A stretch of 64,000 nucleotides of DNA from Alligator mississippiensis (lineage: Eukaryota; Chordata; Crocodylia; Alligatoridae): positions 49,165,319 to 49,229,318 of the forward strand of contig NC_081831.1 of the NCBI RefSeq assembly GCF_030867095.1. The letters are read 5' to 3'. The notes under the pieces were generated by a model. The model was not told the origin of the DNA, did not search any database, and saw only the letters and a program-made list of their open reading frames with translations. Positions 1 to 64,000 of the stretch are shown piece by piece. How positions within the stretch are numbered: position 1 is the first letter of the stretch; the number at the start of each line of letters is the position of its first letter. The position numbers and the translations under genes are program-made.

Positions 1-571
1 TTACCTAGTTTCACACACAATCTCACAGAACCAGAACCTAAACCCAGAGACAGCTCTCAGTCCCAGTTCTACTGCTTTGCTCCCTGAAAATAAACAGGAT
101 ATTTAGGAAAAACAAAGATTTGGGGAGACAACAAATATTTTGGGAGACAACAAAGCAAGTATTCCATGACCTCCCTCAGCCTTACAAATCACTCCTCATA
201 TAAACTTCTCTGTGCTGGATTAATTCATATTTAAGTTTAAAGAAATCAATTATTTATGCTGGGCTCTTTCAGATCATTTTCCATTTCTTACAAACTGAAC
301 CAGAATGCAAAAGAGAAATAATTTTAAGTTAAGAAGACTTAATGCTCCTCTCCTAGGATTCCCCAACTTTTTTTAAATTTTCTTTTGCAGCCAATACACT
401 TTAGCTTTGAAATAAATTCCCCTTTGGTGTCATCTTCTGTCTTTAGGAAGCCTTCAAGGCAGTTCTAAGTGATTACACTCTGCATATTCAGTGTCAGTAG
501 AAGGGGAAAAAATTAACAGTAAATTTACTAATACTGAGAAAAAATATCTCTAATATGGAAGGGACTATACA
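1..571. other. Noncoding sequence, nothing recognised
   Basis: AT-rich sequence with no open frame of note and no repeat end that I can recognise. It ends at the target duplication of the hAT-type element that starts at 580. Confidence 0.5.
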
Positions 572-579
572 CTAACCAG

Positions 580-1209
580 TAGGGCTGTGTGAAGCTTCAG
601 TCCCTGATTCAATTTAGTGGAGATTCAGCCTCATACGGTGGCCAAATCTCCAAATCTGAATCAAATCAAAGGACCCTTTAATCTCTCCAAATTGAATCAG
701 AATCCTTCACATCAATTCAGAGAGATTTGGAAAGATACAGAGATTCAGACATAGACACAGCTTTAAATGTTTTTTCTACATACCTCTAGGTAGCAGGGGC
801 TCATGAGTGCTGCTATGTTGGGGCGCATGGAGTGTCCCGCAGAAGCATGGGGGGCTCCCCAGCACACTTGGCAGCAGACCCAGAACTGGACCAGAACTAG
901 TTCCGGTCTACTTCCACATACACTGCCAAGCACATGGAGGGCCCCCCGCACTCTTGTGGGACACTCCATGTGCCACAGCATCACAGCGATCACAAGCTGT
1001 GCCTGCTACCTTAAGGTATGTAGAAAAAAACTTTTAAAGCTGTGTCTGTGTCCAAATTGCTGATTCTCTGAATCAGCAATGAATCTCCAGATTTGGATTC
1101 AGCCAAATCGAATCAGGGACAGTGATCTGAATCAATGAATCGAACCACTGTCCCTGATTTGGGCTGAATCTGAATCCGAATTGAATACAGCCCGCTTTGC
1201 ACACTCCTA
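580..1209. mobile_element. hAT-type nonautonomous fold-back element, family 1, copy 1
   Basis: A 630-bp element begins TAGGGCTGTGTGAAGC and ends with an imperfect reverse complement of it (right end read inward: TAGGAGTGTGCAAAGC, 13 of 16 positions). It is flanked by a near-perfect 8-bp target duplication, CTAACCAG at 572-579 and TTAACCAG at 1210-1217, as expected for hAT transposition. Inside, two long arms face each other: the block around 745-800 (ending in a 'ctacatacct' run) is repeated inverted around 1000-1050. The open frames inside at 803-1063 and 763-993 are by-products of the GC-rich core and encode no transposase. Two further copies of this family lie at 28968 and 46122. The element must have been moved by a transposase supplied elsewhere. 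Confidence 0.8.
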
Positions 1210-1217
1210 TTAACCAG

Positions 1218-2028
1218 TTCACCAGAGGTGATTACAACTTCCAATCTAGGCAGAGTAGATGAAGTGCTCTATATTAGTTAGGCAGAACAGCTTGGAATAA
1301 TAATAGCATTTGCTAACAGAAGAAAGAGGCTGGGAAATTTCTAACTTTCAACCTAAGCAACAAAGATCTTCCTGACATTTTAAAAGTTCAAAATAGAAAT
1401 GAGCTGAGACTCCTGTAATTACAGTACAAAGTAAGTGGTTGTGAAGCCTCAATGTTGCTCTAAGTTCAAGAAGAGATAATATGGTTATAACCACAGGTGG
1501 AAAAAACATATAGTAAATGTAGGTGATTCTAGATTAATCTCCAGGACAAGGTTTTTTAGGGAAGTCAACAAAATATTTTGAGACAACTTATTAGTATCCA
1601 TAGTCAGTGGATACTAATCACCTTTATTATCCAAAGATCAAGCCCAGAAATGCTTAGTGATTTTTTTCTGATTCTTAAATGGAAGTGTATCAAGCTTTTT
1701 CAGTTGACCTAGAAAATAGGTAACTTTACATGATCCCATGTTTAAGACTATAGCCTTCAACACCATAATGTCAGAGTTATTTTTTTTTTCCCCAGTGATC
1801 AGTGACCAAAAATTGAATATACAAAATAACCTCTTTCTTTGTCAGTTTTTTAGTTGGACTCTAAGCATCCTCAAAAAGAAGGGATGGTCTCTCCTCTGTT
1901 GGACTTAAATTGATCAGTTAGTCAAAATAGTGTGAAATGATTTAAGCAACCACATTTATCTCCCTAGTCATTGGAGATAATAGTTTTCTCCATCATCATT
2001 ATCTGTAATAATATATACATGTATATAT
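1218..2028. other. Noncoding sequence, nothing recognised
   Basis: AT-rich sequence between the hAT-type element and a microsatellite block. No coding potential and no repeat termini were recognised. Confidence 0.5.
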
Positions 2029-2058
2029 ATTAATATATGTGTGTGTGTGTAACTATTT

Positions 2059-2089
<31 letters not shown>

Positions 2090-2245
2090 TAGTTATAGCT
2101 ATACAAAGTTAGATTTATATATATAGATATAGATATAGATATAGAAAGTTAGAGATATAAAAATATCTATCTTTCTATCTATCTAGGTATCTATATAGAG
2201 ATATATATCTATACAGTAGTATCTATATAGTATCTATCATAGTAC
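2029..2245. repeat. Compound microsatellite: TA/TG, TAGA and ATCT runs
   Basis: Alternating TA and TG dinucleotides lead into a run of TAGA tetranucleotides (about 2057-2090). Imperfect TATAGA and ATCT tracts follow to about 2245. This is simple-sequence DNA lying directly upstream of the CR1 fragment. Confidence 0.9.
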
Positions 2246-2246
2246 C

Positions 2247-2304
2247 TGGTATTGGTACTGGTACTGGTCCTGGTACTGGAACTGGAACTGGAACTGGTAC
2301 TGGC
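2247..2304. repeat. Hexanucleotide array GGTACT/GGAACT
   Basis: About nine imperfect copies of a hexamer alternating between TGGTAC and TGGAAC types. The array abuts the point where CR1-derived coding sequence begins. In frame it would read as a valine/leucine or glutamate/leucine repeat, but this is not evidence for a protein. Confidence 0.85.
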
Positions 2305-4265
2305 AATGGGGTATGACTTAATCAGCAACCTAAGGATTGAAAGGAAGCTGGGAGACAGCGACAATGAGCTGATCACCTTCACCATCCGCTGTAAAGCTGG
2401 CAAGTCAGTCAGCCATGCACAAGTCCTCGACTTCAGGAAAGCTGACTTTGACAAGCTCAGGAAGCTTATTGGCGAGGCCCTAAGGGACTGCAACCCGAAG
2501 GGGAAGGGAGTTCAGGATGAGTGGTTGCTCCTCTAGGGAGTGATCCTGGAAGCACAAGCAATGTCTTTCCCATCTCAGAGGAAAGGCAGCAAAAGGGCAC
2601 AGCAGTCCCCTTGGATCTGCAGGGAAGTAGTGGACCTCTTGCATCTAAAAAGAAAGACCTATAAAGGATGGAAGACTGGATTCACCTCAAAGGATGAGTA
2701 TTCTGCACTGGTCTGGACCTGTAGGGAGCGAACCAGGAAAGCCAAAGACTGCGACTGAACTTCAACTGGCTACACGTATCAAGGGCAATAAAACGTCCTT
2801 CTTTAGATATGTAGGGACCTGGAGGAAAAGTAAGGGTAACATTGGACCCCTGCTAAAACATATGGAGCAACTGACAACTGACACCCAGGAAAAAGCCAAC
2901 CTGTTTAATGGGTATTATGCATCGGTTTTTCACCAGCCCCAAGGGACGGCCCTGCTCAATACGGTACATGGCCAAGGTGAGGGAGAATTGTTACCCTTCA
3001 TCCGTGTAGACCATGTGAAGGAACACCTTGAGAAGCTGGATTCCTTCAAGTCAGTTGGCACAGACAGTTTACACCCCAGGGTACTTAAGGAGCTGGCAAA
3101 CATCATAGCTCAGCCACTAGCACAGAACTTTGAGAACCTGTGGAGCTAAAGCAAAGTGCCTAAAGATTGGAAGAAGGCTACTGTGGTGCCTATCTTCAAG
3201 GGAGGAAAGTAGATCTGGGGAACTACAGGCCCATCAGCCTGACTTCTATTCCTGGGAAGATCTTGGAAAAAAATTATCAAAGAGACCATTCTTGACAAAC
3301 TGGATGATGGCAACATCCTGAGGGATAGCCAGCATGGGTTTGTTGTGGGTAGGTCTTGCCAGATCAATCTCATCTCCTTCTACGACCAGGAGACATATCA
3401 CCTGGACAAGGGAGAAGAAATTGACGTCATAGATCTTGATTTAAAAAAAGCCTTTGATCTGTTATCCCATGATCACCTCATAGAATAACTGTCCAACTGC
3501 AGCCTCAGCTACATCACAGTCTGCTGGATGGGAAATTGGCTCTGAGGTCAGACCCAGAGAGTGGTAGTTGATGGAAGTCAATCATTGTGGTGCGCTGTGG
3601 CCAGTGGGGTCCTCCAAGGTTCTGTCCTTGGGCCTACACTCTTTAATATCTTCATTAATGATGTGGACATTGGTATCAGAAGCAGACTGGCCAAGTTCGC
3701 CAATGACACCAAGCTTTGGGGTAAAGCGTCCACACCTGAGGACAGGATGCTGATCCAGGCTGACCTTGACAGGCTCAGAAAATGGGAGGACAAAAATCTG
3801 ATGGCATTCAACACCAAAAAAGGCAAGGTACTCCACCTTGGGAAGAAAAACCAGCAGCATGCTTATAGGTTCAGCAGTGCTATGCTTGCTAGCACCACGG
3901 CTGAAAGGGACTTGGGGGTTGTGATTGACTACAAGATGAATATGAGCCACCAAAGTGATGCTGCAGCTGGTAAAGCGAGCAAAACTCTGGATTGCATGTA
4001 TAAATGCTTCTCAAGCAAATCCCAGGATGTCATCCTCCCACTGCACTCAGACTTGGTGAAGCCACAGCTGGAGTACTGCATCCAATTCTGGGCTCCACAA
4101 TTTTAAAAGGATGTGGAGAAGCTTGAGGGAGTCCAGAGGAGAGACACGTGCATGATCAGAGGGCAGGAAAACAGGATTTATGATGAGAGGGTGAGAGCTA
4201 TAGGACTCTTCAGCCTGGAAAAGCGTAGGCTCGAGGAGACCTGGTGGTTGTCTATAAGTATGCTA
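2305..4265 (+). pseudogene. CR1 LINE ORF2 remnant (endonuclease tail plus reverse transcriptase)
   Basis: This is a decayed copy of the ORF2 polyprotein of a CR1 non-LTR retrotransposon, which supplies endonuclease and reverse transcriptase. It starts in the end of the endonuclease ('LGDSDNELITF') and continues through the linker ('VLDFRKADFDKLRKLIGEAL'). The palm is recognisable by 'FYDQE', 'KAFDLLSH' and 'LQGSVLGPTLFNIFINDVD'. The catalytic FADD box reads FAND (codons at 3696-3707), so one metal-binding aspartate is lost. The reading passes through several frames (open pieces at 2252-2536, 2694-3149 and 3561-4106) with many stops. The C-terminal part 'GLFSLEKRRLEE' is present, but the usual 3' UTR with octamer tail is not; a PLE end follows directly. 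It is clearly older than the CR1 at 13.1 kb. Confidence 0.92.
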
Positions 4266-4365
4266 TAAGACATATAAGTTGGTCAGTAGTCAAATAAAAG
4301 TGACTACCACGAGTTCTGATTCTTTTTGCCTCTAGGCAAATATGGCTGCAACCTGGACACCTGGA
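4266..4365 (+). mobile_element. Penelope-like element 3' end fragment
   Basis: About 100 bp resemble the 3' terminus of the PLEs at 6.5 and 41 kb. They share an AGTTGGTC block, then an AATAAAAG motif, then 'ATGGCTGCAACCT' close to the end (the 6.8-kb copy has 'ATGGCTACAACCT'). It joins the truncated CR1 without a gap. I see no hammerhead core in it, because the copy is truncated upstream of that region. Assignment rests on short shared blocks only. Confidence 0.55.
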
Positions 4366-5422
4366 ACAAAGGCAGTGTGTTGTGTTAATTTCTTATGAAA
4401 TGTAACAGTTAATAGATTAGCTAGGATTCTCCATTCAGATACTGATCTGATCAAGTGAATACCGTGTCCATGTGAAGCCCCATTAATATCAGATGGCTTT
4501 TAGCATATGCAGAGGTCTACTCCAATTGTAGGATCAGGACCTTTCTATTCATGTTATTTATTCTTGTATGAAATTGATTACAATACTAAATAAGGTCTGA
4601 TATAAAGTCTAATACAATACTAAATAAAGTCTGATATATGGCATACTTTACATGCGATTTTATTTATATTGTATTAATTCTATTGCATAACAGGATGTTT
4701 TGTATTCCTGTGATATATTGGTTTGTTAATTAAACATTGACTTTCTGAAGTTTATATGTTTGTAACAGATCAATTGTATGTGTTAAATACATACAGTTCT
4801 ATGGCAGCTTACTTATTTTGTGTATGAAATTTATTGATTTGTCATTAGAGTATATTGGTTTGCAAGTGTAGTAAACCATTTACAGTTTGTGTGCCGTCTG
4901 TTATAATCAGTCATCATCTGCATTTAAAACAGATGGGACTGTATATAATGCAGTTTTATGTATATTATCATATGTTGTGGCAATTTATGAGTCAAACATT
5001 GGATGAAGTTACAGAACTGTATTAAATAAATGTTTGTACTATACAGTGTAGTAATCAATCCTTTCTAGTGAAGGAGAAGTCAGGGTGAGTCAAGCTACTT
5101 AGAAATGTTTATTCATTATTCTTATTGTTTGTTTTATAATCTTATTATATAAAAATGATGGGACCAGTCCACCAGCTTTTACTGAATCAAAGCTCATTTT
5201 AGGTGGTGAGAATTTTGTATGAGTAAATACTGGTTTACACATGCATGCTACTTTTCTTAATATCCGATATGCTTTATAGTCCTATGGAATAGTAGTCCAA
5301 AGTAATGCCTTCACCATAGTATAAGCAACTACACGAGATGCAATTCAGTGGAGAATCAGAAGCACTGCATTAGTTTCCACTTCAAATTTCATGTGATTCA
5401 ATTTCATTGAATTAACCTTGGG
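4366..5422. other. Noncoding AT-rich sequence with a local ~32-bp duplication
   Basis: No gene was recognised. Within it, the stretch around 4579-4638 is a tandem near-duplication of a 30-odd-bp unit containing 'actaaataa' and 'gtctgatata'. The rest is unremarkable AT-rich sequence. Confidence 0.5.
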
Positions 5423-5498
5423 GTATGTGCAGACATTACACTTCAAATTGACCTAACTAGGTCTAGGTCAATCTAAGTGCCGAACTGCACATATATTC
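5423..5498. repeat. Tiny palindromic MITE-like element
   Basis: The left arm 'GGTATGTGCAGACATTACA' faces a right arm that reads inward as 'ATATATGTGCAGTTCGGCA'. Between them lies a second palindrome built from 'TTGACCTA' and 'TAGGTCAA'. The whole unit is under 80 bp and could fold into one hairpin. No convincing target duplication was seen. Confidence 0.5.
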
Positions 5499-6518
5499 AC
5501 AGAGTTTAGATGGAAAAAGAAGCCTACTATCAATTCCACCTTTTGTTTTAATTTCAGGGTATGGAAAGGGCAGGGAAAATGTTAAAGCTCATGATTTGCA
5601 GGATTTTTTTGTCTGTGCAGAATAACAGTCTAGTTTCTAGAGTTTTGAATTCATGGGAGAGCATGCTTTCAGGCTGGAAGAGGGGTTCACTGTGTAATTA
5701 ATTTGGTATTGACAAAATAGAATTTGAAGATAGCTGCCAGAACTATGTATTAATCTAGATTCCATACCCCAAAGTCACTGACAGGTAAATGAACAGGTGG
5801 ACAGAGAATATCACGTAGCCAACAAGAAGAGCAGGTCAGTTTGCCCTCTCAGCCATGGTCACAACTATTCTTATCAAAATAGAAAATTGAAACAGTAAAG
5901 TATATGTTCTCTGGGTAGAAAGCATAAGAGATATTGAAGTGAAACATGAGAAATGGATGAAATAACCTAGTTCATCCCCTATTCTAAAATGTCTCTGGGA
6001 TGAGAAGATGAGAAATGTTGTTTTCATTAATGCTTTGTTCAGTTTGCTGTTAAATATGTTGTTACATGGCTAACAGGTCTCAGCGTCAGGAATTTTTTCT
6101 TGCTTCTTATCTTAAATATTCACAATTGTCTTGATTTTCATCTTATCACTGTTAGTTAAATGACCATGCACTGTACTGTGCAAAAAAAATTGCTCTCATT
6201 TTTTAAGTTTACCTCAGATATTTGTAGATTCCTCTATTTTGGCACCCCAAGCACATTAATAACCCATTTCTGTTGCAACCATTTTATTTTACATATCACT
6301 CAGTGGTTACAGATATCACTCAACGGTTAATTTAAACTTTCCTATTCTAATGTAATAGTTTCCTGTTACTGAAAAGTGATATATTTGTGCATTTTAAGTA
6401 CAGCAAAGGGGTGATTGCTTCCACTTTAAGGTAAAAGAGAGTTCTTCATTTTGGAGTATTGTCTCAACCATTACCTTTGAAAGTTTTACTCTGCTGCAAT
6501 AAAACATGAAAGAGAACA
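5499..6518. other. Noncoding sequence, nothing recognised
   Basis: Unique-looking AT-rich DNA. It contains no repeat termini I can identify and no coding frame worth reporting. Confidence 0.5.
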
Positions 6519-6531
6519 TCTTAAAGAGGCT

Positions 6532-6813
6532 TTTATTACACCAACTCAAATAGTTGGAAAAATTCTTTTTTTCAGGCTTTCAGGTACAAATACCCTTTGT
6601 CAGGCTGAGGAAGCATCTGCAGTTGGCAGATGCTTCCTCAGTCTGATGAAGTGTATTTGTACCTGAAAACTTCGGGGGGAGGGGGGGGGGGAGAGAGAAA
6701 GAAAAGAAAAGAATGTTTCCAAATATTTGAGTTGGTCTAATAAAAGATATAAGATTTACCCAAAAAACCCTGTCTGCCTATGTCCTTAGACCAACATGGC
6801 TACAACCTATACC
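6532..6813 (+). mobile_element. Short Penelope-like fold-back (paired terminal repeats only)
   Basis: A 282-bp insertion is bounded by a perfect 13-bp target duplication, TCTTAAAGAGGCT at 6519-6531 and 6814-6826. The left part is the reverse complement of the right part, with a near-perfect hairpin centre around 6605-6640 ('GAAGCATCTGC' facing 'GCAGATGCTTC'). The right arm carries the same blocks as the 41-kb PLE: 'GTTGGTCTAATAAAAGATA', then 'GTCTGCCTATGTCC'. The left arm is 5'-shortened. Nothing of the coding region remains, so this is a pair of head-to-head terminal repeats. A hammerhead-like core lies in the right arm at 6643-6668. Confidence 0.8.
6643..6668 (+). ncRNA. Hammerhead-ribozyme-like core in PLE terminal repeat (6.6 kb)
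   Basis: The catalytic-core signature CTGATGA (6643-6649) is followed by a short hairpin that would be stem II: GTGTA (6651-6655), loop TTTG, then TACCT, with one mismatch and a G-U pair. GAAA follows at 6665-6668. This order is the conserved core of a hammerhead self-cleaving RNA. Such motifs are known in terminal repeats of Penelope-like elements. The expected very short stem III after GAAA is degraded here ('ACTTCGG'), so activity is doubtful. Confidence 0.6.
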
Positions 6814-6882
6814 TCTTAAAGAGGCTCACATTTGAAGCCTTCTACTGTGTCAAACTGTCAATTAGTTCCTTTGGTTTTGACT

Positions 6883-7133
6883 GGGTGTGCTTACATGTTC
6901 ATTACTGTACCGTAGTTACTGAGCATTAAGTTTAATGCTTGGATAACAAAGCACTAAATCAATGCACAGTAACTGATGCTACTGCACAGTAGCACTGGTG
7001 CACAGGTTTTTAGAGATGATAACCACACAGTAACCTAATACTACAGTGCAGTAACGTATTAGCATGGGTTTTGCACGCTACTGTGCAGTGTTATTAGGCA
7101 ACTGCGCAGTTTGCATCTCATGTAGATGCACCC
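6883..7133. mobile_element. 251-bp MITE with GGGTG termini
   Basis: The left end is GGGTGTGCTTACATG. The right end read inward is GGGTGCATCTACATGAGATG. The element is flanked by ACT on both sides (6880-6882 and 7134-7136), consistent with a 3-bp target duplication as in PIF/Harbinger elements, although those usually prefer TWA. The interior has several 'CAGTAAC' and 'GTTACTG' inverted blocks. The ends resemble those of the elements at 11947 and 28771. Confidence 0.65.
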
Positions 7134-7136
7134 ACT

Positions 7137-8025
7137 GAGTCCAGTAGTTCAGAATATAAATCCATTATAAATACCAAGGAGGTTAGTTGAGCAAGATTGA
7201 AACATGCATAACTCATTTTGTAAGGTCCTTAAACTTAATTATGATATATACTGTCACTGACACATACAGCAGCACACTAGGCACAATTTTTAGTTGATGT
7301 ATTGGGAGGCATTGAGGAAGTGGAGAATAATTCCTTTTCATTTAATTCTCAGATTTACCAACCAGTTCCAGACTTATGTCTGCATTTACTGTTTTAAAGC
7401 AGACACAAGAAGAATGGTGGGTTCCTAGAGAGAAATATGTCATGGGTGATAAACAGCCCCAAAAGTCAGTAGAGCAGATAATGCATTGCAGGTCAGAAAC
7501 TACACCCCAGACAATACTGCACATGCAGGTAATACACCAAATGTCACATCTAAAGAGGGAAAAGCTTTTTCTATTGCTACATCCACAACAAAGTGTAATC
7601 ATAGCATGAGTTACTTGATGATACAAAAGCATGAAGGATTTTTAGGAGGCAAAATAATTCATTTTCTGGCTGTATGAAATAGAGTACATTAACAACAACA
7701 ACAACAAAAGGATCATTAGCCACCCAATGCTCATCAAGGATATTAGCCAAATAATAAATCATGTTAGAATGTAATTGTAATCTACAAACAGAAGTAATTG
7801 TTCTTTATACCTATACATTAAAGGATTAAGTCCTCTAGTCAGAAAAAACACCAGACCTTAATAAGGTTAAAAATTGTTTGGTTGTTAGTTTTTTAATCTT
7901 GACATATTTAATTCTTTATGTACAGAATTTTAAATGATGCATTCATCTTTAAGGCCTGCAGTTGAATTCATCTTTGTTAATAATAATTTCTAATGCTTAT
8001 ATGCTATAGAGGCTTATATTTTCAT
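7137..8025. other. Noncoding sequence with a short AAC run
   Basis: No gene recognised. An (AAC)n run occurs near 7691-7708. The open frames here (for example 7342-7632 on the minus strand) show no family features and are taken as chance. Confidence 0.5.
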
Positions 8026-8029
8026 AGAA

Positions 8030-8182
8030 TCAATGTTAATTTGTTAATGTTTGCAGCACATTAGTAAACTAGGCAAATACATATTTTCCCATTTTTAGAG
8101 GAAGAGAGAAAGAGACAGTATTAAGCTGCCTGCCTACAGTCATACGGTGGGTCAGTGCTAGAACTGGTTTTGAACTCAAGGG
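8030..8182 (+). repeat. MIR-like CORE-SINE remnant
   Basis: The stretch reading roughly 'AGAGGAAGAGAGAAAGAGAC', then 'CTACAGTCATACGGTGGGTC', then 'GAACTGGTTTTGAACTC' follows the conserved layout of a MIR SINE: tail of the core, gap, and terminal 'gaact' block. It is old and diverged. The boundaries are approximate. Confidence 0.55.
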
Positions 8183-9540
8183 TTTAAACAACCAAGCTGC
8201 AATTGCATGTTCGTTCTCTATTCATAACCTTTCTTATCTTGAGGATTTTGCCTCAGTGTATCTTCAGAGCTCAGGGGAAAGATATATGCCTCAGTAGTAC
8301 CTACAAACAAAGCAAAAAACATTGTGAGGTAAAAGTAATTAAATCACACTTCTTGGCCAAAAAAAGTCCCCCAAGTACTGAGGTCAATGCTCTGAATATT
8401 CTATAAAATGTAAAAGAGAAAGCAGCAGCAAAAAACTAATAGTAGGGCTGAGGGGGAAGGCATTACTTCCAATTAAATAGACCCCCTAAAGCCATGATAG
8501 GGTCTTTCTAAAATTTTTAAAGGGAAGGATTATTAAAAGGCTTCCTTCTACTGTACATAGTGCATAGTCCAAAGATTAGCTACATAAAAATGCTAAATTC
8601 AGCAGTGCACTATCCAGAGGTGGTATCTAAAAATGTCAGAACAGTTTCACTTGGAAAGGATAGCAGTCCATTTGCTATAATGAGCTGCTATTTGACAATA
8701 TGAGTGTGTCCCCATTAGGTCTGATGCCAAGGAAAAAACTGGAATGCTTCTGAGTCATCATTTGTCTTAGCCAGCAGGTACTTCTATTAATGACTTACAG
8801 ACCTAGCTTTGTGCTCAGTGCTCTACAGATCAGACCATTTGCCTGATACAGCAACATAGTATGAGATCTACTATAGCCCAGTGTGACGTAGTGTCAGCAT
8901 TTCCCTTTCCCAACATGTAATGAAATAAGTATGAGCTGCAAGTCCCAGTTGAAAAAAATATTATAGTTTAAATCAATTTTGCTGACAAATCATATTTTCT
9001 CTGGTAGATATTTCACAGAAGCCTGGCTGTTGGCTTCATGAGGTATCATCACTTTAACTTGTATTTGTGGGTGTGGAATGAGCTAACACAGCATGTGCTA
9101 ATGCAATGTATATGTCATTAAATATTTAGAGAGGCAGTCAACAATGTGGTCGGCCAACTAACCAAGGACACAAGATGATATGCCTGCCTATTCAAGGATT
9201 TCTTAACTTTGGATATTTTCCCACTGTTTCTTGCCTAACTTTCATGCCCAAGGACATAACAACTATGAAGGCATCATCAAGCATTGATCTATGACCCATA
9301 AGAGTTAGTGATTGACAGTCAGAAAGAGAATTAGCAGGGATAAGCATCTTTCATTCTGACTATTTTTCCAACACACATCTGGAACTATTGGCAGCATGTA
9401 ATACTATATTTTGTTTCATCATAAGCAATCCTTTGGTACTCACTCATATGATACATTTGAATTCCTGGAGGACATGTGTATGAAATATTTTCAGAAATGA
9501 AGAAACATTGCTTAACTGTTTAATATTACTGTAGTGCAAA
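8183..9540. other. Noncoding sequence, nothing recognised
   Basis: AT-rich DNA. The one open frame (8203-8406, plus strand) has no recognisable domain. Confidence 0.45.
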
Positions 9541-10253
9541 TCACTCCATTTTAAAAGCCTCATTTTCCAATGGCTCCTGCACCTGCCACTGGAGCAGCAA
9601 AGGGGGAGCGACCATAAGAGGGGATGCAGTCCCTGTCATGGTGTCCCAGAACTCAACCCTCTTCCTGGAGCAGGGGCTGCGCTGTGGGGCAGAAAAAACT
9701 GCCACCAAATGTGCAGGGTTAGTGGTGTCCATGGTGCTGGGGGAGGCCTGGGGCATGATAGCCCAATCAGCGAAGGTGGCAGTCAGGGTGGGCAGCCCCC
9801 TGGCTGTGGTCCCCCAGGGACAGAGGGGGTGGAGGGGGAAATAACCCCCCTGCCCCCTCTGCCTCAGGGGACATGTCAGTTGGCTTCTTGTCACATCGTC
9901 ACCTCTGCTGCTGCAGCAAAGAGTGGGGAGCATCAGGCAGACCCAGGCTTGGGTCTATGCCAGTGAGAGAGGGAGGAGGAAATTAAACCCCCTTCCTAGC
10001 CAGTTCACTCCAGACTACTGTGAAGGCTGGACAACCCCCCCAGCTAACCCCCCAGGACAGCTTCCCTTCAGCCAACAGCACACTCTTGAGCCCCTGGGCT
10101 CTTGGCCTGAGCAGCTGCAGGCATGTGCCTGCATTTCCTCAGTCCAGAGGGAATGTCTGTCCACTCACAAATTGGTTCAATCTAGGAAGGTTAGACTAAT
10201 CTGCAAAGATTGAATCAATTCAGGCTCCGGCTTTTTGAATGTCTGTCCCTAGC
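9541..10253. repeat. GC-rich repeat-like block ending in a DNA-transposon-like terminus
   Basis: This is a sharply GC-richer block inside AT-rich DNA. Its right end ('GGCTTTTTGAATGTCTGTC', then CCTAG) read inward is CTAGGGACAGACATTC, which resembles the ends of the elements at 19855 and 56803. It therefore looks like a nonautonomous DNA element, but I could not find a matching left end or target duplication. The overlapping frames on both strands (9541-9933 minus; 9709-9966 plus) are GC-rich by-products. Confidence 0.4.
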
Positions 10254-10256
10254 CTG

Positions 10257-11943
10257 AGTGGTAATGGATAGTTGTAGGAGTTGGAGTACTTCACTCATTC
10301 ATGCCAAAGAGAAAGAAAATGCTAATGAAGGGAAGATATTTAGGGTTAACTTTCTATTTTATCTGTGGAAAATAGAGATGCATGGACAAACTCCACACAC
10401 TGTGGAAAGTAAATTACTCTTACCCACATCTTTCTTAATAAATAGGTTTTGTCGTAAGTGGAGTGGGGCTATATGTAGCTTTATAGACCTCCATGTATCT
10501 AAAAAGACACAATGTAGGGGCACCATTAACCCGGTATATGCCAATTGAAGATAAGTCTTAGTTAGTAGTATTTTTTTGTCCTTCTGTGAAACACTCTATT
10601 GTAATGAACTTAATGATAATTGTTAATAAAACTGTCACTTTTTAATGCCAATTGGGAATCGTTAAGTGGCTTTCTGCAGAGGCAGGGTTCTTGGAGCAAT
10701 GTGCAGTTCATACACCATTTTTTAGCTCTGAGTACTCATACATTTTTCATTACTGGAGGAACAATTCCTGTATTCCCTGAACAAATACTTAATTTATAGT
10801 TATAGAAATGCTGCAAAGTGCAGAACATGTCATATTCAAATACAAAATATATCAGATAACAATATCAGATTAAAACTGGAAACTCTGTATATGACAGCTG
10901 TCTGTAAGTCAAGTGTTGTCTTGTCAAGTACAGTAGAGATGGCTACATGTAGATTCAGGGATCTGGTAACAAATCAGAACTACTGGCACAAAAATGGTTT
11001 AAAATACTTGACCTATGGATCCAATTCTGCCTTTGATTCAATAACTATAACTCATATTGTCTTCAGTGATGAGTGCAAAACCCAAACCATATTTTTTGTA
11101 ATGGTTAAAAATAGAGGATACCATTGAAGTATAATGTTTGCAAGGCCCAAATGAGTATCAAACTTGTTCAAGAGACCTAAGGAAAATCTTCATTTACAAT
11201 GTAGTCACAGAGAAGCCAAGAAGTTGTATAAAATAGTCCAGTCTAAGTTATATGCTACTGTGTCTAGACTGCTACTGACCTATCCAGTTTAATATTAGCT
11301 TATGTATCTTTGTTACATTGCAGTCACTTTTGTTACTAAATTGTAGATATACCTAGAAAATACCTGAACAATTGTGTTGTCATTTTAAGTCTTCCATTTC
11401 TAATTATAGTGCTTTCTGCATGAACCTTAGAGCATCAGAATTGTGCAAATATACCTGGACTACTTAAAAATAATTAGGACTTGAGCTAAGTGTGTTTTCT
11501 GTTCCTTGTATTTTCTCTTAGGTTAAGGAAAAAAATGTATCACCTGGCCTTTTAGGCTTGTTTGAAATTAGAGAAGTAATAACTTTCAAAAATATCTTTA
11601 AGGAAATACAGTCACCCTATCCCTTTTGAAGTTCCCAGTTCCTTTATAGGTTAATTGTTCAGGGTTGTTGTGTGGGGCAGATGTGAAGATAAGTTGTTGA
11701 AATCAAGAACTTGCCTCATATTCAATCCCAATGTTGTCTGGAGACTCACTAAAATCTATTAATGTTTAGTTAGTAAGAATGATCCCAGCTTCAAGTGACC
11801 TCACTGAATATTTTGCCCACAGAAACAACAATTAAAAAATGGTGCCCAGCTTTCTAAGACATTTGTCTTTCTTTCATAGTAATAAGAATCCTTAGTGTTG
11901 TTATATGGGTGATGTCCTACTTGGATTCTGTATTCTTACTTTC
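10257..11943. other. Noncoding sequence, nothing recognised
   Basis: AT-rich DNA with short chance frames only (for example 10258-10548 and 10891-11127). No motif, splice-supported exon or repeat end was recognised. Confidence 0.45.
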
Positions 11944-12299
11944 ACTGGGAACATCTACACAAGATGCTTTACTCAAGATTAGGTAAATTACTGTGCAGTA
12001 AGCATCACCATCTACACCTGCAGATGCTTACTGTGTAGTAATTTGCTCTAATCCTGAGTAAATTTGCTACCTGTAAATACAAATAGCAGCTGTCTCCTGG
12101 CCCTATGCTGCCTGCCAGCCCTTGTCCTAGCACCCAGGGGGAAACTAGATCTCTGCCTGGCTGCTGTACAGGGACAGTGCAGGGCCAGATGGGGCAGGAG
12201 CAGACTGCTGCCAGAAGCAACAAATCTGCTTCTGCCTACCCACATGTATAGATGCCTGCCTAGGGTGGGTTTACTTTAGTAATCTATATTAATAAAAGG

Positions 12300-12301
12300 G
12301 C

Positions 12302-12348
<47 letters not shown>

Positions 12349-12358
12349 GTGTGTGTGT
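12300..12358. repeat. (GT)n microsatellite at the Helitron 5' end
   Basis: A nearly pure run of GT/TG dinucleotides, with one break near its end, directly downstream of the proposed Helitron 5' terminus. Confidence 0.95.
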
Positions 12359-12701
12359 CAGTGCCATTGCTCTAAGACCATGATACCTAGAGACCTAAAA
12401 CTTCCCCAGGAAGCAGAATAAATTTGCATATGCAAAACATTCTTTACCAAAGCTCAAAGCTCCTGGCCAAGGTCAACCAGTACAGCTCCACATTTAGGAG
12501 TATTCCCCTAAGGGCTGTGATTGGAACTGATTAACAGGACCTGGGAGCACTCACAGGTAGAGTGAGGTCTTAGGGAAGGTCCAGGGAGAAAACCATACTG
12601 GGCCTTCTCAGGGACTGATTAGGGGGTTGTGAGAGGCATTCCCTGTAAGGCAATCTACAAGAAGAAAACTTGCCAAAAATTGACTTGCAAAAGCTGCAGC
12701 C

Positions 12702-12908
12702 AGAGCAGCTGAGACTCTAGAGCAGCAAGTTGCAAGATGACAAACAAACAGAGCAGCAATGTCTGCATCCAGAGCAGCTGAGACCCTTGAACAGCAGGTT
12801 ACAAGATGAGAAACAAACAGACTAGCAATGACTGCATCCAGAGCAACTGAAACTCCTGCACAGTGAGTTGCAAACACAGCAGCAATGGCTGCAGCCAGGA
12901 ACTGGCCC
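12702..12908 (+). repeat. 69-bp tandem repeats in Helitron N-terminal coding region, copy A
   Basis: Three units with a strict 69-bp period begin at 12702, 12771 and 12840 (each starts agagca-ctga). A 69-bp unit equals 23 codons, so the array would keep frame in the intact protein. The ancestral repeat peptide resembles 'RAAETPAQ' followed by 'NRAAM'. This copy is riddled with stops. Confidence 0.85.
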
Positions 12909-13159
12909 TGGAGGGAAAAAGAAAACTCTGCATTCTTCTACCATCCAGCCTTGGATTACAGTTCTGATCCATTAGTTACAATTGGCTCAATGGTGACTTC
13001 TTGCAGACACTGTCTTGCAATGCGATGGAAAGGAGAAGCTCCAGGGATATGCTGCAACAATGGCAAGTTTCATATGCCTGTTGTGGGAGAAAACTCCCTG
13101 GAGTTTGTTGTCTATCTGCATAGGAACCAGGCAACACGGGTAAAGGCTTTACTGCAGTT

Positions 13160-15725
13160 TATTTGTCAGTGAGCAATATACATCAACCCTCATCAAGACA
13201 GAATCCAAGGTTGAGGAAGTAGAAGGATTGTGGGTTAGGCTACATGGGGGGTAAGGAGAAAGGGATTTGGTGGTAGGGGTCTGCTACAGACCCCCACACC
13301 AAGGGGAAGAAATAGATGCGGGGCTCCTGAGGCAACTCTTGGAGACCATAAAAGCTAAAGAGGCAGTAGTCATGGGGGACCTAAACTACCTGGACATCTG
13401 CTGGGAGACGCAGACAGCACGGTCCCATCGCTCACGCAGGTTTCTAACCTGTATACAGGACCCCCACCTGACACAGGAGGTGCATGGTCCCACTAGGGGG
13501 AATGCCATACTGGATCTGGTATTGGCAAAGGGGATGACATGATAGGGGACCTCCAGATCGGTAGCCATTTGGGAGACAGTGATCACCTAATAATAGAATT
13601 CAACATAAGACGTTGAGTGGGTAAGGTAACTAGTAGGGTGAAAGTGCTAGACTTTAGGAAAGCTGATCTCAATGCACTCAGGCAATTAGTCAAGGACGCA
13701 CTGCAGAGTAGGAGTTTTGAAGGGATGGGAGCCCAAGAAGGGTGGCTGTGCCTTAAGGAAATGATCCTTCGGGCACAAAGTAAGATGATCCCCGAGCGAG
13801 GCAAAAAAGGGAAAGGGGCCAGGAGGCTTCCATGGCTGACCAGAGAAATCCAGGGCAGCCTAAGGGCCAAAAGGGGAGCACATAAAAAGTGGAAACAGGG
13901 TGAGATCACTAAAGATGAATATACCTCCTCTGCTCGTGCTTGTAGGGAGGCAGTTAGGCGGGCCAAAGCTACCATGGAGCTGAGGATGGCAACCCAAGTA
14001 AAAGACAACAAGAAATTGTTTTTTAGATATATTGGGAGTAAAAGGAAGGCCCAGGGAGGAATAGGACCACTGCTAAATGGGCAGAAACAATTGGTGACAG
14101 ACAGGGGGGACAAGGCTGAACTCCTCAACGAGTTCTTTGCCTCAGTGTTCCTAAGAGAGGGGCACGACAAGTCTCTCACTGGGGTTGGTGAGAGGCAGCA
14201 GCAAGGTGCCAGACTTCCATGCGTAGATCCTGAGGTGGTGCGGAGTCATTTGGAAGAACTGGATGCCTTTAAATCAGCAGGCCCGGATGGGCACCATCCG
14301 AGGGTGCTGAAGGCACTGGCCAACATCATTGCAGAGCCACTGGCGGGAATATTCGAACGCTCGTGGCACACGGGCCAAGTCCTGGAGGACTGGAAAAGGG
14401 CTAACGTGGTCCCCATTTTCAAAAAGGGGAGGAAGGAGGACCCAGGCAACTATAGGCCAGTCAATCTCACCTCCATCCTTGGTAAAGTCTTTGAAAAAAT
14501 TATCAAGGCTCACATTTGTGAGAGCCTGGCAGGGCAAATTATGCTGATGGGAAACCAGCACGGGTTTGTGGCGGGCAGATTGTGCCTGACCAATCTAGTC
14601 TCTTTCTATGACCAGGTTACGAAACGCCTGGACACAGGAGGAGGGGTGGATGTCGTATACTTAGACTTCAGGAAGGCCTTCGATACGGTATCCCACCCCA
14701 TACTGGTGAACAAGCTAAGAGGCTGTGATGTGGATGACTACACAGTCCGGTGGGTGACGAATTGGCTAGAGGGTCGCACCCAAAGAGTAGTGGTGGATGG
14801 GTCGGTCTCAACCTGGAAGGGTGTGGGCAGTGGGGTCCCGCAGGGCTCGGTCCTTGGACAGATACTTTTTAATGTCTTCATCAGTGACTTGGACGAGGGA
14901 GTCAAATGTACTCTGTCCAAGTTTGCAGATGACACAAAGCTATGGGGAGAAGTGGACACGCTGGAGGGCAGGGAACAGCTGCAGGCAGACCTGGATAGGT
15001 TGGACAAGTGGGCAGAAAATAACAGGATGCAGTTCAACAAGGAGAAATGCAAAGTGCTGCACCTAGGGAGGAAAAATGTCCAGCACATCTACAGCCTAGG
15101 GAATGACCTTCTGGGTGGCACAGAGGTGGAAAGGGATCTTGGAGTTCTAGTGGACTCCAAGATGAATATGAGTCGGCAGTGTGACGAAGCCATCAGAAAA
15201 GCCAATGGCACTTTATCGTGCATCAGCAGATGCATGACGAATAGGTCCAGGGAGGTGATACTTCCCCTCTATAGGGCGCTGGTCAGACCGCAGTTGGAGT
15301 ACTGCGTGCAATTCTGGGCGCCACACTTCAAGAAGGATGCGGATAACCTGGAGAGGGTCCAGAGAAGGGCAACTCATATGGTCAAGGGCCTGAAGACCAA
15401 GCCCTACGAGGAGAGACTAGAGAAACTGGACCTTTTCAGCCTCCGCTAGAGAAGGTTGAGAGGCAACCTTGTGGCTGCCTATAAGTTCATCACGGGGGCA
15501 CAGAAGGGAATTGGTGAGTATTTATTCACCAAGGCGCCCCCGGGGGTTACAAGAAATAATGGCCACAAGCTAGCAGAGAGCAGATTTAGATTGGGCATTA
15601 GGAAGAACTTCTTCACAGTTCGAGTGGCCAAGGTCTGGAATGGGCTCCCAAGGGAGGTGGTGCTCTCCCCTACCCTGGGGGTCTTCAAGAGGAGGTTAGA
15701 TGAGCATCTATCTGGGGTCATCTAG
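13160..15725 (+). pseudogene. CR1 ORF2 (endonuclease C-terminal part plus reverse transcriptase), nearly open
   Basis: The endonuclease part shows 'VVGVCYRPP' and 'VVMGDLNY' (13267-13542). The 610-codon open stretch from 13617 holds the linker ('VKVLDFRKADLNALRQL') and the reverse transcriptase with 'NYRPVNLTSILGKVFEKI', 'HGFVAGR', 'YLDFRKAFDTVSH', 'GVPQGSVLG' and an intact catalytic FADD at 14922-14933. The C-terminal thumb region ends 'RRLDEHLSGVI' at 15725. I count four lesions: TAA at 13252-13254, a one-base frameshift near 13530, TGA at 13614-13616 and TAG at 15447-15449; the frame continues beyond each. The N-terminal half of the endonuclease and ORF1 are missing, so it cannot act autonomously. 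Confidence 0.93.
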
Positions 15726-15812
15726 ACCCAGCACTCTTTCCTGCTTATGCAGGGGGTCGGACTCGATGATCTATTGAGGTCCCTTCCGACCCTAACATCT
15801 ATGAATCTATGA
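13160..15812 (+). mobile_element. CR1 LINE, 5'-truncated, youngest in the window
   Basis: This CR1 insertion lies inside the LTR. It starts in the endonuclease domain and extends through the complete reverse transcriptase to a 3' UTR with the CR1 hallmark 'GGTCGGACTCGATGATC' and 'GAGGTCCCTTCCGACCCTA'. It ends in repeated 'ATCTATGA' octamers at about 15800-15812. The 5' truncation and octamer tail fit target-primed reverse transcription. Low lesion density suggests a fairly recent insertion compared with the CR1 copies at 2.3 kb and 63 kb. Confidence 0.93.
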
Positions 15813-16549
15813 ATTTGCTCGAGCAATGACCATAAACCAGCAAAGAGGCAAAATGCCCCCCCCCCCCCCAAGGGTGGGGCGTTCTTTTATACTTTTTACA
15901 ACAAGGCAAGACTACAGGGTTAACAAAAGTAATACTTGGGCGGTGCTTTACAAATCTTTATAACAGCATATTTCTGTTAAGCTAGCATTTTTTTAAAAGC
16001 TGAAGAAGTTAAGTAATAGTAATATTATGATACGTTAGCAAAAACTTGTACAGTAGTAGATATTTCTTAAGGACACGATCACTGTACTCAGAACAATGGC
16101 TTTTTTGTCTTATTTTGTTCCTTGCTGTATCTGGTTTACAGCACATAGACTTATATAAATTTACTTGCTGTATTTTACTCAGAAAATGGTTAACATAGTT
16201 AAAATGATTACTTAATATAAATAAATGGCTGGCTTAGTTATTATTCTGCCTTGTGGTTAGCAGCATTGCTAGGCCACAGGTCATGCCTTATGTTCAGCTG
16301 TAAATCTAATACTTCTTAATAATTTAAATTATTGTTAACTTAACAGTATGTTATCAGAAAACTATTTTATTTTAGGGTAATAATAAACTTGCCCACCACA
16401 TGCCCCAAATGAATGATCCTCCTGAGCCCCTTCATACATTGTTGACAGGCAACACTCCAGATGCAAGTCGCTTCACATGGCTCCTACCAAAGAAAAGGCA
16501 ATCTACAAGAAGCAAAGTTGCCAAAAATCGCCTTGCAAAAGCTGCAGCC

Positions 16550-16756
16550 AGAGCAGCTGATACTCCAAAGCAGCAAGTTGCAAGACAACAAACAAACAGA
16601 GCAGTAATGGTTGCACCCAGAGCAACTGAAACTCCTGCACAGCGGGTGACAAGATGAGAGACAAACAGAGCAGCAATGACTGCATCCAGAGCAACTGAAA
16701 CTCCTGCACAGCTAGTTGCAAAGAGAGTGGCAATGGCTGCAGACAGGAACTGGCCC
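16550..16756 (+). repeat. 69-bp tandem repeats in Helitron N-terminal coding region, copy B
   Basis: The same 69-bp unit as in copy A, here starting at 16550, 16619 and 16688. The first part stays open (16400-16657). It is followed by the 'NWPW' block, as in copy A at about 12900. Confidence 0.85.
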
Positions 16757-16944
16757 TGGAGGAAAAAAAGAAAACTGTCCATTCTTCTACAATCCAACCT
16801 TGGATTACGGTTCTGATCCATTAATTGCAATTAGCTCAATGGCAACTTCTTGCAATCACTGCCTTGCAATGCGGTGGAAAGGAGAAGCTCCAGGGGTATG
16901 CTGAAAAAGTGGCAAGGTTCAACTGCCCCAAATGAATGATCCTC

Positions 16945-18165
16945 CTGAGCCCCTTCATACATTGCTGACAGGCAACACTCCAATGCACATCATTTCCAAA
17001 GCAACATTAGAAGATATGACTCGTGATTCCAAATTACATCTTTTGGCACCACAAAAGACATCAGAGAATCTGGCTACATGCCCACATTTAAAGTCCAGGG
17101 CCAGGTTTATCATCGGATTGGCAGTCTGATGCCACTCCCAAATGAAGAGCCCAAATTCCTGCAGATATACTTCATGGTTGATGATACAAAGCAGGCTGAA
17201 CAGTGTAGCAACAGTGTAATTCAAATCAACCTGCAGGTGGTGTTGCAGTTGCAAAACATGCTCCACAAGGAAAACAACTATGTTCACAGTTTCAAGTGTG
17301 CCATGGAGAAGATGACTCCAGAGTACAATCTTGTCATTCATGCAGACAAAACTCCAGCTGGTGATCATGAGTGGTGCTTCAATGCACCCACAACATCAGA
17401 AGTGGCTGTCATTCTGGCTGGTGAACAACATGGCAATCAAGACATTGTGTTGTAACTCAGGAACAACTCCCTCCAGAGAATTGCTGAGACACACCAATCA
17501 TATGATGCACTTCGGTATCCACTAATTTTCTGACAGGGTGATTATGGCTACCATTTTGAACTGCGACATACAAATCCAGCAATGGGGCTGCCACCTCAAA
17601 AGAAGATTTCTGCCATGGACTTTTATGCCTACAGGATGATTCTGTGAGCTAGAAGTTTCAATCACATCTTGCGATGCAAAGATCTCTTCCACCAATTTGC
17701 TGTGGACATGTATGCCAAAATTGAAGCAGAAAGGTTGAGATTCATTTGAATGAACCAAAAGAAACTCAGAGTTGAAAACTATGTTCACCTCAGGGATGCC
17801 ATGAATAATAATGGAGATGCTGCCAATGTTGGCCAATTTGTCATCTTGTCTTCCAGTTTCACAGGTGGGCCTTGCTACATGCATGAGCACACTCAGGATG
17901 CCATGACATATATGCAAAACTATGACCGCCTTGATCTCTTCATTACCTTCACCTGCAACAGAGCTTGGGCAGAAATGACTAATGAATTGATGCCAGGCCA
18001 AAAACCACAGGATTGGCATGATTTGCTGGCAAGAGTATTCTGACAAAAAGTGAAGGCATTAATGAATCTCACCAACAAGGGAAAGATTTTTGGAGCCATT
18101 CAGTGCTACATACGCACAATTGAGTGGCAAAAGTGTGGCCTGCCACATGCCCACAGCTTATTAGT
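16945..18165 (+). pseudogene. Helitron protein remnant: Helitron-like N domain to Rep HUH motif
   Basis: In an intact Helitron this protein is a Rep/helicase that nicks and replicates the transposon by rolling circle. The remnant shows the conserved N-terminal domain: 'PTFKVQGQVYHRIGSLMPLP' (from 17078), 'ADKTPAGDHEW', 'FNAPTTSEVAVI' and 'DIVL' up to 17455. It continues in other frames with 'YAYRMIL', 'CKDLFHQFAVDMYAKIEAER', 'SSFTGGPCYMHEHTQDAMTY' and 'DLFITFTCN'. The last recognisable piece is 'EWQKCGLPHAH', whose HAH codons (18146-18154) are the HUH metal-binding motif. The downstream tyrosine motif and the helicase are absent. There are at least five in-frame stops and frameshifts. Expression as a working protein is not plausible. 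Confidence 0.88.
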
Positions 18166-18309
18166 AGAGGGAAATAAGATAGAATGAAAATATTTTATTT
18201 ATAAAACATTAAAATTTGATTACTGCAGCCTATGCAAAGCCAGGTACTTTGACTAGTTTACTTTAAAATAAACCCATCCTACAGCATTTGCATGTGTAGA
18301 TTGCCCACT

Positions 18310-18982
18310 GTGCCATGAGCTAGGAGATTATTTTGCCCCTGTTATTTCCAATACAAATAAAAGAGCCTGGCCTTGAGAATGAATGCTGAGAGCTGACAGA
18401 GTTTGCTTTGCCTTTGCTGTCCCTCTTTCATCCCTTTACTTGCCCCTACCATCAAGTCAAAGAGAATGCTTGTCTTCATTTTCAAGATGCTGCACAACCT
18501 TTCCCCAACCTATCTATAATCTCTCATTCAGTATCAATATAGTAAATCCTGTTTCTGATTACCCTATGAGCCCAGACTTCATTGCCCACTTGCAAAAATA
18601 AACAAAACAAAAAGAAAAAACTTCATGGGCTTTCTCTGACCCTGACACTGCCACTTAGAAAAAGCTTGCAGCTCCCTTATTGTCCTCCTTAAAATTCTCC
18701 TTTACTATGATGCCTAACAAGAACGCAACAATACTTAAGCTGCTTATGTGCTGAGCTCCCTTCCTATTATGCTATCCAATAGTTTCCTCGCTCTGTCCTA
18801 TTTATCTGCATCCATCACTTGTCTCTATCTTATGTTTAGATTATAATCTCTTTGAAGATGGAACTATAACTGTTTTGCTTATGTCTGCAAGCAGCAGTTT
18901 TGTTTTGTGTTTGTATAGTGTGTGACACAATTGGCCATGACTAGGTTTCCTAATAATAGTTAATAAATAAATAAAAAACCTA
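18310..18982 (+). repeat. Ancient L2/CR1-like LINE 3' region
   Basis: The 3' portion (about 18835-18982) has the layout 'TAGATTATAATCTCTTTGAA', then 'GTTTGTATAGTG', then 'GACACAATTGGCCATGACTA', ending in AATA/ATAA repeats. This is characteristic of a widespread old amniote LINE/SINE 3' end. The upstream pyrimidine-rich part (18400-18700) looks like related coding or UTR sequence, but no motif is secure. Identification is from memory of the tail layout. Confidence 0.5.
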
Positions 18983-19854
18983 GCTTCATCAATAGTTTCT
19001 TTGGTTTGGTTGTCTTATTATTACCCATGCCTTTTGTGCTGCCAAGATTAGATTACTGAAGCTTTGTTTTACCTGGGTACCAAAGGAATCTGCACATTTT
19101 TAAGCATTATCTCTGTCTGGGAGCAAATGGTAATACTACTCTCTGATCTGCATTGCTGCTACATTTAGTTTTGGGCAAAGTTTAACTTGATCTCTAAATT
19201 AACAGGGATCTGCCTGTCTGACAGACTGGTCTTTGCATGCAGTGGAATTCCTTCAGTATAAGAGAGGGAACCAGCACCAGATCTAAAAGCCATTTTTTCA
19301 CCTCCAAATAAACCTAAATCTGTTCTGCAGAGAATATTGCAAGGCTCATTCTTCCCCAATTGTGGGGATGGAGCCAAGATCTGGTATTTTTGGCTTTATT
19401 AATTATGAAAGGTGGCACCCACACATTCCTTCAATACATATAGGGTGGTGCAGCTGAATGTGCCCTAGGGTTGCCATGGCACACCCTTGATGACTGCCTT
19501 AGGCCTGCTCAGCCTTCACTCCCATTTCTCAGGGTCTTTCCCTGATGTCTCACCTGCAACACCTTGATGATGTTAATGAAGAAGGGAGGCTACCCTTAGA
19601 AGCTGGCAAACTCTAGGTGCTCTTCCGAGTTCTTTTTGTTACTCCATGGGCTCACCCTGCCCTGCTTGGCTTGGAGCTCAGACCCCGACAATAAAAGTCT
19701 CTTTCTGTCCCAAGCTAGCACTGGGCCCCTCAAACTCCAACCCTTGTCCGGGCTTCAGCCTGTTTGGCTTTAGCCCATTTTCCCTCTAGCTGAGGCCCCT
19801 CAGCCCAGGTCCTCTGACTTGGATCCAGGCTTTTCAGGCCTCAGCCTAATAGGC
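18983..19854. other. Noncoding; right half moderately GC-rich and possibly repetitive
   Basis: 18983-19420 shows nothing recognisable. From about 19430 to 19850 the sequence turns C/T-rich with many 'CCTCAG' and 'GGCTT' runs. It resembles the block at 39990-40470 in texture. I could not delimit an element or assign a family. Confidence 0.35.
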
Positions 19855-20040
19855 TAGGGACAGAAGTTACATATACTGGTTTAAGTATTCAGAAAATGGT
19901 TTAAATGTGTAACATAATGTAAGTCCAGTGCACAAAAAACAGTTTCAAAATGGCTGGAACTGGTTTAAGATAAACTTGGTTGAATGTAGTATCAGACTTA
20001 ACTGGTTTGGGTCAGACTGGCTTATGAAACTTCTGTCTCA
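19855..20040. mobile_element. Short MITE with TAGGGACAGAAGTT terminus
   Basis: The left end TAGGGACAGAAGTTACATA faces a right end that reads inward as TGAGACAGAAGTTTCATAA. The arms contain 'ACTGGTTTAA'-type blocks in both directions. No clear target duplication was found. The ends resemble the right end of the 9541-10253 block. Confidence 0.55.
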
Positions 20041-20690
20041 GACCATAGTGGAGGGTGCCTGCCAAGTACCCCACTTGTGGCCTCCTCTGCCTCTACAGCC
20101 ACTCCCAGTCCTCCAGTTCTCAACTAATATAAATAAACATAAATACGAATGCAACTGAAATATAATCAAACAGCTTCCACAAAATTTGTCCCCGTTTTCC
20201 ATCAATATCCTATGACAATTATAATTCCTAAGGCAAGGTACACTGTGCCCCTAGTGAGTAGGCTGGGTATCCCTGGGCACTACTTCCCACAGTAAGCTTC
20301 CTTGAAGGGAGCTTCTCCCCTTGCAGCCTACAGAGTCTGACTGCCTGCTCTGGTCAGGGCTTGGGTTTATATGCCTGGAAGCCCTGCCCCCTCTCTGTCA
20401 TGTGCCTTCCCCAGCCACACACTGGTCTTTTTATCTCTTTATTAAGGGCCACCCTACACGCCCATGGCTGCAGCCCCACATAGCTGGCCTCTGTCTCCCT
20501 TTCACAGGCCCCTCTCCTCCTGCACCATTGTGCCTGAGTAACAGGGTTTGGGTTCAATGGTACAGGGTAGTAGAGAGGAGCAAACAAATTTCCCCTCTGC
20601 TTTAGATCCCATAGTACAGTAATGATTCCATTCATGCAAATGTCAGTTTTTCCATGATTGCTGTTAATCATGAAATTATCTTTTCTTTAT
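20041..20690. other. Noncoding, C/T-rich repeat-like stretch
   Basis: Moderately GC-rich sequence with overlapping chance frames on both strands (20321-20605 plus, 20354-20671 minus). It contains a 'TTTATATGCC' TATA-like box near 20365, which made me consider an LTR, but no ends or target duplication were identified. Confidence 0.3.
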
Positions 20691-23600
20691 GTGAGATAGA
20701 AATAGGTCTGAATTTTTGGATTCCATTGGCATCTGACATTATATGTAAGGGTGATTGGGCATCTTGTCAGTCAGATTGATAGTAATGATGTGTAGCTGCC
20801 TTCAGTGGTGTCCTGAAAGCTGAATTCTTGTAGGTTTGATTGATTTAGCATGTGGTAGATGACAACAAAGATGGGATTTAAGAAGAAAAATTCTTTGTGA
20901 CTAACTGCAAAGTAGGTGACAGAGGTAAACACACTTTGCTTTACAGGAGAAATTGTGTCCCTTCTAAAGGAAAAATGCTTTCAATTTGACAGCACAGCAG
21001 TCTGAAAATCCAGACTCTGAAAAGCACTTTTACTTCTAATAGAGCTCATTCTTAGTTTGGTAGAACATGTCTACTCCAGGTGGAGGTTTGTTCCATTAAG
21101 AATATTTATTTACGGACATACGAGACCAAAAAAAGCAAACTTAGACAATCAAGCTGTCCAGTAATCAATTCCCTAGGCCAGTCACTTCTGTATCTACGTC
21201 CTACAGGGAGTCCAAGGGAACTGGGCTTTTATTGCCTTCAGCAAAAATTACCAAAATGCCTAGCATTTCCTCATCCTACCATGCTCTTTCCCAAACATCA
21301 GAAAATCCTCTAGGGCAAGAATGTAGCTGGTAGCATGAATAGCATGAACTGTTTGTTAACTTTATGTTAAGTACTTGTGATGCTTCCTTCTTCATTCTTC
21401 CTGCCATCCTCAACCTAGTTTGAACTAGGTGATTGCTTTGAAAGCAGAATTTCAGCAGGACTACTGCAAAAGTGAATCTAAGCAGGAGGATGAGAAAGAT
21501 TTGAAATATTTAGCGGTTATCAGCCTCTATCATCACAGGCAGATTGGTCAGGAAGTGATTTAATTCATGTGAAGGAAGCCATGAAACTGCCAGGCCTCTT
21601 GCCCTTAAATACATCTGTTCCCTGACCATAAATATTTCCTAATTTTCCATCCAGTGAATGTACTTGTACCCTGCTCTCTGAATCACTTCTGCAGACCTGG
21701 TTGGGCTTCCTTTGCTTGACTATGTGTAGGTCTTGCATATTGAGCCCATCTGCTTTTAAGCTGCTCTTGTTTTGAGTAGGTTCTAACTTTCTCTTTTTAA
21801 CCCTTCCCCAGCATCTACCCTCTTACTTTTATATTTATCACAGCATACATTTTAAGATAAAAAGTGAAACCAGTAACAGACTGGGCCAAGTAGAGACAGG
21901 TCACCAATGAAACAGCAAAAAGCATTTGGTTTTTATTTCCAAAATGCTGAAGAATCAATAAAATACTAGGTTCATCAGATTTGTGAAGTATTACTACTTT
22001 ACTCTGTGGCAGGAACTGCTTTTTCAAGCTACACCCATTCCTCTATATTGAACTTTTGAGAGCTTTTGAGAGCAGGGCACCATAAGTCCATTTCTCTTTT
22101 TCACTTACCCCAGTTTAATTACTGAAAACACTGGAGTTATGCACATTTTTAAAAAAAGGTATGACACAGCTTGAAATCTCTGCCTGGATTTTACCGTAAT
22201 CAAAACTAATGATCTTCTTTCCCTCACTGTAAATGCAGTGAGACTTCCCTCTCTGACATCCTAGATATGGAAAGAGTCTTGGAAGCTTAAGTTTTGAGGG
22301 GGTCCCTCACCTCATTTTTTTTTCTATTAGGGAGAAAAGCTGGGATTTATACATGTTTGTTCCTTTTGAATAATCTCTAGGTACTTGATTAAGAAGCATG
22401 TTTTTGACAGCATTGCTTTTGCTTTGTTGTTTTGTGTATTTTGATCCAAATAACCACAGTGCTTTGGGCTTACTAAAATAGAAAAAAAATGATAAGCATA
22501 TTGGCACCACAGACTGATAAATTATGTGCACACACTATTTCATGGATTTAGAAAGCCCTCAGGAGCATTAACATGGTGGGCAAAAAGCAAGAACTGTATT
22601 GTCTTTGTATTAATTTTGGAGAAATTATTAAACTACAGCCTTAATTCTGGCAATATACATTAGAAGTGGTTTTCTTTTCAGTTACAGTGGCACAAGACCC
22701 TGAACCTGCATACACTTATTCATGTATAGAAGTATTTACCAAACCAGCTCAAAATTAGGAATAACGTTGCAAAAGGCAGTAAGGAGGTTATATCAGATTT
22801 CCTATACTAATGTAGAAGAGTGAAGCAGGATAAGAGCCTGGTCTGGGTTATGCAGAAAAAATAGCAAGTTCTAACAATGGCATTAGGTGACAGCATTTAG
22901 ATATCAATTATGTCTGCAAGATGCTTTTTTTTCTAAGCAGTATTTTATAATATACATTAAGTCCATGTATAATATAATTGCTGTATATGTATAAAAATAT
23001 TAACTTTGCTCTGAAACAGGTTGTTTCACAGAATAAGCAATAAAAAGACAGGATCAGGATCTGCAGATAAAGCTCTGAATTATGAAACAATGTAAACTTT
23101 CTTAAAGATTATTTTGTATTTGCTTGGTAATTAAGATCTTGGCAACCAAGTTAATTTTATTACACAGGTAAATTCAGTATGACTAGTGTCTTATCAATAC
23201 AGTTATGATAAGAATCAGCTTTTAATTTTTGTTGAAGTTGTTATTATACATGTCCTAGGCCTTGTAGCCTGGGTTTTTTAAAGTACATTACTCAAAAAGG
23301 TTGATAGCAGCTCTTAGGAAACAGTCCACTTTACTCAATGTGCAGGGACTTGTACATTCCAGAGCTATGAACTATGCTGATGAAAGTTACTCCATTTTGT
23401 AAACTTTCTTTGCAAAACATTAAATAATGTGAACCAGTGTAGCAGCAATAGCTAGAAAAAAGGTACAAACTGCCCCAGTCATTCTAGTAGCATGTTAACA
23501 CCAGAACTCATGTTGACATTTAAAATTGTAATTTCTATAGAGAAATCTATGAAACTATGTAACATTCTCTTGATGTGCTAATAATCCCAAACTGCATATT

Positions 23601-24020
23601 CTCATTTCTAGATGATACAAGCTTTTATTGTTGTTGTTGTTGTTATTCTCTCTTCAGCTGCCCTTGACAACTTTTCAAATGTTGGATTGCAAAAGCTGTT
23701 GGCACAGTGAAAAACTGGGAAAGTGAGGAGAGCAGACAACAGGCCCTGTATTTATTTTTTCCCTATTCACATCTAACCCAGTAAACCTAAATTCTCCCAT
23801 TTCTTTCAATTTGAAGAAAGCTAAATGTCCAGGCTGCTGTGTCAGGGAAAGCTGAACTGTGGACTGTCCTACAGAATTAAGGTCCTGGTTTCATCTGAGT
23901 ATATGTGAGTTTGGCTGCAAAGTTCACCAGCTAGAATCAGCCTTGTTTTCTATTAATTACTGATAGCACAAATCCCACTACAAAACCGTAGTAAAATTAA
24001 AGCCTAGAAAAGCTATAGCA
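20691..24020. other. Long noncoding stretch with one TTG microsatellite
   Basis: About 3.3 kb of AT-rich sequence with no recognised gene, RNA or transposon. A (TTG)n run lies at about 23624-23644. The open frames here lack any domain. Confidence 0.5.
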
Positions 24021-24119
24021 GTCCTTCACTGGCTGGGACCAACACAGTTCATTCTTCTCATGGGAGATACTAGACGCTTTGTGCTTCTCAAAATTTGTAC
24101 ATAAGCGAAGCCAAATTCA

Positions 24120-24420
24120 CCCCATGCCTTGGACCAGATCTGGACTGTGGGGTTATTTCAGGCTGAATCCAGCCTGGGCCGCAGGGCAGTCAGTAGAGGC
24201 AGGGGTGGGTGGCACAGACAATAGTGGAGATGATCTGAACAGTGGCAGGGATGGCACAGAAGGCAGCAGGAATGGTGCAGACAGTGACAGTTGTGGTGGG
24301 ACTAGCACAAATGGTGGCAGGGCCAGCAAGATGGTGGCAGTAGGGAAAGCAGTGGCAGGCTGGATGAAGTAGCTCTGTGGGCTGGATGAAGCCTTTGGGC
24401 CATAAGTTGACATGTCTGTT
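24120..24420. repeat. Degenerate GC-rich minisatellite
   Basis: Imperfect repeats of a roughly 20-30 bp unit around 'GGTGGCAGG' and 'GGCACAGA' fill about 24195-24360, flanked by 'GGATGAA' blocks on the right. An open frame on each strand (24079-24372 plus, 24153-24413 minus) follows from the repeat and is not taken as coding. Confidence 0.6.
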
Positions 24421-24527
24421 CTACATCAATGATGACGATGAGGCAACTGTTTAAGAAAATGTCGTCCTTAATGTTTGTCATAAGAAGAAAAGGATGAGCA
24501 TCACCACTTCATCAAAGGAAATATGAA

Positions 24528-24825
24528 TGTATAGGGTAGAAAAGGCTCAAAAAGCCCAAGCTGAAATTGATCTAAGTTACGCCATTTTCTGTAAGCAGCA
24601 TAGTTTAGAACAGTAGCAAACGGAACACACATTCATGCTTTGGTGAGGGGGGAAAATCTTAGACTGGGTTCCACCATTTTTAAACCATTCTATGTGTGCT
24701 AAGTTTCTGTTCTGTTAAAGCTATAGACCGGCTTTGTGTGCCAAACTTCTGTTATGGGTGTAGAACAATTTCTGATCACTTATACCTGTAAAAGTGTAAT
24801 GCCTGTACTTGACGTAACTGCTCAG
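24528..24825. mobile_element. MITE, same family as 56803
   Basis: Shares with the 56803 element an ordered series of blocks: 'CAAAAAGCC', 'AAGTTACG', 'ATAGTTTAGAACAGT', 'TTCCACCATTTTTAAA', then 'ATCACTTATACC' and 'GTAAAAGTGTAATG'. The ends are roughly TAGGGTAGAAAAGG and an inward-reading TACGTCAAGTACAGGC. No secure target duplication. A partial third copy is at 39640. Confidence 0.6.
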
Positions 24826-25301
24826 CCTATCTTCCTAAATGTCTGGAAGAATGGATAAATTTGCAATAGAATATGAAAGTCACCATATTTGAACATGTGC
24901 AAACTGAAGGCCAACTCAAAAAAGGTTTATGGAAATACTTGTGGAATTAAATGATTTTTCTTGAAATCATTTGGACTATTAACACACCCACCATACTAAA
25001 AAAGAAATAAATATGGAGATCATTACACTTTCAAACAAACACAATTCTGTAAGCTCCGTAGGTTTTAAGTGTTCTATTTACTACTAATTTTACAGTCAAA
25101 ATAATTCTTTTACCAGTGTTGTTCATTCCAGCGCTGAGAGAGAAGAAGAAAAGCCTGTGCTAAATCGGACCCCAGATTTGTCCCATTCCCAGTGAAACCT
25201 GCAAAATAGAAATTGTAACTAGATCTTCCATATTCATTGCTTTTTCTGTTGAAGGTACTTGCTCTATAATAGGGGCATGTTTTAGTTTTTATGGAATATT
25301 A

Positions 25302-25791
25302 GGCCACACCCAGACAAGCAGAAATATGTGGTTTGTGGTGCCACAAACCACAAGCAGTGGATGTTAAAATGTATGTCACACTGCAAATTTGCTACTGGGA
25401 TTTTTGCACAGTGGCAAAAGTTGCTACCGGAATTTCCTGATACCAACCCCCCAGGCAACAGGAGCAGCACAATACACACACAACAAGTATGCACTAGCAC
25501 AAATGGAGGCTGGGCCATCTAGAGCAATGTTCTGGCTGCATGTCAGACCTGTGTGATGCATGACTTGTGCCCCTGCTGCTCCAGCATGCCACCAGGATCC
25601 GAGGTAGGACTGGTGGCAAGTGCTGGCCCTAGTCTCTAGTTTTCCCTGGCTGAAGAGCCAGGAGGAGCTGGGGACAGGCAGTTTTCCCCTTGCAGGACAA
25701 ATTTTCCCTCAATGAAGTGCATGTGCAGAGGTATGCAGTCAGGCAATTTGTGCCATTGCAAGTGAACGCTTCTTCTCATCTGGACACAGAC
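25302..25791. mobile_element. 490-bp Harbinger-like MITE with TTA duplication
   Basis: The left end GGCCACACCCAGACAAGCAG matches the inward-reading right end GTCTGTGTCCAGATGAGAAG. TTA flanks both sides (25299-25301 and 25792-25794), the favoured PIF/Harbinger target. A perfect hairpin ('GTGGTTTGTGG' facing 'CCACAAACCAC') lies near the left end at about 25329-25354. The open frames inside are not coding. Confidence 0.7.
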
Positions 25792-25794
25792 TTA

Positions 25795-26674
25795 GTGTCT
25801 ACTTCACTGGACCCGTTTTCCTTCTGCTTTCTCATTGTTTTCCTTTTCCTGTTTCTCCTCTGAAGAGTAGACTAATTCAAGAGTAGGAATGAGAGCCCAG
25901 TCTTGACTTTTTATTAGGTTTCTGCCTGCTTTTTTCCTTTTCATAAAGCAAGCATTGTGTTGTAGATATTTGCATTACCTTTAAAAAAAATAGTAACAGC
26001 TATTATTTCCTATTTCCACTACAGATTATACTATTTTCTCTTTCTATACAACAGGAACAAAGTACATAGAAATTGTTAGCAAGCAATGACTTTGTTTTAA
26101 TTATGCCAGCATAATTAATCTGATTGTCATAATATTCATGAGTCTCAATAAAGGAAGAACAGTACTTTAACCTACTTATACCTATTTGTGTCTTTCAGGA
26201 GGGGTAGTTAATCATGACCCATAATTTAACTCAATTCCTCATTGATCTAAATGTCCAGATATTTATTTTCATCATAGCAAAAATAACTCCTTCCTGTAAT
26301 GCAGATGTTTCAGGGCAAAATGTGGTCTTAGCTTCACTTAAGCTTTTTTCCACTTAATTCTGAATCTGAAAAAGATCCAATAGGTCTTATTTGACTCATT
26401 TATGAATCAGATAGATATGTTAGTGTTTGAAACCTGAACAGAATGTTTTTCTTTTTCTTTTTTTTTTGTCTCCATTATTTGTATCTATGAAGATAAAACT
26501 TTTAAAAGAATTAGTTAAGATGGTTGGATAAATAATTTAATTTTTTAAATGGCAAAATTCATTGGACAGCTTGTTTGATTTTCAGCACTCATTCAGCAGG
26601 TTGGGCTAAAATAAATAATATGGAGTATTGTGGAGAACCTTGTCATGTTCTTATTTTATAAGCAAATATGGGAT
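25795..26674. other. Noncoding sequence, nothing recognised
   Basis: AT-rich DNA between two elements, without identifiable features. Confidence 0.5.
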
Positions 26675-26682
26675 GCAAATAT

Positions 26683-27574
26683 TAGGGCTGTGCAAAATGT
26701 ATTTGGGTGTTTCATTTTGAAGTTATTTTGAAGTGTTTTGAGCTTGAAACAGCAAAATCAAAATAATACAAAAGGCTTCAAAACAGCTTTGAAATGAAAC
26801 AAGGGCACTCAAAATGTTTCAAAAGTTTTGAAATGTTTCAAGTTTCAAAGCCAGGTTTACTTGGCTTCAGCGCTGATCCCAGGTAGCAGTGGCAGCCTCC
26901 TGTCATCCAGCACATAGATCCAGGGGCCTGTACCCCTGGGAAAAGTCTGTCATGGCCCTGCAGCCCTCCCAGGGGTGTGAGCCCCTGGATCTGTGCACCA
27001 GGTGAGAGGAGGATGCCACTGCTGCTTGAGGCAAGCAGCAGCAGTCTTCCTGGCATTGGGTGTGGGCTGTGCCCAGTGCCAGTCCCAGGCAGCAGCGGCA
27101 GCCTCCTGTCTTCCAGCATGCAGATCCAGGGGCCCACACCACTGGGAGGAGTCTGGCATAGCCCCACAGCCCTCCTGGAGGTGCGGGCCCCCAGATCTGC
27201 ACACGGGATAAGAGGAGGCTGCCACTGCCAGCAAGTGTCACAAATTTGCTTTGAACAGTTTGAGGTGCAGTTTCCCAGAAACCTCTGTACCTATCTCCTT
27301 GAAACTTGGCAGGCTTCATAACCTCATAAGGGGCTACCATCTCTGCAATTATCATCTGAATCAGGCATGAAATGACAAGGTTTGGGACATTTTCATGATT
27401 TCCCATTATAGCCTAGGTGCAAAATGTCAAAACACAGTAAAACAGTGAAACAGTTTCAATGAAACAAAATGGAACAGTGTTGTAAAATGAAATAAAATGA
27501 TGAAATGAAACACTGTCCCTTTGAAACGGCAAAATGGAAGTCAAAATAAAATGGTGCTGTTTTGCATAACCCTA
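26683..27574. mobile_element. hAT-type fold-back element, family 2, copy 1
   Basis: An 892-bp element begins TAGGGCTGTGCAAAATG and ends with an inverted version (inward TAGGGTTATGCAAAAC). The 8-bp target duplication is GCAAATAT (26675-26682) and ACAAATAT (27575-27582). The arms are A/T-rich with many 'TGAAAC' and 'GTTTCA' blocks. The core at about 26870-27235 is GC-rich, with a roughly 200-bp unit present about 1.7 times. The chance frames in the core (up to 167 codons, minus strand) arise from this repeat. Confidence 0.8.
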
Positions 27575-27582
27575 ACAAATAT

Positions 27583-28770
27583 CCTTCACAAGATGGAATC
27601 CATAAGATAATCATATGATAGTCTTGTCCCAGTTACAAAGTCTTTTGCCCATCCGAAAACTTGTAATACATCAAACATACATGACCACATATCACTGTCA
27701 AGTATCTTTTGGAGATAAAGGAAAAACCCATCAACATTTCATCCAACTTTTCTTTTATGTCTTTTTGGTAGTCATACACTATATGACACATTGATAAAAT
27801 AAAGAAATCAAACGTTCGACTACATTCTAGGGGAATTTAACCTGTGGTAACTGAGATATGAAATTATCTACAGGTAGTGGGACATTACATCAATGCAATT
27901 ACACAAAAATGCATTTTCACCCACTGGTAATACAGAATGTGCATAGCTGATTGGGATGACTATTGCTGTATATTCTGTTTTAATATGTATAAATTTTTAA
28001 ATATAAAGTATTATGCAAAACTGAATTTAAGCAATCTCTCAAATTGACTGGGAAAACAGAACTAGGTATACATAGAACAATGCTATGGGTCTGTAATTAG
28101 TCCATAAAAAAGTTCCACTAACTAGGCTCCAACATAATTATATCACAAGGGAGATTTAGCAAAAGACAAATGTTGTAGATGTTGTATAGTAAAGACAATG
28201 TTCATACATATGTTCTGGGAATTCCCTCTGATAGCTCTCTTCTGGAAAGAAATTCAGAAAACATTGCAATTGTTGCTGAAAAGTGATATGGATACAGATG
28301 TTGCTGTTTTGTTGCTAAGATACACTAATCCTCTTTATACTCTTTCTGAGTGACAAAAACAAATTATTCTTGAGAAATATACTGGCTGTGAAACACATTA
28401 TCATAATGAATTGAGAAAACGAAACCATGCCAAACCCAAGGTATTGCATTCTGTCCTGCTCAACACGTAAGTCTCTTTTTGGAGTGCAAAAGAAAAGCAA
28501 ATCTTGTTTAACTGTTATAGTAATCTGGGTCCTGATAAACTATGGCCTGTAAAACTTTTACCAGACCTATATCCAGTTTGGTTTATATGTTGTTTTCTTT
28601 TCCCCAACTGTCTGAAAGAGTATGTTTATGGGGATTAATAGATTAGGGATTTGGAGTACAAACATCTCTCTGCCTGTGTACACATGTTCAAATCATCCAG
28701 GAAAACTCTCTGAGGTTTGTTTTCCTAAGAGAAAAACTTACATGGAATGTTCTGTGCAGGCGTTCAAGCA
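27583..28770. other. Noncoding sequence, nothing recognised
   Basis: AT-rich DNA with no identified repeat ends and no credible coding frame. Confidence 0.5.
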
Positions 28771-28967
28771 GGGTGCATCTACACAAGATGTGTTACTGCG
28801 CATTAACAGTGTCTACACGTGTGCACGCTTCCTGCATAGTAAAAACCCTTAATCCTGCTTAAATTTTCAAGAATTAGTACATGTGCAGTAGCACATGTGT
28901 AGACGTGATGCAGGAGCAAGTTTGCTCCCAAATCTGCCCAGCCACTAGGGGCTCCTTGTCTGCCCAG

Positions 28968-29776
28968 TAAGGGTGTGTGAAGTGGGCCTTATTTGATTCA
29001 GATTCAGCCCAAATCAGGGACAGTGATTCGATTAATTGATTCAGATCACTGATTTGATTCAGGCAAATCTGAATCTGAAGATTCAATGCTGATTTGGAGA
29101 ATCAGCTATTCATACATAGACACAGTTTTAAATGATTTTTCTACATACCTCAAGGTACCAGTGAGGCTTGTGAATGCTGCAATGCTGGGGCGCATGAAGC
29201 ATCCCACAGGAGCATGGGAGAAATCTCCACATGCTTGGTGACGAACCTGGAACTGGACTAGAAGCACTTCTTGTCCACTTCCAGGTCTGCCAGGGAGCAT
29301 GCAGCCCCCCCCTCTCCCCGGTCCCCCCGGCTTGACAATCAGCTGTGGGGGGGGACCCTGTATGCCCCCCCACAGACCCAGGAGGCACCAGTCACCAAGC
29401 TGGGGGGGGTGGGGGGCGCTGGAGGCAGGGGCTCTGTGCACTCCCTGCTGGACCCAAAAGTGGACCAGAACTGCTTCTGGTCCACTTCCAGGTCTGATGC
29501 TGAGCATGCTGGGGAGCCCCCCGGACATCTGTGGAACTCTGCAAATGTGGTATTGCAGTCACTGATACCTAAAGGTATGTAGAAAAAACATTTAAAGCTG
29601 TCTCTGTGTCCATATCTCTGAAACTTTCTGAATCTTTCCAAATCAATTTGGAGGGTTCTGACTTAATTCAAAGATTAAAGGGTCCTCTGATTTGATTTGG
29701 ATTCAGAGATTTGGCCACTGAATTGGGCCAAATCTCCACTGAATTGAATCGGGGATTGAAGCTTCTCACAGCCCTA
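28968..29776. mobile_element. hAT-type fold-back element, family 1, copy 2 (inverted)
   Basis: It begins TAAGGGTGTGTGAAGTGGGC and ends with ...CTTCTCACAGCCCTA, the same ends as the 580 element in opposite orientation. The flanks CTGCCCAG (28960-28967) and GTGCCCAT (29777-29784) agree at six of eight positions. The arms carry the family's 'CTACATACCT' and 'AGGTATGTAG' blocks and the core is GC-rich. It lies inside the proposed Harbinger. Confidence 0.75.
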
Positions 29777-30649
29777 GTGCCCATCCACTAGGGGGCCAGC
29801 CTGAGGCCAGCTCCAAGGCTGCAGTTAGAAGCCTCTCCTGCTCCAGGGCTGGGCTGCTCCTATGACTGCAGGCTGTAAATGCTTGCAGACATGTTGTGCC
29901 CTGGGGCACACACCACAGGCAGTCTGAAGGCACTGCAAGCCCAGTGTGCCCCCTGGACAGCCCACAGCTAAGCTGTGCTTGTCTGCCTGGACCCTTGCAC
30001 TACACCCTTGGCACTGCACTGCCACATAGCTCCAAGGGAGTGCTGTCAGAGCCACTTGCAGGCATGTTCTGACAGCACACTCTCAGCAGCCTGTTCTGTA
30101 CCTGCAGGTGCTATGGAACAGCACCTTTGTTGTGTGGCTACCAGTCCTGTGCCATGCCTCAGGACCACATGTGTCCACACACCTATGCCCTCCACCTGGG
30201 GCCCCAACTGGAGCCAGGAAGTGACTGGTGACCTCATGGTGGTCTGGGGCAAGGTGGAGGTGCTACACTAGTTTGAGTAGGGTGGATGATCCAACACCCA
30301 CATTTATGAGGCTCTGACAGGCCATATGTGGGAGCAAGGCCACGACTTGTTGGCACAGCAGTGCTGCATAAAGCTCAAGGCCTTGCAGGCACAGTGGGTC
30401 ACCTTGACTAACCACGATCAGTGGTCTGGTCATGCCTACAAAACTATGCCCTTTATGTGGCAGCCAACTAAAGTCCTGGTATCCTGGGACTGAGGCCACA
30501 GCCATGTGGTTTACACTAGCATGTGTGACTTGCCTGAGCCCCTGTCCCAGCCTGGCACCTCTGGTGACGTGTCACTGGAGCAGGGACCCTCAGGTGTTGC
30601 CCTGTGACAGCAGGCCAACTCTCACAACCTCAATATTTTGCTGTTAGAC

Positions 30650-30960
30650 AGGAGAGTGTGACACAATTGCACATATAAAAACACACAAATCAGTTAGGTG
30701 CATATACACGCACACTACCAGCTCAGGCACATACACATCCAAACCAACCTAGGCACATGCATACCTATCACCAATTCAAGCACATACACTATACACCCCA
30801 AAAGTTAGACACAGATCACTAATTCATATATCATGCACACAATGCCATACACACACACACACACACACACACAACACAACCCACCTACACATACACACAG
30901 GTAGGTTCCTAACTTGGATGGTACAGTGTGTATGTGTGTGCTTGGGGTAACTGGGGTAAG
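30650..30960. repeat. CA-rich tract with (CA)n core
   Basis: An extended ACACA-rich, purine-poor tract with a pure CA run at about 30849-30873. It lies within the Harbinger interval and has no coding value. Confidence 0.85.
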
Positions 30961-31429
30961 GTTAAGGAAAGAAAGTAAGAGTGTAGGGAGTGAAAGTTGC
31001 TGGGAGTGAAAGTCACTGTGACTGGGATTAGAACCAGTAGACTAGAGGGGGCTGGGCTGAAGAACTGAGGCTTGGGGGTAACTTTAGGTTAATTGATCTT
31101 AATTGATTAAAAGACAACGCCTAAAGCCTACAGAACAGGGGAGCCATGCTGGCACAGAGGCTGGGACTGGAGCCAGAGCTATGGGGGAGCTGAAAAGGTA
31201 AGTGAGGAGAGGGAAAATTGGACTAAGGGAAAGTGTGGGTGTTAAAGAGGGATTCTGGGCATGGGGAGCCAGAGGATAGCTCCAGGAAAGCTAGAGAAGT
31301 TGCAGGCAGCGGCAGTAGGTGCTGGAAGCTGGAGAAAGGCTTCAGCTGCTGGAGAAAATTTCAGGACAGCCACGAGGAGCTGGGAAGCTTCAGGGTGGGG
31401 GGGATGACTTCAGAAGGTGTGATGGAAGC

Positions 31430-31620
31430 CTAAAAACAGAGAGACAAACAGCAGAAAATCACAGGAAAAGCAGCAGGAAAGCAGAAAAAGGCAGCAGAAA
31501 GTCACAGAGAAAAGGCAGTAGTAGCAGGGGGAGAGCAGGAAATCAAAGGAAAAGTGGCAGGAGAGACTGAAAGGTGGCAGTGAGCCAGAAGCAGGAGAGG
31601 GAGAAATGAAACAGAAGTTA
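31430..31620. repeat. GCAG/AGAAA purine-rich imperfect repeat
   Basis: Irregular repeats of units such as 'AAAAGGCAGCAG' and 'GCAGGAAA'. The apparent open frames on both strands (31319-31570 plus, 31410-31793 minus) reflect this composition. Confidence 0.5.
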
Positions 31621-31742
31621 GAGAGGTGAGGAGCAAAGATTGGAGTGAAGCCAAACCATAGTAAAGTAAAACCCAATTTAGGGGTCCAAACAACAGTTTT
31701 ATTAAACAGGTAACACACTACACAGCCCCATGAAGTTATTGG

Positions 31743-31745
<3 letters not shown>

Positions 31746-31790
<45 letters not shown>
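31746..31790. repeat. (CA)n microsatellite
   Basis: A pure run of about 20 CA dinucleotides. Confidence 0.97.
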
Positions 31791-31791
<1 letters not shown>

Positions 31792-33647
31792 AATGGGAGC
31801 AGGAGAAAGAAACTCAGTGGAAGGGTTGGAGTTCAGGTAGGGAAGAGAAGCAGAGTCCAAGTCCTTGGTTGAAGAGGGGGAGGGGGTTATAGCTACCTAT
31901 CCAGGATGGAAAGGGGTCCTTGTGCAGTAAGTGTTGTCCAGAGGGGGGTTGCCAGCAGGACCTGTGGGTGGATAGGTGGTGTGGCATGGTGCTGGTCAAG
32001 ATGGAGAGGGTGTCCTCCTGGGTCTGTCTTCACTGCCCCTTTTTATAGGGACAGACCTTGTATGGCCCTAGTGACAGGAGGTATGCCCAGGCAAGGGTCA
32101 GCCCCCGGCATACTGAGCATGTGTGCTCCATCAGGGATGTGCCGTTTTGGGTGTCTGTAATGGTGGGGGACAATGGTAGAGTTGCTGGTTCTGCAGGGTT
32201 TTTTGTCTTTCAAATGATGGGTTCTTGTCTCTGTTCCTGGGTGAATCAATGCAAGGTGATGGCCCAGTCATTACAGGCCATTCAGTAGAGGCCTGATACC
32301 ATTGTATTTCAATCATTCTCAATCATTCTCATTCATTGGGGAACCAATTTACATGGGAGGGATACATGACTCATACAGTTGCAACACAGGGGAAGCCCAG
32401 GCAGAGGACACAAGATGGAGGCTTGACATACAAAATGGAAACTTGACATGACTTTGGTTCACTTAAAAACACAGGCCTAAACAATACAATATCAATATGA
32501 AACAATAAAAATCAATACGGAAATTATAATAATACAATATACAACAGTAATAATCAATACAGAGCTAATAATACAATATAAAACAGTGGATATCCAAAAC
32601 CAAAATCTTGCTACCAAAATAAAAATGTTAAAGTTTATCCCAAGTCTGAGCTCGCTTATGTTTGTCTATGGGGAATAGAGAGGGAGAGAAAGAAAAGCCA
32701 GAAATAATTGAGGAAAGGAAGGGAATGCATATCTATCATATAAATATATACATGTATTAGAAAAGAAAAACTTGGGTTTTTGCTGCAGAGGCATACAGTG
32801 CCCTATCCCACCCAGCTCCCCAGTTGCAGTTTCCACCCAGGGAGCCCTGAACAGTGTCTGCTTCCCCAGCTGCACAGAAACAGGGTCAGACATGAGACAT
32901 TGCCAGCCATAATTCTGCCAGCAATGCCAGCCCCTCCCAGAGAGATGGGCGTGGGGAGGGGCAGGGCCTGGCCAGGTGTCTGCATGGGCCAAGGACATCG
33001 CACATGGGACAAGGATACCAGGTGCAGCCACACACCATCCCCATTGGGGAGACCATGATGAGCCACCAGCCTTGCAAGCCCCAGCTACATGATAAGCCCT
33101 GCAATGGGGGGGAAGGACCTCTGTGCCTCAGCTGCCACCCTTGCCCCTGGCCCCTGGCCCTTCCTTCCCCCCTGCCACACACTCCCATGGCCCTAGGTTC
33201 TCCCCAACAGCACTCAGAGAAGTGGGAGACAGTGCCAAACTTTACTGAGCAGCCCATGCCCCTGAAACTAGGTGTCTGTCACATACCTGTCACGGGCCAA
33301 GGAATGCATCAATGCTGGTGGCAAAGTTGTTCTTGGCAGCAGGAGGTAGGGACATGTAGCATTGCCACAGGTAGTCCTCCAGGCAGTGGTGGAGGTTGCA
33401 GGGCAGCCCAGGCTTGCCCCCAAACCATCAAAGCTCAGGGTCCCAAACCAGGAGTACACATGTGCCTGAGACACCATGAGGAGCAGCAACAGCAAGGCAT
33501 AATGGGTCAGGCACCCGTTGACTTGTGGAAACAGTTCATAGTGCACTGCTTGGGGTATGTGCAGCAGGGTCACTCCTGGGTCTCAGTGTCAACATGAAAG
33601 GGGGTTAGTCCCAGGTTGTCTCCCCAGAGAGGTCCCCTCCAGGGAGG

Positions 33648-34325
33648 GTGGGGGAATGGCTAGGTCCTCATCCAAGTTGTCTGGGATTCCCATGCCCCAC
33701 CAACTCAGGTGCCATGGACTGGGTGGCAGTGCAGCACTGCGGTTGGCCTGTAGGGGCAAATGGGGGGCAGCACAGTGTGGAACCACAGCATCAGGTGCTG
33801 CTGGAAGCCTGGCTTGTCCCACCCTGGGGATGGGGTGGGGAAACAGGCTTCTTATGGCCAGCACCCAGCAGGCTGGTGGCCCAGAAGAGCATGTGGGGAA
33901 AGGACGGGGGGCTCACCCACAAGCCGCCTGTGCCCAGGCCAGCTCCTGGTACAGAGCATCTTATTTCTGAAATGTTGCAAACTCTTACAAAAAGGTTGTC
34001 TCATAGCTCTTCAGGTCCTGAATCTGTTTTCAGTGGAGATGCCAGCTCAGGGTCACCACCACCCACTGCCAGGGCCCTGAAGAAGTGCCAGATCTGCCAG
34101 AGGTGCATGATGGACCAGACCCTCCTCCAGTTGCTGGTGGAAGTCATGGAGGAGTGGGAGGAAAATGCACGGGCCTGGCAGGTGGAGGACATTTCTGGGG
34201 AGGAGGCACAGGACTGGCACAGGGAGGAGTGGGACTGGACCAGCTGGGAGTTCCGTGCTGAGCTTCTGGCCCTGGAGTGTGAGCAGATCCAGGTCTTGCA
34301 GGAGCAAAACACCATCCTGGGCTAG
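33648..34325 (+). CDS. Open frame of unknown function, possibly the second Harbinger protein
   Basis: A 225-codon open frame. The first half is proline/glycine/tryptophan-rich and looks noncoding. The second half (from about 34032) looks protein-like: 'CQICQRCMMDQ' then a strongly acidic, glutamate/tryptophan-rich helix-forming stretch ending 'LALECEQIQVLQEQNTILG'. A polypyrimidine stretch ending 'TGTTTTCAG' sits directly before this part and could be a splice acceptor. The frame runs towards the transposase remnant on the other strand. PIF/Harbinger elements encode a second, Myb/SANT-like DNA-binding protein whose C-terminal part is often charged and coiled. I see no SANT domain, so this link is inference from position and composition. 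Confidence 0.35.
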   Translation: MGEWLGPHPSCLGFPCPTNSGAMDWVAVQHCGWPVGANGGQHSVEPQHQVLLEAWLVPPWGWGGETGFLWPAPSRLVAQKSMWGKDGGLTHKPPVPRPAPGTEHLISEMLQTLTKRLSHSSSGPESVFSGDASSGSPPPTARALKKCQICQRCMMDQTLLQLLVEVMEEWEENARAWQVEDISGEEAQDWHREEWDWTSWEFRAELLALECEQIQVLQEQNTILG

Positions 34326-34564
34326 GCAGTGCAGGCCACAGATGATAACTGTCAGGTGCTGGCCACCATCCTAGGCCTGGCAGTCTCATTCATGTCTGCC
34401 ACCACCTGCCCCCCATCCATAACCTCACAGGCCCCCTGGCAGCCACTCCTGCCTGGGCCTGGGAGGAAGTCTTGAGGCACCTCCATATAGCAGAAGCCCC
34501 TGGCCTGGCCCCCACCCCGGGTCTTACTGCCACCCAGGCCCCCACCTGGACCCAGGATGCCCAC

Positions 34565-35330
34565 TCACCTCAGCTCCAGTGATTGTCCTTGGCAACCTTG
34601 AGGTGGGCAGTAAGGGTGCACCAGAGACCCCTGAGGCAGCCAAAGGTACATTCTATGAGGGTGCAGTTCCAGCCCAGACACTGGTTAAAGTGGGCCTGGC
34701 TTGGGGCTGGTAGGGCTGTATGAGCCAGGGCAGGAGTGGGTAGGCAGGGTCCCTGGTGAGCAGGGGTGGGATCATGATGGTTCCCAACTGCAGGTTCATC
34801 ACCCACAGTGCAGAGCGCCCACTCTTCACGAGTCCTGCCAGGGCAAAGTTGTGGAACACATGGGTATCATGGGCACTGCCTACCCAGCCAGCACTCAAAT
34901 GCGTGAATGTGCCATAGTGGTCCACTATGGCCTGAAGGACCACAGAGTAAAATCCTCTACTGCTGTAGTAGGGGCAATCTCTGTGGGGCAAGCAGGTGAT
35001 GGGGATGTGGGTTCTATCCAGGGTCCTGATACACGGGGGGCAGGGGGAAATCCCAGTGCACAGAACCCTGCCACCACCACCAAGGAGTCATTAATGTGGA
35101 GCAAAGTGGGCCCCAGCACATCATGGAGAACCCCACACAGCTCTAGAGCAGCCTCCCCAGCAGTGGCCTACCCGCACTGAGCAGGTATCTGACATACTAG
35201 AGGCTGACAGGTGTGCCCAACTTCAGCATAGTGAGGACCACCCAGGTGTCCTCAGGGAGGCCAGGTGCATGCCAGTGTCTTGTTGCTCCAGGTGGTGCTG
35301 GAGCTGCTGGAGAAGGTCTTAGAAGATGGC
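34565..35330 (-). pseudogene. PIF/Harbinger DDE transposase remnant
   Basis: In an intact element this DDE-type nuclease cuts and integrates the transposon. Read on the minus strand from about 35330, weak N-terminal similarity leads to 'TLDRTHIPIT' (first catalytic Asp, about 35030), then 'YYSSRGFYSVVLQAIVDHYG' and 'GSAHDTHVFHN' (second Asp), then 'GDPAYPLLPWL'-like 'TRDPAYPLLPWL', and in another frame 'IECTFGCLRGLW' (catalytic Glu) at about 34650. The three catalytic residues are therefore still readable, but at least two frameshifts separate them. The longest open piece is 34653-34991. Everything after 'LKVAKDN' towards the usual C-terminal 'LHN' block is lost. Confidence 0.85.
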
Positions 35331-36792
35331 CCAGGTCATGCAGAAGTTGTCCAACCACTGCTCATCATCCCAGGTTTGCTGAACAGCGTGCACTCACCAG
35401 TCCTGGCTGGCACAGTGAGCCCAGAGGCAGTGGGGCTGGAGGCCCAGGAGGGTGATGGTGGCCCTAGTGGTAGCATGTGGAGCCCCTCATCAGCATCCCT
35501 GGTGGCCACCCTAGGAGAGTGCACTGCCGCTAGACAGGTGGTTGCTGGTTGTGGGGGAGCCGGGCGGGGCAAGACAGCCATGGGCCAGGTGGCATTCAGC
35601 ATAGTGGGCTAGCAGCACTCAGAAGGAGCCCAGAGCACTGGTCATCACTGCCAGGGGAAAGGGCTGGAGCAGCCATAGCATGTGGAGGCAGAGTGGCCAA
35701 AGATAAAGTTGCTGCATGTTGCCCCTGTGCTTGGCATGCTGCTTGTAGGCAAGGAAGAGACTGGCCAGTGAGTAGCAAGCGGGGCTAGCTTTTAAAGAGG
35801 GCTACTGGGTGCTGGCAACTGCAGCCAGAACCTAGAGCTCCTAGAGCTCCTAGAAGCCATTGCAGGGCTTCAGGGAACTGGGTGCAAATCTGCTCTCTAA
35901 TCCCTGCATGTACAGACGTCTGTCGAAAACCCTTACTCCATCTTTATTTACACCAGAGTAAACCTAGGCTAGAGGAAATGCACGTGTAGACACTCCCACA
36001 GAGAAGCAAAGAGCTTGCAGTGCAGATGCTCACCAGCCAAGGGGCCCCAGAGCACTCAAATATAGCCTGGGGTGAGCAGGGGGAGAGGTCTGGGGAGGAG
36101 CAGGGTAGGATGATCTGTGTCTGTCCTGTACACAGAATCCTCCAGTCCTCTCCTCTCCCATTCTGTGTTTCATCCCAGCTACCACTGGGCAGGGAGTATG
36201 CTTCCTGGCACCCAAGTGCTGCAGTGTGATTCAGGAAGGGAATAAGCCAGGAGCAGAACACACCCCCTATGTGCTTCAGCACTAGGTTTTTCCAGCCAGA
36301 AGCACTGAGGAGCCATGTTCTGCTCCTCCTGGCCCTGAGGAAAGGGGAGAGAATAGAAGCAAAACTCACTGGTTGTGGAGGATGGATCCAACAGACTGTA
36401 CAGATATTTTGTCTCCTAAGAGAGATTCCCCAGAGAACCACTTCGCTCAGGTTGTTCCCAAGTTATGTTTCTCCCAGGGCCACTTGTACTCTGGGAGAAA
36501 AATTATGAATGTCTGTATACTGGTGATTTCTCTGGAGAGAACAGGGACTCTCCCTGGAGAAAATGAACATTTACCCAAGCCCTCCATTACTTTTCATCCT
36601 TTATGTCCACCATTCTATTGTATATTAAAGAACCCATATGATATATCCACATGAAAATTAAAGTATCTCCTGATATACTATAATCATTCCCATATTTGCT
36701 ATAGTTTAGTTCAAGGTTGGACAATATCACACAGATCCATGCTAACTTAAGCAATTTTGCCAAAGAATCTGACTTTACAACCTTGCTACTAC
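35331..36792. other. Harbinger flank and noncoding DNA
   Basis: 35331-35997 is GC-rich and taken as the outer part of the Harbinger element. 35998-36792 is mixed-composition DNA with chance frames on both strands (such as 35944-36441 minus) and no recognisable domain. Confidence 0.4.
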
Positions 36793-36795
36793 TTA

Positions 36796-37148
36796 GGGTA
36801 TTTATACACGTACTCCTGGAGGCATGGGGGGTAGGGGGTGGGGGAACTTTAATTAGCACAGCTCTAAGATGTGCTAATTAAAAATGCCCAGAGCACCACA
36901 TGTATCAGCATCCTTGTGCTGAAAAATGGCAGTGGGGTGCTTTGAACTAAAGCTCATCAAAGGAACTTTAGTTTAGTTTAAAGAGCCCCGCCTCCATTTT
37001 TCAGTGCTGAGATGTTGTACACGTGATGCTGCAGGCTGCTGGAGCACATTAATTTCCATGCTCCAGCAGACTCGATTAACTGATTCTGCTCCAATGCATC
37101 GGAATAGAAGTTTGTTGGAGCAGGTTCCCTGTATGTGTATAGGAGCCC
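36796..37148 (+). mobile_element. 353-bp Harbinger-like MITE with TTA duplication
   Basis: The left end GGGTATTTATACACGTACTCC matches the inward-reading right end GGGCTCCTATACACATACAG. TTA flanks both sides (36793-36795 and 37149-37151). The interior has paired blocks such as 'CACTAAAG'-like and 'CCATTTTTCAG' facing 'CTGAAAAATGG'. A reverse-oriented relative lies at 50398-50828. Confidence 0.75.
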
Positions 37149-37151
37149 TTA

Positions 37152-38590
37152 GTGTCCAGTATTGCAAATATATTCTTCAGTAAAAATATGTCTGTTAAAT
37201 CTCTACATTGTTTAATTTATGTCCTTGACTAATAATATTGTCTGCATTAAAATAAGTTTGTAGGCAGAAAAGTTAAAGTTTATTTTTAAAATAAGGCTCA
37301 GGGTATGTGCTCTTTATTATTTCTTCTCATATTCAGTATTTTGAAAATTACTTCAGGATAAACCAAAATAGAAGATGATTCTAGAGGCTTAGAGGGAATA
37401 ACTGCATTTTGACAAAACATACTTCATAATTTTTCAATATGACTGTGCTCTGGGGCCCATCATCATCTCTTACAATAGCTGTGTAGAAATATTTCCATTT
37501 GCCAAAAGGGTTCTTCTTTTCTTATATTAGTTGCAGCAATAGGATAGATGTTAAAGGATTTATAGTTTTTGAGAAGACAAGTATCTTGAAACACATGAAT
37601 ATTTTTGTACCAGTGAAGAGAAAAATGACTACAGGGACAGAAACAGGATAAATCTATTCATTCATATATGGCAAGTAATAAAAATGGACACAAAAGTAGA
37701 GGTAAAGGAAAGTGATTCTCTTTATAAACTGCGAGGATGAAAAGGACAGTCAGGCCACATTGTAGGTGACATCTTGCTTAGTTACACATCCATTTAACAT
37801 AAAGGAAAATTTAAGATAAAGATGGCACGGTACACACCCAGCAATTCACACAGGTTTTTAAGAAGCCTGCAGTGGAAGCACTATAACTTTTGAGCTTTAA
37901 GTGTCCTTGTTTAGGTTGGGAGAAAGCAGAACACTCATTACTTCTGGGGCTGAAGGAAGAGGCTCAGAGCCTGCCTGAATAGCTCAAGTCCACCATGCCC
38001 TGAGGGCTCCCCAAGCTGCTAAAGACTCCTAGGCAGAGCCAAACAGCTGAGCCAACCCTGACTCGCTGGCAGGAACATCGTGGCTGCCCATCTGGATCTG
38101 ATGCAGTAGCAGATCATCATGGCAAGGAGCCATCAGCTGGCTGGCAGTGCTCTCTTTGCCCACCAAGTGTATGTGTGTGTTAGATGCCTGTAGGTACCAG
38201 AAACAGAAATACAGTTTACTTTTTGCGTATTATTTTTTCTTCACAAAAGCCTTCAGATGAAGAAACTAGGGTGCTATTAAAATATTTCAGGCAAGATTTT
38301 GCTTCCTAATTTACACCCACATATATACCTAGCTGTTATTCATACTGTCTTTACAGTAGTATAGAACTGAGGAACTTCACCTGATGAGCCTTAGTTGGTT
38401 TCATTTGCCCCTGAATGTGATGTCTTCTATCTTTCCCTTCCCCCAAACTGGAGAATTTTTATATACCTATAACTGTGCTTAATGATTACCCAGCTGGGGA
38501 TGTGATTTTCCTCAGCTCAGGCAATTTCTTTCATTCATTGCAAGGAGACAAAAGATGGGCAGGCTAGAGATGTACCTTCATAAGTGGCAG
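37152..38590. other. Noncoding sequence, nothing recognised
   Basis: AT-rich with a GC-richer patch at about 37930-38160. No gene or element was identified. Confidence 0.45.
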
Positions 38591-38599
38591 AAGGCTGGA

Positions 38600-39370
38600 A
38601 CTAATGGGCTCAGCTCCCCCCCCCCCCCTTCCCCCATGCAGGGCAGTGGGTAGGGCCACAAGGCAGCCTGGCCATGGGCTCTGGGTGGCTGCAGCAGGGG
38701 TGGGAAGGGGCCTGATTGCAGTCTGGTGTGGATATCACTGGCTGCCCAGCATGGCAGGCAAGTATCAATCTACTCAGGGAAGGGGCTGGGGGGTGGGTAG
38801 GCAGATTGGGACCCCAGCAGTGGGGGAGGGAGTGGGGTGGGGGTGGGGGCTAGGGTGCGTGGGGCCTTGGCCAGGCCAGGTGATGGAATGTTTGGGACCT
38901 GGGCAGCTCAGCTCGGGGTGCAAGACAGCTCCTACTGCTATACATGCCCCAGTAGGGTCCTGGGGAATGCATGCCTCCCCACCATCTGTGTGCAGGTTGG
39001 GGGCAGATGTTACTGCATGCTGCACTTTGCTCCCTGCTGCAGCTGCCCCAGCAGTGGCATGACATTATTTGCCTGCCATCGCTGGGTTATGCCATGCCTC
39101 CTGCCCACCTGGCAGCGGCAGCAGCAGGGAGTGGGGCACAGTGCATGATAGTGGGCAACTCTGCCCCATGTGCAGATGAGGGAGGCACGTGCTCCCCAGG
39201 CCTCTGCCAGGGAGCACATAGTGGCAGGAGCCCCACCACACTCTGAAGGAGCCACACAGGCTCTGGTTATCCAAGCAGCCAGCTTGGCCGGGGCCCCGTT
39301 TGGCCTGGCCGGGCCCTGGCCTGGCCGGGGCCCCACTTGCTCCAGCACCAAACCCCTGACTCTCACTTGT
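38600..39370. repeat. GC-rich repeat-like block
   Basis: A GC-rich island in AT-rich DNA starting with a poly-C run. It contains many CCTGG/CCAGG blocks and a 'CTGGCCGGGGCCCC' motif repeated near 39290-39340. Overlapping open frames exist on both strands in several phases (38604-39062, 39010-39405), the usual sign of composition rather than coding. It is probably the core of an unrecognised transposable element. Confidence 0.4.
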
Positions 39371-39639
39371 ACCCATGACAATATGCAATAAGAGAAATTC
39401 AGCAATAAGCAGTTTTCTTTATGTGTATGGATCTATGATACCTGGAGGAAGGACATGGGTGGGCTTGGGGATACAGGCTTCACTGTCAGTGACAGTCCTG
39501 GGGGTTGGGCCAGTCTGACAGTCAGGCAGAGGAGTTGAACTCTGGCTATGAATAGAGCACTGCCCTGGGAGTGGGGGTAAGCAGAGTCCTTGAAAGCCCA
39601 ATGGTTTGCTGGTGGAATGCAACCTACTATGAGTCAAAA

Positions 39640-39795
39640 TGGGATGTGGTATAGATGTTTATTATGGCACTCTAACCTACACCAGTAAACTCTGATACCA
39701 CATCCATCCAGGTTTATCTTAGAGTGGTATCCACCATTTTTGCAGCACTCTATGTGCCCTGACTGTTCAGTTATGGCTGTAGAATCCTTACTACA
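39640..39795. mobile_element. Partial MITE related to 24528 and 56803
   Basis: Shares the blocks 'TCCACCATTTTT', 'ACTCTATGTG' and 'TTATGGCTGTAGAA' in the same order as the 24528 copy. The ends are not preserved. Confidence 0.4.
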
Positions 39796-39989
39796 TGCCT
39801 TCCATGCATGTAACAGGTCGCCTTCCCCAGCTCCATCTTCCCTGGTAATCCACACTTTATGTGAGGCGCCTTTGGATTCTTCTTTGGAGTTCTTATACCC
39901 CACCCTCTACTCACCTGCCACATTTTGATGGAAATTACTGTTGATGTTCTTGCGAGTGGGAGACTGCCTATTGTATTTTGTATGTTGGG

Positions 39990-40800
39990 GCCTTTCACCT
40001 ACACAGGTCTGACCCCCGTCTTTCTCTAGCTAGGCCTCCCCGTCTAAAACCCACCAAACAGGGTTTGACTCCAAGGCTCTAGCCTTTTCCAGTGTCTTGA
40101 GCTCCAATCTGAAGCCCAGGCCCCCCCTGGCCCCGAAGCAAATCCATCAGCCCCACAGCCAGGGGGGCTGCAAGTTCAAGGCCAGGGGATGGCCCTGAAC
40201 TCGCCCTTTCCCAGTCCAAAAAACAAAACAAAACAAAATTGCACCCCGGGTGCACCAGGCCTCCCCAGCCTTTCAAGATCATGCCTTTCAAGATCATGCT
40301 GGTGTCACCCCAAAGTCCTGTGCCCTTGACAGGCTCCAGGGCCTAGGTACCCGTCAAAAGCCATGCCTTCGCTGGCACCAGGGTCTGTGCCCCCAAAAGG
40401 CATGCCCTCACTGGTGCCAGGGTCCCCACTCCGCAGTGGGCCCAAAAAATGAGGCCTCCTCCTTCCCTTAATAGCCTCACCCAAACTACCAATGTTATTC
40501 AATAATCAAAAAGGGAAAAATAATAACTGCCAACAGCAAATATGATCAAGCAGGTCAGCTTACGTTTGAAGGGTTTGTGTTTCAGCTCCCCACCATTGGC
40601 TATAGTCCTTCAGTGCTCCCAAATTTCCCCTCAGTCCTGTGAGCTGCACCCCCTCCCCAACCCCCATGTGTGGAGGCAAGAAGCAGCAGCTGAAAGAGAC
40701 TTCAATGGCAGCAGCAGGAGAATTATGTGTGGTGTATCACCCAAACTAAGCACCTGAAGGGTTGCAGATTAACCTCTCAAGAGCTGCATGAGGGCTGCAG
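39990..40800. repeat. Pyrimidine-rich repeat-like region of unknown class
   Basis: C-rich sequence with short local repeats: 'CTTTCAAGATCATG' occurs twice in tandem near 40268-40299, and 'CATGCCTTCGCTGG' versus 'CATGCCCTCACTGG' near 40362-40412. Texture is similar to 19430-19850. Could be part of an LTR element, but no ends were seen. Confidence 0.3.
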
Positions 40801-41161
40801 GCTGCCCACTGAACAACCCCGATGTAAGTTAGAATTCCCTTTATCCTACAATCTTCCAGCCAGTTTTGAAAATGTCAGGCTCAATAACCTTATGTTTTGA
40901 AAAGCTTACCTTAAAATCACTTCTGCCTTTTGAGAATAATAGCCAATGATTCTAAATTTGTGTCTAAAGAATTTGGCCCTATTTGATTTATACACCTCCA
41001 TTTCTGTAGAAACAAATTCTGCAGTTTTTTAAGGTAAAATTCCTATTGAATCAATACAGGGGTGTAGGTTGTAGCCGTGTTGGTCTAAGGACATAGGCAG
41101 ACAAGGTTCTTTGGGTGAATCTGATATCTTTTATTAGACCAACTTAAATAGCTGGAAAACA

Positions 41162-41205
41162 ATTATTAAGCAAGCTTTCGGGTTCAAAAACCCTTTGTCA
41201 GGCTA
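41162..41205 (-). ncRNA. Antisense hammerhead-like core in left PLE arm, one core position changed
   Basis: On the minus strand the left arm reads CTGACAA, a perfect 5-bp hairpin GGGTT-TTTG-AACCC, then GAAAGC and an AGC-UU-GCU mini-hairpin like the minimal stem III of PLE hammerheads. CTGACAA departs from the CTGANGA consensus at the invariant G, so this arm should not cleave. Confidence 0.55.
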
Positions 41206-41394
41206 AGGAAGTTTCAGCAGTTGGTGTGTGCTCTTCCTGGATGGAATGAAAAGTAAAGAAACCAGAGGCTGGTCTGGTATGCATACAAGACAGGTATTCA
41301 GTGAAAATATAGATTGAGGAGTCAATGGGTGAGAAATAGGCTGGGTGCGGGGGGAAGAGAGAGAAGGGGGATGAATAGTGGAGAGATACCTGTG

Positions 41395-42018
41395 GAGCCA
41401 GAACCTTCTCTTGAACCTGTACGGAAAATCTTCAGACAATTGCAACCCATACTAGAAAGAGACCCTATTCTTAAAAAAATCTTCCCAGAGCCACCCATCC
41501 TACCCTTCAAACAAGCACCAAACCTCGTTAACCTCATCACCAAAAGCAAACTTCCTCAAGCCCAGAACACACCGAAAGGATCCAGACCATGCCATGACAA
41601 GAAATGCAAAACCTGCCAACACATCTCCACCAGCCCCACAATTACTACACCCCACAACAGAGCCACCAACATCCCTGGATCTTACAGCCGCACCTCCAGA
41701 AATGTAATATATCTGATCCAATGCACCAAATGCCCTGATGGAAAATACGTAGGAGAGACCAAACAACAACTGCGCACCAGAATGAACGCACACCAGAAAT
41801 CTAATAAAGACAGAAATACCTAATTACCTGTGGGGGCACATGTCTCACAAGAAAACCACTCTCTCTCCAATTTCTCAGTCCTGATCCTCAAAGGAAACTT
41901 ACAAAACACTTCCCAGAGACGAGCCTATGAACTCCACTTCATCAACCTCCTGGATACTAAAAATCATGGACTAAATATAGACATTGAATTTATGACACAT
42001 TATAACCTGCCTGACATC
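41395..42018 (+). pseudogene. PLE GIY-YIG endonuclease domain, one in-frame stop
   Basis: This is the C-terminal part of the Penelope polyprotein, which nicks target DNA for insertion. It starts with the linker that normally follows the reverse transcriptase ('PFKQAPNLVNLITKSKLPQ'), then the cysteine cluster 'CHDKKCKTCQH', and then the GIY-YIG fold: 'VIYLIQCTKC' and 'KYVGETKQQLRTRMNAHQ'. A TAA at 41821-41823 interrupts, and the same frame continues with 'HSLSNFSVLILKG', the catalytic-glutamate helix 'RRAYELHFINLL' and 'HGLNIDIEF', ending at 42018. Only this single stop breaks about 208 codons. The upstream start at 41314 lies in the terminal repeat and is probably not native. Confidence 0.9.
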
Positions 42019-42230
42019 TGACTCCCCAGGTATCTCTCCACTATTCATCCCCCTTCTCGCTCTTTCCCCCCCCCCTCCCCTCCCCTGCCCAGCCTGTCTC
42101 TCACCCATTGACTTCTCAATCTACATTTTCACTGACTACCTGTCTTGTATGCATACCAGACCAGCCTCTGGCTTCTTTACTTTTCATTCCATCCAGGAAG
42201 AGCACTCACCAACTGCAGAAACTTCCTCAG

Positions 42231-42262
42231 CGTGATGAAGGGTTTTTGAACCTGAAAGCTTC
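42231..42262 (+). ncRNA. Hammerhead-like core in right PLE arm (42.2 kb)
   Basis: GTGATGA (42232-42238; CTGATGA consensus with the first C changed) is followed by a stem-loop GGGTT-TTTG-AACCT, closed by a G-U pair, and by GAAA at 42254-42257 and GCTT. The order and spacing match the hammerhead core. The change in the first core base would be expected to weaken or abolish cleavage. Confidence 0.6.
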
Positions 42263-42349
42263 CTTAATAATTGTTTTCCAACTATTTAAGTTGGTCTAAT
42301 AAAAGATATCAGATTCACCCAAAGAACCTTGTCTGCCTATTGAATCAAT

Positions 42350-42830
42350 GGGACTTTAAACTCAGAGCAACTTGTATATTAGGGGAAATGTCCACTTTAA
42401 AGAATTTGCTAGGCTTAGAGTTTTTCATGCAGATTCCTAACTGTGCAGAAGCCAAATACATCATTCATCTATCATTAATAAAAAAGTCAATGGCAATTTA
42501 ATGAATGGTTGGGGATGTTGTAGGGAGGAATTAGTTGACCTATTTGTCTCAATACCTTCTAATATCATAGTTATATATATTTTACCAAACATGAGCCCTT
42601 CTGAGCACTGTTATTTCCTATGGAAATGTAGGCTTTCACCTGTTACATATTTATGTTTTTATACCATGCTCATCAGTGTACTGCTATCTGAGTTCCTGAT
42701 AGAAGAACCAGCTTGATTGCTTTATTTGAAACCGTTCTGTATTGATTCAACCTTTTTTGAGAAATCACCCACATAGACATGACACAAGACCCTTTATAAT
42801 CACAAAATCATCTCTTCCATAGGTCATGTA
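42350..42830. other. Noncoding sequence, nothing recognised
   Basis: AT-rich DNA with short chance frames (42501-42716) and no motif. Confidence 0.45.
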
Positions 42831-42834
42831 AACC

Positions 42835-43515
42835 CATGGTGCTCAGCTTTTTGGCTCTGCAGGTCAAATGAAAGTTGCAGGGCCAGTGTGCCAGATGGAT
42901 GAAAGCCTACCCACCAGGATCAGGCCATCAAGACAAGCACTGCCCCCTCCCTGCCTTGAAAAGTGGCATTGGGCCACAAGGGCCCAGAACCACCTGCTCG
43001 CACTGAGATTGGGCCCTGCATCTTGGCACTGTCCTTACTATACCTATGCACTGGGATTGGGCTCTGGGGGCCTGACACCCCCACCCATCCTCTACCAGGA
43101 ATGGGCCTGGAAGTTTGGTTATGCCCCCTCCCACTGGAATCAGGCCCTGGATTCCTGGCACTACCATCTCCCACTCTCACACAATGAAATTTGGCACCAG
43201 GGGACTGGTGCCCTTCTACCCACATGCTCTGGGATTAGGCTCCAGAGGCTGGGCATGACTCACTGCCTACCCATTCATATATCTGGAATGGGTCCTGGGA
43301 CCCAGTGCTGGTCCCACCCAGCCCTGCACACTGGGATGGGGTGCTAATCCAGCACAAAGGGCCCAGGGCTCTACATAGGTCTTGAATTTGGCAGCAGGGC
43401 AGAGGTGTCACTGCTTCCTCACTGCCAAACGTCTGGACCCATGGGGTGTCCCATGGGCTGGATAGCATAAGTCCACAGGCCAGATGTGATCCATGGGCCA
43501 GGGGCCTGATACAAA
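42835..43515. repeat. GC-rich element with degenerate internal tandem repeats
   Basis: Boundaries are set by composition: AT-rich on both sides, GC-rich inside. Variants of a unit with 'TGGGATTGGGC' (or 'TGGAATCAGGCC'), a 'CTGGCAC' block and 'CCCCCTCCC' recur every roughly 60-80 bp from 42920 to 43340. The 159-codon frame at 42868-43347 is a reading of this array. Element class is unknown. Confidence 0.5.
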
Positions 43516-45540
43516 CAATTTAAAGTGGCATACAAATTATTGAGAAGGGAACAAACTGCATTTCAAGAATTTACATCTTTCAAAAAGTATATTACAGATG
43601 TTAACAAACTGATCACCAACAGCTGACAGACTGAACATATAAAAATAGTAAGCTCCTGGTTACTACAAACTTGCAAAAGAAAGGAGATACAGAAATATAT
43701 TCTATATTGAGTTCAGTGGTATTTAATCCTTGTTAAGAGTCTAATTACTCTAAGGTGCGAGTCAGTGACTTGTATCAATAACACAAGATGCAACTTTTTG
43801 TTATCTGTTGCCATTAAGAGATGTTGTAACACTCTTGAGTTATCCATAGCCTGGTAATCAAAGATGTGTCCTATAGTAATGTGTTTATGAAGCTTCTCAA
43901 ATACAGATAAGAGTATCCTGACAGCTGGTATCTTACTTAGCTCCATTACCAGCTAAACAGTTAACTGATAGATGAAAGTGTTTAATTAAAAATAATTGAA
44001 AAATATGCGATATAATTGTTTCCAGTGATTTTCTTACATAGCTCTAAGCCTCTTGATTTTATGTACCAGAAGCTGAACCTGAACCTGTCTTCAAATGATC
44101 TGTTTAATAATGTTTCCTGGTTGTGAATTCCACAAGTTACTTGTTTGCTGCATGGAACTGCATTCAGTGTATTTACTGAAATAACACTGCTAAACACTTC
44201 AGTCGTTTTGACAGCCTTCTAAATATCACTTGCCATTTCTATCATAACAGAAAAGCAACATCTTTATCCATAAAATGTGATGATACACGTTAAATGCAGC
44301 CTTTCCTAAGTTTTCATGTTCTTGTGGCTTTGTCTTACACAGTACATGCTGCGGTGAACCAATGTTATGATCAAATTTGTCCTTGTTTTCATTGCCTCAC
44401 TATAGTTAGATCCTTGGACTCAGGAATAGTCAGCTGTCCACCATATAAGGCATTGTAGATGTGAGGGTAGGGTGGCATTTTAGAGATTAACTGGTAGAGT
44501 TGGGTTAGTGAGGAGCTAGCAGAAGCAAAGCAACATGTATTATTCTTATGGGTCTCTCTCTGTCTCCCAGCAAGCTTTTAGGGGATCACATTTTCAGGAG
44601 AATAAATCTAATAATCTCTTTCCCTCTGAAAAAAAGAGTTTTTGTCACATTCATCCCTGGATATGCCCTTCTTCCTCTAATAATCTCAGATGCATCATGT
44701 ACAGGGCTCCTTCTGGAGATTGTTGTAATTCTTGATGCAATAAAGTGACATGGTAAAAATATTAAGAAGTTGTAAACTCTAAGTAGCTTATCATATTGAT
44801 TTGAAGACAAAGTCAAAATACTTACCTCCAAGCTTTAGACTGAGAGAGTCAGCAGATTTGGTTTGTTTGAATAAACATGGCCTCAGACAAATCCTTATTC
44901 CATACACACATGATCAGTCACACAAAGGGTAATGTTTTATAACTAAATGCAAAGACCTCTTTAAAGCTCAGTAACACTTAATAGGAAACTCACATAAGTA
45001 AACAGGTGCTGAAGAGCCTCAACATCTAAACTGAAAGAAATTCAGTATGACACTTGTTCACTGAGACAATTACATAATTCACTTTGCATACTTGAGACAA
45101 GTATATTTACAAGGATGAATTAATCCATAACACCTGTCCCAAAACTTGCTTGAGATACTGGCTTACTCTTAGAGTGTATTACAGTTAAATTACCTTAAAA
45201 CTGCTTTATTTCATTTCCCTCTTCTCTCAAACACAGGCTATATTATCTTAATTATGATAGCTTATCAAACTTATTTTTCTTTGGAGATCATATTGAATAG
45301 TTTCATTTCTCATCTGCAAAATAACTAGGGATTAGTTCTTAGTCCTGCAGCTGTAGTACAAATGCTTTGACTTCAATAACACTAGAATGTGTAAGATATA
45401 AAAAATCATATATGTTAAGCAAATCACGGTAACATCTTGAAAAAAAGACAAATATAGTATTTACTTTTTATGCTGTATAAAGTGTTTTCAGGGTAAACAA
45501 TCTCTGAGTTTTGTCTTGAGGATTGTTTACAGACATACCA
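43516..45540. other. Noncoding sequence, nothing recognised
   Basis: About 2 kb of AT-rich DNA. Overlapping frames near 44535-44831 occur on both strands and show no domain. Confidence 0.5.
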
Positions 45541-45544
45541 TACC

Positions 45545-45634
45545 CTTGAAAACTGATACAAATTTAGTACCTGGGGGCTGGATTAGATGATCTGATGAGG
45601 TCCCTTCCAACCTCAATTTTCTATGATTCTATGT
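45545..45634 (+). mobile_element. CR1 LINE 3' tail fragment
   Basis: Contains the CR1 3' UTR hallmark 'GGGGGCTGGATTAGATGATC', then 'GAGGTCCCTTCCAACCTCA', ending in TATGATTCTATG octamers. Extreme 5' truncation to about 90 bp is typical of CR1 insertions. Confidence 0.9.
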
Positions 45635-46113
45635 TGTATAAGCATAGGTAAAAGTGCTACACAAAGCCATTCAGAGTACAGGAAATTCTGTTGAGCCAGG
45701 ACCAGTCCTTAGCCTCCCTTCCTGCTTCCTGCATCCCACTGTGAACCTGAGGGATTCTCTATTCTCACCTGCCTAATCTAACAGGTCCCTTGTGGAAAGA
45801 AAAGATTAGATCTAAAGTTGGGGAAGTAAGATGGAAGATGGAGAACTGTACTTTAAACTGTGCTCTAGGGTCTATGAAATGGAAGGAGGCAATGGGTAAA
45901 CCATAGATACATAAATTCCATTTTTTTAAGTGGATTAACTTTAATTTTAATCCAGTGCACTGACTTTCCCTGGGCATAACATTCTTAAATCAATTAGATG
46001 TTTTTGAAATTTTTTCTTCAGAGTTTGTGTCAGGGTGTAGAGTGGAGAGTTTATTATCATGCTGGAATTCACAGTGCAATTTTCAGGAGTTGCTGCATAA
46101 TCTAGTTTTTATA
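45635..46113. other. Noncoding sequence, nothing recognised
   Basis: AT-rich DNA between a CR1 tail and a hAT-type element. Confidence 0.45.
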
Positions 46114-46121
46114 ATAGATGG

Positions 46122-46882
46122 TAGGGGTGTGTGAACTGGGCCCTATTCAATTTGGATTCAGATTTGGCCTGAATCAGGGACAGTGATTTGATTTGTTAAT
46201 TCAGATCACTGTCCCTGATTTGATTCAGCTAAATCCAAATCTGAAGATTTGATGCTGATTCAGAGAATCAGTGATTTGGATATAGACACAGCCTTAAAGG
46301 TTTTTTCTACATACCTTGAGGTAGCAGGCACAGGTCATGAACGCTGAAATGCTGGGGCACATGGAGAATCCCACAGGAGTGAGGGGGGCCCTCTGCATGC
46401 TCGTCGGTGAATCCAGAAGTGGAGTGACTTGGTGATAAGCCAAAGTGGGAACTTGTCCCCTCCCCCCCCCCCGACCCTAGGAGGCGCCAGTCGCCGAGCT
46501 GTGGGCAGCACAAGGGACCCCCCTGCATGCTCCCTAGTGGACCCAGAAATAGATGGGAAGTGCTTCAGGTCCACTTCCAGGTCTGCTGCCAAGTGCACTG
46601 AGGAGCCCCCCATGCTTCTGTGGAACACTCTATGTATCCCAGCATTGCAGCACTCATGAGCCACCTGCTGCCTAGAGGTATGTAGAAAAAAACATTTAAA
46701 GCTGTGTCCATGTCTGAATCACCAAATCTTTCCAAATCTCTCCAAATTGATTTGTAGGGTTCCAATTCGATTCAGACAGATTGAAGGGTCCTCTGATTCA
46801 ATTTGGATTAGAAGATTCAGCCACCAAAGCAGACCGAATCTCCACCAAATCAAATCAGGGACCGAAGCTTCACACCACCCTA
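46122..46882. mobile_element. hAT-type fold-back element, family 1, copy 3
   Basis: Starts TAGGGGTGTGTGAACTGGGC and ends ...GAAGCTTCACACCACCCTA, in the same orientation as copy 2. The flanks ATAGATGG and TTGGATAG are only weakly alike (five of eight), so the duplication has decayed. The characteristic 'CTACATACCT' and 'AGGTATGTAG' blocks flank a GC-rich core with a poly-C run. Confidence 0.75.
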
Positions 46883-46904
46883 TTGGATAGCACCTTCCTC
46901 ACCC

Positions 46905-47205
46905 AGACAAATCAACATTAACTCTAGAGCAATTGATGTAAGGGCTTTTTTACTCAGGGTGATTAATTGATATAGCTGTAGTGATATAATTATACCACTG
47001 TAGCTATGCTGGTATAACTCCCCATGTGAACATTCTCTTTTGAGATTTAGAGGGCTTTTTTTTGTTTGGTTTAGCTTGAATCACCTCCAAAGAGATATAA
47101 ATTAATCCAAAAAAGCACTCTAAATCCCAGAAGAATGTCTACATGGGGAGTTATATCACTATAGCTTTGATAGTAAATTTTCCCATGTAGACAAGGCCTA
47201 AGTAA
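46905..47205. mobile_element. Hairpin-forming MITE
   Basis: Two arms of about 45 bp face each other: 'TATAACTCCCCATGTGAACA' at about 47013 and, inverted, 'ATGTCTACATGGGGAGTTAT' ending about 47155, both continuing into an 'AGAGGGCTTTTTT' block and its complement. The right outer end 'CCCATGTAGACAAGGCCTAA' (47180-47200) resembles known Tc1/mariner- or hAT-like MITE termini. The left outer end is not clear. Confidence 0.6.
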
Positions 47206-47209
47206 TGCT

Positions 47210-48440
47210 TCAGCTGATGTTACAGCTTGGAGTATGGTTTTTTTTAGACAAGTTCCTACTGATTATTGTTCCCATTTACTTCAGTAAGAGCTATGGGTAT
47301 TCAGTGTTTTGGAACCAAGGGCCCTAGTGTAATGAGATATTTGTTAAACTGTGTTATTGGGTATCCTCATTTAATTGGAAAATGGATTATTTGGGGGGTT
47401 AAGGTACACCACAGATCAGTGCCTTCTGTCAGTATCTGCCCTGACAGAACACGTATTGCAGACTGTAGAATCTTGGAAAATATGCCTGCGACCATAATAT
47501 GTTGCAGTCCAAAACCCCAGTCATTAAGACAATGCACTCTAATATAATACAGATTGTGCTACATGATTTGTTTAGGAGGACATTCATTTACTGTAAAGTT
47601 CATTGATTTATTATGAGAAGCTGACAAAAAGTCCTAACCATGAATTAAAGGTCAAGTCTGTATTGAGGTACACTGTGTACACTCCATTTGTTGACACTGG
47701 TTGAATATTGTTACCATGATATATTCTATACAGGAAATCATTTTGCAATATCTTTTGTGGAAAAAAAAGCCTTTTAAAAGTAAATTATTTGTGCAGGATG
47801 GTACCATCAAGTGTTTTTAGTGAGAGATTCTGGGGAAGTTGCTGCACATTTCTGCTCATTTACTTTAGTTCTTGAAATCCTCTGTCAAGGAAAGAGCAGT
47901 CTTTTTCTGACAGGAATAAGATATACATGAAGAAAAAGAGCAAAAATAAAAGCGGAGAGTTCAGAAAGTTCAGCTTAACTCACTAGCTGAACCTTTCACA
48001 AACAGCTCTTTGTATCAGTCACATTTCTAAGAATTGCTTTCAGTTGTCATTGACTTGTCATTGATTTCTTACTGATTTCTTTCTCTCATTAATTTTACAG
48101 CCCTGGATTTACTTTTTCATTATGCAGAGAGTATCTCCACAAATTAGAGTTCCTAACCTCCTGTTAGAACTATTAAAGCTTGGAGACAGTCTAGTTTTCT
48201 ACTAAGCACTTTAATGGCACTCATTTGATTATAGGTTTTGAGAAAACAGAATTATTTGTGGATGTGAAATAAAACTACAGTTTTAATAATCAGACTTTAA
48301 AAAATGTGTATTTTCACATTAAATGCATTTTTTTTATCTGTAAATGCTCAAATGGGCCTCATCATCTAATTTGCTTATCTTTGCCAATTAAAGAAGAGAG
48401 GTAAGGCTTTGTTTTTTGTTTTTTGGGGGTTTTTTATTCA
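47210..48440. other. Noncoding sequence, nothing recognised
   Basis: AT-rich DNA with poly-T runs near 48330-48470. The one frame, 47266-47547, lacks features. Confidence 0.45.
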
Positions 48441-48523
48441 TTTTGGCCTTTGGGTTGTTTTTTTTTTTTTTGGTAATGTCTTCTTATTGAACAAACTGTT
48501 TAGTTGGGAAAGACATTAGACAG

Positions 48524-48552
48524 GCTTGTGGGCACACAGTGTCCTTCTTCAG
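48524..48552 (-). ncRNA. Antisense hammerhead-like core in PLE arm (48.5 kb)
   Basis: On the minus strand: CTGAAGA (plus 48546-48552; fits CTGANGA), a six-pair stem GGACAC-TGT-GTGCCC with one mismatch, then ACAAGC where GAAAGC is expected. The core is intact on one side and altered by two bases on the other. Confidence 0.5.
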
Positions 48553-48669
48553 GTCTAGGAAGGAAGCAGATACAGACTAAGCTAAATGCCAGGTCAAATA
48601 ATGACTTTTATTTAAACCCATTATGCAAATGAAAATAACAGAAGAGCAAAATTATCAACAAAAGCCTGG

Positions 48670-48945
48670 ACCACAACAACCTCACTCCCTCAGAGAGAAA
48701 AGCCATCCAGCCCCAAAGATCCAACAACAAAATAGTAACCAAACCAGCAGACAAAGGTGAAGCTATACAGTCATCCTCAACCATCAAGCCTACATCAACC
48801 AAGCCAAAAAACAACTCTGACAGCAAATACTATAAAGAACTTGGGAAGGACCCCACACCAGCATTCACTTTGGAATTGGAAAATATTATCAAATCATTCT
48901 CACAGGAACTTGTTGTGCTCCCAAAGATTCACAAACAAGATATCT
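48670..48945 (+). pseudogene. PLE polyprotein remnant, N-terminal part to start of reverse transcriptase
   Basis: Reading the plus strand gives 'NLTPSERKAIQ', then 'NNKIVTKPADKGEAIQSSS' (the conserved KPADKG block preceding the PLE reverse transcriptase), then 'SKYYKELGKDPTPAF' and 'LVVLPKIHKQD', which matches the LPKIHK motif that opens the reverse-transcriptase fold. The frame is open over about 90 codons. It stops because a CR1 3' tail inserted immediately after the motif. About half of the region between 'DPTPAF' and 'LPKIHK' appears deleted. It is inactive. Confidence 0.75.
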
Positions 48946-49169
48946 CTTGTAGACTTGTTGTTATGTCTAAGGGTAGCAAAGCACTGGAACAGGTTGCCCA
49001 GAGACATTGTGGAATCTCCATCCTTGGAGGTTTTTAAGATCCAGCTAGATGAACCTTTGCCTGGGATGGTATCATTGGGGATGGTCCTGCTTTGAGAAGG
49101 GGGTTGGACTAGATGACCTCCTGAAGTCCCTTCCAACCCTAATTTTCTATAATTCTATGATTCTATTAC
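48946..49169 (+). mobile_element. CR1 LINE 3' tail inside the PLE
   Basis: The end of CR1 ORF2 ('KALEQVAQRHCGISILGGF') is followed by the 3' UTR 'GGGTTGGACTAGATGACCTC' and 'AAGTCCCTTCCAACCCTA', with 'TATGATTC' octamers at the end. About 220 bp remain. Confidence 0.9.
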
Positions 49170-49770
49170 TTCCACCACAGGTTTAAAAACCATCAATCCC
49201 TTGACAAAACTTTCTCTGAAATACTTCTAGATACTAGAACAGTATATTAAAAACCACTCTAATTCAAAAAAGCCACAAACCACCATACATATATCCACAA
49301 GACCAGCAATCATCCTAAACACACCAAAAAATCTGTAACCTAACCTCAGACCCTCAGATACCACTACATCTGCTCTGAAGAGAACATTCATGATGCCCAC
49401 TGGGCTAGCCTAAAATCTGCCTTTAGACAAAAACACTCCAGTAGCAAAATAGGCCACATCTTTGAAGGATATGGCTACCGAAATACCTCACTTTAACCTA
49501 CTACAATACAAAATCATATGTCCCTGTAACCACATACCCCTGGTGGTCCCCTATCATCACACTGTAACCAATTAGAATAATCATCAAACTACAGCCTAAG
49601 ATCAACAAAGATCAGACTGTGAGAGAAATATTCCCAGGTCTGGCTTTCAGACAATGCCCCACATCCACCCAACCTTGCCCAAATCATCAGTAGAAGTAAA
49701 CTCTCCACTGCTCAGCAAACATCAAAGGGGACACACCTGTACATGTTCATTAATACACAGTGCCTTCTTG

Positions 49771-50397
49771 CAAAAGTAAGTAGTAAACAGTTTTCCAGGG
49801 TGGAAAGAGAGAACTTAAATTCAGCTGATAAATTTCTAGTGGAATGAGTAGCGTTATAATTAATGAGAAGTAATTAATACAAAAGCAGAACAACCAAAGC
49901 AAAATCCCATGGTTCATTAAATCAAACACTGACTAGAAATGCAATGAGAACAAGTTTCAGGATAATTTTATATTGCAAATAAATCTTAAATGAAAGGCAA
50001 AGTCATGAAATGTCTTTTAAAAACAAAGGAGTCACAGACAGCAACAGGTTTCAGTAAAAGATAAATCCAGCAAACTACTGATTTCAACTTTCTGGGCATG
50101 GACACTTGGAATGGTTTGAAAAAATAAAGAGGGGGGCAGACCTGTTGCTTGGAAGCAAACAGACACTGTTACATTTTAACAGTTATATATGCACAAGCCT
50201 GGAGCAGAAGCCCTGGATGAAACAGAGTTGCCATCAGAGCTATTTTGCTATATTTGTATAATTTCCAACCTCTGCACAGGTAACCATTAGAATGTAACAG
50301 CTCCCTCTCCCCTTTTGACATTGCTCCAAATATACATTTGTCCATACTCTATGAAGCTTTATCCTCACTAGGGATTACTGCTGTAGCTGCACTGTAT
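49771..50397. other. Noncoding sequence, nothing recognised
   Basis: AT-rich DNA between the PLE fragment and a MITE. Confidence 0.45.
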
Positions 50398-50828
50398 AAA
50401 TCTATAGTATACATAAGCCTGACACTGATGCAATATAATGTGATCCTATACTGTTTTGTGAAGTGAGCATAGGCTGTGAAGTGAGCACTGGGTGGAACGA
50501 GCAGGGAGGTTGTTCCAATGCACTGTAATTAATTGAGTCTGCTGGAGTGCAGCAATTACCAGAGTCCAGCAGCTTCCCATGTCTCATGTTTCAGTGTCCC
50601 CATGTTTCAAAATGGCAGTGCGAGAGCTTTATCTAAAGCTCATTGAACGTTTGACGAGCTTTAGATAAGCTGTATCACCATTTTGAAGCACAGGGACAGT
50701 GATACACAAGATGTTCTGGGTACCTTAATTAGAGTAGTTCTTGGCAACACTTAATTTTAAATTTAATTAAAGCACCCCCTCCCACACACACACACACACA
50801 CACTCCCAGAGCACATTTATAAATGCCC
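50398..50828 (-). mobile_element. Harbinger-like MITE, relative of 36796, reverse orientation
   Basis: Read from the right end on the minus strand it begins GGGCATTTATAAATGTGCTC, then follows the same order of blocks as the 36796 element: a G-rich stretch, 'CTTTAATTAA', 'AAATGG', 'AAAGCTC', and 'CTCCAGCAGACTC'. Near 50625-50675 'AGCTTTATCTAAAGCTC' faces its complement around 'CGTTTGAC'. A (CA)n run sits in the right arm at about 50783-50803. The left end is eroded. Confidence 0.6.
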
Positions 50829-52770
50829 AATAAGACCAGACTCAAGTACTTTTAGTAGAAAACTAAAGAATTGCCACCTATTCAAGTATTGCAACTTACC
50901 CTGGCTAGTTCTGCTTAATGAAGAACTAAGAACAAATTTTTTGTGCACGCTTTGATATTTTCAAGTTCAACTCAGTTTCTCAAATACAACTGTGCTAGTT
51001 TTTAAAACTAAAGTGTACATGAGCCTGAGGCTCAGGCTAAAAGTCTTCCCTGCACTAGCTCCAGGACAGGGATAACAATGAAAGCAACCCTGGGGAAAGT
51101 GAGGAAGGCATAATTTGGGATTAGGCCAGATAATTGCTTTTTTACTTAAGGCTCCATGGCTCTATCTCATAAAAGAGAGAGCCAGCTTCTTGGAGAAAGT
51201 GAATTGCTTTTATATCCTGGAAAAAATTAAATTTCATAATTATTCTCCTCCACTCTCTCTTCTTAGTAAGTTCACATTCTGTTTGGTGACTCCTTTCCCT
51301 GTCTAGGTACAATCTCTCCCCCTGTCACCTGAGCATATGAAAGTGTTTCTTTTTTTTGTGAAACTGTAAACTTAATCAGCCAAAAATGTTTAATCACTTT
51401 TGAAGGAACTTACTTGTCATTTTATGAATCATTCTTCCACCTTCTCCTGTTCTCAGACACCAGCATAAACTCTCCAATCTCTACTTTTCTGAATCTAAAT
51501 GTTGAATACTGTGCACTGATCATGGAAATGAGATTCAGATAGTTAAAATATGTTGCAGTAAGAAAAATGAACACTCTTACCTTTAGCTCTGCATCTCTGC
51601 TCCAGTGCACAACTGCTTTTATAACAAGATTTTCATTGGCTAAAACTGGTTTTTGCCTCTGGCAAGAATTTTCAAAAGTATCTCTTTGGAAAACTGGCAA
51701 AAAAGTCAACCTTAAGTTGCTTTACTTTGCATGCTAAACACAGAGGACAAAAGTAACTGATTGAAGTTGACTAGTGTTCACTGTTTCATGTGCTACATGT
51801 TAACTAATAACAGGAAAGTACTCCATGCTTTTACAGACACCCCAGCTCTTTATTGAAAGCTAGTTTTCTTGTCGTGTGTATAAAGACTAACTTACTTGAT
51901 GCCTCCAATACACATTTTTTTTGTATTTTGCAGCACCGTCTTTTCACCCCTTTGAAGTCTTTCACGCAGTTGCAGCTAATGCCTATAAAAGTAACAGCAG
52001 CACAATATAGCCCAATACAGTTGGTCATCTATAATAAACTGTGTGATTTATATAATTTATCGGACCAAATTCATCACAATACAAAATGGACCGTTTTGTT
52101 CTATCATTTTACTGTTGTACTTAGTGTATTTTTCTGTTTAGGTCAATACTAACAACAATGGTTGATATTAGGAAATCAGGTTATCATTTTTAAAGAGAAA
52201 TCTTTTCCCATGAAAATGCAGCTTTTGTACTATGTCAAGTATTAGGGAAAAAAATGGTGTGGCAAGACGGGAGAGTATCAAATGAAAATGTTTACCACAG
52301 ACAGCAAAGCTGGTATCAAAGGAAGATTTTAGGACTGTTTTCACTGTAAAAATAGTCATCACTCTAGGCCTTCTTGATTTATATGAACTAAAAATTGTTT
52401 TTCTGTATCAATTTGAAACAATATCTTTTTCATGTAATGTCACTCTGTTTTTGAATGAAAACAAAAATAGCTTTTTAAATTTGAAAAAAAATTAAATAAT
52501 TTCAGAATGTTGGATTGAAGTGAAAGTTTATTTTTTGAAAATATTGATGAAAAAAAATCAAGAATGTTTGATGGATTTTTTTATAAGCCTTTTATTCAAA
52601 ACTTCTTATGAGAAAGTATGTTTAATTTCTGATCAGTTCAGTCTCACTGATTCAGAGATGATGCCAAGAATGTATCAAGAGGTATAGGAGGCAAGATGTG
52701 GATGCAGAAGTGTTCTAATTAAACTCCCAAAGCCTGCTCTTCTACTGCCTTGCTTTTTATGCTGTCACAC
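50829..52770. other. Noncoding sequence, nothing recognised
   Basis: About 1.9 kb of AT-rich DNA. Open frames such as 51422-51709 (minus) and 51853-52152 (plus) have no family features. Confidence 0.45.
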
Positions 52771-52771
52771 G

Positions 52772-53349
52772 GGGCCCCTCTACATGTGCAGTTAAAGGCA
52801 CAATGGGATCCAATACACAAGTCACACAATCATGCCTTCTTTCATGCCACATATGGGTTCATTCCCATGAGTGCGCAAATGCATTTTCCTTGGGACAAAC
52901 AGCAGTGGTACATAGTTGTACCACTGTTACTTGTCCCAGGGGAATGTTCCTGCATACATGCTTAATCAGCACATGCTCTGGTGTGCAGCAAGTTGCCCTG
53001 GGTGGATAAGGAAGGATAGCCCCAACAGCTTTACCTGGGGTTCTGGGGGCCTTTTGGGGCTGTAGCAGTGACAATCTGTGCACACGGAGCCTGGCCAGAA
53101 GCTGGAGTATGGCTCTGGCCAGCCAGGCTCCAGTTTTGGGTGGTGCTTGCTGCAGCCATGTGCACTGCCCTGCTTTTGTTAAGTGTTATTTTTTGTAGAT
53201 ACCGGGATTTCCTGGTATCTAATTTTGGCCCTGTGCTACAAATATGCAGCGCAGAAAACCATTTCACGTATGCCGTGTGGATTTTGCAGCACCTCAAAAG
53301 CCTTTGAGGCACCACAAAGCACACATTCCTGTTCATGGGGATGCAGCCC
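52772..53349. mobile_element. Possible MITE with strong internal hairpins
   Basis: The left end GGGGCCCCTCTACATGTGCAG and inward-reading right end GGGCTGCATCCCCATGAACAG are partly alike. Inside, 'TTGGGACAA' with 'CAGTGGTAC' faces 'GTACCACTG' with 'TTGTCCCAG' (about 52889-52941), and 'GATACCGGGA' faces 'TCCTGGTATC' (about 53198-53218). No target duplication was found. Confidence 0.4.
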
Positions 53350-56300
53350 ATGAATTCAACATAAGATATATGCCTTATTCCCAGTACAGGGGAGCCCAGG
53401 ATGACTATACTGGGCCTCCCCCCTCACCAGTGAATAACAAGCTCCTTCAGCTTTGGGACTTTCAGCCCCCATGGCTGGGAAATCACAAGAGCTGTGGGGG
53501 AACAGGCTACATGTGTAAATTAAAGCTGGATAGAAATCAGCTATAAAGCTATTACACATCTTCAAACAATAACTTCATAGTTGGCTGGACCTTTTTAAGG
53601 TGACATAGTACATTTGCATGAGTAGCCAGTCTAAATTAATTGTGCAGTTAACCAGGTCATATAGATATACATAGATAGGTACAATAGATATAATATGTAG
53701 GAGGGACCTCACAGATGTACAATATGTTACCAAATCAGAATTATTTGTGTTTTCAGTGCATGAAAATAAAGGAATTCTATGTAGTATATAGGGATAATCA
53801 TTGACTTTTTTCTGCCATTTCTTATTCCTAAACCTACTGCCATGTACGTTAAATATGATATAGATTACATGCTATCAGTAGACAATAACAGAATTCTGTG
53901 GTCACTAACTGTGGCATTGATACTTGATGCTGTGACTAAGCTCTGTGACAGAATCATGCTTTGACTTGATAGTACAGAAAGGAAGGGAAAACTAGACATT
54001 AGTGCAAAACTGTCTCTAAGGAGATATTTGTCTCCCCCATAATTTGCCATGAGATGTAAATGACACTTCAAGAAACATTTCCTTTGTGCCTGGAACCTGC
54101 CTATTTGCACTTTCAGATATAGAGGCAGATCACGGAATGTAGTTGCTCTGCAGTGAGCTCAGATCACAGAAGGTTGGGAATAAAAGTCTTCCTTTAAATC
54201 TCACAGTTATATTGTTCTAATTTCATTGCGGTCCTGTGCAAGGCCAGTTACCTTGTGGCATGTTATAGCATTTTGAAGGGTGCTCTAATTTATACAATAA
54301 TGGCCAACAGAGCACTGCTGAGAATTGAGATGTGGAAGGGACATCCTACTCAGGCCCCTTTCCTGTGCTTTGTAGGAGTGCTGTAAGAAACCATGTAATG
54401 GCCCTATGCTACCAGGACTGGAAGGGACCTCCAGAGGTCAATACCTGCAGAGGATGTTCCTGAAAATTGTATTTATTTCAAATAAAACCATGGTTCATTT
54501 AAAACAGCTTTATACATGATACTAAAAATAGTATTAAAAACAAATTGGATATAAAGCAGTAAGAGCATGTATTTGTAAAACAGTATTGTTGCTCAATGTG
54601 AACATTTATAACAGGCATAAGGCTAATATTTTATATATGTGTGTGAGTGCACAGAATATTTCAGAAGTTTTGTTTCTGTTTGTTTTTATTTCTGCTTGTT
54701 TCTGTTATCTTTCTGTTCTGTTGGGAACAGAATGCACAGTACAGGACATTTACTTGTATTCATGCTGGAAAGGAAGTTTTAATTTTAATTTATTCTAAAT
54801 TTCTCCAAGATGCAAATTTGATGCAAACAAATATTTCTTCTCCATTTCTGGTGTTTTGTTATGGATTCAGTGGCATTGTCTTCAGGCTCATTTTAGAAGG
54901 AACTTCAGAGGTTTGTTGATTCACCAAAATACTCACTGTTTGCTCTCTGCTGAATAATAATAGGCAAAGTATTTGGAGGGCAGGGGATTGCTATACTGTT
55001 ATTTAAACAATGAGATTAAGGTAGGCAGTCCTGGCTTTCAAGTGCTTAACCTATCAACAGCCTGTTGCTATCTTATTTCTTTTACATATTTGCATGTAAG
55101 TGTAGATGAACGAGTTCAAACTTACAGTTAGAGACTACTTGAACCAATGCAGGGTAATGTAATTCAAACTGAAGTAAACTGCACTAGTGCAAAAATAGAA
55201 ATTTTCATTGCTGCAACTACCTCACTTTCTAAAAATCCAGGTGTAGACAAGATCTCAGCCATTTGTTTTAGGGACAATTATTTTAGCCACACTGCCTAAA
55301 CTACTATTAAAAAATGAGTGAAAAAGTATATATATATATATATATATATACACCACTATTTGCACAGCATCAGTTCACCATAGCCACAAGTTGGTGCACT
55401 GAAGCTGTGGTATTTTTTCTTGTGTATCAAAACATTTATACTTTCAAGGGGCTTTGCCATAATACTTAGTTGTAATGCACAAACATCTCACCAACCTGCT
55501 CCTCAAATATTTAAAAAAATTATATCAGAAAGCCTCATATTTCATTAGCAAGTTTTTCAAACCTATGGTGTCTTAGTTTCAATTGATTCAAACCTAAATG
55601 GACCCACAGAAATCAAAACTTGAAGTGCTGGCAAGCTTTTGGTTCACTAAATCTGCAGCTTTAGTCTTTGTGCAGTGTGGTACTTTGGCATGATACATTT
55701 TATGGGATCAACATTATAAGTAAAATAATTAAAAGTTGAAATGGACTGTTAAAACAATTGTGTCACCTGGAAGCTGGAAAGGATTTTTTTGTGAACTACA
55801 ATTGCAATAATGGAATTCACAAATGTCCTGCCAAATGCCATGCATTTATTAACGAACTGGAAATTGAAAGCTAGTTTCCAACATAGAACAATACAAAACA
55901 AAACAAATATCCTCCAAGAGTACAAACCAAAAGAGATTTTGATTGTGAACTCTTAACTAAGCAAGGTGGAAAAATGCTATAAAAGCATTATTTTTCTTTT
56001 ACGTTTTGAATACTGACAAACAGTTACTTAAAAAATGAGTTTTACAATCTGAAGGAAACCATAAGCAATCCATAATTGTTGTATAATATCCTTGTAACAT
56101 TAAAGGCACTTTGTGAGGAATGAAATAGCAATTCATTGTTTTAAGCAAAGGAGCAGTGAAAAGATGTCCTCTGGTCCTCTGACAGAAATGCCTTGGCTCT
56201 TTGCAATGAACTTCAAGTTCTTGGCAGGTGTCTGAACCCTGGACCATAGCCAGAAAATTGACATTCCTCTGCAAAAATAAGTTCCTGTTCTTGTTTCCAA

Positions 56301-56800
56301 ACATAGCTCTCATACTCAGGATTCTGTTAACCTTTCCTGTACCTCTTACAAATGAAGAATGCCATTGTTCAAAACTGAAGATAATGAAGTCATATTTACA
56401 GTCTACAATGAGTCTGTCTCTGTTGGTAGTCTTGATTTAATTTCAGTTGAAAGCCAAATTGCAGGGAATAGTGATTGGAAAGATGCCATTCACAAGTTTG
56501 TGTGTATTAAAACAAGAAAAGTAACATTTGATGAAGATGCTAACTGCTAGTCAAAAATCATTGGAAAAAAAAAGAAAGTCTCTACGGGATTGGCTGTATG
56601 TTTGATTTTCAAGCTCTTCCCTTTGTTTCATTTTTGCATTGTCATCAATAAACAACATTGACTAATCTAAATCACAGTTTGTTTGTTTTTCTGGGGAGAT
56701 TGCAAATTAATAAGACCAGTAAATAGTACTTCTGAATCCCCTGGAATATCAATAAAAGCCTGTGCAAACTACTTGTATACAATTTATAGGACCACTCTTT
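53350..56800. other. Noncoding DNA with a (TA)n run and a faint CR1-like patch
   Basis: Mostly AT-rich with no gene. A (TA)n microsatellite lies at about 55330-55350. At 54411-54447 'GGACTGGAAGGGACCTCCAG' followed by 'AGGTCAATACC' resembles a CR1 3' UTR block, but the octamer tail is missing. 55090-55260 has 'GTGTAGA' blocks near both ends and may be an eroded MITE. Confidence 0.4.
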
Positions 56801-56802
56801 AG

Positions 56803-57025
56803 GGCTAGGTACTGACATTCAAAAAGCCTGAGGTGGAATCAATTTAAGTTACGTGGTTTTTATCAGGAGCATAATTTAGAACAGTGTGGGAGGACACATC
56901 TTAGATCTGCTTCCACCATTTTTAAATCAGCCTGCAGGCACTGAACTGCCATTCTATTATTAGTATAGACTGGTTTCCAATCACTTATACCGGTAAAAGT
57001 GTAATGTCTATACCTGGCCTAGAAG
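56803..57025. mobile_element. MITE, same family as 24528
   Basis: The left end TAGGGCTAGGTACTGACATTC faces an inward-reading right end TAGGCCAGGTATAGACATTAC, a good terminal inverted repeat of about 20 bp. Internal blocks match the 24528 copy in order. No convincing target duplication. Confidence 0.65.
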
Positions 57026-60000
57026 TATGACTGGACCAGCATTTTCTATACTCCAAATGTGAAAAAAAAATCCAGATGCTCATAGATTGGTGACCTTACT
57101 TATACCTTGTTCAGATTTATCTCGCTGTTAAAATGTACTGGAAACAGATTGTGTAATTGGTTTATTTTGGATTTTTTTTTATTTTTATTAAGAAACTCTA
57201 CTGTGAAAAGAAGAACTAGTTTAAATGTAGTGATAACAGAGTAAGTAACAGAGTATAAATGTAGGTATACAGGAAAGAGTTTAATCACCTAGTTTTGATA
57301 TGCAGAATATTTTGTACTTCCCTTAAATCTGCCATATGTTAGTCTTTTACTGCTATAAAATGACTTTGACTCATTTAGACCCCAATTCAAAACCCACCAA
57401 ATTCAAAGATTTTTTTTAATTGATTGATTGACTTCAGTTGGTTTTGAATTAGTTCCTAGTACCTAAATGCCTTCAAAGTTCACTCAACAGCAGAAATCTT
57501 GCATTGATGGAAAAAAAAAATTAAAAGGAAGGATTTATGTGCTACTCTGAGCTGTATTAAAAACAAAATCATATGGATAAAAATGTGTCTAACCTTTTAT
57601 TTGTAGGATGTTGCCATATCAATTGTTCAGTTATCTGGAATGTTTGAAACAAAGGACTGTTTTGTTAGATAATACTCAGAAACTGCAGCAAAGTTTTATC
57701 ATGGGACTGAAATGGAAAGTAATACTGCTGTTAAATTCTAGTCTTGCTACAGATTAAATCTATTGACATTACTGAGGTTACCCTTCCAGTGTACTGTGAT
57801 GTATTTTACTAGATTTATGATGAATTTGTGTTGATGCAAAAATAGATTACATTGGTTGGAAGATGTGACAGACTAATATATTCCTTTTGACTGTGCTTTG
57901 AGTTACTGTGACTACGCTGGAGTGAGTGCTTGTATATATACATTATATTACTTCCTCTAGACTGAGAAGATATTAATATATTTTTCTACACAATTGAAAA
58001 ACTTAAAATGATTGTATTTAAATTTTAGGGAAAACATTATAGAAAGAACACAATATATAGATCATGCAAATAAACTCAAATGTGTATCTGTAGGAAATTT
58101 ACATATAGTCAGGACATAAAAGAGTATTTTTCTTGAACATATTCCAGCTTCTTCAGAATGTTTTTTGACACATAAGCAAGATGTTTACCCCAGAGTGGTA
58201 GAACATAACAGCTAAGGATAATCTTCCTTTATGTTTTTCTTTCTTTATAGATAGGATATATCCACACTGGGTGAGATTTAAGTTCCTTTGGGACTGTATA
58301 TTGGGGAGGCTGTAAAATCTCATTGCTCCATCTTGCAGTTACCTTCTTGGGATAACTATATCTGAGGGAGAAAGTCCCTGATCTCTTTCTCTCTGTCAAA
58401 AAATACAAAGCTAATTTGTTCTGAACTGAAACTCATTCAATTCAGTGTAAAGAATCTCATTTGGTTCAGTGGGAATGAAATAGGTCCTTAGGGTTTGAGC
58501 CTCCTGTTACAAAGGTCGATGGGAATTTTGCCTTTGATAACAGTAGGAGTCGACTCAAGGCCCAAACTACAAATCAAGGAAATGGGAAATGTAAGCTTCA
58601 GTTTTAAAGACTATGTACGAGTAGGGAAATTCAGTGTGTTGGCCATTTAAACTTTCATCACACATCTCTTAATAAATTCTGTGTAATGTGGACACTATGT
58701 ATCTGCCTCCCGGATATGTGGATAGTGTTTGTTGAGTGATCATACACTATGTGAAATCATTTTCTCCTTTATTACTGATAAACTGACCTGTTTCATTGAT
58801 CCACAACCTTGTTTGCTTCCAATCCTCTAAAGGAGCCCCATTGGCTTTTTACCTACCACTATCTCATCTCTCTCCCATTCCACCATGCCCTGATGAAACT
58901 GTGAAGATACTTTCAGTCTCTTTGTCTGTATGTAGCTTTTCTTTCTCTGCTCATTGTTATTTCAGAAATGGATTATCAGCAGTGTTGGGGATAAATCTGA
59001 GCTTGTCATCTCCTTGCTTCCTCCACTTACCTTTAAAATAAACAGACACCTTTATGGGGCACCAGATCTGCCACTACTTGAAAATCTATTTGAGCAAAGC
59101 AAGCATACATAAGCAGTATAGGTTGATCAAGATAGCTTCAGGTTACTATCTGCAGTACAACACATTATTCAGCTGGTGGTCCAGCCTTTGCCAGAGGTCA
59201 CTTTGGCCCTTCTACTCTCTGGGTCTTTATGGAGCACTCTTCAGCCAGAAAGTTTCATTACACTATGATTGGTAAATTTTCAATAATTATGTACTTTATT
59301 CTCCACACTGGAACTACACAAATAAGATGAACTGCTTCTCCAATCATCAGAGACATATTTACAATTCTTTGGGTAAAAATGTATAGTAAAATTGCTTTGT
59401 CTGATGAAGTAAACTATATTACAATGGAAACTTCTTTGCTTGGCTGCAAATCTCAGGTTTTGATCAACTGAACTTCAGCTTTCTTAAATCAATGTATATT
59501 CTGACCTTTAGAGAAGTCTTAAACATGACACACATAAAGAGTGAAATAACAAAATACTGTTCTCTGTTTAGAAATAATTCTGGCTTGCCACAGAGAAAAT
59601 TGGATCAGTCCTCTATTCAGTCCATAATTCTAAGAGGTAATATTTATCCAGGACTAAATTTGAATGCCTCTGTATGGCTGTAGAAAGCTTAAAAACAACT
59701 ACAATGAATTCTGGAGTCTGCTATATACTATATAGCTGCACTTAAGAGTGCTTCCCTGAGAGGGAACACAGAAAGAAGTGTAAGGAGCTTGAGGGCATCA
59801 TTACAAGGGTTGTATAGATTAACTGTCTTTGTAAGTTGTAGGATTTAAACCAGTAAGCTATAAAAAACTGGTTCTGTGTTTTGCACTTTGGATTTTGTTT
59901 GGGGAAACCTCATATCTCTTCCTCCCCCTCCCCCCCCCCCATTTTCATATAACCTCTATAGTAAATAAGCTAGATTTGCCCTCTTTATGCAGATTGGAAA

Positions 60001-60880
60001 GCCTGCTAAACTGGTGACATTATCTGGAAGAGTAAATTCTGTACTATGTCAAGTCTATATTATAGATATTTATATTAAGCTCATCATTGGAGTGTTGAGT
60101 GCCATCCAGCATTAAGTGCATTAAATTATATTTGTCATAGTTTTGTTCTTTCATCCTTAACTTGGCAGACAGCTGTGCTCAATGAAGAGTTTTGTTTTTA
60201 CAGAATGTTTTGCTTTTTTTGTGTTTAATATTCAAGTTGCTATCTATGTTAGAGACAGTAAGACCAAATAAATTACCTCTCCCTTGGGACAAAGCGTACT
60301 GAATTTTGTGATGAACCTTACTGCCTAAAATAATTCACCCCAGTCTGCACTAGATCCTGAGAAAATGCTATTTTCTGCAAAAACAAGTTTAATTCTTATT
60401 GTAAGAAGTTCCATTTTGCTAGAGAAGTAAGAGTTATTTTTGTTTGTTTGTTTGTTTTTTACATAGTCTTCATCTTGAAGCTTTAGGTGTTCTTTTAGAT
60501 AACCAGTGCCCATGGAGCTCCTTAAAGATAAAGACTGAGACCTTACACTTGATTCAGTAGTCTATGGGAAGTGTAGAGTGCAGGAGGGAGGTTTGATGTG
60601 CTCATGGTAGCTTGTGTTGCTGAGGAAACACAACTCAGTGTTCTGTTTTAGATGGAGTTTTTTAGGTACTGGGGAGGTTACATTTCTCTGTTGCGTCTGA
60701 GAAGTAACAAAGGCATGAATAATTGAGGCCAAATTATTCTCTGCTAGAAAGTGACAAAATATCTTAACCAACTGGAAATGAAAATAGTTCCTTGACTTCC
60801 TTGTGGATGCTGCTATGTGAGAATCCAAAATAACTTTTAAACTATGTATTTAATTGACCAGTTGTGAGGAAGATGCATTA
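57026..60880. other. Long noncoding stretch, nothing recognised
   Basis: About 3.9 kb of AT-rich DNA without identifiable genes or transposons. It has a short (TTTG)n run at about 60438-60456 and a poly-C stretch near 59926-59941. Confidence 0.5.
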
Positions 60881-61084
60881 CTGGCCATTAGGGCTGTGCA
60901 AAATTTCTCCTGGCATTTCATTTTGAAGCTGTTCTGATGCATTTCAAGCTTGAAACAGTGAAATCAAAAGGAAACAAAAGCCTTTGAAACAGCTTTGAAA
61001 TGAAACAAGAGAACTCAAAACATTGCAAAAGTTTCAAAACATTTTGAGTTTTGAAGGCTTACTGGCTTACTGGCTTCAGCACCA

Positions 61085-61620
61085 GTCCCAGGGGGCTGCA
61101 CCCACCTCCTGTCATCTGGCAGGCAGATTGGGGGCTCACTTGCATGCCAGGGAGGGCTGTGGGGGCTGTGCTGGAGTCCTCCCGGGGGTGTGGGCCCACA
61201 ATCTGTTTGCCAGATGAGAGAAGCTAGGTGCTGCCACCTGGGACCAGCACTGGGAACATCGCTGCTGCTGCTAGTCCCAGGTGGCAGCACACTGCTCCTC
61301 TCATCCAGCAGACAGATTGGGAGCCCACTCACACCCCCTGGGAGGGCTGCAGGGTCTGTGTCGGAATCCTCCCGGGGGTGCAGGCCCCTGATCTGCCTGC
61401 CAGATAACAGACCAGTGCTAGGCACAGCCCACACCCAGCACCAGGAATATCGCTGCTGCTGCTGGCCCCAGGGGGCAGCACCCAGCTCCTGCCACTTGGC
61501 AGGCAGATCAGGAGCACACACCCCTGGAAGAACTCCAGGACAGCCCCTACAGTCCTTCCGGGGGTGCTGGTGGTCCCCCAATTTGCCTGCTGGCTGACAG
61601 AAGCCAGGTGCTGCTGCCTG
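61085..61620. repeat. ~190-bp tandem repeat in hAT-type core
   Basis: Roughly 2.7 units start near 61098, 61283 and 61474, each with 'CTCCTGTCATCTGGCAGGCAG' or a variant, then a 'CCTCCCGGGGGTG' block and a 'GCTGCTGCTG' block. A related partial unit returns at about 62085-62175. A similar unit occupies the core of the 26683 copy. Confidence 0.7.
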
Positions 61621-61629
61621 GGGCCAGCA

Positions 61630-62065
61630 AGTCTGGAGCAGATCAGCTTGTGCGGGGGCACTTCCCACCTCGGGATCAGGGCAGCAGGTCCCTGCATGAA
61701 CTGATATGCCCCGGCCCATATTGGAGCCTGCTGGAGGAGGGTGCGGGGCCCAGGGCAGATGAGCTCATCCAGGGACTCACCCCTGCCCTGGGATCGGTGC
61801 GGCAGGTCCCCGCAAAAGCTGATCTGTCCTGGCCCCGTACCAGAGCTGGCTCAAGGAGAGTGCTGGGCCCGTAACAGATCAGCTCATATGGGGACCCTCT
61901 CCTGCCCTGGGATCCAGGCGGCGGGTCCCCACATAAGCTGATCTGCTCCAGCCCCATACTGGAGCTGGCTCGAGGACGGTGCAGGGCCTGGGGATGATCA
62001 GATCATGTGGGAACCCTCTCCCACCCCGAGATCAGGGCAGCAGGTCCCCACACAAGCTGATCTGT
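61630..62065. repeat. ~119-bp tandem repeat in hAT-type core
   Basis: About 3.6 units recur at spacings of 116-121 bp: 'CAGATCAGCTTGTGCGGGG' near 61637, 'CAGATGAGCTCATCC' near 61756, 'CAGATCAGCTCATATGGGG' near 61877 and 'GATCAGATCATGTGGG' near 61997. Each is followed by a 'CCTGGGATC' and 'GCAGGTCCCC' block. Confidence 0.75.
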
Positions 62066-62921
62066 CCCAGCCCTGTTGGCTCCAGGTGACAGCACCTAGC
62101 TCCTGTCAGTTGGCAAGCAGATTGGGGGCCCACCAGCACCCCCAGGAGGGCTGCAGGGCTGTGCCAGACTCCTCGCATAATAACGTATGGGTGAAACATT
62201 GAAATACCATCAAAACAGCAAAACAGTTTAGATGAAACAAAACAAAACAGTGTTTTCAAAACCAAATGAAACACAAAATGAAACACTGTTCCATCAAATC
62301 ATGAACATGGAAGTCGAATCAGAATGGTGCTGTTTCTCACAGCCCTACTGTCCATCACTTTTGCTGCAAACTTTTCAAAATAACTACTGTCAATTCAATT
62401 TTTTTGCTCAAGTTGAACTTCAGTTAGCATTTCCCCATCCGTAAGTAATCTGATCCAAATCAAAACTGTGTTGTGCAGTATACAATGAAGGACATGTAGA
62501 GTTATGTGTTGTCTATCTATTGCTAGAACTTGAGTCTGTTTTGTCTAATCATCTCTCCTAGTGACCACACTGGACGCTGAAAAGGACTGAAGAGAAAAAT
62601 GGAATCTAAGAGTGAGGGGTGTGCTCATTAAAAAACAAAACAAAACTCATTAGCACATTATCTTTAACCTTTATCATTTCTCAGCAAAATATCATGGTCT
62701 CTAGATTCAGATGATGTAGTATAGGAGATGGCTATAAGGATGAAAATAGTTATTTTCCCTTTATCCAATGACTGGAAGAGAGAGTTCAGTAGTGCCATTG
62801 AACCATGCCCTGTAGCAGACCTAGATATTACCATAAAATTGGCTTAAAACTTGTTCATCCAAGGGCTAGTTCAGGAATCAAAGCTTGGAAAATAGGCACT
62901 CGCTGTCTTTGACCTATTTCA

Positions 62922-62957
62922 TAGGGCTGTGCACAATTTCTCTGGCCATTTCATTTC
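62922..62957 (+). mobile_element. Left end of a third family-2 hAT-type copy, cut by CR1
   Basis: TAGGGCTGTGCACAATTTC, then 'TCTGGCCATTTCATTT', matches the first 35 bp of the 60889 element. The CR1 tail on the minus strand follows directly. The rest of the element, if present, would lie beyond the window. Confidence 0.65.
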
Positions 62958-64000
62958 ATAGTTTCATAGTGCTTAGGGTCTGAAGGGACCTAAACAGATC
63001 ATCAGGTCCAACCCCCTGCCTCAGGCAGGAAGGGGTGCTGCGGTCATATCACCCTAGCAAAATATCTGTCCAGCCTCCTCTTGAAGACCCCCAAGGTAGG
63101 AGAGAGTACCACCTCACTTGGGAGCCCATTCCAGAGCCTGGCAGCCCTAACTGTAAAGAAATGTCTCCTGATGTCCAGCCTGAACCTTCTCTCTAACAAT
63201 TTGTCACTGTTATTCCTAGTAACCCCGGGTGGTGCCTGGGGCAACAGAGCCTCCCCCAATTCTCACTGGTCCCCCCTGATGAGTTTGTAAACAGCCACCA
63301 GATCCCCTCTCAGCCTTCTCTTGTGGAGGCTGAATAGGTTCAAGGCCTTTAGCCTCTCCTCGTAGGGCCTGCCCTGCTGCCCCTTGACCATGTGAGTGGC
63401 TCTCCTCTGGACCCTCTCAATGCTAGCCACATCTCTCTTGAAGTGCAGCACCCAGAACTTGACACAGTACTCCAACTATGGCCTGAACAATGTTTCATAT
63501 AGGGGAAGGATCACCTCCCTGTACCTGCCTGTGATGCATCTGTATCTAGCCTTACTAACTGCTTCCTTGCATTAGTGGTTCATGTTCATCCTGGAGTCAA
63601 CAATGACTCCAAGATCCCTTTCTGCCACCATGTGGACAAGAAGAGTGTTTCCCATTCTATAGGTGTGTTGCTGGTTCCTTCTCCCTATATGCAGTACCTT
63701 TCACTTGTCTGCATTGAATTCTATCCTATTCTCATCCACCCACCTCTGTAACCTGTCTGGATCTAACTGGATTCTGTCCCTCCCCTCCAGCGTGCCCACC
63801 TCCCCCCACAATTTGGTGTTGTCAGGAAATTTGGACAGTGTGCTTTCCACAACCACATCAAGATCAGTGATAAAGATGTTGAACAGTACAGGCCCCAGGA
63901 CCAAGCCCTGGGGGACTCTACTGCCCACATCCCTCCAGGTCAAAAATGACCCATCTACCATCACTCTCTGGGTGTTACCATCTAGAAAGTTTTCCATCCA
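62950..64000 (-). pseudogene. CR1 LINE, 3' part, continuing beyond the window
   Basis: Minus-strand CR1. From the right edge inward it encodes the reverse transcriptase: 'NTQRVMVDGS', 'VPQGLVLGPVLFNIFITDLD', the catalytic box altered from FADD to FPDN (plus positions 63818-63829), then '[12 protein letters not shown]', '[12 protein letters not shown]', 'PYEERL' and the end 'LGVFKRRLDRYFARVI' at 63044. The 3' UTR has the complement of 'GGTTGGACCTGATGATC'-like sequence and ends in TATGAAA octamers near 62955. Several frameshifts separate the open pieces (63701-63997, 63263-63475, 63044-63259). Inactive. Confidence 0.92.

Follow-up and report, generated by a model that had tools for sequence, protein, structure and literature searches.

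A decayed minimal type I hammerhead-like motif at the 3′ end of alligator Penelope-like elements

Introduction

Does a short hairpin flanked by hammerhead-like core boxes, lying in one arm of a repeat insertion of Alligator mississippiensis, reflect a selected RNA structure, and, if so, is that structure a ribozyme? The question is raised by a 64,000-nucleotide stretch of the genome (contig NC_081831.1, positions 49,165,319 to 49,229,318 of the forward strand; hereafter, the window), in which the host of the motif is the 3′ end of a Penelope-like element (PLE). Minimal type I hammerheads without helix III occur in PLEs and may cut as dimers (PMC7761336, PMC6155905); their role in these elements is called unknown in a 2020 review (PMC7761336). 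The analysis below leads us to regard the motif as very probably a decayed minimal type I hammerhead that lies within the pseudo-LTR (3′ untranslated region) of a PLE with an endonuclease-like frame.

Results

The motif belongs to an insertion at 41 kb that has a head-to-head arrangement, with an inverted arm (41056-41402), a truncated reading frame and a right arm that runs up to 42338, and with ATTGAATCAAT at both flanks. An insertion at 6.6 kb is also head-to-head and has TCTTAAAGAGGC at both flanks. The parts of the two insertions are:

41045-41055, no strand: left target site duplication ATTGAATCAAT, the same 11 bases as at 42339-42349
41056-41402, minus strand: left arm in inverted orientation (copy C), comprising the PLE 3′ end and its tail; core CTGACAA, stem GGGTT/AACCC, GAAAGCTT
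41403-42021, plus strand: downstream part of the PLE frame, GIY-YIG-like, cut short on its 5′ side so that the telomerase-like reverse transcriptase is not reached, with its TGA end at 42019-42021
42017-42338, plus strand: 3′ untranslated region and right arm (copy D), without tail, delimited by blastn and nhmmer
42339-42349, no strand: right target site duplication ATTGAATCAAT
6519-6530, no strand: target site duplication TCTTAAAGAGGC to the left of the second insertion, 12 bases
6531-6632, minus strand: left arm (copy B); stem GGGTA/TACCT, core CTGACAA
6633-6813, plus strand: right arm (copy A), with GAAAACTT, core CTGATGA and stem GTGTA/TACCT, one pair of which is broken
6814-6825, no strand: right target site duplication TCTTAAAGAGGC

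Copy C is 89% identical to the right arm by blastn, and nhmmer recovers it with an E-value of 1.9e-124 from a profile that contains copy C itself. Counted from the start of stem II, copy D ends at 99 nt and copy C at 138 nt, while copy B ends early, at 65. The ATTGAATCAAT duplication starts with ATT on both strands and the second duplication, TCTTAAAGAGGC, does not; ATT is the motif preferred for cutting by PAc of Anolis (PMC11167929). The PLE frame is broken by an in-frame stop codon (41821-41823); a frameshift near 41821 was also considered, and rejected when the frame check returned the in-frame stop. The piece before this stop scores 21.2 bits against Pfam GIY-YIG, where the cut-off is 22.6 (E 0.00036), and the frame matches two A. 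mississippiensis proteins with 72% and 88% identity over 98% and 60% of the query, respectively. An A. mississippiensis protein annotated as MORN repeat-containing protein 2 isoform X1 (P0002) holds PLE endonuclease sequence (88%, 104 residues), being either an exonised PLE or an annotation error.

Several other features of the window were recorded alongside. The junction of the 6.6-kb arms (6601-6645) is a near-perfect hairpin with weak matches to Rfam microRNA families; a microRNA reading of the matches over 6500-6830 was rejected, as all of them lie below the gathering score, and we attribute them to the hairpin at the head-to-head junction. Copy A carries a G- and A-rich insert of ~30 nt (about 6673-6702) directly after GAAAACTT, the expected place of the ribozyme cut. 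A frame at 48639-49037, for which a Pfam search gave no match, in our judgement resembles the N-terminal part of a PLE reverse transcriptase, and a 610-codon open frame at 13617-15449, whose reverse transcriptase domain scores 99.8 bits against Pfam RVT_1, is presumably that of a CR1-like LINE.

In the right arm of the 41-kb insertion, the motif was read as listed below, using hammerhead numbering that we take to run from stem I through C3-U4-G5-A6-N7-G8-A9, the extra A, G10.1 to C11.1 and G12-A13-A14-A15.1 to GCUU:

42229-42231, plus strand: stem I, 5′ strand AGC (position 2.1 is 42231); the corresponding bases pair in other copies
42232-42238, plus strand: hammerhead core box 1, GTGATGA, with C3 changed to G, by reading of the sequence
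42239, plus strand: extra A that separates A9 from G10.1, present in 35 of 36 distinct copies of one subfamily and in 36 of 37 of the other
42240-42253, plus strand: stem II and loop, GGGTT (42240-42244), TTTG (42245-42248) and AACCT (42249-42253)
42254-42257, plus strand: core box 2, GAAA
42258-42261, plus strand: GCTT, which with the preceding A makes the palindrome AGCT; proposed dimeric helix III, with the predicted cut after 42261
42262-42265, plus strand: stem I, 3′ strand, which reads CCTT here but GCTT in the majority of subfamily copies

The motif is thus present where it had been predicted, at 42228-42275 of the plus strand, and it exceeds chance. Its 27-base string occurs once in the window at up to three mismatches, with 0 occurrences expected, and a scan for core, stem II and GAAA finds three places (42232 on the plus strand, 41201 and 6603 on the minus strand) against a null mean of 0.27 and a null maximum of 2, with a core pattern, [CG]TGAN[GA]A, that had been loosened after the copies had been seen. 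Each of the three lies in an arm of a PLE insertion. The same scan of the window with the strict core CTGANGA finds none (null 0.08). As for the hammerhead-like core claimed for this arm, an RNA structure in a PLE arm is borne out, but the loss of C3 (GTGATGA, not CTGATGA) had been overlooked.

This loss bears on the state of the copy. We do not expect the 42-kb copy to cut, because C3 is G and the stem I pair 1.1/2.1 is C/C; C3G alone abolishes cleavage of the Anolis PLE hammerhead (PMC11167929). The copy is a relic, almost certainly a dead ribozyme. Its TG at positions 7-8 is harmless, since position 7 may be any base, and the core box CTGANGA, absent from this copy, is found in its subfamily. 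Damage is not confined to copy D: both left arms (C and B) read CTGACAA and have lost G8, the 6.6-kb right arm (A) has one stem II pair broken (GTGTA/TACCT), and none of the four copies in the window has core, stem II and stem I all intact. In a context of ~170 nt, the stem II pair probability is 0.27-0.36 for copy C and 0 to 0.01 for copies A, B and D. That the 42-kb copy is nevertheless a working ribozyme, processing RNA of this locus, is exceedingly improbable in our estimate: its stem II and GAAAGCTT are intact, as such a ribozyme would need, but it combines the C3 change that eliminates Anolis PLE cleavage (PMC11167929) with the C/C mismatch and a stem II that hardly forms in its local context, and the two arms cannot form a sense dimer, the other arm being antisense in any one transcript.

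The case for a selected structure had first been made from the two insertions of the window. The 6.6-kb left arm, said to carry GGGTA/TACC, does read GGGTA/TACCT (6582-6595, minus strand). The left arm of the 41-kb insertion (minus strand, around 41160-41213) has the same GGGTT/AACC stem as the right arm, so that the arms of one insertion are not independent witnesses. Between the two insertions, one of the five stem II pairs is changed on both sides, with 10 fixed differences in the 68 columns where each insertion's arms agree; simulation gives at least one compensated pair of five by chance in 4.8% of cases at 15% divergence and in 8.6% at 20%. The compensated change is therefore real, yet the original prediction overstated its strength in calling it much stronger evidence than a single motif, as it amounts to one pair with a chance of 5 to 9%. 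Covariation within the window is a hint, not proof.

Genome-wide, the pattern CTGANNAAGGGTNTTTGNACCYGAAAGC gave 5,597 matches, and the reversed pattern 0. Its open pair was other than T-A in 12 of the ~100 matches listed (seven G-T, two A-T, one G-C and two mismatched). A more open stem II pattern, fixing only G10.1, C11.1 and a non-G second base, gave 261 genome matches and 0 in the control; stems among the 100 of these 261 matches that were listed include GAATG/CATTC, GTAGG/CCTAC, GTAAG/CTTAC and GTGAG/CTCAC. Seven subfamily representatives, hand-chosen by us, pair at 27 of 28 places, and only 2 of 5040 permutations are as good.

For a broader sample we aligned at most eight random motifs per class, giving an alignment (A1) of 37 of 84 motifs, 36 of them distinct; most of its rows were sampled with the core required, and core conservation in it is partly by construction. 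In A1, 84.9% of cells are paired (61.9% after shuffling), 80 cells carry two-sided changes (27.7 after shuffling) and the covariation score is 0.715 (0.301 after shuffling), each value being reached by 0 of 500 shuffles. When partners are slid by 1-3 columns, at most 28 two-sided cells and at most 48.1% paired cells are left. Two further measures in A1 do not differ from shuffles: the number of pairs with a two-sided change (8 against 8.2; reached by 433 of 500) and that of further pair types (21 against 20.7; reached by 280 of 500). Stem II is paired in 97.8% of its cells, with two-sided changes in four of five pairs. Stem I is paired in 68.8%, with two-sided changes in all four pairs and its outermost counted pair formed in 12 of 36 rows. 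At the same place, three subfamily groups have the stem I sequences AGC/GCT, GCAT/ATGC and GAC/GTC; in the two subfamilies of the window stem I has just 2-3 bp, the outer pairs being mostly unpaired. The two-sided changes are few independent events at the level of subfamilies, inherited by many rows.

These comparisons leave a next to negligible probability that chance resemblance, together with the common descent of repeats, explains the motif with no selected structure at all. Such an explanation could point to the single compensated pair that the window offers (chance 0.05 to 0.09) and to the two of five A1 measures that are not above shuffles, but it is contradicted by several subfamilies that differ in the sequences of stems I and II with pairing kept, and by the failure of the slid-partner controls.

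Individual copies behave differently from subfamilies, in that single changed bases are rarely compensated, also in the 48-row main cluster of listed matches. When 3′ arms of the matches listed were shuffled within length classes (2000 shuffles), the length-14 class had 72 of 112 cells paired against a null of 57.5, exceeding all 2000 shuffles, and the length-16 class 80 of 104, reached by 67 of 2000; no difference was seen in the length-15 class (23 of 28 cells; null 23.0). Of 87 length-14 rows picked because the 5′ base of pair 3 is not G, just 1 has a standard pair there, and 29 of the 100 rows so listed are one string, a single base off the main stem. Rare compensation is as expected of neutrally decaying copies and is no refutation of selection on the source elements. 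The two outcomes that the original prediction had named in advance are thus both seen, on different levels: covariation across genome copies is found, in that subfamilies differ in the sequences of stems I and II yet retain the pairing, and uncompensated variation is found among copies (pair 3, 1 of 87), where decay is expected and it does not count as refutation. Judged by these alignments, an RNA structure that is real and kept across PLE subfamilies is well supported at the level of the source elements.

Structure models gave a mixed picture. RNAalifold, with no structure supplied, recovers stem II and two stem I pairs, and adds one pair, foreign to a hammerhead, that joins the C of GCTT to a G of the core. 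When the window was searched with a covariance model built on 13 motifs, all from other subfamilies, copy C came first (16.3 bits) and copy D second (15.3 bits), with modest and rough E-values of 0.038 and 0.073, respectively, and an unrelated place third (14.1 bits); a sequence-only model from the same 13 rows places C 5th (4.5 bits) and D 16th (3.3 bits). Copy A is 11th (10.0 bits) in the structure model versus 2nd (9.2 bits) in the sequence-only model, and copy B is in neither list for the window. Rfam gave no match of any family over the whole window at the gathering threshold, and its hammerhead families gave no match to the four copies at E-values up to 10.

The state of the core was followed in two samples of 36 and 37 copies (73 distinct 64-mers out of 85 extracted), chosen by similarity to the query in a search that did not require the core; the DNA searches scored the best 40 candidates each, that is, the copies most like the query. 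In the 36 distinct copies of the 41-kb subfamily, C3 is kept in 34, U4, G5, A6 and A9 in 36 each, and G8 in 26 (A in 8); in the second box, 28 copies keep G12 (7 have A), and all 36 keep A13 and A14. In these two query-biased samples, 16 of 36 and 3 of 37 distinct copies, respectively, show no damage to core, stem II or GAAA. An extra A follows A9 in nearly all alligator copies examined, which we count against the hammerhead reading. In the 6.6-kb subfamily, positions 7-8 read CA in 37, TG in 33, CG in 8, AG in 8 and others in 14 of the 100 matches listed out of 201, so that CA, TG or CG make up 78 of the 100 listed; positions 11.1/12 are mostly CG, TG or CA. Both variable places are CpG sites, and from their decay states we infer the source sequences: the source elements most likely had CTGACGA and CCCGAAA, a canonical core with a G-C closing pair. 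Amplification of the 6.6-kb subfamily with an already dead G8A core (A at G8 in 31 of 37) was rejected when the pattern with open positions revealed the query bias.

Further variants of the element were met in the same searches. Loci L092, L098 and L100 belong to a subfamily with core CTGAAGA and stem GGGTG/TACCT, whose loop-closing pair is G-T, and L084, L086, L093, L104, L105, L108 and L111 are PLE copies with a shorter 3′ untranslated region containing CCCAG repeats. A pile-up of 5′ ends at profile position 125 is not a true end and reflects the subfamily with the shorter, CCCAG-rich untranslated region. One contig match (L001) was a bacterial chromosome without the motif and was dropped, and a search of viral contigs gave nothing usable.

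With four open bases after GAAA, the genome gave 4,101 matches, and the reversed-pattern control 0; inspected by eye, 8 of the ~100 matches listed were other than GCTT. On these matches, GCTT after GAAA is a property of the family and not imposed by the search pattern. Stem I starts directly after GAAAGCTT in three subfamily groups, which is why we place the predicted cut there. A cut after the downstream GTTGGTC was rejected, as no stem I pairing is seen there by eye, while pairing lies directly after GAAAGCTT in several subfamilies.

These readings suggest how the source elements may have worked. Their RNA would combine a short stem I with a core, most likely CUGACGA, the extra A, a stem II closed by G10.1-C11.1, GAAA and GCUU, which would leave no room for a helix III of its own within one RNA. 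As AGCU is self-complementary and a helix III loop is lacking, the natural reading is a 4-bp helix III to which two RNAs contribute: these RNAs, or two units in tandem, would pair via the palindrome A-G-C-U, and each of them, going by published PLE hammerheads and by the start of stem I, would be cut after GAAAGCUU. Cutting would probably serve to trim tandem or read-through transcripts.

The insertion ends tell how the template RNA was used. Thirty loci, taken in genome order from the CTGANNAAGGGTNTTTGNACCYGAAAGC matches (a pattern that ends two bases into GCTT), gave 44 arm hits: the ends of 29 fall in the no-tail range, those of 14 in the tail range and that of one elsewhere; L084 and L085 are the same insertion, counted twice among the 44, and without the doubled locus the figures are 28, 13 and 1 of 42. 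Both main ranges lie downstream of the motif (43 of 44 hits), and none of the 44 PLE arms ends at the predicted cut. Since no arm ends there, cleavage at this site did not make the 3′ ends examined, and the template RNA was uncut at the site.

The arms themselves are arranged with some regularity. Of 14 pairs of neighbouring arms, 12 are head-to-head (11 of 13 once the doubled locus is removed), and both arms are of the same subfamily in all 17 pairs in which both were typed. Among 31 head-to-head pairs (L002-L112), 20 join a tailed to an untailed arm, three are untailed on both sides, none is tailed on both sides and eight have other ends. Under random pairing, the probability of no two-tailed pair is 0.0003 for the 23 fully typed pairs and 0.00005 for all 31; L098 and L100 are possibly local duplicates, and with one of them dropped P is 0.00014. 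In L035, one arm is tailed and the other ends one position short of the cut-off, so that a laxer cut-off makes this pair two-tailed and P for at most one two-tailed pair 0.001. It is conceivable, if improbable, that two sister RNAs of one source, joined by the AGCU palindrome, were reverse-transcribed from the two cut DNA ends, with only one of them able to start at the distal (tail) site; a single RNA copied twice fits the head-to-head tail data equally well. Were the sister RNAs real, the dimeric ribozyme and the head-to-head insertions would be two sides of one process.

The position of the ends also bears on whether the hairpin resembles a hammerhead in form only and is instead a site, in DNA or RNA, that the PLE protein recognises, for instance in endonuclease or template binding. 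Covariation cannot separate a catalytic from a binding hairpin, insertion in vitro is independent of the hammerhead (PMC11167929), and all but one of the 44 arm hits (42 distinct, 30 loci) have their end in either of two ranges past the motif, all of which such a site would accommodate. We nonetheless rate it as very unlikely: the conserved unpaired bases, in a search without a core requirement, are those of the hammerhead core, stem I begins at the expected hammerhead cut, the Anolis motif is cut on addition of protein and its core mutants are dead, and the PAc RNA that is needed is the first 172 nt of the frame, a 5′ truncation to +20 being still active (PMC11167929).

Discussion

A decayed PLE hammerhead thus remains our preferred reading, and what began as a hint from two copies becomes a genome-wide covariation case, with thousands of matches, for a crocodilian-type PLE hammerhead. 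The genome copies show the course of its decay in core, stem II and GAAA, and the genome offers many near-intact copies, insertion ends which indicate a template that extends past the cut site, and a marked rule for tailed arms. Among the papers listed for alligator hammerheads, turtle Penelope hammerheads and crocodilian Penelope retrotransposons, we found none on a hammerhead of this family.

A hammerhead of this kind in a PLE is already known, a fact that the original prediction had missed, and the alligator family is a further member. The minimal type I PLE hammerheads (Cervera and de la Pena 2014; Lunse, Weinberg and Breaker 2017), as far as partial accounts of them go, are alike in their place in the pseudo-LTR, type I order, lack of helix III, dimer palindrome and many dispersed copies, and within those accounts we found no difference of kind.

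Retrozymes of amphibians and other metazoans bear type I hammerheads, and those of amphibians resemble the proposed alligator RNA in their weak helix III and dimer-dependent cutting (PMC7229834). Retrozymes are, however, short tandem repeats without a reading frame, whereas the alligator element is a PLE with an endonuclease-like frame; in place of head-to-tail repeats without coding capacity, we found a coding frame and neighbours that lie head-to-head.

An inverted arrangement is described for a Penelope element of Adineta vaga with inverted pseudo-LTRs, which has head-to-head arms and a tail on one inverted arm, as in the alligator (PMC3846280). Target duplications are 8-10 bp there and 11-12 in the alligator, and the word hammerhead occurs 0 times in that text (PMC3846280).

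The fullest comparison is with Poseidon PAc of Anolis carolinensis, in which the hammerhead likewise lies ~100 nt before the starts of reverse transcription and an optional tail of 30-40 bp is present (PMC11167929). The PAc frame opens at stem II, and the start sites of reverse transcription lie 111-118 nt inside it, whereas the alligator motif lies ~210 nt past the stop of the upstream frame, with no ATG at stem II; PAc is described as tandem, whereas neighbouring alligator arms are mostly head-to-head. C3 and G8 are essential for cutting by the PAc hammerhead, and insertion in vitro is independent of its cleavage (PMC11167929). The uncut template of the alligator element is in line with this insertion of PAc in vitro without the hammerhead.
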